Origin: Schizophyllum amplum
Taxonomy: Eukaryota; Basidiomycota; Agaricomycetes; Agaricales; Schizophyllaceae
DNA length: 64,000 bases
NCBI GenBank assembly: GCA_007026445.1
Contig: VDMD01000091.1
Span: 35,777 to 99,776 of the forward strand
Reading direction: 5' to 3'
In this document: positions 1 through 64,000 of the stretch, piece by piece
Layout of the letters: each line of letters opens with the position of its first letter
How positions within the stretch are numbered: position 1 is the stretch's first letter
The notes under the pieces: generated by a model
The model's input: the letters and a program-made list of their open reading frames with translations, nothing else
Database searches by the model: none
What the model was told of the DNA's origin: nothing
Program-made: the position numbers and the translations under genes

Positions 1-39
1 AGCTATATTCCAGAAAAGGACATCAGCCACAATGAGATA

Positions 40-110
40 CCACCCAGCAATACTGTCCCTGTACTGCTGGGTGATATCAGAATACGACCCCCTGCCAGCA
101 CTGGTCGTAT
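40..110. repeat. Foldback/MITE-like element, copy 1
   Basis: A stretch containing ACCCAGCA and TGCTGGGT as inverted arms, followed by AATACGACCCCCTGC. The same sequence with few differences occurs in reverse orientation at 56672-56700 and again in direct orientation at 56728-56752. Probably the remnant of a short foldback element; its boundaries are uncertain because the window starts nearby. Confidence 0.5.
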
Positions 111-1460
111 CTAGATAATGGTAGGGACGGTCCTCAGACCGGGGGCGCGCTCAGGTCGGCGCAGGTCGTCGCAGGCATGTCAGGTCGGTCAAGTCGTTCA
201 AACTTTAGGTCCGAATGTGAGAGCACCTTCATTGACCTGAGGTGACCTATATTCGAGATGAAAAGCTCAGGTCACCTGAGCCTGGCATTTTCTGAGCAGA
301 TTTTGCAGGTTTTACGCGGCTTCCAAATCTGAATTCAAGGAATGAAAACGAATTCTTGTATTTCATTGTGCTAGTAGTAGGACTACATAGGCTACTAAGA
401 CTACTACTCTACGCATTGAAAGCCTTGAATTGAGCACTCACCGCTGGTTTCCTTGTGCATAGTGATCATATGTACACGCAACAAATCATTGTGAGTGAAC
501 ATATGTATGCAATAGCGTGATATTCTCTTACCATCGTCATGGAGCCAGGCATACGCCCCGAAGGTGCAGCCCGCTTCTGTCAACAAACGCGCCGGTAACA
601 CCGTTCACCTTCGGTGGCTGTAGACCGATGCATCCTGGGGCACGTCAGCACACTCTCGCTGCCGGAGACACCCTCAACACACCTTTATGTAGTCCAGATC
701 ATAGATGCCCAATGCACAAAGTCAGTCGTCAATGCTCAACCGTCTACGCGGTCTACGCGGGAATTGCGGAGCGTCGCCCAGTCACAACAAACATCTGGCA
801 AACAAGGTGTGAGAATGCAATTTAGATAAGTGCACGTAGGCCTGCTGCGCACCTAAGCACATACGGCGCCCACCGCCGTTCGCAGGTCCTTCTTCTCCTC
901 CGCCCAGTCATCCGAGGTTTGGCGTGATACCAGCGTCCGCCGATCACGGTCGTTAAGGGGTGAAGGCGAGAGGCCCCAGATGTAGTACTAGTAGCGATTC
1001 GATAGGCGTGGGGGCGGCTGGCCAAGAAGCCAGCGCGCGCCGCACCGCCCCGGCTTGCGGTGGACGGCAGCGAGCAGCGCAAGAGCATGGATCGCCGTGC
1101 CATCGCACTGCCCCTGGCCCATGACGCTGGCACGACCGCCCGCGCCAACCGCGTGATGGGCGAGCGCGCGCCGGGTCGAGTTCGCGAGGTCGGCCGCGGC
1201 CGCTGGCGGTGTCGGCGACGCCTCATGCGTCCCTCCCTTTCTAGATCGTAGTATTACCTGTGAGTAATGCAACCGTCAGTTTTGCGGCCTCACAGCGGGG
1301 TACAGCGGACGTACCTGGGCAGGTGAGCGCTTACAGCGCCACGCCCGCCATTCTATCTACCGTGTACTCTTGAGCACCCCGTTTTGCATAAAGGAGGTCG
1401 AGAGGAAGGTGAGGAGGGCGAATGCCTTCAGGTGCTGGTGAGTTGAAGAGGTGCACCTGT
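111..1460. other. Gene-free stretch
   Basis: No reading frame here resembles a protein family. The part from 150 to 285 has short repeats of CAGGTCG and an inverted motif, CCTGAGGTGACCT at 236 against AGGTCACCTGAG at 269, which recurs near 5560 just before the transposase. The remainder is GC-rich with only shadow frames. Confidence 0.5.
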
Positions 1461-1464
1461 GGCC

Positions 1465-1885
1465 GTAAGGTCTTTGCAAAGACCATGGACAAGTGTCTGA
1501 CAGGTAGTTGAAAAGTCCTCGTATCACTTATATACACTGCCACAGCCCTCCGGGGCCCTCCCGGCAGGGGCTCCGGGCTCGGGGGGCGACCCGAGCTGGC
1601 TGCCCGTTCGGGCAGGTGCACGCGGGTCGCTCGCCTGGCGTGCCCGGCTCGCTCCCGCGCTTGCCACCTGCCTGCGCGCATCCTCGATCACCTCCCATTT
1701 GGGCGGTGCGGGCGATCGGCACACTCGCGGGCGTCGCGCGCGCGTCGTCACTGCCGTCGCTGCTCCTCGCCACATGTGGATCAATGAAAATATGTATATA
1801 GAATGAAGTATACATATAAAAGCATATGTAAAGGTAAAGGGGTGGGGGAATACATGAAAAAGACGTGATGAAAATTTTCGCCGCT
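1465..1885 (+). repeat. Left copy of a ~410-bp inverted repeat
   Basis: The sequence from GTAAGGTCTTTGC inward to GAAAATTTTCGCC is matched, in reverse complement, at 4203-4606. The shared core includes the ACAAGTGTCTGACAGGTAGT region, a TATA-like CACTTATATAC and a GC-rich middle. The copies are clearly diverged by substitutions and small indels. It could be a solo terminal repeat, a MITE pair or a duplicated promoter; no coding function is seen. Confidence 0.6.
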
Positions 1886-4202
1886 GCATTGCCCGTACGC
1901 GCTGGGATACGTGTGCGGGCGTGCAGGTCTGGGTAGGTGGAAGGGTATTGGAAAGGTCGCTGGAGACCTTGGTATGAGTGCCATAGGGGGCTGGGTCTCC
2001 AGCGCGCACGAGCGCGCAAGTGCCCCGCCCGGGATAGCGGCCGGCATAGCCAGCGCAACCACGTCCGCCGCTGCTGACAGGCATGGAGATAGGCGTGATG
2101 TGTTCCCGCATTACGCGCGTCGACAAGTCGAGCGCTGGCGTGCTGCGCAGTGATGCTCGCTTGATTGCAGAAGGCGGCGCGGGGGGAAGGGGGGCGTATG
2201 CGCTAGAGGCATCGCGGGGTTCGCCTAGGCTTGCGGATGACTGTGGCAGCTGGCCTGCGCATGTTTGAGTGCCGGGAGAGCGCCTCTCGTACGTACGCTT
2301 GCCGAGGGAAAGCCGCGAGTTCCCCGTGCAATGAGTACTCGAGCGGCTTCCCCCCGACGCGCGTATGTGCGTGCGAGGGCAATGGATGGGGATGGTGATG
2401 GTAGTCTTGTAGCCGTGTGTGGTGAGAAGACGCCAAAGGCGCGTCATGCGTCCGGGAGGCGCCAATATTTGCAGGCGGGGCAGGGTGTTGGTGGGGTGTT
2501 GAGGCCGACAGCTGCTCGCGCGTCTCGGTTGCAAGGCGTGCAACGTCAGTCCAACGTATATTAAAGACATATCAGCAGAACACAACGCATGCTGGGGCGT
2601 CAACACGCACCTTTGACGCGGGAGCGCACGCGCAGCTCGCCTCCCGCGCTCGTCCTCTGTGCCGCGTGTAACAGCCCGATCCAGCCCAAATGTCAGATAA
2701 TACCGTGTATCGTTGTTTGTGGGTGCGTGTAGTGAGTGGAAAAGGACGGCCGGGGTGGTGAGGGCAGACGGGCAGGGGCGGTGGTCGTGGTTAAAGATGA
2801 GAAGTTGTTGTGCGCGCACGTTCGGCATTCCGGTCCGGTCTCCGGGGCTCGTCGCCGACGCGCTCGACGACCGCCGCCGCGTTTCGGACGCCTTCCGACA
2901 CAGGTTGAAAGCCTGGAGCTGCTAGAGTACCCCTAGATATTGAGATTTGCGAAGAGAGAACAGGAACTGGGGCAATATACATTGTTTTATATGCTGAAAG
3001 TTCTGCCCAAGCTTTCCTCAGTTTTCACTGTCTCTTAAGGTATACAGCAGGGCTTTCTCGTCCACCATTTGATGGCTGAGCTACAGTCAAAGCTGGAGCT
3101 TGTGTAAATAGCCTTGAAGAACTGTATACATGCTCATTTGGTGCCTAAATCATTCTAGATGAATGAGATGAAGTCAAATAGTAAGGGAGGGGAGTTATCT
3201 TTGGGCGTCGCACTGCTATTGTGCCATGTTCGTGGCCTCATGGTTTTGCAGTCAGTATATATAGTTGTAGATTACATCAAGTATTGTAGATCTACAGAAA
3301 TTCGGAGCCATCTGACGATGCGATCCACGGGTATCGCGCTGCGTCTTGTCCCGAACGCGCTCGAAATGAGCGCGTTCGTGACGTGACGTAACGCGTCAAA
3401 GTCATCTCTTGTCGCCATCCACGACGCGCCCGCCGTTCAACAGCGGCTCGACGAGTGGCGCTTCCTCAAGATAGGGGTGAGGGGACTCTGGGGAGATCCC
3501 TTCAGGTGCGTCGTCATTCACAGCTCATAGATATATGCTAATAACGAACCACAGGAAGCAGCTGCAGAGTGCCTCTTGCGCTCTGCAGCTACTTACCCCG
3601 GTGCGCGTTTCGCCCGCGCAACGGCGGCTCCACCCAGCAGGTCTCACAAGACCTCTGCGACGTGTACGCCCCGCCGCGCGTCCACAATCTCCCGCGGCCC
3701 CTTCCCGTCCGACTCGTCTTGTAGGCGGGCACTCGCCCGCCTCTAGACGCCTCCCCGCCGCACGCGCTACGTCCTAGTAGCATCAGCGTGGGTAGGGGAG
3801 GGCGACGCGATGCCCGGCAACGACGCCGATGCCCTCTGCAAGCAAGAGCACACAACACGATCGGGTCGCCCGCGCCATGTATCCTGTCCCTCACCCACCC
3901 TCCCCTGCGCTTCCGCTGCTCGGCGTGCGCGGCGCAGCGCCACAAGACATCAACCCGGCATTCAATAATGCTGCACGACGACGCTGGTTCCCGCCATTGC
4001 GCCCTGCGTGCGCCGCACCGCGCCGCGCCGTCCTTCCGTGCCGCACCTCCCTCCCGCGCCGCACCTCCCTCCCGTGCCGCCCGCATCGTGGCCCGCCCTT
4101 CTTCCACAACGAGCTCCCCAAAGGCAGTGCTCTCTGTCACCCACTCCCATCCCACTCCCCACCCCCGCCCACTCCCGTTTGCTCACTGGCGCGCGACGCG
4201 CC
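1886..4202. other. Spacer between the inverted repeats
   Basis: About 2.3 kb with no recognisable gene. Long open frames on both strands, such as the one at 1524-2828 on minus, are explained by high GC and have no domain-like content. Around 4020-4085 there is a short tandem array of about 17-bp CCGCACCTCCCTCCC-type units. Confidence 0.45.
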
Positions 4203-4606
4203 GGCGAAAATTTTCGCCGCGTCTTCGCGTGCTTCTGCCATGTATTTTGTTTTGGTTGTTATGTAGTCAAAATGCATATATTTTATTCTATCTACATGAC
4301 CCTGTGAGTGACGAGGAGGAGCAGTGGCGGCAGCACGCGCGCGCGCGACGCCCCCAACCGCGCCGGCCAACCGCGCTGCCCGATCGGGGGTGGGCAGCGA
4401 GCGCGGGAGCGAGCCGGGCAAGCCCGGTGAGCAGCCCGCGTGCACCTGCCTGAACGGGCGGCAGGCCAGTGATAGCCCGGCGAGCCGCCCGAAGCCCGGA
4501 GCCGCCACCGGAAGGCCGCCGGGGGCCTGTGGCTGTGCATATAAGTGATTCGAGGTATTTTCAACTGCCTGTCAGGCACTTGTCCTACGTCTTTGCAAAT
4601 ACCTTA
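4203..4606 (-). repeat. Right copy of the ~410-bp inverted repeat
   Basis: Reverse-complement partner of 1465-1885. Its inner end is the perfect 18-bp palindrome CGGCGAAAATTTTCGCCG at about 4202-4219, and its outer end reads GCAAATACCTTACCGC. The same TATA-like ATATAAGTGATT block and GC-rich middle are present. Confidence 0.6.
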
Positions 4607-5590
4607 CCGCCTCAGCTGAGAGGTGGTGGTTAGAACCGTAGCTCATGGTTTTGGGACCGTGCCGCGGTCGTGGTTGCAGTGCGTGTGTATGAATCGAGAC
4701 GTAGCGTGACCAAGAGATGGAGAGGGCAGCAGCAGAGAGCTGCACGTCGGACGACGCTGTAATGGCAGTCGACATGAGGGTGGGAGGAAAGATGTGACGG
4801 ATGACGGAAGCGGCCAGCCTCTCCGCGTCAGCGCAAGATCCGGACCGAGGTCCGGGCTAGTTCGATCCAAGTTCGATCGATCCTTGGGTGACCTTCTTCT
4901 CATCGTCGCCACTTGTATGCTCTCTTCTCTCTCCCCGTACGGGGCTTTCCTCGACGTTCTCTATAGGCTCTTTATTTGCTTGTGGTACTGGCCGCGTTCA
5001 TCATCCAGATCGACGGAGGACAGGGCCTCGCTATGATGGCGGACGTGCATCGCGGCCCGCGCAAGGCGTGCTGCGCCTTCGCGTAGCGTGCTACTCGACG
5101 GCGAATGTCAAGCAGCGTCGTATCAAGGAGCGTCGCCGACGAGCAGCAATGCCGTGTCGGCGAGCGTGGCACTTGCGCACGCGCATCCAGGAGGTCAGAG
5201 TAGCGCATATCATTATGTACAAGATTTTATATGCGGGTGTTGCGTAGTGACCCGCAACTGGACACGCTCGACATACGCAGCACGGACTTCGCTCAAGTGG
5301 GGGAGAAGGTTCACGACTGCTGTACAGCTGGGTGGCCGGTGACATGGTATTACGGGCATTGTAACGTGGATAGCATCTGAATGACAAGTCAGTATACCTT
5401 ACATTGCATGATTGGTATAGCAGTACTCTCATGTGAGCTACTGTAACCACGGCTGTCTTGACAAGCATGCAGCCATCCCAGGTCGCCCAAGGTGGCCTCA
5501 AGCCTCCTCAAGCGCGCTACGACGGCCTGAGGCGACCGGACACGACTTTAGGGAGGCCCACTGGGCCGAGGTCACCTGAGGACGACATGT
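4607..5590. other. Gene-free stretch before the transposase
   Basis: No supported gene. The last 100 bases are rich in AGGTC, CCTCAAG and CACCTGAGG motifs, which may be subterminal repeats of the adjacent transposon. No terminal CACTA could be identified with confidence. Confidence 0.4.
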
Positions 5591-5606
5591 CGCCGAACCG
5601 TTTTTT

Positions 5607-8442
5607 GTGATGCACGACGTCCGCACTGCGTACAAGCGCTGCTCTATCGAGCCCGAGATCTCTCGCACCGCATGTTGCCCTAAGTGCTTCAAGCTCTGGG
5701 TTAACCAGGACCCTCCAAAGACATGTGACTACAAGGAGACAAGATATACACGAAATGCATGTGGTACAAAGCTGTGGAGGACGCAAAATACTCCGCATGG
5801 TCCCAAACGTGTTCCACGCCGCTACTTCTCTACCCAGTCTTTCGACTCTTGGCTGACGCACTTCCTCTCTCGACGCATCATTGTGGAAGCCCTCGAGCGT
5901 ACACACAACCAGCACACAAATGGCCATGGCCCGGTATTTGGTGCAGAGATGCGCGATGTGCAGGACAGCCCCGCCTGGCGAGACCTACACGGCATTCGCA
6001 GTACACCATTTGACTTGGTGTTTGGCATATACGTTGATTGGTTCAACCCATTTACGAACAAGATTGCTGGTGAGTTTTAATTCATTGAATTGAATTGAAT
6101 CGGAAATTCATCTATATTGTGGCGTGATAGGGAAAGTCGTATCTTGTGGCGCAATTGTGCTCTACTGTCTCAATCTCCCACCGCATCTTCGATACCGTCC
6201 TGAAAATGTCTTCATTGCTGGCCTCACTCCACCGCCTCACTCGCCAAGTTTTGTCACAATCGCTCATATTCTCGATCCTGTCTTTGCTGCGATCCTGAAA
6301 TTCCAATCGCCGGGGCAGCCTATGCGAGTCTTCGGCCACCAAGAGGACATCACCGTCTCAGCTCAGGCGATCCCCTTGATAGCCGATCTACAGGCCAGTC
6401 GCAAAGTCAGTGGCTTTCTATCACACAGCGCAAGCTTGTTCTGCTCGTTTTGCATGTGTCGTCTGGTCGACATCGAAAGCTTGGATAATCACACCCTCCG
6501 TGATACCCAGTCCGTTCGCTCAGCCGCCGCTAACTGGCTCGCGGCTACGACCAAGACGAGCCGAGCGGCACTTGCCAAGGAGAATGGTGTACGCTGGACT
6601 CCGATGTTTTCGCTTCCTTACTACGATCCCACTCGCCATGTTATACTCGGATTCATGCATAACTGGCTGGAGGGCGTTCTGCAGCATCAACTCCGCGATC
6701 TCTACGGCATTGGGCGTAATGCTGTAGAGGAGCGCAAGAACCACACAGCTGCTGTTCTTCTGGATGATGACGCACAGGGATCTGCTGCAACAAGTACTGC
6801 TGCGTCAGAGATGTCACATTCCGGAACAGACTCAGATAACGCAGCTATGCAGGTGGACGCACCTACACCATCGGGCATCACCTCCACCTCCGCTCTCTTG
6901 TCCTCATCTGATGATGACAGTTCCTCGCTCACAGCGCGACCCCTACCTCTATACAACAGAGAAGATGATCGTGATGATGGGGATGCTTGGACAGGCGATC
7001 TACCTCCTCTTCCAGCTCTCCCAACTGGCACCCAACCCTTCAGGTTCACTGCTACTCAACTCGCCGAAATTCACCAAGCAATCGAAGAGGTCTGGCTCCC
7101 CTCCTGGGTTGAGCGACCGCCAACAAACCTTGGTGATGCTAGTCATGGCAAACTGAAGGCTCGCACCTACCTCACGCTCTTCTCCATCATATTTCCGCTC
7201 AAGTTCCCGGATTTCTGGTGGAATCCTGATGAACCAGACACTACCAACCGGTGGATGTTCACCAACTTCTATGATCTCGTAGCTGCAACGAATATTCAAG
7301 CTTCGTTCAGCACTTCGAACGCAAAGGCAGATCAATACGACATCCATTACCGGCGTTATCGCGAACATCTGCGGGCGCTCTTCCCTAACCATCGATCCAA
7401 ACCCAACCATCACTATGCCATGCATTCGTCTTCACTCATGAAGTACTGGGGCCCTCTTCCTGCTCTAAGCGAGTTTCCGGGAGAGCGCATGAACGGCATG
7501 CTGCAGCGTGTAAAACAAACCGCCATCTATGTGAGTTAAGCCAAGTTGACTGTTGATGCGTAGTACTGACTATTCACTATCAAAGGGGACTTGGACTTGA
7601 CGATGCTCCGCCAGATGTGCCGTCGCGGCCGTTTGGAAGCTCTCCTTCAGGATGGCACTCCAGGCGATGATTCGCTGAGGAAGCTAGCTGATATTCTGGA
7701 GCCACAGTTGCGCCAGACACATGGTCAGACGCATGCAGCAGCCACTGCAACATACGCAACATCCTTGTCTGACTCATCGTCGTCGGACTCCTCAGATGAT
7801 GCCAACACAGAGGAACCAGCAGTCCCAGCCTCTGCCACACCCCTCTCCCCTCACGCGCTAGTAGAATTCCTGCAGAAATCACCTAAACTTCCCGTCACCG
7901 AGTACAATGTGCTTCTCCAATATCTGCAGGCATCTGGACGGTCGTATCGCTCTGTCTACACAGCATCATCATCATCCAATATCCCCATCCTTCACAATCT
8001 TGCACAACGCCCACTGTCCATCAAGCTCGGGGACGCAGGAATTTCTCGAGACTATAAAACGTACAGCTGCCAGAGCGCTCATCCTGCTGCAAGTGCTGTC
8101 CAGTACTACGACCCCGTCAAACAGCGCCAAGACACCGGCCTCATACAGTATATCTGGCGAGTGGCCCTTAGTGACGATGCTATCCACACATTCGTTGGGA
8201 TTCAGCCACATCTACCGCTGCCACTTGCCGAGGAGAAGCGAGGACCATACTTCCACTTCCCAGAATTCAAATGCCGTCTCGTCGATGCAAGACCATCCAA
8301 TGTCCTTGTTGTTGTTGAGCCAGCTCACATCATTGCGCATGTGAGCATCATGCACAAGCCATCAGGCTTATTTGGTATACCAAGGAAGTTCCTTGCTATC
8401 AATCTAGCATACGACAGAGGGCTCCGCAATCCGCGCCGCTGA
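5607..8442 (+). CDS. Tnp2-type (CACTA/EnSpm) transposase
   Basis: Encodes the core of a basidiomycete Tnp2 transposase (Transposase_21 family), which would excise and integrate a CACTA DNA transposon. Exon 1 (to 6069) has the zinc-like CCPKC segment and ends in YVDWFNPFTNKIAG. An intron at 6070-6130 splices in phase to KVVSCGAIVLYCLNLPP and then RYRPENVF. Exon 2 runs to about 7530 and holds the HNWLEGVLQHQ and FPGERMNGMLQRVK segments. Exon 3 (about 7586-8442) starts DLDLTMLRQMCRRGRL and ends with the characteristic GLFGIPRKFLAINLAYDRG region. The N terminus is short of the usual start, so the beginning is missing or lies in an unseen exon. The second intron (GT at 7531, AG at 7585) joins the exons one base out of phase, which suggests decay or an assembly error. 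Confidence 0.85.
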
Positions 8443-8933
8443 AGCCATCCACTAGTGAGGGTTCTATGTTTTTGTAAAGCCATCACTCACATCATTAAAG
8501 CAGCTTCCTGTGATGGAGTCCCCTATACCTCTCTTCTACCACTCCTCCACCCTTTCATCCTTTTACCCATGCCCCTCTACCCTGCCACAACTTTTAGCCA
8601 ATGCCACCATTTTTTATTGATCACCATCCTATTCTTTTCTCGCCCCCACCCACCCCGCCCACCCATAGCCCCACGAACACCCTGCCGCCACGCACCTGCC
8701 ACTACTGCGCTGCCGCGCTGCCACCTGCTTGCTGACACCGCCACCCCGACACCACTGCTACACTGCCCCGACAGACGCTAAGGACGTCAAACTCTGGCTC
8801 CCATCGGCGGATCCACAGATTGGAACCCACCCCCACTGACAACGGCCCAGTACTCATTAACGGAAGCAACGCTACCCGCCTACCCTACCCGCCTACCCGC
8901 ACACCCGCACGCCGGTGACCCGGCTCTGGTGAC
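8443..8933. other. Spacer between transposon remnants
   Basis: C-rich low-complexity sequence (CCCACCCACCCC and similar) with no domain-like frame. It may include the 3' end of the Tnp2 element and the truncated 5' side of the retroelement. Confidence 0.35.
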
Positions 8934-9777
8934 ATGCGCGCTCCCTGGTCAATGAAGAAATGTGAGGCCGAGTTCTTGTCATCTACAACGTGGATCGGCT
9001 TCGACTGGAACCTCGCCCTCCGCCAGGTCGGCCTTCCTGAGGCCAAACACATCAAGTGCATCGACCGCGTTACGACCTTCCAGGCAAGGGGCTGGTCTCG
9101 CGGCGGGGGTCCGCCTTGTGGACTACCGTCGCCTCGCGGGCATGCTGGAGCACGCAGCGTTTGTACTCACAGACGGCGCTTCGCGCCTACCGGTGCTGTA
9201 CCACGCGATGCGAGGCTTCAACGGCGACGAGAACGCGGTCTGCCACACCTCCAATTCAGTGTGATGTGCTGAATTGGTGGTTGAAGTGGCTGCGCGACCG
9301 TTCGTCTATCCGCCAGCTCTACCCGACCTCACCTGTACATTGACGCCTCGACCAGCTGGGGGGCATCGGCCTCTTCTTCAACGGCAGATGGGCCGCGTTC
9401 CAGCTCGCCCCCGACTGGAAGGCGGACGGTGGCCGCGACATCTGTTGGCTCGAGGCCGTCGCCCTTGAGCTCCTCCTCTATATGCATCAGCTTGGTCTTA
9501 CACACGGCCGCTTCCGCATCTACTCTGACAACATGGGCGCCATCGGTGCCCACTCAAAAGGCCGCAGCTCTAACGAGAATATCATTTATGCGTCTGACGC
9601 TCAATTTCATTCGCTGCTCTACACCTCATGGTTCTCGGACTTTGTCTACGTCACCTCTGCCGTCAACCCCGCCGACCCAATCTCTCGCGGTGATTTGGGC
9701 CTCCCTTCCGTGCGCATCGCGCGCACCTTCAGCCTCCCAGGTGTTCTCTCCAAGTGTCTTTGGGACACTCATGGATA
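8934..9777 (+). pseudogene. DIRS-like retroelement: RT C-terminus and RNase H remnant
   Basis: The reading frame begins at the end of a reverse transcriptase (FLSSTTWIGFDWNL, VGLPEAKHIKCIDRV). It shifts frame near 9085 to the connection region (RLVDYRRLAGMLEHAAFV) and shifts again near 9355 in a G-run. It then continues as RNase H, with the expected acidic residues in YIDASTSW, CWLEAVALE, IYSDNMGAIG and VNPADPISRG. At least two frameshifts and loss of the RT palm make it inactive. The order RT, RNase H, then tyrosine recombinase downstream is that of DIRS-like elements common in Agaricomycetes. It ends at a stop right before GTAAGC at 9779. Confidence 0.8.
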
Positions 9778-10439
9778 GGTAAGCGCCCTCGACCTCCTCA
9801 CCCCCCTTGCCTCACCTTTCGCCCAGTTTCCTTTGCTGCATGGGTCGCCCGTGCGACCTTGAGAGGTGGTGTCGAGCCTTCGGGCTCACCTCCCCTCGAA
9901 ACACACCCTCTATTGCTCAGACTCGCTCTCTGCATGGTAAGCCTCTCCTCGACATTCACACCTTCGCCTTCACTGCTCACCTCGCACCTCAGCCTCTAAT
10001 GCTGCCTCAATCATGTCGAGGCTCAACCCCGCACCTGCGTCTCCCGCCAGCTTCGACAAAGGTTTCTGTTGTCCTCTTCCTACCTCGCTACCTCGCTCAT
10101 GCCCGCAGCCTCCACCTTGCATAGGCTGTGTGAATCCGGGCACGCGCGCCCCTGCGCTCCCGCCGTCACCTCCTCAAACCGCTCCCGTAGCCTCCACGTG
10201 CTCCCACGCCTGCTCCCCACGACCACCACGCCCTCATGCCTGCGGCCGCCTTCCTTCGCACCCGCTCCAGTCGTCACAGCTCAGCCTGCTGTCGCATCCT
10301 CGCCGCCTACGCCCGTCCCTGGCGTCTTCTCCTCGATATGGGCGGAGGAGAACGCCCTCGAGCTTCAAGCATACGCCGATACGCCGCCCATGCACTCACC
10401 TCACCTTACTCAAGCAGGCGCGCGCGCCGAGCGGCAGCA

Positions 10440-11575
10440 ATGCGTACAACGCGAGTTGGCTCCGCCCAGCGGTTCCCGCTTCCTACCGATGCCTAGCGTG
10501 GTTGACACCGCGCGCCCTCGCTCGGCAGAAGGACATGCAGGCATTGTCTGTGCCGAGCTGCAGTCGAAGGTCCTCAGCAAGGTGATGGCTCGCTACCAAG
10601 ACAATATGCTCACCCAGTACGGCGCCAGCCCCTCCGCTTCACCCAGTGGTGCGATTGCGAAGGCATCTCCGAGTCCCTGCGTATGCCGGCAGATGCGATC
10701 CTGCTCGCCACATTTGCGGCGGACACTCACAAAGGTGGCACTGGGGGCCGCCCGCGTGCGCAGCTGGATGTGTGGGGCTACAGCTACGGCACGCGTCAAT
10801 GGTGCCCGCTGGAACGGCGGCGACTTCCTCGTCGAAAGCATCCTCAAGATGACCAACAAGAAAGGCGCCGTGTACAGCCGTCTCCTCCGGAACCCTGTCA
10901 GCCTCCCTCCGTGCGCTCAAGGGAGGGCGCGCTCGTCCTCTCCCTCTCCCGCCCAGCGACGCTGCGCGCTCTGGGCTGCCGCCTCATCTCATTCTGGGGA
11001 TGTCGTCATCTCGGCGAGCTGCTACCTTGCACAAACCGCAAGTACGATCTGGTCTACAACCCGGCTCGCAACACAGACATGGCGCCGCAGCGAAGCTGAC
11101 GGTCATGTCACCGTCAGCTTCCATATCCCCTTCACAAAGACCACCGCGAGCTGGGCGTGCGCTGCCGCGTCATGTCTGCGCCGCCCATCTACGCCGACTC
11201 TGCCCTGCCCATCTGGGCCCTCGACAATCACCTCACCATCAACTGCAACCTTCTGCTCACCTCTTTGTCAACTCCGGCCTCGCCACAGCGACCTACAAGG
11301 AGATGCTCGTTCCCTGATGGACGATGCCGTCGCCTCGCCGGCCTCGACCCCGTCAAGGGGCACAGCTACCGCATCAGCGGTACGCTGGGAGGCTGCTCGA
11401 CGGTGTCCACCCGAGCATATCATGCAGGTCGGGGTGGACCCTTCTTGTGCTTCCTTACCTACTGGCGCCGTTTGGACGTTGTCGTACCTGCAGGGATTGC
11501 AGGGATTGCGCGCATGCCACATGGCGCGCACTCCAAGACTCATTCGCTCTCGCTCATTGCATTACTTTAGATACC
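10440..11575 (+). pseudogene. DIRS-like retroelement: tyrosine recombinase remnant
   Basis: Pieces of a basidiomycete retroelement tyrosine recombinase appear in order but in alternating frames: RMPADAILLATFAAD (about 10680), GARWNGGDFLVESILKM (about 10800), CRLISFWGCRHLGELL (about 10980), DGHVTVSFHIPFTKTT (about 11100), ALDNHLTINCNL (about 11220), GLDPVKGHSYRI (about 11340), LLDGVHP (about 11395) and FLTYWRRLDVVVPAGIA (about 11450). HSYRI is the position of the conserved H-x-x-R, and WGCRHLGELL carries the first catalytic Arg. At least five frame changes show a dead copy. The 520-codon open frame over 10069-11631 is only partly in the ancestral frame and should not be read as a protein. Confidence 0.75.
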
Positions 11576-12040
11576 ATGTTTACTCAATACAGCAGTTCTT
11601 CATGAGACCCTTATGCTCGCTACCGCCCTGACACACTCAGGCCCTCTCTCTCAGGCTCGGCTTGGGCCTCGCGGCCCGTAGGGCCTTCTGCACCCGACCG
11701 TGTTTGCCCTGGGCTCCCTGGGCTCCGTTGGGAGCCTTCACTCGGTTTGGGCAGCACAGTCCGCTTCATCTTCATGCACTTTCCGCTTGGTCTGAGGCTA
11801 TGCTCATCATCCGCTTCTGTGTTCCGTCGGCTGGTCCGCGGTTGTGGGTGGCTGCAGGGCGCGCGTCTGACGGGCGCCGCCGCCGCTGCAGTTCGTCCCC
11901 TGGCACGGCCGGCCTCTGCCCAACAAACCCAGCCCTAGTTGAGTGCTAGGTTCCTCCTCGCATTCCCATCCGCGTCTACGCTACGTGTTCCTACCTAGAT
12001 GTGTCCTAGGCCTCTTGAACCGCAGCTTTGCTTGAGTCCT
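11576..12040. other. Gene-free stretch
   Basis: Probably the 3' flank of the retroelement. The CCTGGGCTCCCTGGGCTCC tandem is seen near 11709. No supported gene. Confidence 0.35.
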
Positions 12041-13480
12041 GTCGAGACACTGTCCCACGGTGTTTGGCTGTTCTCGTGACGACGCTCTTGCCTCCATCTC
12101 CTCGACTCTCGAGAAGTGACGCTTGTTACCGCCTTCTTTGCCCTTGAAGATCAACTTCCCCGCCTCCGCTGGATTGAAAGAGCAACCTGCCTTCGCCTTC
12201 GACCTCGAAGCGACTTGCTCTCGTCCTCGAAGTAACTCGCCCTCATGATGATCATCACTCATGATCATCACTTCACCTCTCTTTCTCTCTCTCTCTTTCT
12301 TTCTCTCTCTTTCTATCTCTCTCAAAAGCGCGACTCATCTTCGTCATCTCCTTCCTCCTCCTCCTCCATAGGTCAACTCTTTGCCTTCGCCGCCGTGTTC
12401 TCGAAAGGGGCGACTTGCTCGCCTTCATCATCGTCATAATAAGGGCCATAAGGGCCACTTTCTCTGCCGCCTTCGTCCTGTCCTCTTCCCTCTTCGTCCT
12501 CATCCTCGCCCGCCCTCGCCCGCCCGCCCGCCTTCGTCCTCAAACTCGAAGCAACACACCCCCCACATTTGACCGCGAGGATGACATCCTCAAAAAAGGT
12601 GACTTGCAGTCTCTAAGGGGTAACTCACCCGCTGTCGAAGCGACTCCTTCTCGCCTCCACCACCGTCCTCGAAGCCTCAAAAGAACGATGCGCGCCTGCG
12701 TCCTTGAGGTGATTCACTCCCTCCCCCTCCTGTTGCCTTTACCCTCGAACGGGGCGACGTTGCTGCCTTCATTCTTGAAAGAGCGACTCATTGTCTTCGT
12801 CCTCCAGCCGTCGCCTTCTCGCCTTTTGTCCGACTCGACAGAGGGCGACTTGTCACTTCGTTGTCGTCTCCTCGAATGGGCGACTCGCCTTCGTCCTTAG
12901 GAGCGACTCATCTTCTTCATCCTCGAACGGCGACTTGTCCAACGTCTGCGTCCTCGCTGGTCTTAGTCTTAGTCCTCTTGAAACAATATCGTTGTGACTC
13001 CGCCCTCCTGTGTTTTCAAAGGGGCGATTTGTTGCTGTCTTCGTCTTCTCGGAGTAAATTGTGATCGATTGCGGCGTCCGTCCTCCAAGCTCTCGCGCCT
13101 TCATCGGCCTTCAAAGGGCGACTCGCCTTCTTCATTAAACAGGGGGGACGTCGCTTTCATCGTCCTACAATGAGCCATGTTGCCTACGCCGCTGCCTTAG
13201 CGGCCGACTCCCACCCTCGAGGCAGGGAAACTGGCTCCCTTCGCCATAGGCCATAGAACAGGGCAGCTCTTCTTCACCTTTGTCCACTTGACTCTTTGCC
13301 TTTGTCCACCAGTCACCAGTCACTAAGGCTAACAGCACAACTCGCCGCCTTCGTCAATGCGAGTCGCTGTCGTCCTCCTACGCGTTGTTGTCCTCAAAGG
13401 GCAAAGGGCAACATCCTCACCTTCCGCATGGGCAACTTGTTGTCATCGCCATTGTCCTCGTCCTCAAAAGTGACTCTTTG
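12040..13480. repeat. Degenerate TCGAA/GCGACT repeat region
   Basis: A long, poorly conserved tandem-like region in which CTTCGTCCTCGAA and GCGACTCGCC-type words recur every 25-60 bases without fixed spacing. A CT-rich microsatellite lies within it at about 12278-12322. The same vocabulary in reverse complement (TCGTCGAAGGGG, GACGAGCTT) fills 27530-28790 and 29275-29830, so these loci belong to one diverged repeat family. No gene is supported in it. Confidence 0.6.
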
Positions 13481-13750
13481 TCTTCGAAGGAACGGTCTCC
13501 CCACCATCCTCCAAGAGTAAGGGTGATAATTCCACCCAACTCTCTTTTTCCTCTCCTCTTCGCCCGCATCTTCAAAGTACATAAGTGACATGTGCGAAGC
13601 ATCAGCAAACTTGATCATGTCCTACATAAAAACAGGTGCTGAGTAATCTGTGAGGAGATAGGCAATTTTTTTACAATGCCAGAGGCATAAGACCATCATG
13701 GAGAAGCTAGGAAAACTGCAAAAAGGACCAAAGGTATGATAATTATCTCT

Positions 13751-16540
13751 CTAGCGGCGTGTTCCCTTCCCCTTCCCCTTCCCCTTTGCCGCCGCCTTTG
13801 TCGCCGCCTTTGTTGCACGCGCAACACCTGTGTTCAACTTGGCCTTCTTCGCTGCAGGAGCCCCCTTTGTCGCAGGAGTGACTATCTCACTCTCGAGTCG
13901 CGAGAACTCCTCGTCCGTCTCCTCACCATCCTCATCGTCCGACTGCTGCGGCTCAAACTCCTCGTCTGTCTCGCATACCGCCCTGTCGTTGTCCTCCTCT
14001 TCTTCTAGCATGACCTCCTTACTGTTCTTGACATAAAGCTGTTTATAGAGCTTCGAGTGCTGTGAGGGTGAGAGCGAGGTGACAGCAGGAGTCTTGCGCG
14101 AGCCCGAACCAACCTTGTTCTTGCGTGGACGGCCAGGGCGGCGCTTGATAGGTTCCTCCGATTCACGGTGAGCGTACGCTGCCTGACAAAAGGTCACAAA
14201 GCTGTACGGTCCCAGTGTACTGTCACGTTTGACGGCGCTGATATCGAAATTGGGGTGGAAAACTTCCTACACAAATATTGAAATGAAGAAATGACGAAAA
14301 ATAATAAAACAGAACACACCTCGTATGTAGCCCAGTTATCACCAGGAGCAGCAATGAAAGGTGTCCAGTGACGCTTGCCTCCGATTTTGACCGCGTACAT
14401 AAGAACGCGAACGGTCTTGTTCTTCGCGCCCACTTCCGTTGGCTGATCTGGCATAGCACGCGCAATAGGCTTGAAGTTCTTGTCCTTGACCGGATCAGGG
14501 GCTAACAGATATAAGTCAGCAATTACTAGTATAGTGTGCCCAAAAAGATGTGCGCACCGGTAGCTGTTCCGTTGGCCCGCATCTTGAACGATCGCTTAAT
14601 GATGCCAAGAGCAAGCGCCCGCTCGAGCCAGTCCCGGTCGGCGTCGAAATGATCGCGCTTGTAGCACAAGATGTTAGGCATATAGCGATTGTGCGCATCC
14701 TCGTTGAAGTAGAAGGGCCTGTCATTTGAGACGCGGCGGAGCTTCTGACTTCCTGTGCGCTCAACATATGTGGCGACTGCTCGATCATGGAGGGCCTGGC
14801 AGAGATTACGCCAGAGGGTATCATCTTCAAAAACCTTGAAACAAATGAGCAAGGAACCCATATCCATCCAAAAAAGAATACGAACCTCACGCGCCGGCTG
14901 CATCGGGACAATGAAAGCCCATAACAGAGCGTCGGACCCCTCTTGCGCGCCAAAGCCATTGCATGCGTGCTGTGCCTGTGTGAGGGCCATGAAGATGGTG
15001 CGCTTGGGGTTGTGCTGCTTCTTGCGCTCGGCACGGCGCCAGAACGTCAAGGCGCGCAAGGTCTCCTCTACCTCCTGAGTGAAGACAGGGCCATGCGACA
15101 GGCCCCATAGACGCTTGTACACCTTCAGAAGGTCAGAAACAAGCCTCATGCAACAAAACAAACAAGAGAAAAGGCGACTCACTGGCGAACCCGGACGGAA
15201 ATCATCCGCAGTCAGAGGCCGGCGAAGTCTTGACATATGAAATGCAATAAGACAGTTGTGGTCGACGAAGAGCATTGTCCGCCTAGAGCATACAATGGCG
15301 GCAATAATGGAGACAAGCATCTCCCGGTCCTCGAGGCCTTCTGGATGATACTGCGCTGGCACGATGAATGCCTTGCCTTTCTCACCGCGCGAGACAGGAG
15401 GCTGAGCGGTGATCGTCTCGTACATCGACGTCGGACAGCCAAATGTGTGCCCTTCAGTATGAAAGTGAACACGTATCAGCCACTAGGATGATTGAGTAAG
15501 CAGTGACATAGAATATAGACAGAAATACTCACATATGTGTGCGCCACCTTGTTGGCGATGTACAAATTCACTTCTTTTCCGCGATTGAACGCGTACGTGT
15601 AACCTTCAATCGCTAGTCGGTTGACGGCCACTTCTGGACGTAAGCCGTGTAGACCGTCACGCTCGTACTCCTGCATATGAAGTTAGCTGAGTTACCGAGT
15701 TATACGAGGCGAGGCGATAAAAGCCTCAACTTACAGCCATGAGTGCATTGTACTCTGCCGTTAGTTGGTTCTTCACTACAGGTGATTGAAAGTACACCTA
15801 ACGGGTTGTTAGCGCAATTGTGGCGAGACATCTAACAGAGAACAGAAACATACCGAGCGCCGACAAGAATGACAGCGGTCGCATGAGTCAGGAATTGGAT
15901 AGCGTTCGGGAGGGTCAGACTTTGGCCGGAAGGCGGTCTCGGCCCTTGGAGTTGCATTGAAGAGGTCGTCATGAGGGAGAGTGTGGTGGAAGGTAATTGT
16001 GTGCCGAGTTCCATTGTGGTCGGCGACGCAGTCCTCCTGGACTCGAAAGCGTCCTTCTCAGGTAATTAGCATGTCATTGTAGCATAAAATTGAACTTAGA
16101 GGCATACCGTATTTTGGTGGAGAGGACTCTGGCTCTTCAGGCTCGGGTTCTTCAGGGTTGGGCTCCTCAGACTCGAGATCTTCTGAAGGTGCCTCAGATG
16201 TCGTTGGCCACTCCTCTGAGTCAGATGGAGGTGCAGAGCTCGAGGGTGGCTCGGAAAACTCCGTGCCTTCGGGTGACGGTGCCCGACTACTAGGAGAAAA
16301 CTCAGATGGGTCTGGTAAATACTCGAATGGATCTTCCAGATCGTCCTCGGGCATTTCAAGCAAGATGTCGTCTAGGGGAGTGCCCACCCAATGATTGATC
16401 TCTCCATTAGGACCACCATTGATGAGATTTTGGGCTGATTCGGGCATGCAAAAGATAAAGCGCAGAGCACAGCAGTAAGGACACTGGACTTTGGAAGCGA
16501 CGAATTCGACGAATCCGGAAGCGACGCGTTGTTTGTACAT
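13751..16540 (-). CDS. Unrecognised AT-hook protein, nine exons, ~781 aa
   Basis: I do not recognise this family. Exons (minus) are 16540-16108, 16053-15854, 15797-15735, 15670-15533, 15482-15183, 15122-14886, 14834-14558, 14501-14320 and 14266-13751. Every junction is GT-AG and all phases agree, giving about 781 residues. The N-terminal part has a VQCPYCCALRF zinc-like pair and then a long acidic Ser/Pro/Glu tract (about residues 60-140). Exon 2 ends in CDRCHSCRRS, a second Cys cluster. The middle is folded-looking (AFIVPAQYHPEGLEDREM, IIAAIVCSRRTMLFVDHN). The C-terminus has RHWTPFIAAPGDNWATYE, an AT-hook-like KRRPGRPRKNK, an acidic tract and a Lys/Gly-rich tail. This suggests a nuclear DNA-binding role, but that is inference. 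The 51-nt intron 14885-14835 is in frame and could be retained. The start at 16540 is the first ATG in frame; an upstream exon cannot be excluded. Confidence 0.75.
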
Positions 16541-16574
16541 GTCACTACATCCCACGTGCGCTAAATTACACACG

Positions 16575-19500
16575 TGCTCTGGCGCTTGCCGAACGCAAGT
16601 AATAGTCGTGTTTGCCGCACGGACAGCTTGCGGACAGCTTGCGGACGTTTCGCGGATTCAAACACAACGACACCGTTGCGGAGTGAGACTTTGCGCGCAG
16701 TGTTTGTGTCCTCGCAACGTCCTACTCAAAAGCGCAGAAGCCGATGCGACGCTGTCGGCAGGTGCCGTGACTCCTGCGCTTTCCTACGCTGCACCCGCCG
16801 GTCTCAAGGTTTCACTGCTCCCTCAAGGTGCATTTTGCCCTTATGAATCTCCATGGTCAATTCTCTACTACTCAAAGAATGAGCGCACTCAGGCTTGACG
16901 CCGGCGGCGATTACTCATCATATTCGGACAACAGAGAGCATTCACCTGTGTCGGTGGAGACTCGCCTCACCTGAACTGCATGAGCATCATTGAGCAGAAG
17001 ACTCAGCGGCGGAGAACAACTCTTCTGGCATGCTGGTAGAGCTCGGTAGAGCGGTGTAAGTATGTGGTGTCTTGCGAGACGGTGCCTATATTGAATGCGG
17101 CCCCAGGCGTGATGAAGACGGTCTGGACTCTGGAGGTCTCAGTCGGCAGCTGGCAGCTGCGCATCGAAATCAAGCAGGGACGCAGCGCTTGCGTTCATGC
17201 AGGAGCAACCGCTTGCTAAAGCTCTGTCAGTATCTATGTAACTCAGGCTCAGTGTCATGGTCAGAGGCACGTCGCGGTTATTGTGCTTCTTTGGAACTTT
17301 TGGAAGCATCGGTCGCGATTAGTAAGCGGTGACGTCACTTTGCGTCATCTACAGGGCAACAGACGGATAACGCGACCTTCACTTCTGCTTCTTCCTTCTT
17401 CCCCTCATGCCCTCCTCTTCGCCGCGACGACGGAGACAATCGTACTCGTCTTGCACGATAGCTGCAGCGCATCTTTAGCCGACCTGTCGACCTGGGATCG
17501 ACGACGTCGAACTCGAGCGAAGAACAGTGCTCAACGATCTCATCGGCTGCTTGCCACTCGACGCTCGGCCCTCGCCTGCGAAAGCGCTCGATCTTCTTGG
17601 CAGCTCAGGTCGTTGTCTTCTACAGTCGATGTTTCTCGCCCACCATCAGTTTCTGTCCAGACGATGCAGGTCGACGGCCTGTACGTCCCTAGCAGAGGTT
17701 ACGATCCGGTGAGCAGAAGGGGCCCTTCACCTTCAATCGCCCTGACGAGCTCATATATGCGCGCATATATGGTGCTTTGAAGGTCGGGACTGGTCACACG
17801 CGCCCGGCTATCTCAAGACTCGCGGATCTAGGAAGCGTCTGGGCGCACGCTTGCATCACAAAGACCCATATAGTGAGTGGCTCCACAGTCGTACCTGCAC
17901 ATTTGACATAGTACTCATTTAGCCTCGACGCGCGCGTCTCAACCTAACAATTGACTTCTCACCACCCCCCTTATCCCGCTCGCACGCCGCTCAGCTGCAT
18001 CACTTGGCCAAGCAGCGATCACTGCGATCTGGAGCTAGTCAGAGGAAGCAGACGAAGGTACGTGTTTCGAGTAAAGACGGAGAAGCGAATTGACACACTC
18101 ACAATCCAGGCGACGAGTACGCGACCGACCGACAGGCGAGACGCAGCCCTCATCGGAGCCTGGGGTTCTATGTAGGTTTCTGCATTCATATCGTTGCCGG
18201 TAGTACGCGTACAGACCACACCTGTATCTTATATAGCGATAATGCTACATCATATTGTTTTGCATTATCGAGCACAGCGAGCAATTATGTCCCTCGGGAG
18301 GCCTTGAAAGCCTTCTTGACCTTCAGAGGGCCCGACAGGCTGCTGTATGTACGAAGGCCGTGGAAACGTAGCGAGCCTCCCGAGCGCTGAAAAACCTGCC
18401 GGACCTACCGAGCTTCTGCAACCTGCCGAGCTTGGGTCAACGTGGCGAGTTTCACGCGAGCTCGTTATCATTCCTAACCGTGGATATGTAGTATAAGACT
18501 ACTCGACGTGGGGAGACATTCCGGGCCTCCGACAAGCCTCGGGATGGTGTGGCCAAAAGACTGATGAACAAGCGCCGAGAGCGACATCCATTACTGACAA
18601 GGTGTGTCCGGTTCTGCCTCTGTTGAAGCTGCGTTATGCGGGAGAGGTGCGCTCGCTCCGAGCAAACCCGCGCTAATCTGCTCCCCGTTTTGGCGACCGT
18701 CGGCGCGACGAGTCCGAATGCCGTGGCCGCTGGACCTCGAGTCTGTCGCGTGTTTCCAGTTGGATTGTGAGGTCAATGCGAAGTCACTGTTCGGACATTT
18801 TAGTCTACGAGCGCGTTCATACGCACCCGCCCTTCGGCTTTGCGCGGGGTCAGTGCTCTAGCCTCTCTCAAAATCGTTGAGTTGATCATTGGCAATCGCC
18901 GAGGACGGCGTTCTGCTTCGCGAATCGCCGTAAGCCGTCGCTCTCCCGCTTTCACTCGACAAGTCCCCGCTGCAGCTCTGCACGCCACTTCCAGGACGGA
19001 TTCACGGCTAGTAGGATCGTACTCTTTCTCAAAGCGAGTGTGATCACTCCGCTCGGAGTCCGCGACGTCTGAGCTCGCGGTGAAGTTGCAAACGACCGGC
19101 CCTCAAGTGACAATCACGTGGCGTATCCGACGTGTTCGATTCCGGTGCTTTCTTTGCACCCTTTTCACTGCAGGCCGCCATCCCATATCTCTGGTCATGC
19201 GACGCTAAGAAGAGGATTCGTAACCCACCAGACAGTCGTTGAGCTGGATCCCTCGAAATCCGACGCACGAGAGCTGACTTGCCTAGACAGCTGGGATCGT
19301 CATACGTGAACTATCTCCTTCTGTGCACAATGGATCGTGTTAAGTACCTACTTCTGTGCACAATGGGCGGTACTAACTCCATTCGTCCACAATGGGATCT
19401 TCATGACATCGCGCCCGAGCCTGTTCTTTCCCAGCAACCGCGGGAACATGGCGTTCTCCCCTGGATACGTGCCCCGCCGAAGGCGCTCGGCAAGTGAGAT

Positions 19501-19680
19501 GAAGGTCGCTCGGCAAGTGAGATGAAGTGCGGCGAAGGCGCGGTCATACAGCTCAGGGCCGCGATGGGCATATGTTTCTGACCGGTCATATAACGATTCT
19601 TATTACAGCGACGCACTGACCAGTTCTGCCGCTCTCATTCTCTTCCCCATCGCCCATCCTCTCCTCAAAACTTCCCCATC
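16575..19680. other. Gene-free 3.1-kb stretch
   Basis: No frame could be matched to a family or assembled into phased exons. Small features are a GGACAGCTTGC tandem at 16620-16645, two copies of CTTCTGTGCACAATGG (about 19318 and 19350) and two copies of GCTCGGCAAGTGAGATGAAG (19486-19530) just before the F-box gene. Confidence 0.4.
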
Positions 19681-19689
19681 GCCCATACC

Positions 19690-21420
19690 ATGCACTCGCC
19701 GAACCCGCTCGATATCGCAGAACTCGTCGACATCATTCTCGAATATCTCAGCAAGGACGACGCATCTGTGACTCTCGCCCGCGCACGATGCGTTAACCGG
19801 CTGTGGTGCTCCTCCGCAACCCACCGACTCTGGCGGAAAGTTGATCTGTCTGCCGTGCTGAGGCTGCTGCCGCGGGACGCATGGTTCATTTACGAGGTGC
19901 GTCACCTGTTTGCTATGCAGAGTCTTACTGATATCTCACAACAGGACGACGGACGCGACGACGAAGACTCCGACGGCGACATCCAGATGGACAAGCAAGG
20001 AAGTCGGCACTTGATTGCTTACGAGCGCGGCGAGTACAGCCACCGATCGGATGACTTCGAGAACCCCACATTCGTACGTCGCACTACCCGCCGCCGGACG
20101 TTCCTCGATCCTGAAAAACTCTCACTCATCCAGATCCTCCGCCGCCTGATCACCGAAGACGAGTGGTCTGCGCTGCTCCCATTCACGCGTCACGTCAAGT
20201 TTCTGTACACAATCGGCGGTCCCGGCGATCCCGACTCCCTTCCCAGCCTCGTCGGCATCAGCTTCAAAGCCGTCGTCGTCTACGACACTCTCTCGCGCTG
20301 TCTCCCCTCATTTCAGCTCTTCCCCCAGCTCGAGGAGCTCGTCGTGCTAGACTACGGAAACAATCCCGAGTCCATGCGCTTATTCGACAGCGACGTGCTC
20401 CGCGTCATGCGCATGGAGATGGACACCACAGACGGTGACGCTGCAGCGTGCCTCGACGCGTTGACGGACGTCAAATACGGCGTTTGCCCCGTTCAATATG
20501 TTGTCATCGACAACAGCCTGGTCGACCACTCCGACGTCTCCGCTCCGAGCGCCCTCGGCAACGCGTTGAGAGCGTGCGACTGCCTCCAGCGCTTGCACAT
20601 CGACAGCCTGCAGATGGAGGGCTGGTGTACTGTTGCTGCGATGCCCTTCCTGACCGAGCTCTTCGTTGTCGACATGGGCACCTACTGCGACCTCCTTCCC
20701 TCATCCGCCTTCATCCCCGCCCCTCTCGCGTTCCCGAGCTTGCGGGTACTTTGTTTGGAACTGGGAATGGATATATTCTATCTTTCCTTGCTACTCCGCA
20801 TGCGCGACGGCATGCCATGGGAGCTCGAAAAGCTGCACATGCCCGCGCAGGTCGACGTTTGTGGCAACTCTGCACGCACGATGTTCAACTTGATCCAAGC
20901 CTACGTCTCCGCCGGAACTTTGGAGAGCCTCATCATCAATTGCGCCGCGGAGCCCGAGACCGACTTGCCATTCGACTGCATCGAGCCGCTCCTCGGGTTT
21001 TCGAACCTCACCTTCCTGTACGTGTACACCTCATTCGACTGCGAGCCGCATTTTCAGGCTCTCGACCGCTGGGAGGTGAACATCATCGCGGGCAGCTTCC
21101 CGCGGATGCGCGAGCTCCACTTGTCGCTCAAGTTCCCCGTGACGTCGCTGGTCGCGTTCGCCCAGTTTTGTCCAGAGCTGGAGGCGCTCAAGGTCGGCGC
21201 GTTTGTTGACCGTGACCTTGACTATGTAGACGCGGCAGCTACTCGCGCAGGCCGGCCTTGCCAGAGCATGAAGCTCAAGCGCTTAGATGTAGGCGCCAGA
21301 CTTCATGAACAGGAGGGTCCCGAGAAGGACGCGGCCGTCGCTTTCCTGAAGGGTATCTTCCCGGCGGCGCGCTTCGTCCATTCAGACGACATAATTCGGG
21401 GAGGTGAATATTTCAAGTAG
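19690..21420 (+). CDS. F-box-like protein X1, ~560 aa
   Basis: Predicted substrate receptor of an SCF-type ubiquitin ligase. Residues 8-55 fit a diverged F-box (LDIAELVDIILEYLSKDD, then CVNRLWCSSATHRLWRKVDL). The rest is a long alpha/beta region with Leu-rich segments like the LRR-type tails of fungal F-box proteins (for example LEELVVLDY, LRRLI, FLTELFVVDMGTY). A 48-nt GT-AG intron at 19897-19944 follows FIYE and is in frame; its removal gives about 560 aa. The related minus-strand gene at 31281-30418 has an intron at exactly the same place, which supports it. The start at 19690 sits directly before the F-box. Downstream, from 21600, a repeat block follows. Confidence 0.8.
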   Translation: MHSPNPLDIAELVDIILEYLSKDDASVTLARARCVNRLWCSSATHRLWRKVDLSAVLRLLPRDAWFIYEVRHLFAMQSLTDISQQDDGRDDEDSDGDIQMDKQGSRHLIAYERGEYSHRSDDFENPTFVRRTTRRRTFLDPEKLSLIQILRRLITEDEWSALLPFTRHVKFLYTIGGPGDPDSLPSLVGISFKAVVVYDTLSRCLPSFQLFPQLEELVVLDYGNNPESMRLFDSDVLRVMRMEMDTTDGDAAACLDALTDVKYGVCPVQYVVIDNSLVDHSDVSAPSALGNALRACDCLQRLHIDSLQMEGWCTVAAMPFLTELFVVDMGTYCDLLPSSAFIPAPLAFPSLRVLCLELGMDIFYLSLLLRMRDGMPWELEKLHMPAQVDVCGNSARTMFNLIQAYVSAGTLESLIINCAAEPETDLPFDCIEPLLGFSNLTFLYVYTSFDCEPHFQALDRWEVNIIAGSFPRMRELHLSLKFPVTSLVAFAQFCPELEALKVGAFVDRDLDYVDAAATRAGRPCQSMKLKRLDVGARLHEQEGPEKDAAVAFLKGIFPAARFVHSDDIIRGGEYFK

Positions 21421-21599
21421 TAAAAGTACTTTCTCTCCGTATATAGCTGCATATAAATGGTACTGTAGTGTGTTTGGAAATGCACGAGTTATGCGTTGAG
21501 TTGACAATGGCGAAGCCGGAGTCGCCGTTTTGGTCCAGGAGGAGTCGTAAGGGGCCCGGATCGCACTTTTCGCCGGACCCTAAAGAGGCCCCCACATGT

Positions 21600-21795
21600 A
21601 CGTCAAGGTACCTTAGGTCTTTATGACCTGAATGACTTGCATTTTTCCTCGAAAGGTAAGCCATTACCTTGGCAAGGTTAGCAGAACATCCCAAGGTACG
21701 TCGTACATCCCCAGGTTCGAGGGACTTCCAGAGGTGGACGTGGTAGAATGACATCTTAAGGTTCAGCCAGGTAGTGACAGCATCCCGAGGTGAGT
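21600..21795. repeat. ACATCCCAAGGT-type repeat, copy 1
   Basis: Loose array of AAGGT, CCCAAGGTACGT, CCCCAGGTTCG and CCCGAGGTGAG words. A reverse-oriented relative lies at 24590-24715 (ACATCCCAAGGTTCTGGGG when read on minus). The two blocks bracket the gene-poor interval between F-box-like genes X1 and Y1. Confidence 0.45.
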
Positions 21796-22284
21796 AAGGT
21801 ATTACTGGCCTGTCGAGGGAGTCTACGGTGAAGGCAACCAACCCAGCGCCGCGAAGGCGCACTGGTACAACACACGAGGTTTGAGAATTACGAGCAATTA
21901 ATTTCCAGTATAGATAAGAGGCTACAGCGAGTAAAGGGGAGGGCGCGCACAAGAGTACGTATACGACAATCTGACTCATCAGAGACCATGTTAGTGGACG
22001 TGCGAGAGAGCTGCTGAGGGCGCTTTGAAGAAAGAGGAGAGGCCTTCGCAGGTCAACAAACCCGCGAGGAAAACTAAGCGAAAGAGTAGTTGCGAGGACG
22101 ATGAGGCGAGACTAGGTCCTGCAAAATCAAGCGAGGGTCGCGAGGAGACGCCTGCCGAGTGGGGTGGTCTGCGCCACCGCTCGTTGTCCTGAGGCAGCAT
22201 GTTCTGCAATTATCGTGTCTGCTGCAGGTCGGCGTTGCTGGACCGATCTCCGCGTTGGAAAGCGGCCTCACGACTGCAGGTGCC

Positions 22285-22800
22285 TTATAAATGCGTGTCA
22301 GTGACTTCTGTGAGGACGAGTACGTACCGGTCTTGGAACGCGCCGGGCTCCGTGTCATCGGGGTACGTTTGCGCATCAATAAGCGCTTGCTCCTCCTTGC
22401 TAAGCGTCTTCCAACAGCCCCACCTATCGCCTTCCTCTACGTCGTCGGGGTCGTCAGCTGCGAGGTCTGGATGGAGATGATATAGCACCTTTCGATAGCA
22501 GTTCGTTGGTTGTGACTGCGATGTCGTCGTCGTCGTCGTTGTCAGCGGGACGGGGTGGCATGGTGGGCAGGTCTTGGCCTAGTAGTAATACGACGTTGGC
22601 CTTGACGGCGGAGCAGTCAGTAGAGCGCGCAGCGGAGAGCTCGTCTGTCGACTGGGTGCTGAGGTCAGCACAAAGCGCATATATGCGCATATATCCACTC
22701 ACCAGCAACGCGTGGATGTTGTTCTTCTCCTCCCTGACTTCGTCCGGATCGTTTGCGGCGAGATCTAGGTATCACGCCATAATGCGGCTCCTGTCATACA
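22285..22800 (-). pseudogene. Fragment of an unrecognised multi-exon gene
   Basis: On minus, three exon-like pieces occur in order. The first ends DPDEVREEKNNIHALL at a GTGAGT donor (about 22700). The second is TQSTDELSAARSTDCSAVKA followed by an acidic run DNDDDDDIAV. The third reads HPDLAADDPDDVEEGDRWGC and LSKEEQALIDAQTYPDD. The first and third share a DLAA(N/D)DPD(E/D)V motif, indicating an internal duplication. The join between pieces two and three is one base out of frame. No start or end could be fixed, so it is best treated as a remnant of unknown function. Confidence 0.35.
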
Positions 22801-25050
22801 GTTAGAAAGACATCGTGCTGAGGGTGAAGATGCGTGATCGTCGATCGTGAAAGGTGAGCATACGCACTGACATACAGCGTAGTACGGCGATGCGTCCTTA
22901 ATACTCGTCAACGCGCGAGAGCAGCTTGTACCGCGCTCACAGCAGCTCCTCTTTCCCTAAGCCCACCCATCGATCGCGCCCATTCCAGGAGCGTCCTCGC
23001 GGTGACCTGTGCTGGACGCTGCCTGGAGGCAAGGAGGTGCGACGGATCGAGGCTGCCAAGCAGTCGACGAGGCAGAGTCCCGAAGATCATGGCCAGTCCT
23101 GGTCCTTCTGGTCCTGGATTTGATACTGACGATGGGGGTGGAAGGGAAAGAAGCCCGACGCTCAGGTTGTGAGCTTCTTGCTTTATACGATCGGCAAGAG
23201 GGCGGAGAGTTCATGTGACCGCGAACACGGGGAATTGACGTCACTGATTCCCGGAGTTCGCGCTCCCGGTGTCGAACTTCACTCTTCTCTTCACGGCGGC
23301 ACACGCGCGCTTCAAGCGCTTTGCTTCCTCTCATCGCGTCTCTCGCTCTCGCTGCCATGATCCATCTATGTCGAACTCTGCCTTCGACTCACGCTTTTGC
23401 AGCGCTCAATTTTTCCGGTGCCCTCGTGATTCGAGACGTACCAGACGTCGGCGCGCCGCGAGAGATTCTTTACTCAAGGACTCCGAGAGATTCCGCACAC
23501 TGCCACACTCAGATCTTCGACGCAGCCACCCCCTCCTTCAAGGCCCGCTCCATTCGCCCATCTACCTCCCTCATAACGCCCAAATCCGCGTCATTCTCAC
23601 TCCCTATCGTCGCGTTCACCCCTCCATCCCACGTCTTCTCAGCGTTCCCTTCGCCCATCGTTATGCCCACCTTGGTCTTGTCTGAGCCCTCACATTCCCT
23701 AACTGCTCATCATCCCTCATTTCCCGTCGCCCCTCCCCCCTCCCCCCCAACGGACCCTCTCCGCCTTCCACCGTCTCGCATCCCCAACGTCGCCCCCCCC
23801 CCCCCCCCTACCCATCCCCGAGCCCCGTTTATCGGGTCCAAATACTGCACTTCCTCCCTCCACCTGCTCTCGCCGTGCAATTCAGCGAAAATGAGTGTCT
23901 GTGCGAGATCTAGAACTTCAACGCGTTCTTATGGCGGAGTGACGAGGTGCGTGTTACCGCGAGAGCGAAGGCGAAAAGCGATATCAGGTCGACGGCGTGA
24001 GACTTACGCGCAGGACAGAGCTGTATTGCTCAGGCAAGGCGGGCTGATGTGCCGTCGGACAGCTCCCTACACAGACGTCCGCTGCGTTTGGGAACTGTGA
24101 CGCCCGAACGCGCCTCCGAGGCTGAGACACGCCGACGCGCTTGGCGAAGCTATGCCCCTCTGACGAGTCGGCGCCTGCGCTGAAGCCCGACGCGCTGGGT
24201 AGCCTGCGTGCACCGAGGCGCCGGACAGGTGAGCTGACGCCCCAAACGCGCTCGCCCGGCGGGTTCAGAGCTTCCCCGCTCTATCGTGATTACGCCTCCA
24301 TTGTCACATCTACGACCCGATTTTTTCATGTACTCCATAAGCCTACAGTGCAATCAAGTGTACACACGTCTGCTTCTATACCATCCTGATTCCTGAGCGA
24401 GCAACAAAACATCGTTTTTCTTGGCAGAAACAAACATGTGTCACGCTCTGAAGGCACGTCTGGCCATGGCCCACATGCTTCCGTGTGTTCCTGCGTTTAC
24501 CCTCAGATATCAGGCGATGGGAGTTCACAAATCCTACGTGGACCTCCGCAGGTGCTGTCAATGACTTACTCGACCTTGCTAGAAGCTCGCTGACATCTCG
24601 AGGTATCCCCAGAACCTTGGGATGTAGGCCTTGACCTGGAGATGTCACCCCGAATCTCGGGATGTGATCTCAAGGTTATTCTGACATCCAAAGGTGCTCC
24701 AAAGTATAACAAACATCCGTAGATTCGTGCGAAAAACGTGATGGCCAAAGCAGAAGTACAGACTGGGGAAGGGCCAGATACTGGGCCCGTTCTTATAGAT
24801 CTCGACGGCGACGAGGAAAGCCATGCGACTGTAGTGACTGAGATAGTTGTCAGAGGGCGGGACGATGGAGGAGGAGAGGGATGAGGAGTCGGGACAAAGT
24901 CGCGACGGACGCAAATTGACGTGCTCGATCGGCGGACGCTCGGACCGATGGAAACAACAAAGACACCTGCCTCCGACCGTCACTCGCCTGAACTCCCTTT
25001 CGTTGGACCAACGCTCGCGCTTCCTGTTTATTCATTCCCTTCTGACAGGA
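22801..25050. other. Gene-poor stretch
   Basis: No supported gene. It contains a 16-base poly-C run at 23793-23808 in a Pro-codon-rich shadow frame, and the repeat block at 24590-24715. Confidence 0.4.
24590..24715. repeat. ACATCCCAAGGT-type repeat, copy 2 (inverted)
   Basis: Contains CCAGAACCTTGGGATGTAGG and CCCGAATCTCGGGATGTGAT. Read on minus it matches the words of 21600-21795. It ends about 340 bases before F-box-like gene Y1. Confidence 0.45.
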
Positions 25051-25058
25051 ATACTCAG

Positions 25059-26480
25059 ATGCACGAAGCGCTAAATACCCTAGATATCCTCAATCTTATC
25101 TTTGACGATGCAGAACTCCAGCAGGCCGATCTCTTCCATTGTGCGCTTGTGTGCGTGCCATGGCGCGATGTGGCGGTTCCGAAGATCTGGGAGGACCTGA
25201 GGAGTCTTGAGGCCCTCTTTCGCTTGCTCCCAGAGGAGAGTTTACACTCGGACTACGATGCAGCTGAAGGGCTTCCCAGCGCGCTCGATCGTGATGGCCG
25301 CGTAAGTCTGCTTTGCATTCTGTTCGCGTCCTCCCGTCTGATGATAGCAGCATGACGTAGCGCCTTCTGGATGGGAGATACTCTTCCAGCGTGCGGCGTT
25401 GGCGAAGCGTCTCGTATTGGACATCAGCGTGCTATCCAGGGATCAACAACGGGCGATCGCCCCGCTCATCTCCCACGCGCCGACGTTTCCGTCCCTCCGA
25501 CGACTGGTCCTGCACGGCCCCCTTCAGCGCGAGATAGCGATTACCTCGCCGTGTCTATCCCTCCGTCTGCTTGATTCGAGCGATCACGCATGGGAGGTGT
25601 CCAACTTGCAGTCTATCGAGACGGATCAAACTCCCCTGTACGACGTCATCCGACTCTTCCACCTACCGCGCGCGCGAACCCTGCACTCCATCTCCGTCAA
25701 CGCGCAGATCCCCAACCCAACCCTCCTCTCCTCCCTCTTCGACGCGCTCCACTCCACCATCGACCGCCACACCCTCCGCGAGGTATCCGTCACGCGCACC
25801 CTCCGCGCCCCCCACCTCTACGAACTCGCGGACCGCTACTTCCTCACCCTCGCCCACATCGACCATCTCTCCGCCTTCCGCCGCCTCACCCGCCTCGAGC
25901 TCCTCGGCGTCGGGGGTCTCATCATGGAAGACGCGGACTACGCCCGATGCGCGGAGTGGTGGCCCGAGCTGCGCGTCTTCGCCCTGGAGCCGCCCGTGCA
26001 GGAGGGCTGGTACCCGAGTATATGCACCCTCCGCGCCGTCGAGGCGTTCGCGCGCGGCTGCCCGGATCTCGAGCTGCTGGGCCTGCCTCTGGTATCGCTG
26101 GCCGTGCCCGATGATCTGGCCCGGTGCCTCTGAGATCGAGGACGACGTCACCTCCGGCTGTCACGATCCGCGTCGTCGGCGACGGCGCTGCGATCGTGGT
26201 CGGCGACGGCGCTGCGATCGTGGAAGCCGCACCCGCGGTGACCAATCTCGCTCCCCATGAGCAGGCTGAGCAGAACCCTCGGCCGCGCACGCGCTACGGT
26301 GAAGATCTCGCTTCGTATCTTCTAAACCTGTTCCCCGGCCTAGACTGCGTAGTCCACATCGGGCGCACCGCAGATGATGCGGGATACTATGCGCCTGCGG
26401 CAGAGGCCAAGCAGGCGATGTGGGAGAAGTTTGGTGCGACGTTGGAGGTGATGAAGGAAGAAATGCGCGGAAGGCGCTGA
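25059..26480 (+). CDS. F-box-like protein Y1, apparent frameshift near the 3' end
   Basis: Exon 1 (25059-25301) encodes MHEALNTLDILNLIFDD and then FHCALVCVPWRDVAVPKIWE, a diverged F-box. A 49-nt intron (25302-25350) leads to exon 2, which is rich in Leu-repeat-like segments (FPSLRRLVLHG, LRAVEAFARGCPDLELLGLP). The minus-strand gene at 33427-32047 is a clear paralogue along its whole length and has the same intron. In Y1 the frame meets TGA at 26131 just after PDDLARCL. The paralogous continuation (PPAVTIRVVGDGAAIV up to EVMKEEMRGRR, stop 26478-26480) is in another frame, so one base is gained or lost near 26095-26135. No intron fits the gap. It is either a recent pseudogene or a sequence error. 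A 24-bp tandem duplication (GTCGGCGACGGCGCTGCGATC unit) at 26172-26220 lies just after the shift. Confidence 0.7.
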
Positions 26481-26570
26481 GGAACAAGCGCGCGGAAGGC
26501 GATGAAGGAAGACATGTGCGGAAGGCGCTGAGGAACAAGCGCGCGGAGGGAACAGCGTGACAGTCGCGCT
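26445..26570. repeat. ~50-bp tandem duplication at the Y1 stop codon
   Basis: Two units built on GCGGAAGGCGCTGAGGAACA with the following AGCGCGCGGA. The first copy carries the stop codon of the Y1 continuation frame. Confidence 0.6.
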
Positions 26571-26849
26571 GAAGGAACGGCGCGGCGGCGAGGTACGTGA
26601 TCATGCGAGAGTGCGTGATCATGCGATGCTAGACTTCAGAAACTGATATGTATGCCATTCGCGCGCGTCGGCAGGAGCTGAGAGCGAGTACTGTAGCGGT
26701 CCTGTCCACCTCTTCTCCGCTTGCGCTGTGCTGCTCCGTACATCCGCTGTCCTGTACACCTCTTCTCCGCTCGCGCTGTGCTGCCCCGTACATCCGCTGT
26801 CCTAGAGAAGCCCATATCAGATCGCTATTGCTGTGTTCGAGAAGCAGAG

Positions 26850-27135
26850 ATCGTCAGCGCCTCGTACAGACCGTCAACGCCTCGTACAGACCGTCAACGC
26901 CTTGTACACCCCGTCGACGCCTCGTACACCCCATCACTACTCGTACAGACCGCCACCGCCTTTTACATTCCATCAACGCCTTGTGCAGACCGTCGATGCC
27001 TTGTGCAGACCGTCGATGCCTTGTGCAGACCGTCGACGCCTCGTACAGCCTGGGCCATTAACACCTCGTTAACGCCTCGCACGGACCGTCAACTTCTCGT
27101 CCTGACCGTCAACGCCTTGTACACCTCGTAAACGC
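26850..27135. repeat. ~20-bp tandem array (CCGTCAACGCCTCGTACAGA)
   Basis: About twelve imperfect copies of a 20-21 bp unit that can be read through as protein without stops. It ends in GTGGAG followed by GTGAGC, which resembles a splice donor. An equivalent but shorter array is at 28785-28840. Confidence 0.75.
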
Positions 27136-27194
27136 CCCGTGGAGGTGAGCGCGCTCTCTCTTGAATTCCTCTCTCTTTTTATAAATACCTCTCT

Positions 27195-27520
27195 ATTTTC
27201 TTCGAGATGGAGGGGGAGACTGGCACGGTCATTCGCGTTCTTTTTGGGAGGGGCGCGAGGGAGGAGAAAGAGAAGGGAGGGAGGGGGGGAGAGAGGGGGG
27301 AGTTGGCAGGGGGTTGGAAAAGGGAGGGGATGGAGGGGAGGGGGGGGGGAGGGGGGGAGTTGGCAGGGGGTTGAAAAGGGGAGAGTGGAGGGGAGGGGAG
27401 GGGGGAGGGAGGGGAGGGGGGAGAGGGGGGAGGGGGTTGAAAAGGGGAGAGTGGAGGGGAGAGAAGGGAGAGAGGGATGGAGAGAGAGAGAGGGGGGAGG
27501 GCAGGGGGGCGTGGCGCGCC
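27195..27520. repeat. Purine-rich GGGGA tract, unit 1
   Basis: About 300 bases almost free of C and T on the plus strand, built from GGGGAGGG, GGGAGAGTGGAGGGG and GGGGTTGGAAAAGGG words. It follows a CTTTTTATAAATACC and TTTTCTTCGAGATGGAGGG leader. The leader is repeated as TTTTCTTCGAGATAGAGGG at 28890. Confidence 0.7.
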
Positions 27521-27529
27521 GTCTGACGG

Positions 27530-28790
27530 TCTTGAAGGCAGCCTGCGAGCTTCGTCGTCCCTGCGCCGATCTCGGCTTTCGAAGAGATGGGGCACAGCTC
27601 GCTGTCGTCGAAGGGGTCAGAGCTTCGACGGCCTCGAAAGAGGAAATTTTCGATGCTGCCGAAGGGGGCATAGCTCCGACGCGCTTGAAGGCGGGAGAGC
27701 TCCGACGCGCTTGAAGGCGGGAGAGCTTCGACGCGCTCGAAGGCGGGAGAGCTTCGACGCGCTCGAAGGCGGGGGAGCTTCGATGTTTTCGATGGAGGCG
27801 AAGCTCGAAGGGATGGGGCACAGCTCGATGTTGCCGAAGGGAGGGGGAGCTTCTCTGTCCCCGGAGGCGGGTGCGCCTCGACGGCTTCGAAGGGTGGCGA
27901 GCCTTGACGTCGTCGAAGGGAGGCTGGGGGGGCACGCCTCGACGGCCTCGAAGGGTGGGGAGTTTTGGATCTCGTCGGAGAAGGGGGGCGGCAGCTTCGA
28001 AGTCGTCGAAAGGTGGCGGCAGCTTCGAAGTCGTCGAAGGGAGGCTGAGGGGCACGCCTCGACGGCTTCGAAGGGTGGCGAGCTCAACGGCGTCGAAAGA
28101 GGCGGAGGGGCACGCCTCGACGTCTTGGAAGGGATGGGGCGAAGGATGTCGTCAAAGGGCAGGCGAGCCTCGACGTCGTCGAAGGGGGACGAGCTTTGTC
28201 GTCGTCGAAGGGGTTTCAGCTTTGTCGTCGTCGAAGGGTGGCGAGCCTCGACGTTGTCGAAGGGAGGCTGAGGGGCACGCCTCGACGGCTTCGAAGGGTG
28301 GCGAGCCTCGAAGTCGTCGAAGGGAGGCTGAGGGGCACGCCTCGAGGGCCGCGCCTGCGACGTTATCGTCGAAAGAGAGGGGCACGCCTCGAAGCTTTTG
28401 GAGGGAGGGTCACGCCTCGAAGTCGTCGGATTAGGCTGAGGGGCACGCCTCGACGTCTTGGAAGGGATGGGGCGAAGCTCGATGTCCTCAAAGGGCAGGC
28501 GAGACTCGCCGTCGTCGAAAGGGGCGACTGATCTGCAGGGGCGACTGATCTGCAGGGGCGACTGATCTGCGACGATTTCGAAGGGAGGCAGAGCTTCGAC
28601 GTCCTTGACGGAAGGGATGGGAAGGGCGCGGCTTGCCGTCGTCGAAGGGGGACGAGCTTTGTCGTCGTCGAAGGGGGACGAGCTTTGTCGTCGTCGAAGG
28701 GGGTTGAGCTTTGTCGTCGTCGAAGGGGGACGAGCTTTGTCGTCGTCGAAGGGGGTTGAGCTTTGTCGTCGTCGAAGGACGTCAACGCAT
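27530..28790. repeat. TCGTCGAAGGGG repeat array, unit 1
   Basis: Dozens of degenerate units of about 27-36 bp around GACGAGCTTTGTCGTCGTCG and TTCGAAGGGTGGCGAGCCTC. The best-conserved block is at 28640-28780, with about 30-bp periodicity. Open frames on both strands here are by-products of the repeat. Confidence 0.75.
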
Positions 28791-29275
28791 CGTACAGACC
28801 GTCAACGCATCGTACAGACCGTCAACACCCGGGCCGCGAACTCAAGTTGGAGGTGAGCAGGAGCTTTCTTCTTTCTGAAATATTTTCTCTTTTCTTCGAG
28901 ATAGAGGGAGGATGGGGGAGAGAGGGAGGGGGGGAAAGCGGAGAGAGGAGAGTAGGGGAGGGGGCGAGGGGAGAGTCGAGGGGCGAGGGGAGAGTAGGGG
29001 AGGGGGGAGGGGAGAGTCGAGGGGCGAGGGGAGAGTCGAGGGGCGAGGGGAGAGTCGAGGGGCGAGGGGAGAGTCGAGAGGCAAGGGGAGTCGAGGGAAG
29101 GCGGAGGGCGGGAAAAGAGGAGAGGGGCGAGGAGGGAGCTTCGACGGCCTCAGCGGGAGGGGAGGGAGAGAGGGGTGGGGAGTGGGAAGGAGAGTGGGAA
29201 GGGGAGTGGAAAGGGTGGAGTGGGAGAGAAGGGGGAAAGGATGGAGAGAGGGGGGGGAAGGGGGAGATTCAACGT
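28785..29275. repeat. Second copy of array, leader and purine tract
   Basis: Repeats the order seen at 26850-27520: a CGTACAGACCGTCAACGCAT array, GTTGGAG followed by GTGAGC, a leader with TTTTCTTCGAGAT, and then a purine tract. Here the tract units are GGGGCGAGGGGAGAGTCGA, spaced about 19-20 bp at 28975-29075. This is a higher-order duplication. Confidence 0.65.
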
Positions 29276-29830
29276 TCGCGAAGGGAGGGGCGCCCTTCGC
29301 TGTTCTTGAAAGGGGCAGAGCTTTGACATTCTCAAAGGGTGGAAGCTTTGATGCTCTCATTGAATGGCGGGACTTGTCGCTTTTATCGGAGGAGGACGAG
29401 CTCCGGAATGCTTGAAAAGGAGAGGGGGAGCTTCTCTGTCCCCGGAAGGGGGACGCCTCGACAATCTCGAAGGGAGGCGAAGCGACGTTCCCGGAGGGAG
29501 GCGAAGCGACGTTCCCGGAGGGGGGCGAGCTTCGGCCTTTGTGAAGGGAGATGGAGCTTTGCCGTCGTCGAGCGCGGAGGCGCGCGTCGACGTCAACGTC
29601 CTCGAAAGAGGCGAGCTTCGACTCCCTCGAAGGAGGCGAACTTCGACTCCCTCGAAGGAGGCGAACTTCGACTCCCTCGAAAGGGGCGGAGCTTCGATGC
29701 TCTCGGAGGCAGGTGCCCCTCGCCGTTGGCGACTCAGGGGAGGTGAGCTTTGTCGGCGTTCACGAAGAGAGGTGAGCTTCAACGTTTTTGAAGGGAGGGG
29801 GCGCCTCTGACTATCTCATATAGGTGTGCT
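29275..29830. repeat. TCGAAGGAGGCGA repeat array, unit 2
   Basis: Same family as 27530-28790. The best units are CTTCGACTCCCTCGAAGGAG at about 24-bp spacing (29614-29685) and GGGAGGCGAAGCGACGTTCC, two copies at 29470-29515. Confidence 0.65.
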
Positions 29831-30417
29831 CGACTCTCCGGAAGGACTCCTCGACGCTCTTGACGCCTGAGCACTGTGAGAACTGCATGTGCTTCGACAT
29901 CCGCCGCGACTCGGCGTCCTCAAAGGGCGGTGCAGCTCGCCATCCTCGTTGGGCGGTGCAGGCCAACGCGGAGTCCAAGCCTGGTGGTGTAGCGCGATGC
30001 TCTCAAATTTCGGCCTTCATCACACGTCGCGTTCCCAACGCTTGAACTATCGTGACTCGAAGACAGGCTTAAAGACAGCGATGACCGGTTTTAGTCAAAT
30101 TAACCTTCAGGACTGGAATGACGGCGAGATGACTTGAGCGAGACTATCTGCGTTCACTCCGTGCAGCCCAAGACCTTGAAAAGCTAAGGCCAGTGAGGAG
30201 GCGTGATTTGTGGGGACGTAGACTCAGAGCGCTGCTCGGAGCGCAGTTGACTTGTTCGCGCGCGGGTGCCCCGGCGAGCTCGAGCATGCGGCCCCATTTT
30301 TGATGTCGCAGATCTATGCACTTATTCTCTCGGAACTCAAGCATTTGAGTCCACAATGCGCTTCCCACCCAAAGTACACTTGGTACAGGCTACTTATCTA
30401 ATACTTCGACGATATGT
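29831..30417. other. Gene-free stretch
   Basis: Transition from the repeat array to the 3' side of the minus-strand F-box-like gene X2. No supported gene. Confidence 0.4.
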
Positions 30418-31281
30418 TTATGTGTAGATGGACATGGTGTCCCAGTCCTCGTCCTCCTCACTATCATAAGAAGAATGAAGCGATTCGGTCTCGCTTTGTG
30501 GGAGTAGTAGCTTTATGCAGAGCTCCTTCACGTCATCCCAACCGTCCAGATCCAGCAAGGATGTCGGAGCGTCCAGGTGCTTCAAAGTGTCTTTCAGACT
30601 TGGATATCCACGGAACAACCCGTTCAAGGCACGGACCACCTCCCGGCCATCGCAACCCTCCTCGAATACAATGGTAGAAAGCTCGGGGCTGCGGTACATG
30701 GGCCATTCCCAATGGTCGACGAAATTGAGGGAGAGATCCAAGGCACGCACTTTCAACGTGTGCAGATGGGGAAAGATGGATTCAGTAGGCAAGGTGCCAC
30801 AGTTCAAGTGAGGAAGGACGAAGCGCTCGTCCATGTCGACTCTTGTGTCCTGGGACACGATGCTGATCGAGAGGCATTCGACAGCTCCGGTGACGTGCTT
30901 GAGCTCAAGCCAGTTCTTTGTGGTGAGCGACTTGTAGAGCGCCTACAAACTGTCTGTAAGCGTGCGACTGGCGTACATAGATACCACACGCACGAATCGA
31001 GGATAGTCGAAGTCTTCCGCCCTGTGACTCGTCTTCCATGGCACCGCATAAGGCTCGCGTCCTCCAGCCTCCATGTCTCTGTCCGGCTGACCTCCACCAT
31101 CCTCAGAGTGTTCTATCTGAAACGCCGACCAGCAAACGTCAGCATGTGTTTTTGCCGTAATTTGTGGCCAACCCACCTCAAAGAAGTACCAGGCAGTCTT
31201 GGGAAGGTGACGGAGAACGTCGAACAGAGTGTCCTCAGGCTTCCCGAGCGGCGGCAGCCTGTAAGGTTTGGATTCAGCCAT
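30418..31281 (-). CDS. F-box-family protein X2, shortened (~253 aa)
   Basis: Paralogue of the gene at 19690-21420. Exons (minus) are 31281-31177, 31116-30985 and 30942-30418, with introns of 60 and 42 nt and all phases consistent. Exon 1 encodes DTLFDVLRHLPKTAWYFFE, matching SAVLRLLPRDAWFIYE of X1 right up to the shared intron. Exon 2 has an acidic start and EDFDYPRFVRV, matching DDFENPTFVRR. Exon 3 is Leu-rich (LHTLKVRALDLSLNFVDHW) and ends in an acidic tail EEDEDWDTMSIYT. The N-terminal F-box core and much of the repeat tail of X1 are missing. It is therefore either a truncated gene with lost ligase coupling or lacks an unseen 5' exon. Confidence 0.65.
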
Positions 31282-32046
31282 CGTACACGGATTTGTCGAG
31301 CGACGACTTGGTAAGTGGCTTTCAGGTCGTCTGTGCGATAGAGAATATTGCTGGGGGGACTCATGGCGGAAGAGCTTTTATAGGCAGGGAAAGGGCGGCC
31401 GCGCGTCGTGGGCGCCTCCGGTATTTAGTGTTTGAGCCATTGTTGAATCAAGCACTGCCTGGCGAGGCGCGATTTCTTCACCACAATATGAGGCGCAACT
31501 GAACACAATAGCAGGCTATTGTGGCGCGGTGGCGCGGTAAGGCAGAGGACACGCTGCCACGCACAGGAGGCAATTGAACTAAAACGGGACATAAGCCTGA
31601 GAAGAAATGAACGTGTATTGGGCGGACAAAAAGAGAAGCGCACCGCGACTGCTTCACGGAGACGTGAACCGTGCTGTGGTGACGTGGAGCCACTGCTTCA
31701 GGCCCTCCACGTGCTTCTCGCCCAAAGCGCGCCTCGAATCACTGCAAGCACCGGTTCGACTAATCCATCGCATTTCTGAGGCGAAGAAGGATAGAAGGCG
31801 GCGTAGTACCTTCATAGGCGAAATGCGCCAGAGGGACAGAAACAGAACGACGAGGCGCACCTGGTAGGGGGAAGAAGAGTGGCTCGGCGCAATCGGAGCG
31901 ATTCGGCGATGTTCCATTTTGTTCTCTCCGTTCTTCATGGATGGGTCGATAATCTTGTAAAGCATGGAGACAACCCGTTTGAATCATCAGTGGCAATCAA
32001 CATCGTCGCTGTACTTACACGCCCCGCACACGCGCCCCCCAATTTG

Positions 32047-33427
32047 TTACTCCCGCCCCTTCAGCTCAGACAGCACACCAGCGAACTCCTCCCACATCCT
32101 GCGTCTCCCATCCTCCTCGAAAACGTTCGAGCCCGGTCCAAAGTCGATGCTCGTGCCCGAATCGACTCGTTCCAAACCGGGGAATAGCGCGAGAAGATAC
32201 GCAGCAAGAGCACCGATGTACTGCGCCCCCGCAACAGAGTCCTCCTCCTGCTCCCGCAAATCGACGTCCATCGCAATAGGACCGTCCCCCACGCGAATGG
32301 TCACCGCAGGAGGGGCTGAACCCGCGCGCGACTCTGGAAGCCTCGGAGTGTCCCCTGAAGGTACCATCGACGTACGCCCGGAAAGCACCATCGACGTCAG
32401 AGGCAACGACAGATATTCCAGATCCCGGCACCCGCGCGCAAAACTCTCTATCGCCTCCAGCGTACAATGGCTGCGCGGGGTCTCAGCCCACATCGGAGGC
32501 TCCATGACAAACACGCGGAGCGCGGGCCACTGGCACGCCGCGAGCTCGGCGTATCCCGCATCGCTGGGGCCTGCCGCGGCCACGTTGACGAGATTGACGC
32601 GGGTGAGGTGGCGGAAGACGGAGAGCGGCTTGAGGTGCGCGAGGGACAGCGCGCGACCCGATTCCTTCCGCCCAAGTCGGAAGGTGCGAAAGAAGGTCAC
32701 CTCGCGCAACGTACGACCGTCTATCTTCTCGCGCAACGCCTTGAAGAGTACCAAGAGGACGTCTGAGGGGATGTCCGTGGTAACGCGGATGACTTGAAGG
32801 TGTTGGACGCGCGGCAGGAATAGAATATCCACAACTGTGAGCACGTTGATGTACCGCAGCTCCAGGATATGGAGCGCGGTCGACGGGGAAGCGTCCGTGG
32901 TGCACATGTCAAGAGGCTGATGAACGTCGACCTGCCCGTCGAGTAAGAAGAATTCAAAAGCGGGAACGAGGCCTGTGCTGCCGAATTGCGGGTGGTCCAC
33001 CAGGACGAGATGCAGAAGAGAAGGGAACACAATTTCGCCAGAAATAACCGACGCGATGGATCGCTGCTTCCCCTCGAAGATAGTGCTGAGAACCACATGC
33101 AAACGCTTGACGAGGGACGCATACTTCAGAAATGCGCTCAGACCAGGAGGATGGACGAAATGCTGCTAAAACGTGAGTGTCGCGCCCCTGAGCAAGGCAA
33201 ACATCTCAACGTACACCATCGATCGTTCGGCTGTCTACAGCGTCCAGAGTTCCATCCGGCAAGAGTCGAAGGAGGTGCTTGAACTCAATGTCCTCCCAAA
33301 TCTTCGCGACGACAGCGTCGCGCCACATAGAGCACACAAGTGCACATCGGAAGTGATCTGCTCGTTGTAGCGTTTTTTCGTCGAAGATAAGACCGAGGAC
33401 GTCCGATATCTGTAGCGCTTCATGCAT
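32047..33427 (-). CDS. F-box-like protein Y2, intact, ~442 aa
   Basis: Exon 1 is 33427-33215 and exon 2 is 33162-32047; the 52-nt GT-AG intron joins them in phase, giving about 442 aa. The N-terminus MHEALQISDVLGLIFDE followed by FRCALVCSMWRDAVVAKIWE is a diverged F-box. The tail contains regular Leu-rich segments (LHILELRYINVLTVVDILFL, LEAIESFARGCRDLEYLSLP). It ends after a Pro-rich linker with PPAVTIRVGDGPIAM and a helical C-terminus. Expected role: adaptor that brings a substrate to an SCF ubiquitin ligase. It is the intact counterpart of Y1 at 25059 and shows what Y1 lost. Confidence 0.8.
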
Positions 33428-33429
33428 CT

Positions 33430-35730
33430 AAAGGCGCGTATGTTATCGGCAGCGACACAGGATGGAACGTTGGCGGTAGCGACTGTGGGGATGAAGAACG
33501 CACCAATTACGAGGCGAAGGAGATGAAGGCCGTAAGCAAGTGGCACGAGCATGCGTCGTGCATGTCGCGCGCACTGTCGGCGTGTCCCGGGCTTGGTCAC
33601 GTGGGCTGTGTTCGACTGCTGGAAATTATCATTACTCGCAGAGACCGGCCCGCTGGCAGTTGTATGTCGTGAGCGAGTCACCATCGTCTGTCATGAACGG
33701 GGGGTCGCCGTAGTTCATTAGCGAGATCATTCTATTGACTATGTAGAGAATACAGCGCGCGCTCTACGTGTTGTTGTTAGCCAGAGGTCGCATAGGGGAG
33801 TACGAAGAAACGAACTGTAAAGTAACTCGCAATCATCAGGCCTGCTCCATTTTGTACCCGGGAGTTCGCCAATCGAGCATGATCAGACGAGAGGTTTTGC
33901 TATGCTGTCGGATTGAACGTGCAGATCGGGGTGCGCTGAAGTGAGGTATAGTAAGTATCAGTCCAAGAAGTATGGCGCGAGGTGCGTATGATCGAACGGC
34001 GGGTTGGCTCAACGCTCACCGTATCATTAGCAATGTTGACAAGCCGCGAGACACGGGGTTTCGTTTCTCCTCCCACCGGCGTCAGTCGCTTCGCGGTGGG
34101 ATCTCCCTCGTCGATACAATAAGATCGCGTCCGGCATATGGGGAAGATCAAATAGTCAACCTTTTTCTACGGAAAGACTGGGCGACTAGCATGACGTGCT
34201 GAGAGCCGGATCCATGATGCAAGGGCGGGCTGCGAGACACAAGTCTCGGGGTCTCGCCCATGGAGAGGGAGTCGCGACAGAGGTTACAGACCCTACGTCC
34301 TGCAGTTGACCTGCTACTTAGGTCAGCACATGTGGTCGAAGACTTCGCCTGATACGCACCCGCACTGCCGTCCGTCTAGTTGTGTACTGGGCATGTTCAG
34401 GACGATCTGCGCGCGCCGTCGATCGCTTCCCACATCCCACAGACAAGATCAGAAAAAGCCTGCTGTCATCCGTGAGAGCCTACTCACAGAGACGAAAGGC
34501 TTCACGCACCAAAGGTCATCACCTTCTCTTCAGCGTTCGCATAAGTGTTGCTCTCGGCTGCGATACGCCATTCCGCGTGACGATCGCGTTGAGCATTGAT
34601 ACCAGAAACCAGCTACGGCGAGAGCCACCGACGCCAGAAAGATGCGGGTCGAAGATACATTACTCATCCCGTAGGCAGAGCCGTCTTAGAACAGGAGAAC
34701 GTGATGGTACGAAGAAACAAGCGGCGCATGTCCGGTCCGGTTGCCGGACCTTGTCCTCGTCGATCATCTGCGTCGATTGCCTGATCGATACCTTCAAAGC
34801 CACAAGCCTTATGCACCATACGACTCGATGAGGACATACCTTGAGAGCTCTTTGGTCTTGCGCCATCCTCTTCTCTATCCTTCGCCGTGTTCCGATCTTG
34901 CCCGCTCCATGCCGCCTACCGACGAGTTCAACATGCATTCCTCGTCCTCTCGCAATAGATCAAGCATAACATGTACTCTCGAAGGAACGTCCTAGGGGAT
35001 GAGGAGAAACAGGCCATGTACCATCACTGCCGAGGTGCGCGTGGTACTTCTCTCTCGATCGCAACTAGGCTGACTCCTGACTCTTACTTCGCTCAGCCCA
35101 CTTCACTCCCAGCATAGCGGCGAAGGGGTTCATGCTCATGATGGATTGTTCTCTTCGCAACTTTGCACTCCCGTTCTTGGACGACGAAAGCGCCCAGCAA
35201 CAAACTCGCGATCGCCCCCTCGCAGTCGGGCGCGGTATGTTCTCCTCGTCAAGGGACGCAATGCCACCGTTGAAGAGGAAGACCAGGGTCTACACCCAGG
35301 ATATCCACAGGAGACATCACGTCAGAGGTACGTGCTGCTTTGCTCCTCTCGCGATCGCACGACTGACTAGTTTCCTTCATGTCAAACTAGGTCATGGCGC
35401 TCCGCTCCCTCCCCCCCTGTCTCCCAGGAGGCGCGGGCTCTCAATGCGACCCAGAGTGGAGCGTGCTCAACAAACGACAAGTGAAGCGCGTCCAGGCGTG
35501 GGGGGACCTCCATGCATATCAGACGCGGCCTACCTCCTTCTCGCTAAGCTCCTGTGCGCCTCGGCTGATCCAAACTCCAACGCATCATTTGACCGTCTAT
35601 GCGCGGCGCGACATGACATCTCTCGACAACCAGTACGATGATCCATCTCAGAGGACTGCCGCGCCATTCGACGCCAGGTGACTACGGCGTACAACCCGAC
35701 GCCCGTGACGCCGAGGCTCCATTACAGGCT
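33430..35730. other. Gene-poor 2.3-kb stretch
   Basis: No gene could be assembled. A piece at 34795-34990 (reading SHKPYAPYDSMRTYLE, LLYPSPCSDL, then PPTDEFNMHSSSSRNRS) looks protein-like and may be a remnant exon, but no family or phased neighbours were found. Confidence 0.35.
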
Positions 35731-35739
35731 CCGATGCGC

Positions 35740-36480
35740 TTTACTTGGGTAACCGGAAAGTCGGATTTGGTGACGTGAAGACCAGGTTCAGTGACGTGAA
35801 GCCCAGGTTTGGTGACCGAGACGCCGGACACGCCCTTGCTGCCATCGACTCGTCGTCGTCGAGGACCAGCACGCCTTACCGTCGGCTCCATCCTCATGGA
35901 CCTTCGTCAGTCATGTTCGTCGATCTCATCGCCGTGGCTCGACGTTCTCGAAGACCATCTCATTATCGCCCAGGACCAGCTCATCATCGCCCAGGACCAT
36001 CTCATTTTCGCCCAAGACCGGCTCATCATCGCTCAAGACCGGTTCATCGTATCCCAAGACCAGTACTGCGTCATCCCCGAAGACCGCACCACCTTCTCGT
36101 CGAAAGCCTGCATGGCGGTACACTTGAGTACCGGCGCATCCTGATCTTCGAAGACCAGCGCATCGTGATCTTCGAAGACCGGCGCATCGTGATCTTTGAG
36201 AATCTCAGGGCTTTCCTCCTCGAAGACCTCACGGCGTTGTCCTCGAAGATCTCACGACGTTCTCCCCGGCGAGGACCACCGAACTCGACGTGCGCGATAC
36301 TGGCGCGCATCCGGCTTTTCTCGACTCCGGCTTGCATTCGGTATCTTCGACTCCCGCTTGCATTCGGTATTCTCGACACCGTCTCGCGTTTGGTATTTTC
36401 GACACCGGCTCGCGTTCGGTGTTCTCGACACCGTCTCGCGTTCGGTATTCTCGATGCCCTTCACTTCGTCCAAGGAACGC
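35740..36480. repeat. Consecutive short tandem arrays with TTCGAAGACC core
   Basis: Several arrays follow each other. GGTGACGTGAAGACCAGGTT has 24-bp units at 35770-35815. CAGGACCAGCTCATCATCGCC has 21-bp units at 35955-36065. GATCTTCGAAGACCGGCGCA has 27-bp units at 36140-36200. TCGACACCGTCTCGCGTTCG has about 29-bp units at 36325-36455. The 21-bp units would encode a heptad-like DHLIIAQ repeat, but no gene model holds them. Confidence 0.65.
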
Positions 36481-36899
36481 GCGCCTCCGAACTGTCGTCG
36501 ACGGGGCGCGCAGCTTCGATTGCCGGAGCGCGCAGTGTTCTATCTTCGACCAGGGGAGGCGCCCAAGTTTCCACGGCGCCTTGAAGTCTTCGGAGGCCGA
36601 CGAAGCTCGACGTCTCCGAAGAGATGAGCGTGGTCGAAGTCCTCGAAGATCGGGCGCGACTCGTCGTCCTCGGAGGCCACCGCAGACGAGGCCGACGCAA
36701 TTGAAGAGGCCGACGCAGGTCGAAGTCTTCAAAGATCGGCGCAGCTCGCCGACCTCGACATTGTCGCCCCCCAGATGGGTTGTGTTCGCCCAGCATGATG
36801 GGCGCGCACCGTCCAAACCACGCAATGTGAACAGGTTCGTTGCATTTGTCATTTATTCTGCACGGACGCGCGCTGACCCCTTCTTCAGTCTTATCAGTT

Positions 36900-37690
36900 A
36901 GTCCTCGAGAGTGTACGGCTACACTCGGGCGGGGGTCTGTTGAGTCCGCCAAGGTATGATTATATATCGCGTACCGGCGCGGAGGAGGCGACTTGCGCGT
37001 TCAAGGCCGCTTGCATGCGAGTCGCGGATGGGCTCTGTATTGTACGTCGGTCAATATCGATGCGCGTCCTTAGACTTATGTTCTCGCTCGTGCTCAACCA
37101 CAGCATGACTTAGAACTTGAGGGTGATTCGGTCGATGGTCGATGTCTTGTAACAAGAGTGTATCTCCATATCTGAAGAGGCCGGTGCCACAAACCCTTGG
37201 CGAGCGACTTTAGTGACCAAACAAAGTCAATCGGCAATTTGATCGTCCGCATATGGTATGTTCAGGGCTTTCTCTTCCCGTCCATGTCATACTAACCTCA
37301 CATGTCAAGCTCGGTGGCGCACGGTCCTCCTCGGCGGTCTCGGGCATCTGGCCATGATCTTCGCCCCGCCTGACGCGACGAAACGCGTCGTCGACGCGTC
37401 GAAGTCGTCGCGTTCTTCGTTGTTGCGACACGTGTCTGTTGTTTACGCCTCGGCTGTCGCGAACGTGCCTCGTTGGCGCTGTTTATTGAGGTGACATTCG
37501 GGTCACAGAAGCCAGAGGAGATCTGTAGACGCGCCCAATCTGGAAAATCAGAGGGTAATAACGCGTCGCGGGAAGCACGCGCCGGGGACGCGCGCCGGCG
37601 GATCGCCCGATGGCGCGCGCTTCGACGTTTTCGGGTCACAATTCGGGTCAACAGCGGCAAACACGCTCAACAAGCTCGTGGGCCATCCGC
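36900..37690. other. Upstream region of the RRM gene
   Basis: No supported gene. Short open frames on both strands have no family resemblance. Confidence 0.4.
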
Positions 37691-37706
37691 GGCTATAAAG
37701 GCCGCG
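37687..37706 (+). promoter_or_regulatory. TATA box inside a CCGCGG dyad
   Basis: CTATAAAG at 37693-37700 is flanked by CCGCGG on the left and GGCCGCGG on the right. It lies about 330 bases before the ATG of the RRM gene, and the intervening sequence is C/T-rich, as in fungal 5' leaders. Confidence 0.5.
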
Positions 37707-38022
37707 GGCGAGGAAGGCGACCGACTTTTGCCTTCTTGCCTCCGTCCCCCATCCTCGTCCTCCAAGACCATATTAGCCTCCCTCAATAATACGCCCGCTT
37801 ACAGCCCTTTATCCATCGCCCCCAACTCAACGCCAGCCTTTACTTCATCCACCAACACGTCGCATATCCGATCGCCCGCCGCTATATCGCCTTCGCTATC
37901 CTCGCTGTATTCCCTCGCACAAGTCCCGTTCTTAGCTCTTCTCTTCACCCGCCATTGTCGATTCCCGGCTGCCTCGCCTTCAACGCTTTCCCTTGCATCC
38001 TTATAGCTATTAGACTATCACC

Positions 38023-41000
38023 ATGACCCTCACGACTCCTGCACCGTCGTCCACGACTCCCGCCGCACAGCACACGACCGACTCGCATGCCGCGCAAGAG
38101 CAACAACCGCACGCCGCCCCGATGACGCCACCGAAGAGCCCTCTATCCGCGTCACCACGCACGATGCGCGTTTCCGCAACGACCGCACCCGAGGACGCTC
38201 GGGGTCCCGCTGCACCCCTCGTCGAGCAGGAGGACGGGGAGATCCAGGAGTCCACGTCCTCGCGCGACGCCGGCTCTGACAGCGACACGGACGTCGAGAT
38301 TCTCATGCATTCGGTCGGAAGGATGGGACTTCCCGGGCCCGGCGAAGATGGCGGAGGTGCGTTAGCCTGTTCTTCCTCGCCCTGATTCGGACTTCGGCTA
38401 ACGCCTTTCATCTCAGATGACGCTCCAGCCCAGCGTCCCGACACATCTCCTGTGATGCCCGCGATGCAGCCACCCTCCCAGTCTCGCTCGCAGCCGCAAC
38501 GCAACGCACTCCCGACTCCATCGTTCAAGAACCCGGCCTCTTCACCCGTGTCTTCACTCGCTCCGCCCACGATCGCTAACGCGACATCCGACTTCTCGTC
38601 GAACGCTGCGACTCCCGGCGTCCTCAACTCGATCCTCAAGTCAACCACGCCCGAGTTCAGGCCTGCCCGCATGCAATCCGCGGCGTCGCAGCCCATGCCA
38701 GCGGTCGCGGAAGCGCCCTCGCTAGGCACCGAATCGCCGATCCAGGACCCCGACGCAAACCTGCCGCCCAACGTCTACATCAACGGCCTTCCGCCCCACT
38801 TCCCGGAGACCGAGCTTTACGCTCTCGCAGCGCCCTTTGGAGAGGTTCGCAGTGTGCGTAGCTTCACGCGACACGTGGGAGAGCGCGAAAGCGGCTATGG
38901 CTTCGTCCTGTACGTCTCGCTTTCCTTCGTTCTCGCGCATGCAGATCACTCACGTTGATCATCTAGCTTCTCCAAGCTGGACTCCGCCGAGAAATGCATC
39001 CAGTCCCTCCGTCGCTACCGCAACCTGCATCCTACGTTTTCTAAGGTAAGCCGAGCGCATATATGCACTTGTCTTCTCTGACGTCCAGTACAGCAAGTGC
39101 ACAAGATCCCCGGAACACCTTACGCCGCTCCCAAGCCGTACCCGACTCCACACGCTGGTCTCGAGCATGACGAGTTCGGTAGCGAGTGCGAAGACGTGTC
39201 TTTCAAGGAGAAGATGGAACGCCTGCATGACTTTACGAGCACGAACCTGTATATTGAGGGGTACGTCTCGTTCTTCGTGCGCTTCTGCCTTACTGACGAG
39301 ACCGCTTACGGTGCAGCTTGCCTATGAGTATCGATGAGCCTGTATGTCGACTTCTTGCCAGCTGTTTGTCCTTCGCTAACGAATCGCAGACCTTGTCCGC
39401 GCTTATCGCGCCACACCAAATCAAGTCCAGCCGCTTCTTCCAGACCAAGCTCAGCAACCCTCCACGCATCATTGCCTTCGTTCGGTGCGTCGTCGTGAAT
39501 TCGTACTACTCGCAGACGTTGACTTCAACTCATAGGCTGGATACTCGCGCTGGTGCAGAGGAGGTCATCGAGCGCCTTCACGGGCGCATGGTTCGGGGCT
39601 GGAATGACACGGGCAGCCGCATCTCAGTACGCTTCGCGGACACGGCGGAACAGCGTGAGCTGAGGGTAAGTTTCTACCCTTTTAGTGAATGACGTGGGCT
39701 TATGACCGTTCTCAGCGCCAGGAGCGCACCGTGCGTGACGGCGACCAGTCGCCATCCCGCCTCACTATCGCTCAGGCTGCTTGCTCAACCTACGCGGACC
39801 GGCGATGTCGCCCTCTCCGTCGCACTCGTCTCTCTCGACCTTCCCTTCGCAAGGGTCGTTCTCTTCGTTCCCGTCGCAGGGATCGCTCGCATCGCTGCCT
39901 TCGCACGGATCGCTCGCCTCTCAGCAACGCCGCCAGCCTCGTGGACCATTCGAGGAGAACAACTTCATGCACGGTGATCACGGTCTCGCAGTCGACTACA
40001 ACCTGCAGCGCAAGTCTCCGAACCCGTGTCAACAACGCAGGTCGCCGAACCCTCGCGGCCAGCCGATCTTCCGCACGGATGCCGAGGAGCAACATATCCA
40101 GCTCCCTCCGCCGCAGAGCACGAACGGCAACGGCTCCATGTCCCACCTCCTTGACTCCCTTCGCAACTCTGGTCACGTTCCGGGCGCCAACAGGCTCGAC
40201 TACCGCGATCAGTTCCCGCAGACGCTCCGGTCCAGCTCTTCCAGCACGGACTTGCTCAGCGCCGCAGCCGCGTACTCGAATCAGCACGCGTTCCCCGAGA
40301 CACGCGCCGCGCAGGCTCGCAACGGCTACACGCCCGCCGAGGAGTACCTCATCCAACAAGCCAACACGGACTCTTACGCCGAGGGCGGCGACCACGCCAG
40401 CTTCCGCCGTCGCGTTCCATCCAGCCGACTTCAGATGGACAACAAGGAGGGATCTCGTCAAGGGCTCAACGTGGGTTTGCGCGGCTATCGCGCGCAAGCG
40501 TCCACCATGGGTTTCCCCTATCGCTCGCCGGCTCTCGGTGGCAGCGGCAGCGGCACCGAGTTCTCGCCGTCGCTGAGCGAGGACGATTTCCACTCGGCGG
40601 CCGCGCATCGTCAAGGATTCCACGGCTCTCGTGCTTCGTACTCTGATGACGAGTCGACGGGTTACGGACCGCAAGCGCACACGCGCTCTTCGACGATGCC
40701 GCATCCGCCTACCGGAGCCAGTCGCCAGCGGCACGCGCAGCACAGCAGCATCAGCATCGCGCCTTCGTCTCGCGGGTTCGCTGGGATGAAGAAGGCCGTC
40801 GACCGCTACGGCGACGGATCACCTGCCTTGACGCAGCACTCGCCGTCCATGGTCAGCCCTGCGCTGACGTACTCGTCGCGGACCCCGGCGACGCTCAGCC
40901 CGGTGACGCCGTTCTTTGGGTCGTTCGCGGGTGACCGCGACGGGTTCGACGGCGGGCTGATGGGCGAGAAGCACCAGCACGGCGGCATTATGGGCGACAA

Positions 41001-41112
41001 GCACCAGCACGGGGGGATGATGGGGGAGAAGCACGGCGGTGGGCTCATGGGGGAGAAGCATGTGCAGCAGTTGAGCTCGCGCGTTCCCTCCATCGTCACT
41101 CACCGCGAGTAG
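38023..41112 (+). CDS. Two-RRM RNA-binding protein (RBMS/Scw1-like), ~906 aa
   Basis: Expected to bind single-stranded RNA and regulate mRNA fate. Exons are 38023-38356, 38417-38909, 38967-39045, 39094-39260, 39317-39341, 39390-39484, 39536-39665 and 39716-41112; all seven introns (48-60 nt) splice in phase. The N-terminus is disordered. RRM1 starts NVYINGLPPHFPETELYAL and has RNP1-like ESGYGFVLFSK. RRM2 has TNLYIEGLPMSIDEPTLSAL and RIIAFVRLDT. The tail is Ser/Gln/His-rich and ends in MGEKH repeats and VPSIVTHRE. In exon 8 the frame that continues from RRM2 (SPSRLTIAQAA) must slip by one base near 39779 to reach LLNLRGPAMSPSPS and the long final frame. This is a one-base deletion or sequencing error, and 906 aa assumes it is repaired. 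Codon use and splicing look like a conserved housekeeping gene. Confidence 0.85.
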
Positions 41113-41767
41113 GTCGCTGGGATGTCTATTGGTAACGTTCTTGCACGCTCTTACGATCTAGTCTCTTGTCGCCGTCTCTCATGCACACCGTCATCGTCTC
41201 ATCCATCTTCGACGTCACTTCGTATGTCCGCTCCCGCTGTCCCCATATATCCGTCCTCGTTCCGTGACTTTTCGAACATGATCTTACCGTAATTTTCGAC
41301 CTCTCTTCGCGATCCCTTACCTCCGTGTTCTCGAGACACCGCCTTTTGTACTCGCCTTACTTATGCCTCTTCGCACACATCGCTTGTCCCTAGCAGTAAA
41401 ATATCGCCGCGTAGTCATCCATTCGCACAGATCCATTGTCTTCGTACAGAACCATCGTCTTTGCACAGATCATATCATCCAACGTCCATTGTACGCGCAG
41501 CGTATCGTCTGCACATCTTGCTAGTCTTCTTACGCATATGACACCTTTGGCGCTTTTTGTCGGGCGCGCAGTGTACACAAACATCGTCGGTCCTAAAGCA
41601 CGGTCGTCGTTATCTCTACCACCGATGTATACAGCTCTCGTATCCCTCGTCTATCCTGTTATACTGTTGTAGTACGAGCAATACATTGATTGCACGTCGA
41701 AGCTGCGAGGTATGAGCGTACTGGTGAGGGGACTGCGAACCGCGAGGGAGAGGATACGATGAGTATG
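41113..41767. other. 3' region of the RRM gene
   Basis: T/C-rich presumed 3' UTR, then CGCACAGATCCATTGTCTTC-like repeats near 41425-41485. No other gene is supported. Confidence 0.4.
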
Positions 41768-41915
41768 TGAGGGGGACGAATGCAGGGTGATGACTCGACA
41801 GAGCGGATGTGGGAAGTAGACAGAGTATCCGGCGTATGTACTTTGTACTAGCCTTGTACGTTTCAATACTAGACCACTTACTAGACGAGTGTGGCGTACA
41901 TCAAGGTGAGGGGAG
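41768..41915 (+). repeat. Shared 3' element, copy a
   Basis: Begins GTGAGGGGGACGAATGCAGG, continues GTATCCGGCGTATGTACTTT and ends GACGAGTGTGGCGTACATCA. The same ordered blocks occur at 47823-48005 and, inverted, at 54265-54410. It lies just 3' of the minus-strand frame ending at 42005. This copy is more diverged than the other two and has a short insertion. Confidence 0.5.
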
Positions 41916-42004
41916 GGGGGGGGCGGTGAAAGCAGAAGACGAGGCGAAGGCGAGGGAAGAGGAGGGCGTTTTAATGTGACCTACAATGAGGGCGACACTG
42001 AGGT

Positions 42005-43000
42005 TCAGGAGAGCCCAATCGTCAGAGTCTCAGCTCTAGACCTGCTCCGACGCATCCATATCGAGGGCCGGCGACGCGTCGGGCTCGACGGTCGCCGATG
42101 CGTCGGGCTCGACGGTCGCCGATGCGTCAAGCGCGACGACTGCCGTGGCTGCATTGCTGACCGCGGGACGCGTCCTCGGCACGCGCCGTCGCGATGGCTG
42201 TCGACGTGTCCGCCGATGGCTGTCAACGCGTCCGCCCCATTGATCTCTGCCAACTCCTCCATGGCCGCCATAGACTGTTTGATGATCTCGAAAATGACCC
42301 CCGGGCTCATCCCGGCCGCGCGCGGCCGCCTGGATGGCCGCCGCACATGCCGCCATGGTGGCGTCGATCTTCGCCGGCAGGACTTCCGCGTTCGCCTTGA
42401 TCGTTCCCTCCTGCGCTCTCCACGCGGCTGCCACTTTCCTCCTTCCGCCTCAGCCGCCACCTTCTCCACCTTCTCCTTGGCCTCAGCCTGGGCAGCCTGT
42501 CCCTTCAACCAGAGTCTCCTGAGGAGCTGCTCTTGCGTCTCGAGACTCCCGAAGGGGAGAGGCGGGGGGCAGTGCCAGACTTTGCCGTGCGTGCAGATGT
42601 AGTTGCCGTGCGTGCAAATGTAGTTGCCGTGTTGGCATACGTAGTTGGTGAGAGGGGCGGCGTCGGCGGTGGCAGTAACGGTGTCAGTGGTGAGGGGATC
42701 AGCGTCGGTGGTGACGGGAGTATTGTCGGTGGTGAGGAGAGGAGTGTTGGTGATGGAGGTGGCGTAGGGGGAAGGCGCGTGCTCGAGGGGGGACGGCGCA
42801 AGTTCGAGGGGGGACGGCGCAGACTGAAGGGAGTCATCGCGCGCTCTGGGTGCGTCTGGAGACGGCTCTTCCGCGCTGAGGGCAATGGGAGATGGGTGGG
42901 AGAGATGACGGAGCTCCGTGTAGAGCCTCCAGCACGGGCAGATGAGGCTCGCCGCGCTTCTGGGATCGGAGACCTTGAGGGACGGGATGCTGATGGACAT
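42005..43000 (-). CDS. Unrecognised candidate gene, 331-codon frame
   Basis: I do not recognise it. The frame starts at an ATG (MSISIPSLKVSDPRSAASL). It has a Ser/Pro/Thr-rich disordered part (about residues 40-110) and a curious Cys/His tandem, NYVCQHGNYICTHGNYICTHG (about residues 118-139). It then has a Glu/Lys/Ala helix-like part (KEKVEKVAAEAEGGK). After about 42440 the helical character moves to the next frame (AEVLPAKIDATMAACAAAIQ), returns (VIFEIIKQSMAAMEELAEI), and moves again to repeats of ALDASATVEPDA. This alternation suggests compensating indels, or a decaying coiled-coil gene. No introns are seen. Confidence 0.4.
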   Translation of the reverse strand: MSISIPSLKVSDPRSAASLICPCWRLYTELRHLSHPSPIALSAEEPSPDAPRARDDSLQSAPSPLELAPSPLEHAPSPYATSITNTPLLTTDNTPVTTDADPLTTDTVTATADAAPLTNYVCQHGNYICTHGNYICTHGKVWHCPPPLPFGSLETQEQLLRRLWLKGQAAQAEAKEKVEKVAAEAEGGKWQPRGERRRERSRRTRKSCRRRSTPPWRHVRRPSRRPRAAGMSPGVIFEIIKQSMAAMEELAEINGADALTAIGGHVDSHRDGACRGRVPRSAMQPRQSSRLTHRRPSSPTHRRPSSPTRRRPSIWMRRSRSRAETLTIGLS

Positions 43001-44980
43001 GTTGCGAGGGCAAGTGGCACGTTAGAAGAGAAGGAAGGTGGCGCGTGAGAAAGTGGCGAGTCAGGTCTTTATGCCTGCACGCCTCGTGCGGTGGAGATAT
43101 GCAGCGGCTATTTGGGCGAACAATGGGGCCCTGCCACTCATCGATCAAATTTAGTGCTGAAAAAAGGGTAGCTGGAGTCATGCATGTCGGCATCATAGGA
43201 CGTCCATTGTGCAAAGAATGGAGAAGACGATGGGCCTGCCATTGTATGTACAGCGTCCAACGTTCAGGGTGAGGGTCTATGCACGGATGGCTTCGCGCTG
43301 CGGCACGTTTGGCGACGCAGACAGAAGTGAGCAGATAAAAGTCGGTAGCCCATTCATTTAGTCAGGGAGTCGAGCATTTTGGCAGCGGTGGTCGTGGTCG
43401 TGGAAGACGAAAAGCGCGTGGTCGAGTCAACCGCGATCTCGCGATCACGGACCGCCGATCGTGTCTGCCGAGCGCCCTCGTCTCTCTCCATCATGCCGAA
43501 GCCCTCGGCGGGCTCTTTGTCCAGTCTGCAAGCTCTGGTGAAGGTTTCTACTACTCGAGCCTCATCTATACTACGCTGAGTCGCGTTCCAGACCTGGATC
43601 GAGCAGGAGGATGGAGTTCACCAATGATCGAGATCGACGGCATCCCTCCTCCCATGAGTCTCACCGAACTCTCCCCTCTCCATCCTCAGATCTCAGATCT
43701 CATGTACTATGTCATCAATAGACTTGACCAACTTCCTGCTATGAACTGCGAGATGGCTGCTGTGCGCTGAGGGCGCTGCCCTCGTCACACGGTACGTATG
43801 CGTGCGCCAACGCGTACACGACTTACCGTACGCACGTCTACGGCATACGAGAGACAAACAGTGGCGAGATTGGAGGTGCGTAGCCCAACGTGCTCGCCAG
43901 ACGATTAGTTGCTGACGCATGATTCGTCCACAGCACGATTCCTCGCAAAGACAAGCAATGATCAATGAAAGTAAACCTTTCCTCTCGCGTCGCGCACAAT
44001 GTAGACATCCCTTTCCCTCTATCATTTCCCCCAGACTACCATGCAGTATTGCGAACGTCATCACGGTGCTCGAGGCAATCCATCCCCACGCGACGAAGGC
44101 TTCGGCGACCCTCCGCGACGCCGCAGCTTCCTCCTATACTCGAAGCCAGACGTGACACGCCAGATAAACGCCAGCTACGGCATGATCCATGACCGCTGTG
44201 TACACCGTCCTTGACATCGTGCAGGCCGAGGCGCTCGCAGATGAGCTCTGCGCGGAACCGGCCGCGCACGACCATCGCAGCGCCCATTCATTTTCTCTGG
44301 GCAAGATGTCGATGTGAGCCGCGCGAAGATCGACCCGCTCATTGATGCACGCCCAGGCGACTGTGCTCCTAAGATCGCGAAGGGGAAGGAGGGCCGCGAG
44401 CGGGAGTAGAGGGTGAGGGTTCAACTTGGCGCGGCTACGCCTCGGGCTACGCTAGGGGCGAGCGAGCGAGTGAGAGCATGACTTGCGCGCCCGAACATTG
44501 AGTACACGCGCAGACTGCCTGGTGCGTCTTTTTTCGATACGCACTTTCTGATACCCAATCCGACCCTTACGAGGCCTCAATTTCTTACGCATATCCAAGG
44601 GCTTCGGCGTTCCCTCTCGCCGGCGCTTCGATATCTTCTGTATGCATACATCCCACTCTGCTGTCTCAACGACCGACCCTTGAATCGCTCTCTGTGTCGC
44701 TTGTCTTTTGGCTTTGGTAGGGAGAAGCCGTCCTCTCCCTTGCACATTTATTGACGCCCACCCCGTAGATATCCTGCCTTGAGCATCTCCTTCTTGCCGC
44801 GGCCCGTATGCGGGACATGGATTCCGTTGACAGCGCGCCCGCAAGACTGAGGGAAGGAATTGCGGGGTACCCTGGTGCATTGTGAAGGCGAACTTGAAGA
44901 TAGAAGGCGCGTCGACGGTGCGTTCTGGCTCGTGTTTTCTTTGGTACCAATGCCACGCGCCCGCGCGTTCCCGTATAACG
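43001..44980. other. Gene-poor stretch
   Basis: No gene could be supported on either strand; the frames present lack family features or phased splice sites. Confidence 0.4.
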
Positions 44981-44984
44981 AATA

Positions 44985-45110
44985 CGCTTGTTTGCGTATA
45001 ACGAAGACGCTCGTTCCAGTTGAACGAAGACGCTCGTTCCAGTTGCACGAAGACGCTCGTTCCCGTTGAGTGAAGACGCTCGTTCGCATATAGCGAAGAC
45101 GCTCAGCCAT
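44985..45110. repeat. ~22-bp tandem array (CGAAGACGCTCGTTCC)
   Basis: Five to six units of CGAAGACGCTCGTTCCAGTT with variable ends (AGTTGA, AGTTGC, CGTTGAGT, GCATATAG). Its TCGTTC/CGAAGA words recall the TCGA-rich families elsewhere in the window. Confidence 0.75.
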
Positions 45111-45242
45111 TTCTTCGCCCTCATTCGTTGGACGCGCGCCCTACTCCTTGTACGTGGTACTGCGGCGAACCTGCAGCTGACTATCCATGCAGGGACAGCC
45201 CGCTTCGACCGGGCGCGCTGGACGCAAGGGCGGGCGCGTTTT

Positions 45243-45360
45243 GTGCCTCATGAGCGTGCGCGTCGTGTGCCTCATGAGCGTGCGCGTCGTGTGCCTCATG
45301 AGCGTGCGCGACGTGTGCCTCATGAGCGTGCGCGACGTGTGCCACGTCAGCGTGAGCGTG
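45243..45360. repeat. 24-bp tandem array (GTGCCTCATGAGCGTGCGCG)
   Basis: Four near-identical 24-bp units and one variant, ending before a GAAG/GTGAGT donor-like site at 45424. In the plus frame it would encode VPHERARR repeats. Confidence 0.85.
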
Positions 45361-45423
45361 CGCCGCGACGGTCGGACGTACATGCAGGATGTCGTGCGGA
45401 ACGGGAGGGTGCGAGCGTATGAA

Positions 45424-45870
45424 GGTGAGTGGGGCATAACGTGCTCTGATTGTGAGGGGGCGAGGGGCGGGAGGGGGAATGGGAGAGGGGGAGAAGGGAA
45501 GGTAGAGACGAGGCAGGGGAAGGGGTAGTGAGAAATGAGTAGAGGAAGGGGGGGCGGGGGAAGGGGATGGGAAGTCTTAGAACTAGGTGTCGTCACCATC
45601 TTCTTGTTGTCCTCGTCCGACTCGACTCACGCCCCCCTCTTCCCGCTCCCTCTCATCTGTTTCCTCGCTCCCCCTCATCTGTTTCCTCGCTCTCTCTGTC
45701 CCCGCGCTGCCGCCCTCCCCCCTCCCTCTGTATCCCGCCCCTCCCTCTATATTTCGCCCCTCCCTCTATATTTCGCCCCTCCCTCTATATTTCGCCCGTC
45801 CCGTTATATTTCGCCCCTCCTTCTATATTTCGCCCCTCCTTCTATATCCCGCCCCTCCCCTCCCTCCTTT
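45424..45870. repeat. Purine tract followed by CCCTCCCTCTATATTTCG array
   Basis: A G-rich tract (45424-45570) directly follows a GTGAGT motif. It is followed by seven or so 18-bp units of CCCTCCCTCTATATTTCG at 45730-45860. Confidence 0.7.
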
Positions 45871-46314
45871 CTCACCTCCTCTCTTTCTACCCATCCCTCC
45901 CTCCGCGTTCCTCCCTCCCCGAGTCCCGCGTCATCTGTTTTGCTCTGCCGACGCTATCGCTGAATTACGATGCTCGTATTATCTACAGGCCCGGAAAGTA
46001 TTAGCTTGTTGCAGATGTTATGTCTCGCATCGACTCGAAGGACGACGGACCGTATTCGAAGAACGACGGACCGGATTCGCAGACCCTCCGCCCACTGTTC
46101 GCTCGCCCGATCGACATCTTCGCCTACCGCCCCGACCGCTCCGCGCCGTTCGCCTCACTTCCTCCTCACCCAACGTGCATCCATCCTATGCCCCTCCCTC
46201 TCCTTTGACCCCTTCCCTCCTCCCTCTCTTCCTTCGAATTTTCAGCCACTTACTGACCACCTGGCCCTTCAGCCCCTACTACCTCGCCCACCGCGCTCGT
46301 CGTCATCAACAATG

Positions 46315-46430
46315 CGGGCGGACCACAGCCGGCAGCGGATTGGCTCGCATCACAACTGGCGGCGAATTGGCTCGCATCACACCCGGCGGCGAATTGGTTC
46401 GCATCACAGCCGGCGGCGACCTGCGTTCCA
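46315..46430. repeat. 30-bp tandem array (GGCGAATTGGCTCGCATCAC)
   Basis: Three to four 30-bp units. A CCAG/GTGAGT site at 46494 and another G-rich tract (46545-46740) follow, the same order as in the two preceding array blocks. Confidence 0.75.
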
Positions 46431-46749
46431 CGGACAACTCCCGCCAGCCGCGCGATCTGCCGCCAAGCTATGAGAGAGAAATAGGGGATGCCAGGTGAGT
46501 GCTGATCGGGGATCGGAGGCGTGCGCGACGCTGTGTGGCTCGTGCGAAGAGGGGAGGGGGAATGCGAGGGAGGTAACATCAGGATGGGAAGGAGGGGAGA
46601 GGGAGAGGGAATGGAGTAGGCAGTGGGAAGGGAGTGGGAAGGAAGTGGGAAGGGGAGTGGGAAGGGGAGTGGGAAGGGGGGCGGATAGGCGAGCGGGGAG
46701 GTGAGCGGGGAGGCGAGAGGTGTGGGAGGAGGGAGAGGGAATGATGGGG

Positions 46750-47820
46750 CGATGAAGCGTGCGTCATATCAATTGGAGGTCGACGCTGGCGGCCTTGGCG
46801 GGAGCATGATGGGGACGACTACGCGGCGCGATGCTTGACTAATGGTCCGGAAGGGTTAGTCTCAGCGATGCCTCAGAACTGTTCCACCAGTTGCTTCCTC
46901 GTTTGATTGTCTTCGCCGTCTCCTTCGTCGAATTCTTACTCGCTTGCTACCATCGAAGGCGGGCCACTTGTCGCCCATCGGCGCGCAGCGAATGATGCAT
47001 GGACGGAGCGCCACTCGCGAGCACGTCGACTTTGACGACGAGCAAGGGGCATGATAATAAAGTGCGCGCTCTGTTGCTCTCTGCATCATTGCCTGCTGAT
47101 CTCCTGAGCGCAGCTCATACTTATCGCTCACCGAACTTGTGGAATGCGTAGCCCCCACCGCAAGTTTAGCTCTCGCCTATCAAGCCGTTCTCTTTGTCAA
47201 GCCGATCCTCGAGCAGCGCTTCCTCTCCATTTTCAGCAACAGCGCGCTCATGGCCGCCGCTCGGAACGGCAAGAGCTGCGTCAACATTGAACGCCATGGG
47301 CTTCCTCCTCGACAGGCCATGCGCTTCCTTCTTCGCCAGCGACGCGCGTCCGGATGGATCGACGGAAGCGACTTGAATCACGGTAATCCGGTACGCGGAT
47401 TTCGCACCTCCGCCGATTGGGACCTGGAGACACACAGCGACCCAGCGGACCGGCCGCGGGAAGGACTCTCTCGGGTAACGCGTAATTCAAGCTGCCCTCA
47501 CCCAATGAGCGGTGTTCACTCATTTGTTCGGCGGTCAGGCGATGGTCAACACCACATCCAGGCGCTATCGAGTCGCCTTTGTCGTCCCGTTCATCCGCTC
47601 TGCCGACGCGCTGCCGCTAAGTCATCGTTTCCACTCCGTCCCTTGCTCACATTCGCTGCGTTCTTCCTTTAGCCAGCGGCGAAGGCCTGCCTTCACGCGC
47701 TGCGATCTTAACCTATTGCTTTGCTGAAACTCGCGACGGTCTGACGGGACAGCGCAGAACGCTATCATAATCTAGTTCCTGTATGTTGCTACGCACGACG
47801 GCAGTCGTGATATGACGGAT
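46750..47820. other. Gene-free stretch
   Basis: No supported gene on either strand. Confidence 0.4.
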
Positions 47821-47822
47821 TC

Positions 47823-48005
47823 GTGAGGGCCCGGACGAGCGCGGGCGATCTGCAGTCTAGCGAGACGCAGATCACAGTACGTCGGGACAGTTCGTATCAC
47901 GGAGACAAATAGAACGTGAGTCGTCGACAGTGTATTCGGTGTATATACGTTATATTAGACGGGTGCGGCATACAGTACGCGTGAAGAGAAAGTACGATGA
48001 GGCAA
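47823..48005 (+). repeat. Shared 3' element, copy b
   Basis: Contains GACGAGCGCGGGCGATCTGC, CAGATCACAGTAC, GTATTCGGTGTATATACGTT, ATATTAGACGGGTGCGGCAT and ACAGTACGCGTGAAG. All of these occur in the same order, in reverse complement, at 54410-54265. It lies about 440 bases 3' of the end of the minus-strand ERG1 fragment. Confidence 0.75.
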
Positions 48006-48374
48006 ATATGCGTACGTGGTCTTAGGCGACGAAGGCGGCGAGGCTCCGGAGACGAGCACACATTTCCTGCAGCTACCGCCCTCCTCCTCCCCTCCCTCCT
48101 CCACATGCCTGTATCCCGTCCTGTCCCTCCCCCTCTTTTCTGCCCTCCCCCTCCCCTCTCTTCACTCCCGTAAGTCGACTCGGTACACTCGTTCCACTCG
48201 GTACACAGTACCCTCACCTCGTTTATCAATTCACTTGCTCTCCCCATCATTGCCTCGAGCGTCCGAAACGCACTCGCTCAGTCCGTTGTGCAGGTCAAAA
48301 CCATCCATTCCTAAGTAAGTACAACAGAATATGAACTTAACTACGCCCGTCCCTCGTCCGTCATCGCACGGGCG

Positions 48375-48480
48375 TCTGTTACCACGCGCCGTTGCGTCTG
48401 CTATCGCCGCCGTCGCGTCTGCTACCACCCGCCGTTGCGTCTCTTACCACCCGCCGTTGCGTCTACTGCCACCACCCGTC
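48375..48480. repeat. Short array (CCGCCGTTGCGTCTGCTACC)
   Basis: Four to five imperfect units of CCGCCGTTGCGTCT with spacing of 27 bp or less. The frame that extends the ERG1 fragment runs through it on minus. Confidence 0.55.
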
Positions 48481-48614
48481 GTCACATCCGCGCACCGTCT
48501 ACACACCCATCGCCGCCGCCCACCGGCATCCCCGACAACCCCGACAAAGGCACCACATACGCCGCCACCGCCGCAAGGAGGAAGAACGTCAGTGGGCGCA
48601 AGACGTCCCCGATC

Positions 48615-48695
48615 GCCCCCGGCGCCCAGCAGCGCACCTCGCCCCCGGCGCCCAGCAGCGCACCGCGCCCCCGGCGCCCAGCAGCGCACCTCGGT
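48615..48695. repeat. 26-bp tandem in the ERG1-fragment tail
   Basis: Three copies of CCCCCGGCGCCCAGCAGCGC plus six more bases. The 26-bp period is not a multiple of three, so each unit changes the reading frame past the conserved C-terminal TEVRCWA. Confidence 0.8.
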
Positions 48696-49867
48696 CCAGA
48701 GCAGGGGTAGGAAGACCACGCAGGCGGTGTGGAGCTGTAGATGTCGTGAGCGATGGTGAGAGGGGAGGATGGTGAGAGGGGAGGATGGTGGGGGGGAGAG
48801 ATAGAGTGATGGGTAGAGCGGAGAGAGGGTGACGGGTAGAGTGGAGAGGGGGTGATGGGCCGAGGGGAGACAGAGTGAAGAGGGTGTCGACGGTAGGTGA
48901 GGCGGGTGTCGTGAGTGATAAGTAGCGGAATCAAGGAGGGATAAGAACTCACCACCGACACCCCCTTCGCGCAATTGCCTACGAAGCCTCTCTTGCCCGT
49001 GTTCGCGTCCGGCGTGCGCCACATAATGTAGATGGCGTAGAAGGCGACGGCGAAGAAGTGGCCCATGAGGATGAGCGGCGACGGGATGAGGCTGTGGAAG
49101 GGGGCAGTGCGTAGAGCGAGCGCAAGTCTATAAATCGGCGACTGCGAGTCTCCGAATTCCCATCCACGAGACCTCAAAACCGCGTCCATGAGTCCACGGA
49201 TTGGCGAGCTCCACAGTCACGCAAGGAGGAACCTATCCCACTCACCCAACTCAAGATCCCCAACCGGGTCCGACACGCAGCGGCCCCCGCGCTCAAAGTA
49301 CTTGAAGCAGCCCGTGCGAAGGATGTCGAGGTTCGCGTCTTGGGAGGAAAGGTTAGCGTGGGGTGAAGGAAAAAGACAAGCGGGGGGACAGGCGAGACGC
49401 TGACAGGACACGCGAGACGCTGACAGGGCACGCTAACGAGCAAACGACCGCCAACGAACGGCCAAAAACAAAACCCCACGCACGCTTACTCACCTTCCGC
49501 CCCAAACAAATCGTACGGCGCCACACTCAGAATGTCGATTGTGCTCGACAGGGGCTTGCGTTGCCAGTACCACGTTCGGAGGACATCGTTGATTCGTGGC
49601 CAGGAGGCGAAGGGGGCGCGTCCTGTGAACGAGTGAGCGTGACGGTGAGAGTGGGGGTTAGCGGGCGCAAGAGTGGAGAGTCAACGGAGGCGAGAGTGGG
49701 GGAGTCAACGGAGGCGAGAGTGGAGGAATTAACGGAGGCAAGAGTTGGCAGGTGAGCGAGAATGAGCGACTGAAATGGGAGGAAAATGCATGAAAGGATG
49801 AGTGGCCGTCCCATCTTTCAGATGAATCGGGTGAAGTGGAGGAGGGGAGCCAAGAGGAAGGGCGAAA

Positions 49868-49895
49868 GGGGGGGGGGGGGGGGGGGGGGGGGGGG
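49868..49895. repeat. 28-base poly-G run
   Basis: An uninterrupted G run within the first intron of the ERG1 fragment; its length in the assembly may be unreliable. Confidence 0.9.
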
Positions 49896-51045
49896 AGGGA
49901 GAAGATATAAGGAGAGGCGCCCTCACATTCACGCGGAGCCAGCACGCCTAGCACAATAAGTAAAGCGAAGAGAGAAACGCACGTTTGGGCGCCGCCAGCT
50001 CTCCCAGCAGCCGACTGAGGATCAACGCATCGTGCAGGCCGATCGTCATGCCACCCCCCGTAAGCGGATGGCGCATGTTGTACGCGTCACCGACGAGGAT
50101 GACGCCGCGTTTGCGGGAGGGGGTGGGGGCGTTGAGGGAAGTCTTCGACGTCGAGGCGATGGGGGTATTCTTCGACGTCGAGCGAGTTGCGCCGGTCGTG
50201 CGAAGTCTTGACGAGGGCAGCAACAGCGAGAGTATTGGGCCCAACAGCGGTAGGTGGCTGAGGTAGAAAGTGTACTGGGGTGCGGGCGGAAGGAATGAGT
50301 TGGGCATGCGGCGAAGGCGGGCAGCGGGTTTGTTGAGGGCACTGAGGATGGGGTCACGAAGGGGCTCGGGGAGTTGGGGGACGAGTTGGGAGGAGATGTG
50401 GGCCTGCGGGGTGTGGTTTAGGAGGATCAGAAGACGGGCAGTGGAATGTGCGTCCCGTGCGCGTCCTTTGCGCGTCCTCGCCACGGCTAGCGGTGTCGAT
50501 CTGGTAGAGAGAAATAGGGCTCGGGGAGCTCCATCCCGCGCACGACCATTCCAACAAAGTGCGATCGTGGAGAACTCGAAGGGAAGGGCAGTCGTGCAAG
50601 TGTTGATCGAGATCAGCACGACCTCGGCGCGGTCCGATGCTCCGGAGGCGTGGCGCGGCCACGGAACAACAAAGGCTTCCCGTTTTGGACAAGCGCTTCT
50701 TGAACTTTCACTGTCACGTCTGCATTCGCGGTTCGCCAAGTTTCGGCACCGCCGACTCAGAAGATAATGAGAGATTGGTCAGTCTGAACTTCGGGCGACC
50801 AGAAATATTGAAACGACAGAGGACATTGTAGCTCTTAGGTGCTACGGTGCGTGCTCGTCAACATATTTCATCTCTAGACTGACTGAAGCGCGCAGGTATC
50901 TTGAAACTTGGCACACGACCTGAACGTGCAAATAACGGCTACTCCACGCCCTATCTGCGGTCGGGCTCGTCTGCCGCGACGCGGGCAGGCCCTATACACG
51001 AACGATCACGAACACGAACATACCTGCCACGAACTCACGACCCTC

Positions 51046-53973
51046 ATGCTCCGTCGACGCGCCTCCTCTGATGCTGGTGTCGCCGCGCGCAACCCTCGTC
51101 CCGCTGTCCGGTCGCACATGTCACGCCAGAGTGAAGCGCTCGGTCGTGGAGGGAGAGCGGCACCCAACGAACAAACGCTCCGCCCGCTGTTCCTCGTGAC
51201 GAAGCACTTCGCGGAGGAAGGCGCGGGAGGAGACGAGGGAGAAGGAGAAGGGAAGGGCGAGGGATCATTGAATAATGCTGGCAAGCCGCCCAAGGACGGC
51301 AAGGAAGCGGGCCCTTCATCGTCTCGCCCCAGTCGTGCGTCTTCCTCCACGCACTCGACGCCGGCGTCTGGCGCCAGACAGTCGACGCCCGCTTCCGGGA
51401 CGAAGCGCCCGACATCCATCAAGCGCCCTTCATCCACGACGCGCGCCACATCCACCACGCGCTCAACGTCCAACACCCGTTCCTCCCGACCAATGTTCGT
51501 CGTGCGCGGCGTTCACAGTCCGCCGCCCTCGACCATCCCGTTCTCCACCGGTCCACGATCAACGTCGACGCCGCCCGCCGGACGCACCGTACCTCCCGTC
51601 CCGCCTCCCATCCCACTTGCCCCTCCCATCTCCTTCAGAGCAACCTGTAGATCGCGCTCAAGGACACCGAGGATGTCGTCGGGGGGCACGTCGACAGCGC
51701 AGCGGGCATTGTCAGGGGCGCGTACCGCGTCGAAAACACGTACTTCATCGGCGACGCGCACTGGTACTTCATCGGCGACGCGCACTGGTACTTCATCGGC
51801 GACGCGTGCAACATCATCGTCAAACCCGCCTCGCACAGCGTCCTCACGACCGCCTCCAGCGTCATCCTCTCGACCGCCGCCCCCATCATCCTCTAGGTCT
51901 CGAGTGTCTTCATCGAGACCTCGATCACCCTCTTCCAGGCCGCAGACTCCCGTGTCTAGTTCCCGAGCGCCCGCTGTGGCTCCGCGGACACCGAGAACTC
52001 CCGGTACACCCAGGATTCCCCACACACCGTCCTCCGCCGCTCGTGCACCAAGAAGCCCGCAAACGTCCCCGAATACGTCGCGCGTACAACCATCCACACC
52101 TCGTGTACCTCCGTCTACACCGCGTGTACAACCGTCTACACCGCGCGTGCAGTCGTCTACATCACGGGATCCCGGGCCCTCCACCGACCGCTTCGCGGCT
52201 CTCTCGCCCGCGCGCAAGCTGCCGCGATGGAACGCAAGTACGGCCGTGGCTGCCTCGCCGCGGCAGTCTGGATCACCGGACAAGCACGCCTCACATGTCC
52301 AGTCTACCTCGCTGGAGAAGTCCGTTCATCCAGAGCGATCCTCATCACCTCTCAAATCCTCGTCACCTCGCACGTCCACGTCACTTCGCAAGTCCACGAC
52401 GAGCTCGCCGCGCCGACTACCCCCTTCGACATCCATGTCTCGTGGCTCCAGGCTGCCGACGTCGACGTTCTATCGCGAGGGCCAATTGACGTTCTACCGC
52501 GACGGCGTACTGCAACCCCTCCTCCCCTCATCCCACCACGCCCTCCACGCATCTATTCAACCCCTCCCCTCATCTATTCAACCCCTCCACCCGCCCCCGC
52601 CCCCGCCACCCCCCTACACGCCCCCCGAGCGCGCGAAGCCGGTGCCCATCCCGCGCCTGCCGAGTCGGGAGGGCCCGCTGGCGATGTATTATGCGGAGTC
52701 GGTCGTATCGACGGAGTATGCGGAGTCGGTGGTGTCGGTGGATGCGGAGTCGATGGTGTCGGTGTCGACGGAGGAGGGGGAGGGGGAGGAGGGGCAGGAG
52801 GGGGAGGAGGGGGAGGAGGGGGAGGGCGAGGAGGGGGAGGAGCAGGAGGGGGAGGGGGTGGATGGGGAGGAGGGGGAGGTTCGGAACGGGGAGGAAGGGG
52901 AGGCGGAGGTAGATGAGGAGGAGGGGCAAGGGCAAGATGGGGAGGAGGGGGAGGAGGAGGGGGAGGAGGAGGAGAATGACGGTGCGTCGCTGGTGAACAC
53001 GTCGACGAGGTCCAAATCGACTGATTGGATGACAACAGAATCGACCGAGTCGTCTGCGCCTTCTACGCCCGCGTCTTCCGCGTCAACGCTGCCCGCACCT
53101 TCCGCATCGACATCGTCTTCAAGAGACTCGTCCCGCGGTGCTTCCTCGTCGATGTCTGCAAATTATACCCCACCATCACCGTCGACAGCGCAGTGGACTT
53201 CGCAGACGACACCGTCGATGCCTGCAAAGCGCTCCCCCCATACATCCTCTTCGCCTCATACATCGCCTTCGCCTCATACGAAACCTCCATCTCACACGAC
53301 GCCCCTAGCACCTCTGATAATATCCACGTCTCCGACAACACATCCGGCAAGCTCGGTATCATCACCTTCGCCGGAGACAGCGCGACCATCGTCGACGCCC
53401 CGCGTCTCACATCCGCCCACTGCAACGCCCTCGGTCATCACCGGCGAAGACAATGTGCCGATGAACGTTGGAGACAGCGCGTCATCTTTTGCTGAACGGG
53501 AGACGAGCGCCGAACGGGAGACGAGTGCTGAACGGGAGACGAGCGCTGGGCGGCCACCGGGGCACGCCGCGCATGCGCACCACCAGAGTGGGGGGCAACG
53601 CCCCGACACCGGCGGACAACGCCCCGACACCGGCGGACAACGCCCCGACACCGGCGGACAACGCCCCGACACCGGCGGACAACGCCACGACACCGGCGAA
53701 CGACACCCGATAGGCGACGTCCGCCGCGCCATTGGTCGCATCACCGTCCCGCCCTGGCTCGAGGGCGGCGTGCGCTCGCGCGATCCGCGCATCCGGGCGG
53801 AGGTGGAGGCGCTGCGGAGTCAGGCGAAGGTCGAGGCGCTGAGGCGGGAGGTGACGGTGGATGCGCTGAGGCGGGAGGTCACGATGGAGGCGCTGAGGAA
53901 AGCAGGGAAGGTCGAGGCGCTGAGGAAAGCTGGGAATGTGGAGAAGTTGTTGGAGGGGCTTGATGGGAGTTGA
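51046..53973 (+). CDS. Long disordered open frame, ~976 aa from first ATG
   Basis: I do not recognise it. The frame is open from 50908 to a stop at 53973; the first ATG is at 51046 ([19 protein letters not shown]). It is almost wholly low complexity. It has Ser/Thr/Arg-rich segments including a 24-bp tandem (TGTSSATR), and Pro/Ser repeats ([15 protein letters not shown]). An 80-residue Glu/Gly acidic block follows (about 52770-52980), then four to five GGQRPDT repeats. The end has eleven-residue amphipathic repeats ([19 protein letters not shown]) that could form a coiled coil. Other frames on both strands are also open, so it may be a repeat artefact. Against that, it is the longest open frame in the window and has a structured repeat end. 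It diverges from the ERG1 fragment and has a copy of the shared 3' element downstream. Confidence 0.4.
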
Positions 53974-53989
53974 GGCGGCGGGGAAGGCA

Positions 53990-54180
53990 GGAGCTGAGTC
54001 GGCGGGGGAAGGGGAAGGGGTGGTGAGTAAGGGGAAGGGAAGTGGTGGTGAAGGGGGAGGTGACGGTGGAGGGGAAGAGGCGCTGAGGAAAGGTGAGGGG
54101 AATAGGAGGGAGGTGACGGTAGATGCGCTGAGGCGGCGGGGAAGGGAGCTGGGGGGCCAGACGAAGGGGGCGAAGCTGAC
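53990..54180. repeat. Purine-rich tail with echoes of the coding repeat
   Basis: GGTGACGGTGGAGGGGAAGA and AGGTGACGGTAGATGCGCTG here repeat the words of the last coding repeats (53845-53900) after the stop codon, so the repeat array extends past the end of the frame. Confidence 0.6.
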
Positions 54181-54264
54181 ACGGTAGGCGAGCAGGTGAG
54201 GAGGATGGATGGGGGAGGGAGGAAGAGAAGACCACGTACGTGAACTATGTCCCTCACTGTACCT

Positions 54265-54410
54265 TTCCCTTCACGCGTACTGTATGCCGCTACCTGTCTA
54301 ATATAACGTACATACGCCGAATACACCTGAATACACTTGCTGCGTCATGAACTATCGCTGTACCGTGATCTGCACTGCAGGTCGCCCGCGCTCGTCCCCC
54401 TCACGTGTCT
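54265..54410 (-). repeat. Shared 3' element, copy c
   Basis: Reverse complement of copy b at 47823-48005: CTTCACGCGTACTGTATGCC, TAATATAACGTACATACGCC and CGCCCGCGCTCGTCC all match with few changes. It lies about 300 bases 3' of the plus-strand disordered frame. Confidence 0.75.
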
Positions 54411-54587
54411 GTTGTAGCACAACACTGCGTGAGGTGTCGAGACCCGGAGCGACTACACAACACCAACAAACAACGGAGAGTCAACACCACACGTGATTGG
54501 CACGTGTGACGTGCAGGGCAGTAGAGAGAGAGGGGGATCCTGACTAGCGTGGTGGAAAATACCTACCTCAATTCGCGAAAAGCTAAT

Positions 54588-54626
54588 TTACCGGTTACTT
54601 ACCGGTATGTTACCGGTAAGTTACCA
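54588..54626. repeat. TTACCGGTA palindromic repeat
   Basis: Four ACCGGT-type palindromes in about 38 bases (ACCGGTTACTTACCGGTATG and so on), directly outside the left end of the next element. Confidence 0.7.
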
Positions 54627-54629
54627 GTC

Positions 54630-55377
54630 TATGAGGGTCCTTATTGGACAAAAATACAGGATTTTGCGTGTCACGCATGATTATCGTGAATTTTGTCGTT
54701 GACACGTGAATCGCGCATGATTCATCCGTGATCACGCGTGAGACGCGTGAACGTTCGTATTTTGCAGCGGTCCCCTTGCTTCGATGATTTGTTCGTCTGC
54801 ATTCGCGCCATCCACAGATGCATGTGAGACTATAGGGGCACTGACGGATGCCTTCTAAGCTCAAGTACCAACTTGAAGGTCGAAGCCATAGGCCTCATCG
54901 CGGCATAGGGCCGGTGCACCCGCACACTGCTGGGATTGATCTCTTACATGCTCTACAACTGAGATGGAACGTTCCCCTTCTACAGGCGCTGGTAGAGACA
55001 TAGGAGACGGTATCTCCTGTTGCATAGGGGAACACGTAGGTGGCCCGGGAGTGCCGAGCCTGAGGTTCTAAGTAGTAGCCATAGCAATGAAGTTGTTATT
55101 GCCATGCTTATGGGAGAAGAGACAGTCGTTCTCGCCATTGCATACCATTTATCTATTAGCATTGAATGGCCCATGGGTCACAAACGGCACCATGAGCGGA
55201 GGACAAGGCAGGTACCCAAGTGAGTAAGTAACAAGGAGTAACAACGGTCACGGCATCACCAATCGTCACATACATACTCACATGCAGTTCACATGCACGC
55301 GTGAGTGTGACGGCGCAAAACATACGTCAACTGGATTCGGACCATAATTTGCGTTTTTGTCCAATAAGGACTCCCAA
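54630..55377. mobile_element. ~748-bp MITE-like element with terminal inverted repeats
   Basis: Left end GAGGGTCCTTATTGGACAAA (54633 on) and right end, read on minus, GGGAGTCCTTATTGGACAAA (from 55375) form about 22-bp terminal inverted repeats. ACCAGTC flanks both sides (54623-54629 and 55378-55384), a possible 7-bp target duplication. Subterminal CACGCGTGA, CGTGATCACG and CACGTGAATC motifs are dense at the left end, and TCACATGCACGCGTGAGTGT lies at the right. No transposase is inside, so it would need one supplied in trans. Confidence 0.65.
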
Positions 55378-55526
55378 ACCAGTCAGCCCTATGAAGGTCA
55401 TTTGGGGCTGGTAACAGTCATCACGTGACCCTCGCCGCGTGCGGCGGGACACAGTGCAAGGCTGTGGATTGCGAGCCCTCATACGCTCATGAGCTCAAGT
55501 ATTAGCTATAGTCTGCATGTGCATTA

Positions 55527-55901
55527 CTGTACTGTTTCGACCGGGTGTTCGCTGGGTGTGACGCATGACGGTCTGAACTTCCCCATCTTCCAGTTCACGG
55601 CTCCGGGCCGGGTGTGACGAACATAATAAATGGTGTTTTTAGACACTTAAAATGGTTGTTACAGCAATTTTAAGTGGTATAACCAATGCAAAAAGGTGAT
55701 ATGCACACATTTAGAGGGTCAACAAAAATTTTGGAGAAAATAGGACATTAATTCGAATATTTTTTGACGTTCACGACCGGCTGTGATGTGTGACGGATCC
55801 CGGATAAGTTCAGTTCATAGGCCTCTGTGACGGATCCCGGATAAGTTCAGTTCATAGGCCTCTGTGACGCATGACGCGAACACCCGGTCGAAACAGTACA
55901 G
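55527..55901. mobile_element. 375-bp MITE with perfect 26-bp terminal inverted repeats
   Basis: The left end CTGTACTGTTTCGACCGGGT, continuing GTTCGC (55527-55552), is an exact inverted match to 55876-55901. It is flanked by TA on both sides (55525-55526 and 55902-55903), as expected for Tc1/mariner-type insertion. The interior is AT-rich (55620-55760). There is no coding capacity. Confidence 0.85.
55786..55866. repeat. ~38-bp tandem duplication inside the MITE
   Basis: Two identical units of TGTGACGGATCCCGGATAAG followed by TTCAGTTCATAGGCCTC, followed by the start of a third (TGTGACG). Confidence 0.85.
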
Positions 55902-55904
55902 TAG

Positions 55905-57838
55905 TGTATATAGCACAACTCAGACTCTGATAGCAGGATGCTCAGAAATGAGATCCCCCGCGATCTCCCGGCAAATTCCGATCCTCTCAGCTCTGACATT
56001 GCCCCCCTGCGCACCTTCGAGACAAATCAAGAAAAATAGTAGATGACTACTTACACGTCGAACCAGGGGGTTTCTGTGTGGTAGTAACTTGCAGAACACT
56101 TCGTGGTAGTATCGGTGTCTCTTAGCGACACCATTTCGTCTCTACCCTGTAATGGCGGACAAACCATTACACGAAGTGCCATCGTTTGTGACCTGTAGAA
56201 AGTTCACGGCCCGCGCCCCCCGGTGCATGTGCTCGCAGGCCTGGGCCTGAAACGGTCAGGGACGGATTGGGACTTGGGAAAATTTGCGTGACCATCTTGC
56301 CTTCCGCCGCGACGGTGCCGTAGCAGCGAGCTCCAGCCTTACACTGACCCGTGCAATCGATGGCAGCATTGAGGCGAAGGCTCACTGCCTTCTAGGCTGC
56401 GGGTTGAAGCCGTCCACGGCGCGTCGTTCGAGCGTGTTCGTCGGCATGGGTCGTTGAGGCATACTCACGCTTCAAGGTGCGTTCTCACTCCGACCAATCC
56501 CAGGTCAAACTAACAGTCACCTTAGCCATAGACATGATCATGAAGAAGTCAAGGTCGTTCTAGCTAGGGTTACATACCGTCGTGTTCGATATGCGGCGGG
56601 TGCCGCCGCCGGCCCTCCCTCGCCTCCTTACCCACCATTGGCCGGGGCCGTATTGAGATATCCCTTGTAGTTGCAGGGGGTCGTATTCCAATATTGCCCA
56701 GCTGTACTGAGTCAGTAATTGCTGGGCAATATAGAGATACGACCCCGGGGTATTTGTAATCTCAGGCTCCTTGAATTATGTACGTTACTATTCATTGTTA
56801 ATGGTCAATAGGTGGTATTTCATGGGTATTATACATACAAATGAGGCGTACGTCGTACAAATGGTCCGCGGACCGTTTTCCCGCCTCCCGCTCGCCGCCC
56901 GCGCTGTCGCCGCCGTCGTTTCAGATGCCCGATATGGCCACGCCGCCGCCGCCGCTGCTACCGCCCGCGCTTCCCGCCGCCGCGTGCACCCGCTTCCCGC
57001 CGCCGCTTCCCGTCGCCCTCGCCCTCGCTTCCCGCCACCGCCAGCGCGTCAAGCCCGCACAGTGCCCCCCGCGCTTCCCGTGCATCCCATCGATGCAGCG
57101 CACAACGACTCGCGCGGGCGTGCCACGCGTCTAACACCGCCCGCGCCACGCGTCTAGCACGCTGTGACCACGTACTTATATGTGCTGCACGCCGCGGACG
57201 CGCCTCTACGAGCGGGCCGCTCCGAGCTCACGCCTCGGCTGGGGAGCCAGGACACCCGAAATGCCTTCGGGATGTCCATGGCGTGGACGTCACGCACGGG
57301 GCCCGCGAGTACGGCGACGAGGCGAAGGCCATATGCGCACATTGCGTCTCGTGCTCGTTGGTTCTGATCGCGCCGCAGAGCGGGGGCAAGGCGGCAGATG
57401 TGGGTGGAGAGGGGGGATGTGGATGGAAGGGTGAAGGGCGGGCAGGCGAGGGGGAAAGGGGTGGATAAAAATAGGGCGCGCGGGGGGATGCAAGAGCGCG
57501 CTCCCGTTGGGGAACACTCTGTGCTCGTCGACGACCATCTGAGCTCGCTGTAGAGTTCTCAAATAGTCAGCACAATGCTTAAGTGGTGTTGTATGCGCGT
57601 ACCGTCTGCCTGAAGGACCGAGGCCTGCGCTTTGAGAAGGGGAGGGCGGGAAGACGCACGCCGATCGCCGGGCTGATCGTGTGTTGAAAATGTACATGCT
57701 TTGCGGAGGGAGGCGTGTGTGAAAGTAGCGGGCTAGTCATGAGCTCATTTGATATCTCGAAGGGGGATGTGAATGAGTGCAAGACCCCGCCCGAGATGGT
57801 CCAGGAGGTTGAACGCGGACTCTATCCACCTTACCCGC
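55905..57838. other. Gene-free stretch
   Basis: No supported gene. 56870-57150 is very GC-rich with open frames in several phases and no family resemblance. The foldback element at 56668-56753 is listed separately. Confidence 0.4.
56668..56753. repeat. Foldback/MITE-like element, copy 2
   Basis: Imperfect hairpin. The left arm GGGGTCGTATTCCAATATTG and right arm CAATATAGAGATACGACCCC are separated by GCTGTACTGAGTCAGTAATT. The sequence is shared with 40-110 at the other end of the window. Confidence 0.65.
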
Positions 57839-57856
57839 GGTTCTGCTAGCAGAACC
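57839..57856. repeat. 18-bp perfect palindrome
   Basis: GGTTCTGCTAGCAGAACC, immediately followed by another GGTTCTGCT half-site at 57855-57863. It may be a protein binding site or a chance hairpin. Confidence 0.5.
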
Positions 57857-57960
57857 GGTTCTGCTTCAGCCTGGCACTGCTTAAAAATAGATTATTCCGA
57901 AATTTAACCGTCTGACGTCTCTCACCCGTCAAGCCTCACCCCCTTTCTCGGGCTTACCTC

Positions 57961-58150
57961 GGCTCTTCTGATCGCTGTCGGGGCCGTCTCGTTGTCGCTC
58001 AACGTGGTCCGGACGCTTGCCGCCGCCCCATAGGCATCTCGCGGGTCTGAATCGGGGCTCTTCTGATTGCTGTCGGGGCCGTCTCGTCCTCGCTCAACGC
58101 GGTCCGGATGCTTACCGCCGCCCAATAGGCATCTCGCGGGTCCGAATCGG
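57961..58150. repeat. 95-bp tandem duplication
   Basis: Two units beginning GGCTCTTCTGATCGCTGTCG (57961) and GGCTCTTCTGATTGCTGTCG (58056), ending CATCTCGCGGGTCCGAATCG. Read on minus, each encodes PDSDPRDAY(W/G)AA..(R)T.LS(E/D)(D/N)ETAPTAIRRA-like peptide, but the 95-bp period puts the two copies in different frames. The flanking 58170-58720 has degenerate TCTGGGTAC and GCTAATCATGCG repeats and no clear gene. Confidence 0.7.
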
Positions 58151-58969
58151 GGTATCCTCGCACGCACTCGATGAGCATCTCAAAGGGGTGTATCTGACCT
58201 GGCTTGGCATGCGTACTGGATCTGCCTCCATCAGCCACGGTGTGTGCGGCACCGCTCATTGTACTGCTTATGGCAGTGCTCATTGTACTTCTTACGGTAC
58301 TGCTTACAACCTCGGCACTACTGACATGTATATGGCTTTGGCACTCCTAATCATGCATTGTGCGCATCTGACTAGGCCAGTCGTCAACATATTATTAGCA
58401 TGTGCGCTTGAAGTCAATATACACCATTCAATAGCCCTTCTCCCTGTTGCCATCTGGATCTTGCAGTCAAAGCCTGCTTATCTGGGTACTGGATCTGCAT
58501 CCACTAGCCGACTGATAGGCGTCCTGCAGGTCCAGATTGGGTCATCTGACGATTGCTCGGCATCTCAAAGGTATGCTTCCCGATGCGCTACATTGACGTC
58601 TCACCCTGCATATCACGCTTATCTGGGTACCCGATCCTGATGTGTGGGTACTCATGCACAAGCTAATCACTCAAGCTAATCATGCGCGGGTACCCAATCT
58701 GCGTCTATAAGCCGTAACAGCGACTCTGGGCCTGCTGATGCGCGGATACTCATGCGCAAGCTAATCATTCAGGCTAATCATGCGCTGATGTACATCTACC
58801 ATGTTACCGCTGATAACCTGCTAACGGAGATGATGTCTATGTCGCATCCCATGTACGCCAGTCGATGCTCAGCTGATGCGCTTATGCAGCGGATACGGAA
58901 GGGGCTGCCGATGTTGACGCTTGCGCCGAGCGCTGCCTGACGTTAGCGCACTAATGAGCAGCTGTTGGG

Positions 58970-59431
58970 CTAGACGCACCATAGCCTTGTCGTCCGCTGC
59001 TGCTGCCAAATGAGATGCCTTCCAGTCGGTCGTGGTGATTCCGTGGCGCTTGGCCGAGTCCAATGTCTCTGCAGCGTCCTGGTTCCCATTAGCGCACTGA
59101 TGAGCTGCGATCTGCGGAGGCGCACCTCGCCCGTTATCATCTCAGCTAACGAAGATGTCTTCCATTCTGTCGTGGTGATGCCTTTGCGCCTCGCTGACTG
59201 CCACTCCTTTACTGTGCTGATGGCCTTCTCCATGCGCTCCCGCAGCACATGCCACTCCTTCTGCTTGCTCCTCCTTTCCTTGAGCTCACGGCGTAGCAGC
59301 TCGGCTTCGATGTCCTGAGAGGCGTGAGCTGTGATCCCAGCAGGATGGAGGACACGAACAAACGACTTGCGGTTGGGGTGGTTGAACGCTTGCGCGAGCG
59401 CGCAGTCCGGGGCAGCACAAGTAAGACACAT
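58970..59431 (-). CDS. Small MCxxCx4C-coil protein A, ~138 aa
   Basis: First member of an array of small genes I do not recognise. Exon 1 (59431-59360) encodes MCLTCAAPDCALAQAFNHPN, with the family motif Met-Cys-x2-Cys-x4-Cys that could bind a metal ion. A 45-nt intron (59359-59315, GTTCGT...CAG, in frame) follows. Exon 2 (59314-58970) is a charged helix (DIEAELLRRELKERRSKQKE) and ISTVKEWQSARRKGITTTEW. About 120 bases that encode SARRKGITTTEWK...RSQLISAL are duplicated next door, at about 59057-58937 (SAKRHGITTTDWKASHLAAA), but in another frame. The protein therefore ends in unrelated sequence. It shares a 135-bp divergent promoter with gene B. Function unknown; a soluble dimer is inferred. 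Confidence 0.6.
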   Translation of the reverse strand: MCLTCAAPDCALAQAFNHPNRKSFVRVLHPAGITAHASQDIEAELLRRELKERRSKQKEWHVLRERMEKAISTVKEWQSARRKGITTTEWKTSSLAEMITGEVRLRRSQLISALMGTRTLQRHWTRPSATESPRPTGRHLIWQQQRTTRLWCV

Positions 59432-59490
59432 GAGCGCCGGGGGATGGTGGTAAGAAGCAACCTGGGAGGCGTGAGAAAGCAGCCACACGA

Positions 59491-59501
59491 TTATTTAAGC
59501 C
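59491..59501. promoter_or_regulatory. TATA-like element in the A/B divergent promoter
   Basis: TTATTTAAGCC reads as TATA-like on both strands. It is about 60 bases from the ATG of gene A (minus) and 66-76 bases from the ATG of gene B (plus). Confidence 0.45.
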
Positions 59502-59566
59502 ATCAAGCCTTGATCGCATACGCTACCTGCCTTTATCATCCCACCATCACCACAACCCATCCGCCA

Positions 59567-59983
59567 ATGTGTGTTATCTGCACGAATCGAAAGTGTGAGG
59601 TCATTCGACTATTGAAATGCATGCTGCGCGCTGAAAAGGTGCAAGAATATGTGCGCGCTACAAGCTCAACACTAACGGTGTCCCTTAGACCCCAGCCAGT
59701 GTTGCCGAAGCCAGGCAGAAGGAACGCGGGAACATGGAACGGCTGGACCAGGAGCTATGCGAGATGCGCAAGGTCTTTAACGACCTTCACACCAGGTATC
59801 CCCGAGCGTTTTACGACACTGAGGACACGGATGCGAGGGACGCGGAGGAGAGGGCGGAGGGCGCCATGGCTGATGAGCCGCAGGGCAGAACGAATAGCAT
59901 TAACGGTCATGTAATCCTGTATGCTGCGCGCGTCTGCGAACAATCAGCTGCTGCTGCCAAGCGAGGTTCACCCACGCACCTTT
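59567..59983 (+). CDS. Small MCxxCx4C-coil protein B (3' end uncertain)
   Basis: Exon 1 (59567-59650) encodes MCVICTNRKCEVIRLLKCML and AEKVQEY, with the exact Met-Cys-x2-Cys-x4-Cys spacing of its neighbours. The best intron is 59651-59718 (GTGCGC...GGCAG, 68 nt), which splices in phase to KERGNMERLDQELCEMRKVF and then an acidic stretch (FYDTEDTDARDAEERAEGAM). The frame then stays open to 60522, running antisense through gene C and past the start of D. This is unlikely, so either the stop has been lost by an indel near 59900 or a further intron exists. The end given here is simply where gene C begins on the other strand. Confidence 0.55.
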
Positions 59984-60281
59984 TACGCCCCACCAGCGTT
60001 GAACCACTCCTCATTCCACTCGCTTATCGTCTTTCCCTGCGCCTTTGCTGTCTCCCACGAGCTGGTGGCCTCTCTCAAGTTCGCAAGCACCTTTTTTCCA
60101 ACTCGTACTGCTCCTGCGTCAGGCGCAATTGCTCCTCGAGCTGCAGCAGCTCCTGCACCTGTCGCATGCAGCACAGGTCAGATAAGCGGATGCTCCCCAC
60201 GCAAAGAACACGCACAAGGGATGCTTGCATTGGATACGCTCTTGCCAGATCGCAGTCGCGTTCGGCACAAGCAGGGCACAT
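59983..60281 (-). pseudogene. Small MCxxCx4C-coil protein C, frameshifted in an A-run
   Basis: Exon 1 (60281-60216) encodes MCPACAERDCDLARAYPMQA with the family Cys motif. A 57-nt intron (60215-60159) is followed by a coiled-coil-like VQELLQLEEQLRLTQEQYEL. After a run of six A the frame soon meets TGA (stop at 60075-60077). One more A would restore a continuation ending at 59983 with SSWETAKAQGKTISEWNEEW, which resembles KEWQSARRKGITTTEWK of gene A. So this is a one-base loss in a homopolymer: either a young pseudogene or a sequence error. It is arranged head-to-head with gene D, 100 bases apart. Confidence 0.6.
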
Positions 60282-60381
60282 GGTGGCGCAAGGCAGAATG
60301 TGGCGAGCGGTGTCATCTTATTGGCAATATGCGACCGACGCACATCCCTTTTCCCGATCGTCCATCTCATCCGCTTTCACC

Positions 60382-60743
60382 ATGTCGACGTGCGCTGTCA
60401 ACCAACAACTGCGCTCTATGATTCCAGTCGGGCACGGTAGAAGCTCCCTGCCTATCCTACCTCTTACACCTCTGACAGCCTTGTCCAGCCTCTCTGCCAT
60501 GTGGCGCAAGCCATCATTGTAAAGCGCGAGCTGCTCAAGCGGCTGGAGCAGGACCTGGAGGATGTGCAGGAATCTGTGAACAACCTCGAGAGAATGTACT
60601 CGGATGTGCTGTATTATCCTCTGAATTGTGATTATGACGAGGAGGAGGATGACGAGGAGGAAGACGGCGACAGCAACGAGGAGCAGGAGGAGCAGCATCA
60701 GATTGTTCGGGAAGAAGACAGGGCGGCGGACGCGCAGGCGTAA
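60382..60743 (+). CDS. Small coil/acidic-tail protein D, ~95 aa
   Basis: Probable member of the array with a weakened motif. Exon 1 (60382-60436) reads MSTCAVNQQLRSMIPVGH. A 74-nt intron (60437-60510) joins in phase to AIIVKRELLKRLEQDLEDVQ and ESVNNLERMY. The tail is strongly acidic (CDYDEEEDDEEEDGDSNEEQ) and ends DRAADAQA. The second exon clearly looks coding; the first exon and intron are the best phased solution but unproven, since it has only one of the three motif cysteines. It runs convergently with gene E. Confidence 0.5.
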
Positions 60744-60850
60744 ACATTATGTATCTTCAACATCGCTTACAGCGTGTATATCTGCACGCATGCGCATGAG
60801 CGCGCTCACTCTCTGGTCGCCCGTGAGCAGCGTGCTTGCTTTCGGACAAG

Positions 60851-61127
60851 TCACTCACAGCGGATGCTACGAGCCTTCTTATCCACGTACTCCCTGACCG
60901 CCTTCTGGTAGTAGTCAATCTCATCGCGGACGTTGGCCTCCTCCTCCTCGCGCTTCTTTCTGGTGGCCCGCATCTTGCGCCACTTGTCCTCGACGCGGAC
61001 GTATTCCTGATCTCGTTGTCAGCTGCGCACCCAAGATCCACGCGCGCCCTCTACGCACGCTGATGTGCACTTGCGGTCCTATGAACTGCGCCATCTCACA
61101 CGTCTTCTTGTCACAAAACTGGCACAT
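60851..61127 (-). CDS. Small MCxxCx4C-coil protein E, ~74 aa
   Basis: Exon 1 (61127-61059) encodes MCQFCDKKTCEMAQFIGPQV and HIS. A 52-nt GT-AG intron (61058-61007) is followed by exon 2 (61006-60851), EYVRVEDKWRKMRATRKKRE, EEEANVRDEIDYYQKAVREY and VDKKARSIRCE. This is a clean two-exon gene with a very short, highly charged helix, and one of the best examples of the family layout. A TATATAAGG on minus (61223-61213) lies about 90 bases upstream of the ATG. The 5' region overlaps the open 3' end of gene F. Confidence 0.7.
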
Positions 61128-61547
61128 GCCGGAGGTCGCGGTAGCTGCGATTGCTGTTGGTCCGACGCGATGGTGGTGGTAAGAGACAAGATGGGTTTCA
61201 CGTTGCATCCTTCCTTATATATTTGTGCTCCCCCTCCATCCCGATCTGTCACTGGTCTATGGATCGGCGCTCGAGGTGCTTTCAGCGCCGACACCCCTCC
61301 TGTTCGCAGCCTTCCAAGCCTTATGCGCTCCTTATACATCGCAATCTTGCTCTCTTCCTCCTTGTTTTCCATCTCCACACGGGTTCTGACTTGGCGTATG
61401 CCCTCGAGGGCGCGCATGGCGTACACGTAGTGCTGCGCTGCCCATCAGCAGCGTACAGGCAACCTTTCGGCCACGCACATAAAGGCTCACGGGTTCCGTC
61501 ATCGTTTGCTGCAGCTTGCATTCCGCGTCGTAGCATTGATTGCACAT
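61079..61547 (-). CDS. Small MCxxCx4C-coil protein F, up to 136 aa
   Basis: Exon 1 (61547-61491) encodes MCNQCYDAECKLQQTMTEP. A 58-nt intron (61490-61433) splices in phase to HYVYAMRALEGIRQVRTRVE and MENKEEESKIAMYKERIRLG, again a charged helix. The frame then continues without a stop through Gly/Pro/Thr-rich sequence to 61079, across the TATA box and the first 49 bases of gene E. The last 60 or so residues are therefore doubtful; a missed intron or lost stop is possible. Neighbour G ends 44 bases upstream of this start. Confidence 0.6.
61213..61223 (-). promoter_or_regulatory. TATA box of gene E
   Basis: TATATAAGG on minus, about 90 bases before the ATG at 61127, followed by a CTTACCACCACCAT leader. 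Similar TTACCACCAT leaders precede genes A and B. Confidence 0.45.
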
Positions 61548-61590
61548 CTTTGACGGCTCGAGATGATGGTGGTCTAAGGCAAGATGGAGC

Positions 61591-61926
61591 TCAAGTGCAC
61601 TCCTCGATATCAGGGACCAACAGCATGCCTTCCACCTCGGCCTCCTCCTCCAGCTCTTCGGCTTCCTCGTCATCTCCCTCTCCCGACGCAAACACCTCTG
61701 GACAGAGCTCTGCCAGGTTTTTCATTCGCACCGCCAAGTGGCCCCGCTCCAGGTACCGCTCGCACAGCGCCTTCTTTTCTGCTTCGTATTGCTCCCATAG
61801 CTCGGCGTACGTCTGCCTGCGTTAGGCAGTCACCCAGGGCGATCTGACGCTCACCATTCCCATCTCGAGCACTTGGGTAAGCACTTTGCGCCTTCCGCAC
61901 TCGCTGCTGTCGCAAACGTGGCACAT
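61591..61926 (-). CDS. Small MCxxCx4C-coil protein G, ~97 aa
   Basis: Exon 1 (61926-61855) encodes MCHVCDSSECGRRKVLTQVL and EMGM. A 42-nt GT-AG intron (61854-61813) joins in phase to exon 2 (61812-61591), TYAELWEQYEAEKKALCERY and LERGHLAVRMKNLAELCPEV. An acidic region follows (DDEEAEELEEEAEVEG), then PDIEECT and a stop. The exon 2 start TYAELWEQYE parallels TYTELLHACEEEEE of gene H, with the intron at the identical position after GM. A CTAAATAG TATA-like site lies about 55 bases upstream. This is a strong two-exon model. Confidence 0.75.
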
Positions 61927-62065
61927 GGCTATGCGGTTTCAATGGGTGTGGGAAGCAGGTTGCGTTTCCCTAAAGGGTCTATTTAGCCACTCCTAAATCT
62001 CCCACGGCTGGCACCACCTCGCCTCGCTTGCCGATCCCCTCACAATCCTGCCCACCCTCCTCCCC

Positions 62066-62460
62066 TCACAGATCCTGCCCACCCTCCTCCACCCACTTGT
62101 TCAGCGCGCCCGCGCCTTCTCCGGCTGCCATTTCCTCTTCATCGGTGGCCATGCGACCGGTTTCGGTGGAGCACGCATGCTGCAACCCGTCCACGGCGTC
62201 TTCATCGTTGCGCAGCATCTCCATGTAAATGTCCCCCCAGCGTGTGCGCATCTTGTTGAGTGTGACAATCCTTCCGGACGCCTTTTTCCACAGCTCCTCT
62301 TCTTCCTCGCATGCGTGCAGCAGCTCGGTGTATGTCTTTTCCAGTCCGTCAGCCACAGTTTCCGCCGGAGCTCAGCCGTCTCGCGCACCATTCCTAACAC
62401 CGTGACCTTGCTCAGCAGCTCGTAATCCGGACATCCTGCAGTTGGACAGATCAGGCACAT
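62066..62460 (-). CDS. Small MCxxCx4C-coil protein H, ~113 aa
   Basis: Exon 1 (62460-62389) encodes MCLICPTAGCPDYELLSKVT and VLGM. A 53-nt intron (62388-62336) joins in phase to exon 2 (62335-62066), TYTELLHACEEEEELWKKAS and GRIVTLNKMRTRWGDIYMEM. It then has an acidic segment (RMATDEEEMAAGEGAG) and ends KWVEEGGQDL. The Cys spacing, intron position after GM, and TY-x-EL start of exon 2 match gene G, so these two are closest relatives. The promoter contains the 74-bp block shared with gene I, starting 81 bases upstream of the ATG. Confidence 0.75.
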
Positions 62461-62540
62461 GTTGGGCGATGTGTGCGGTAGGATGGACGCGGGAAGAAAG
62501 AGCGAGTGTTTGTGGCGTCGGCTTTCACCTGGTCGCACCT

Positions 62541-62614
62541 CAAAAGTTCAAAAGTCAAAGTCCCGCTGTCCAAATCTCCCTCGAGGGCGTTTGCACCTAG
62601 GGACTTTGAATTTT
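62541..62614. promoter_or_regulatory. 74-bp dyad promoter block, copy 1 (gene H)
   Basis: Reads CAAAAGTTCA ... CAAAGTCCC ... CCCTCGAGGG ... GGGACTTTG AATTTT. CAAAGTCCC/GGGACTTTG and CCAAA/TTTG form nested inverted arms around CCCTCGAGGG. Copy 2 at 63038-63111 has the same length and order with about 15 differences. Confidence 0.75.
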
Positions 62615-62710
62615 GGCGGTCTCCCGGCTCATCCTGGACCCATGTGCCTGGGCGCTCATAATGGCATTGACTGATCACTACCCGCCCCTCTTCCGATACC
62701 CCGCAGATTA

Positions 62711-62985
62711 CTATCCTTCCCGCTCCAACAACCGCTCGGGTGACCCGCCCGTCTCGTACTGCTCACGCATCATCACCTTCTCACAGCTCAACAAGTGATT
62801 CTCCGTTCTGATCTCTGCGTTCAAGGCCTCCAAGCGCTGGCACTTTTCCCACAGCGCGCTCAATCGCTGCCAAGTCGTCAGCCATGTCAGGCGCTTTCAC
62901 CGCTGCACACCTGTTCATACGTCCCGCTGCTGCTCTCGCGTCCGCAGTGCGAGCACACGAACCGTTCAGGGTTGTTGACCGGCAT
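62711..62985 (-). CDS. Small CxxC-coil protein I, 76 aa
   Basis: Exon 1 (62985-62911) encodes MPVNNPERFVCSHCGRESSS and GTYEQ. It has a CxxC pair but not the N-terminal MC start of its neighbours. A 44-nt intron (62910-62867, GTGTGC...GGCAG) joins in phase to exon 2 (62866-62711), RLSALWEKCQRLEALNAEIR and TENHLLSCEKVMMREQYETG, ending LLEREG. A regular heptad-like Leu pattern suggests a coiled coil. The ATG inside the intron (MADDLAAIERAV) gives a competing frame with fewer family features. The second copy of the shared 74-bp promoter block begins 53 bases upstream. Confidence 0.7.
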
Positions 62986-63037
62986 GGACGGCTTGTGATG
63001 AGCGTGAGGAACAAGGTGGTGCTTGCTGCGCATCGGC

Positions 63038-63111
63038 CAAAAGTTGAACATTCAGAGTCCTTCTGTCCAAACGTCCCTCGAACGCGTTTGGATGTAGGGA
63101 CTTTGAATTTT
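63038..63111. promoter_or_regulatory. 74-bp dyad promoter block, copy 2 (gene I)
   Basis: CAAAAGTTGAACATTCAGAG, then CCAAACGTCCCTCGAACGCG TTTGG, then GGGACTTTGAATTTT. Its inner dyad CCAAACG...CGCGTTTGG is even more symmetric than in copy 1. Confidence 0.75.
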
Positions 63112-63185
63112 CAGACACATCGCCGGATTGATAAACATCAGCTGATTGATATCACCCCCTATCCACCTTATCGCCCTGCATGCGA

Positions 63186-63595
63186 CTATCGCTCTTCCTC
63201 GTCGCTCAACTCGTGGTCCTCAGTATCTTGCCCTCCTTTTGTCTGCGCGCTGGACTCGCTCGACTTGCCCTTTTCGACATTTTCGGTATCCGTCCCTCCC
63301 GCATTCTCCTCCTCCTCTTCCTCCTCCTCCTCCTCCTCCTCCTCCTCAGTCTCCGTTTCTGGCTCGTACTTGTCGACCATCTGCCTCATCTCGTCCTGCA
63401 GGCGCTTGTTGTGCCGACGAAGCTCCTCGTTGGTTCTTTCGAGGCGCCGGTAACTTTCCGCCTTTACTCGCGCACCCAAAGTCAGTAATCCTCTCCCGCT
63501 CACGTGAGCAACATGCGCACCAGGTTGTCGTAGTCAGTCCGCCTTACGCTGCCGGCCTGAGCGCGCACCTCTCCGTTTCCTTGATCACCAGGCAT
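63186..63595 (-). CDS. Small coil/acidic protein J, ~119 aa
   Basis: Exon 1 (63595-63504) encodes MPGDQGNGEVRAQAGSVRRT and DYDNLVRMLL. A 50-nt intron (63503-63454, GTGAGC...AAAG) joins in phase to exon 2 (63453-63186), TYRRLERTNEELRRHNKRLQ and DEMRQMVDKYE, a classic coiled-coil pattern. A run of fourteen Glu and an acidic tail ending ELSDEEER follow. No Cys motif is present. The intron and the TY start of exon 2 link it to genes G and H, so it may be a member that lost or replaced its Cys exon. Its ATG is only six bases from an ATG opening gene K on plus. Confidence 0.65.
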
Positions 63596-63601
63596 CACCG
63601 T

Positions 63602-64000
63602 ATGCGCACTTGTGAGGTGTGTTTGGGCGGTTGTGATGGATGTGGACGGGAACAACCCGCTTTGTCAATAGTTTCCCACGCTCCCCGCTACCTACACGGG
63701 TCAATCACCTCGCACTCCAGCCAAGCGGTGCGCCCACCCTCTTCCTCTCGTCATAGCAAGCCGTCCAATTACTCTCCCGCCATTCCCCCGCGCAGGTTCA
63801 GTCCAGCGTCGCCGATGGCACACGATGATCAGCCCGGTGACGCAGACGAGCCGTGCATCCCTGCGTATGTGCGCCCCCGGCATTGCCACCCCGACGCGGT
63901 GATCACCAAACCCTTGGATATGCTTGATGCGCAGGCGTACGCCCTGACCCGTCTGCGGGAGGCGTTCAAGGGACAGGAAGCCCAGATTCAGTCGCTTCGA
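63602..64000 (+). CDS. Candidate array member K, runs off the window
   Basis: A frame open from ATG 63602 to the window end (133 codons). It begins MRTCEVCLGGCDGCGREQPA, with four cysteines, and has a second ATG at 63815 (MAHDDQPGDADEPCIPAYVR). It continues PRHCHPDAV and then a helix-like AQAYALTRLREAFKGQEAQI. The 63815 start leaves room for a pyrimidine-rich leader (63720-63810) and is the safer choice. The 63602 start would keep a Cys cluster but leaves six bases between it and gene J. Only the N-terminal part is visible. Confidence 0.45.
   Translation, partial: MRTCEVCLGGCDGCGREQPALSIVSHAPRYLHGSITSHSSQAVRPPSSSRHSKPSNYSPAIPPRRFSPASPMAHDDQPGDADEPCIPAYVRPRHCHPDAVITKPLDMLDAQAYALTRLREAFKGQEAQIQSLR

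Follow-up and report, generated by a model that had tools for sequence, protein, structure and literature searches.

Does a dense row of very small reading frames, most of them opening with the same cysteine signature, represent a set of real genes, and what might such a set encode? Within the window (the whole 64-kb stretch of Schizophyllum amplum DNA that was analysed), a pattern search returned seven exact matches to Met-Cys-x2-Cys-x4-Cys, all between positions 59402 and 62460, where 0.08 matches would be expected by chance and 100 shuffles gave at most two. The matches fall at the very peptides quoted in a first-pass annotation, namely MCLTCAAPDC (gene A), MCVICTNRKC (B), MCPACAERDC (C), MCQFCDKKTC (E), MCNQCYDAEC (F), MCHVCDSSEC (G) and MCLICPTAGC (H), and each of the seven starts leads through a short intron into a second, helical exon (Table 1).

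Array members are real genes

Gene models were built with a custom script, with members below 70 bits excluded, and describe proteins of ~70–125 aa in which only M1, C2, C5 and C10 are invariant (alignment of 23 members). First exons span 22–24 codons (18 in D) and introns 42–57 nt, narrower than the ranges first given (19–28 codons, 42–68 nt). For gene C, one script run shifted the exon border by two codons, to a later position than in the other model and the retrieved protein P0016. The genes said to carry altered cysteine parts are likewise present: D retains the third Cys alone (MSTC...), I has a single CxxC (CSHC), J is without a Cys part, and K, a single open frame that is intronless in the C243 copy, runs past the window end. 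Single-base frame breaks occur in the window copies of C, D and F and are absent from the other copies compared (eight single-base differences, of which one at an alignment edge was dropped); they reflect either assembly error or decay.

Table 1 Features of the array and its flanks, in window positions.
Feature	Positions	Strand	Basis
Left end of repeated chromosome-end block (CTATCCACCTTACCCGCGG...; 18-nt palindrome adjoining; without array gene)	57822..58902	+	Eight genomic copies of end, unrelated flanks
Gene A (alpha class); exon 1 59431-59360, intron 59359-59315; later exons per P0005	58973..59431	-	Motif search, models, P0005
Upstream region common to divergent pair A/B, 135 bp	59432..59566	.	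Pair-spacing analysis
Gene B (beta class); exon 1 59567-59638, intron 59639-59688; 3' end approximate	59567..59890	+	Motif, models; P0007 for C243 copy
Gene C (alpha class); one-base frame break here, open in other copies	59983..60281	-	Motif, models, P0016
Upstream region common to divergent pair C/D, 100 bp	60282..60381	.	Pair-spacing analysis
Gene D (beta class, without first two Cys); one-base frame break here	60382..60743	+	Models, copy comparison
Gene E; exon 1 69 nt, intron 52 nt	60851..61127	-	Motif, models
Gene F; exon 1 69 nt, intron 46 nt; exon 2 frame broken by a single base; 3' end from other copies' length	61256..61547	-	Motif, models, copy comparison
Gene G (acidic tail); exon 1 72 nt, intron 42 nt	61591..61926	-	Motif, models
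Gene H (acidic tail); exon 1 72 nt, intron 53 nt	62066..62460	-	Motif, models, P0011
Gene I; exon 1 62985-62911 with one CxxC, intron 44 nt, exon 2 from 62866	62711..62985	-	Exon 1, and exon 2 via C275 relative, matched in C275
CTATCCACCTTA, second occurrence, separating I from J; may be an inner end of the block	63159..63170	+	Sequence match
Gene J (acidic coil, without Cys part); exon 1 63595-63506, intron to 63453	63186..63595	-	Model
Gene K (helical, intronless; 147 aa in C243 copy); cut by window end	63815..64000	+	Models, C243 copy

Across the genome, the models collapsed into 35 clusters, of which 4 were single copies with frame damage and 31 count as distinct genes. The modelled exon junction is present in 14 of 17 retrieved proteins, including the spliced form P0015, which comes from a 933-nt contig. 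Among 25 pairs picked by hand, dN/dS was below 0.6 in every one (median 0.31), with purifying selection covering all six Cys types. Reusing 16 of these pairs, we counted 416, 355 and 646 differences at the three codon positions over 1,410 codons, and found exons to be 66.5% identical versus 46.9% for introns. Because the modelled introns are used in 14/17 proteins and dN/dS is low in 25/25 pairs, we conclude that the array members are real genes. Motif count, models, retrieved proteins and dN/dS together also support the original proposal of a new gene family with a constant Cys motif and intron position; its description as a family under diversification holds in that the sequences lie far apart, but selection is purifying and in none of the pairs diversifying.

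Divergent pairs, diverged versions and chromosome-end blocks

The window array represents one version, among at least four that have diverged, of a set of about eleven tiny, mostly single-intron genes (alpha/beta pairs, E, F, G, H, I, J/K), and this version itself has six near-identical copies in the genome. Three versions (window, C254/C291/C30 and C275) keep the order E-F-G-H even though their proteins are often only 40–65% identical, whereas one version (C291) is rearranged to H, G-like, E, G-like, G, F, pairs; the C275 version yielded no alpha gene. The pairing itself is constant: in 27/27 alpha models (8 distinct genes; three beta starts in the spacing analysis were placed by hand) alpha lies divergent to a beta gene, their starts 100–216 bp apart. 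E, F, G and H are without a divergent partner. Alpha and beta distances agree (r 0.75 over 7 pairs, one of the 8 distinct pairs being excluded; 20 of 5,040 permutations as high, Mantel test), an agreement that joint duplication alone would be expected to produce.

The blocks that carry these sets are chromosome-end DNA that spreads. One array (C275) reaches TTAGGG telomere repeats ~70 bp beyond an exon, but some arrays lie 35–41 kb inside. The window version starts at a sharply defined block end that recurs, with unrelated flanks, at eight genomic sites, and the block points toward the nearer contig end in 7/7 contigs. Two of the eight ends carry merely ~0.2 and 1.3 kb of block (C164:16881 and C209), and a second end, CCTATCC, occurs at three sites, once within a beta gene. 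By eye, the left junctions show no fixed target bases; the block's far end was not found, and no transposase came up incidentally. Such a common block end offers a handle on how fungal chromosome ends trade genes.

Possible protein assemblies and alternative readings

At the protein level, an acidic tail is found in beta, G and H and not in alpha, E and F, with the net charge past residue 65 ranging from −2 to −22 in 10 beta/G/H proteins and from −3 to +2 in 12 alpha/E/F proteins, so that the two groups touch (G of C254 at −2, two alphas at −3). The coil, earlier called often acidic, is so in beta (B, D), G, H and J. AlphaFold gave H and alpha the same predicted layout, in which an N-terminal Cys loop is followed by a short helix, a helix of 41–46 residues and a further short helix, at low pTM (0.44 and 0.54) and with a Cys-loop pLDDT of 55–73. 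Heptad periodicity was seen in 5/5 beta proteins (at most 48 of 1000 shuffles) and in one of two H proteins; hydrophobic periodicity was not significant in any of 13 others (5 alpha, 2 E, 3 F, 3 G; 1000 shuffles).

Dimerising metal-binding proteins are plausible on these models. Tentatively, and at less than even odds, we read the array as one version of a repeated set of about eleven genes, so far only in Schizophyllum amplum, that lies in chromosome-end blocks and whose proteins would form heteromeric helical assemblies, acidic-tailed members (beta, G, H) pairing with tail-less ones (alpha, E, F). The long helix may serve as the pairing surface between chains, and the common upstream region could keep alpha and beta balanced. 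Since one triad alone would not coordinate a metal fully, the Cys triads at paired N-termini might jointly hold one, probably zinc, through six thiols; metal would not be needed by all members, because D, I, J and K are without the full triad. The acidic tail would then be the effector end. Because no chain has a signal-peptide-like hydrophobic start (by eye), our best guess is a regulatory role inside the cell. A bolder version, in which the cassette spreads as a unit at chromosome ends and encodes a new helical complex, metal-capped and built from about eleven matched subunits, its acidic-tailed/tail-less pairing code kept apart per diverged version, we regard as quite unlikely.

An ordinary subtelomeric orphan family, multiplied by chromosome-end recombination and encoding simple homodimeric coils with no pairing code, is a serious if doubtful alternative: it would account for the blocks lying near contig ends and sharing their own ends, for the six copies of the window version, and for frame-damaged copies, insertions and the changed order in one version, but it sits poorly with alpha and beta lying back to back in every model, with a gene order kept across such diverged versions and with purifying selection in all six Cys types. 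The blocks could instead be a mobile element with the end CTATCC..., with the genes as its cargo or working parts, serving the element and not the fungus. The eight copies of one sharp end, the second end, once inside a beta gene, and the two ends with little of the block speak for this reading, which the lack of fixed target bases, the missing far end and an orientation expected of subtelomeric blocks nevertheless make unlikely.

Divergent pairs and several diverged sets in one genome, as in A mating-type loci, also recall a nonself-recognition repertoire (heterokaryon or mating-like) in which pair alleles vary between strains and mixed pairs signal foreignness, yet no homeodomain or other effector domain was found and the 25 pairs give no sign of diversifying selection, and we give this reading a low probability. 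We are equally sceptical that the N-terminal cysteines (positions 2, 5 and 10) are palmitoylated and tether the helices to membranes, since the strict x2/x4 spacing fits metal better and, by eye, charged residues lie between the cysteines and neither a basic nor a hydrophobic stretch is seen.

Comparison with known systems

The family is new. Searches of Pfam and PDB gave no solid match for its members, and the protein database named relatives in Schizophyllum amplum only, in a search that needs common 5-residue words and may miss diverged or unannotated relatives. Kept by purifying selection in four or more diverged versions, and with relatives named in a single mushroom species, such a set of tiny genes illustrates how a gene complex of many parts may go largely unseen at chromosome ends.

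The CCHC zinc knuckle (CX2CX4HX4C) has the same x2 and x4 spacing of its first three ligand positions, but was rejected, as the array proteins have Cys for His at the third ligand and no invariant fourth. The Zn2Cys6 fungal transcription factor, with six Cys in one chain (CX2CX6C...CX2CX6C), was also rejected, as each chain conserves three Cys and Pfam matched no domain of this kind. A ThiC-type CX2CX4C site binds [4Fe-4S]. The array shares this exact three-Cys spacing, the sole match here, but places it at the extreme N-terminus of a tiny helical protein without an enzyme domain, unlike the iron-sulfur motif of ThiC (PMC4389238).

With telomere repeats in C275 and chromosome-end blocks elsewhere, the array belongs with subtelomeric families. 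In the sections consulted of an account of Agaricus bisporus (PMC7473861), variety-specific genes, RecQ helicases and Penelope-like elements lie at chromosome ends; these subtelomeric genes resemble the array in being lineage-restricted and telomere-adjoining, although those sections describe no Cys-helix family or paired set.

Among 23 members, Pfam gave no homeodomain at E ≤ 0.1; HNF-1_N, PBC and Meis_PKNOX_N matched at E 0.034–0.095, none of them being the homeodomain itself. HD1/HD2 mating-type genes are divergently transcribed, their products heterodimerise, and one complex holds several gene pairs. As a comparison system, these basidiomycete pairs (PMC4915694 and PMC8545103) differ from the array in its small proteins, extra single genes (E–I) and chromosome-end location; they resemble it in the divergent arrangement with a short common upstream region, which holds for all alpha models. 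The alpha/beta pairs, whose products are putative partners, are a ready test of whether bidirectional genes code for obligate partners.

Small cysteine-motif genes under constraint

In Schizophyllum amplum, an agaric of the Schizophyllaceae (genome 49.65 Mb, 309 contigs; window at 35777–99776 in contig C301, which has 99,776 bases), a pattern search recovered the seven exact Met-Cys-x2-Cys-x4-Cys starts that the first-pass annotation had described as clustered, all within one stretch of the window (see table), versus 0.08 expected and a maximum of two in 100 shuffled windows. Genome-wide, we counted at least 167 matches to the motif versus at least 68 to the reversed pattern; since the latter is also frequent, many single matches outside arrays may be due to chance, whereas those within arrays are not. 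Spliced frames scored by script against six small profiles (cut-off 70 bits) gave 93 models at or above the cut-off, grouped into 35 clusters (90% identity), and as four of these clusters are frame-damaged single copies, there are 31 distinct genes. The proposed constancy of Cys motif and intron position also held: the intron, of 42–56 nt (57 in one model of gene C), comes after 22–24 codons in genes of the Cys types, or after 18 in the case of D.

Evolutionarily, these genes are, to judge from codon comparisons, proteins under purifying selection, because dN/dS is low (Nei–Gojobori median 0.31; 0.12–0.42 in 23 of 25 pairs chosen by hand, 0.53 and 0.59 in the other two), differences are in excess at third codon positions (416/355/646 at positions 1/2/3, from 16 pairs totalling 1,410 codons), and exons are more similar than introns (66.5% versus 46.9% identity in 16 pairs). 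The earlier suggestion of a family under diversification was thus not borne out: with dN/dS below 0.6 in all 25 hand-picked pairs, no diversifying selection was seen. The window copy itself carries seven single-base indels relative to five other copies, all private (in the A intron, C, D, E, F, the G intron and one intergenic site; an eighth, at the alignment edge, was left out of the count), and the frames of C, D and F are therefore broken there.

Across three protein searches, with 8, 5 and 7 hits respectively, 17 non-redundant proteins were retrieved, of which 16 carry the species name Schizophyllum amplum, and 14 of the 17 contain the modelled exon border. Of the remaining three, P0001 has its acceptor site 6 nt upstream of the modelled one, P0010 provides an exon 1 absent from the script models, and P0017 lacks the modelled junction. 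The locus is imperfectly annotated, as P0001 and P0009 each appear to fuse two array genes into one model. The unspliced alpha frame (A and C class) meets a stop inside the intron in the C242 and C223 copies, and we read P0015, a spliced alpha protein from a source labelled 'lgn' (longest contig 933 nt), a source type given without a stated definition, as probable transcript evidence for alpha splicing.

Composition and order of the gene set

Six Cys types were distinguished, namely alpha (A, C), beta (B, D), E, F, G and H, with the Cys part altered or missing in I, J and K. Exon 2 of beta, G and H mostly starts with T and the C-terminal tail is acidic (net charge past residue 65 of −2 to −22 in 10 proteins), whereas alpha, E and F have no acidic tail (−3 to +2 in 12 proteins). 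A divergent beta start lies 100–216 bp from alpha in 27 of 27 alpha models, which are copies of eight distinct genes (three beta starts placed by hand). Alpha and beta distances are correlated (r = 0.75 for seven of the eight distinct pairs; a value this high arose in 20 of 5,040 permutations), the pattern expected from joint duplication.

Besides the window version, which recurs near-identically in C164, C223, C243, C249 and C254 (matching the window at 98.5–99.4% across the region in common), diverged versions occur in C243/C242/C291, in C30/C254/C291 and, as a fourth, in C275. Gene order is conserved in three of the four versions, not all: E-F-G-H share one orientation and follow each other in the window version, the C254/C291/C30 version and C275 (exon 1 of the C275 H taken from P0010), with an extra G ahead of its pair in C254. 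Beyond H, C275 holds a relative of I that has the two exons, along with J relatives that match more weakly, and its last array gene, linked to I via a chain of weak matches, keeps only the final exon. A J relative precedes H in C291, and K-like stretches (30–34% identity) occur in C30 and C254.

Coordinates of array, block and neighbouring features, with predicted layouts of two array proteins
Feature	Contig or protein	Position	Detail
Met-Cys-x2-Cys-x4-Cys starts	window	59402–62460	all seven
Long ORF	window	19594–21417	F-box-like match below cut-off
Start of window-version block	window	57822	CTATCCACCTTACCCGCGG
74-bp direct repeat (82%)	window	62541–62614, 63038–63111	flanks gene I
Block end with little block	C164	16881	about 0.2 kb
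Block end with little block	C209		about 1.3 kb
Block end joined to 547-bp piece of C275 telomeric element	C243	24243–24788	CCCTAA repeats on outer side
Contig terminus	C275	131928–134313	TTAGGG repeats from ~70 bp past last array exon, then element, terminal telomere at 134,313
Second end	C242	14284	inside beta gene
Second end	C223	2205265	
Second end	C249	230334	
Internal array copy	C223	2206 kb	
Internal array copy	C254	172–178 kb	
1.24-kb insert	C254	176068–177306	in G gene; ~9 bp direct repeat; absent from C30, C291
6.2-kb insert	C254	179344–185555	~9 bp direct repeat; absent from C30, C291
158-bp minisatellite	C242	11444–12399	past alpha/beta pair; also at C249 end
Diverged version	C291	25–33 kb	H, G-like, E, G-like, G, F, then pairs
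H layout (AlphaFold)	P0004		Cys loop, helices of 12, 41, 11 residues
Alpha layout (AlphaFold)	P0012		Cys loop, helices of 9, 46, 10 residues

Arrays at chromosome ends

The repeated DNA carrying the window version begins at CTATCCACCTTACCCGCGG, which occurs eight times in seven contigs, two of these with little block attached, and the block is directed toward the nearer contig end in all seven. A second end, CCTATCCCTCG (CCTATCCCTCGTATTC), was found at three sites. We read the chromosome ends as probably assembled by the joining of blocks; the alternative is that a mobile element lies behind the block ends. Bearing on these readings, no similarity was detected at E 1e-5 among five junction flanks (0.3–5.8 kb) plus one further C243 stretch, the C209 flank and the first C164 flank had no match within the flank set, and the flank at C243:24243 matched solely the C275 telomeric element, which contains the end of a reverse-transcriptase-like ORF and which we take to be Penelope-like. 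From its sequence, the C243 junction is evidently a former chromosome end that is now internal. Two arrays lie 35–41 kb inside their contigs, so not all copies are terminal.

Predicted structure and relation to known proteins

Structurally, the AlphaFold models of H and alpha have a common layout, in which pLDDT is mostly 89–97 along the long helix (73 in the end block of that of H) and 55–73 in the Cys loop; the acidic tail of H is predicted to be unordered. The intron position maps to the turn that precedes the long helix in H and, in alpha, to a point three residues inside that helix, and heptad periodicity is clear solely in beta and one of two H. A Pfam scan of 23 members gave no family matching more than two of them at E ≤ 0.1; the best match, Med30 (E 0.0029), was under the family cut-off. 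Besides the long ORF with the F-box-like match, 19 others were scanned and had no Pfam match. Matches in a PDB profile search begin at E 0.021, Foldseek returned nothing below E 4, the protein searches, in which candidates must share 5-mers, named no protein of another species, and we found no description of this family in the literature searched, including the passages of PMC7473861 consulted.

Functionally, the pairing of opposite classes, the constant N-terminal thiols and the common upstream region are suggestive of heteromers whose chains would have matched expression. A usual zinc site needs one ligand more than three Cys, and because each chain is thus one short, we propose a two-chain site, in which six thiols would offer the simplest route to a full zinc site. 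Alternatively, the thiols could hold an iron-sulfur cluster, as the Cys spacing of the array proteins resembles the iron-sulfur spacing of ThiC.
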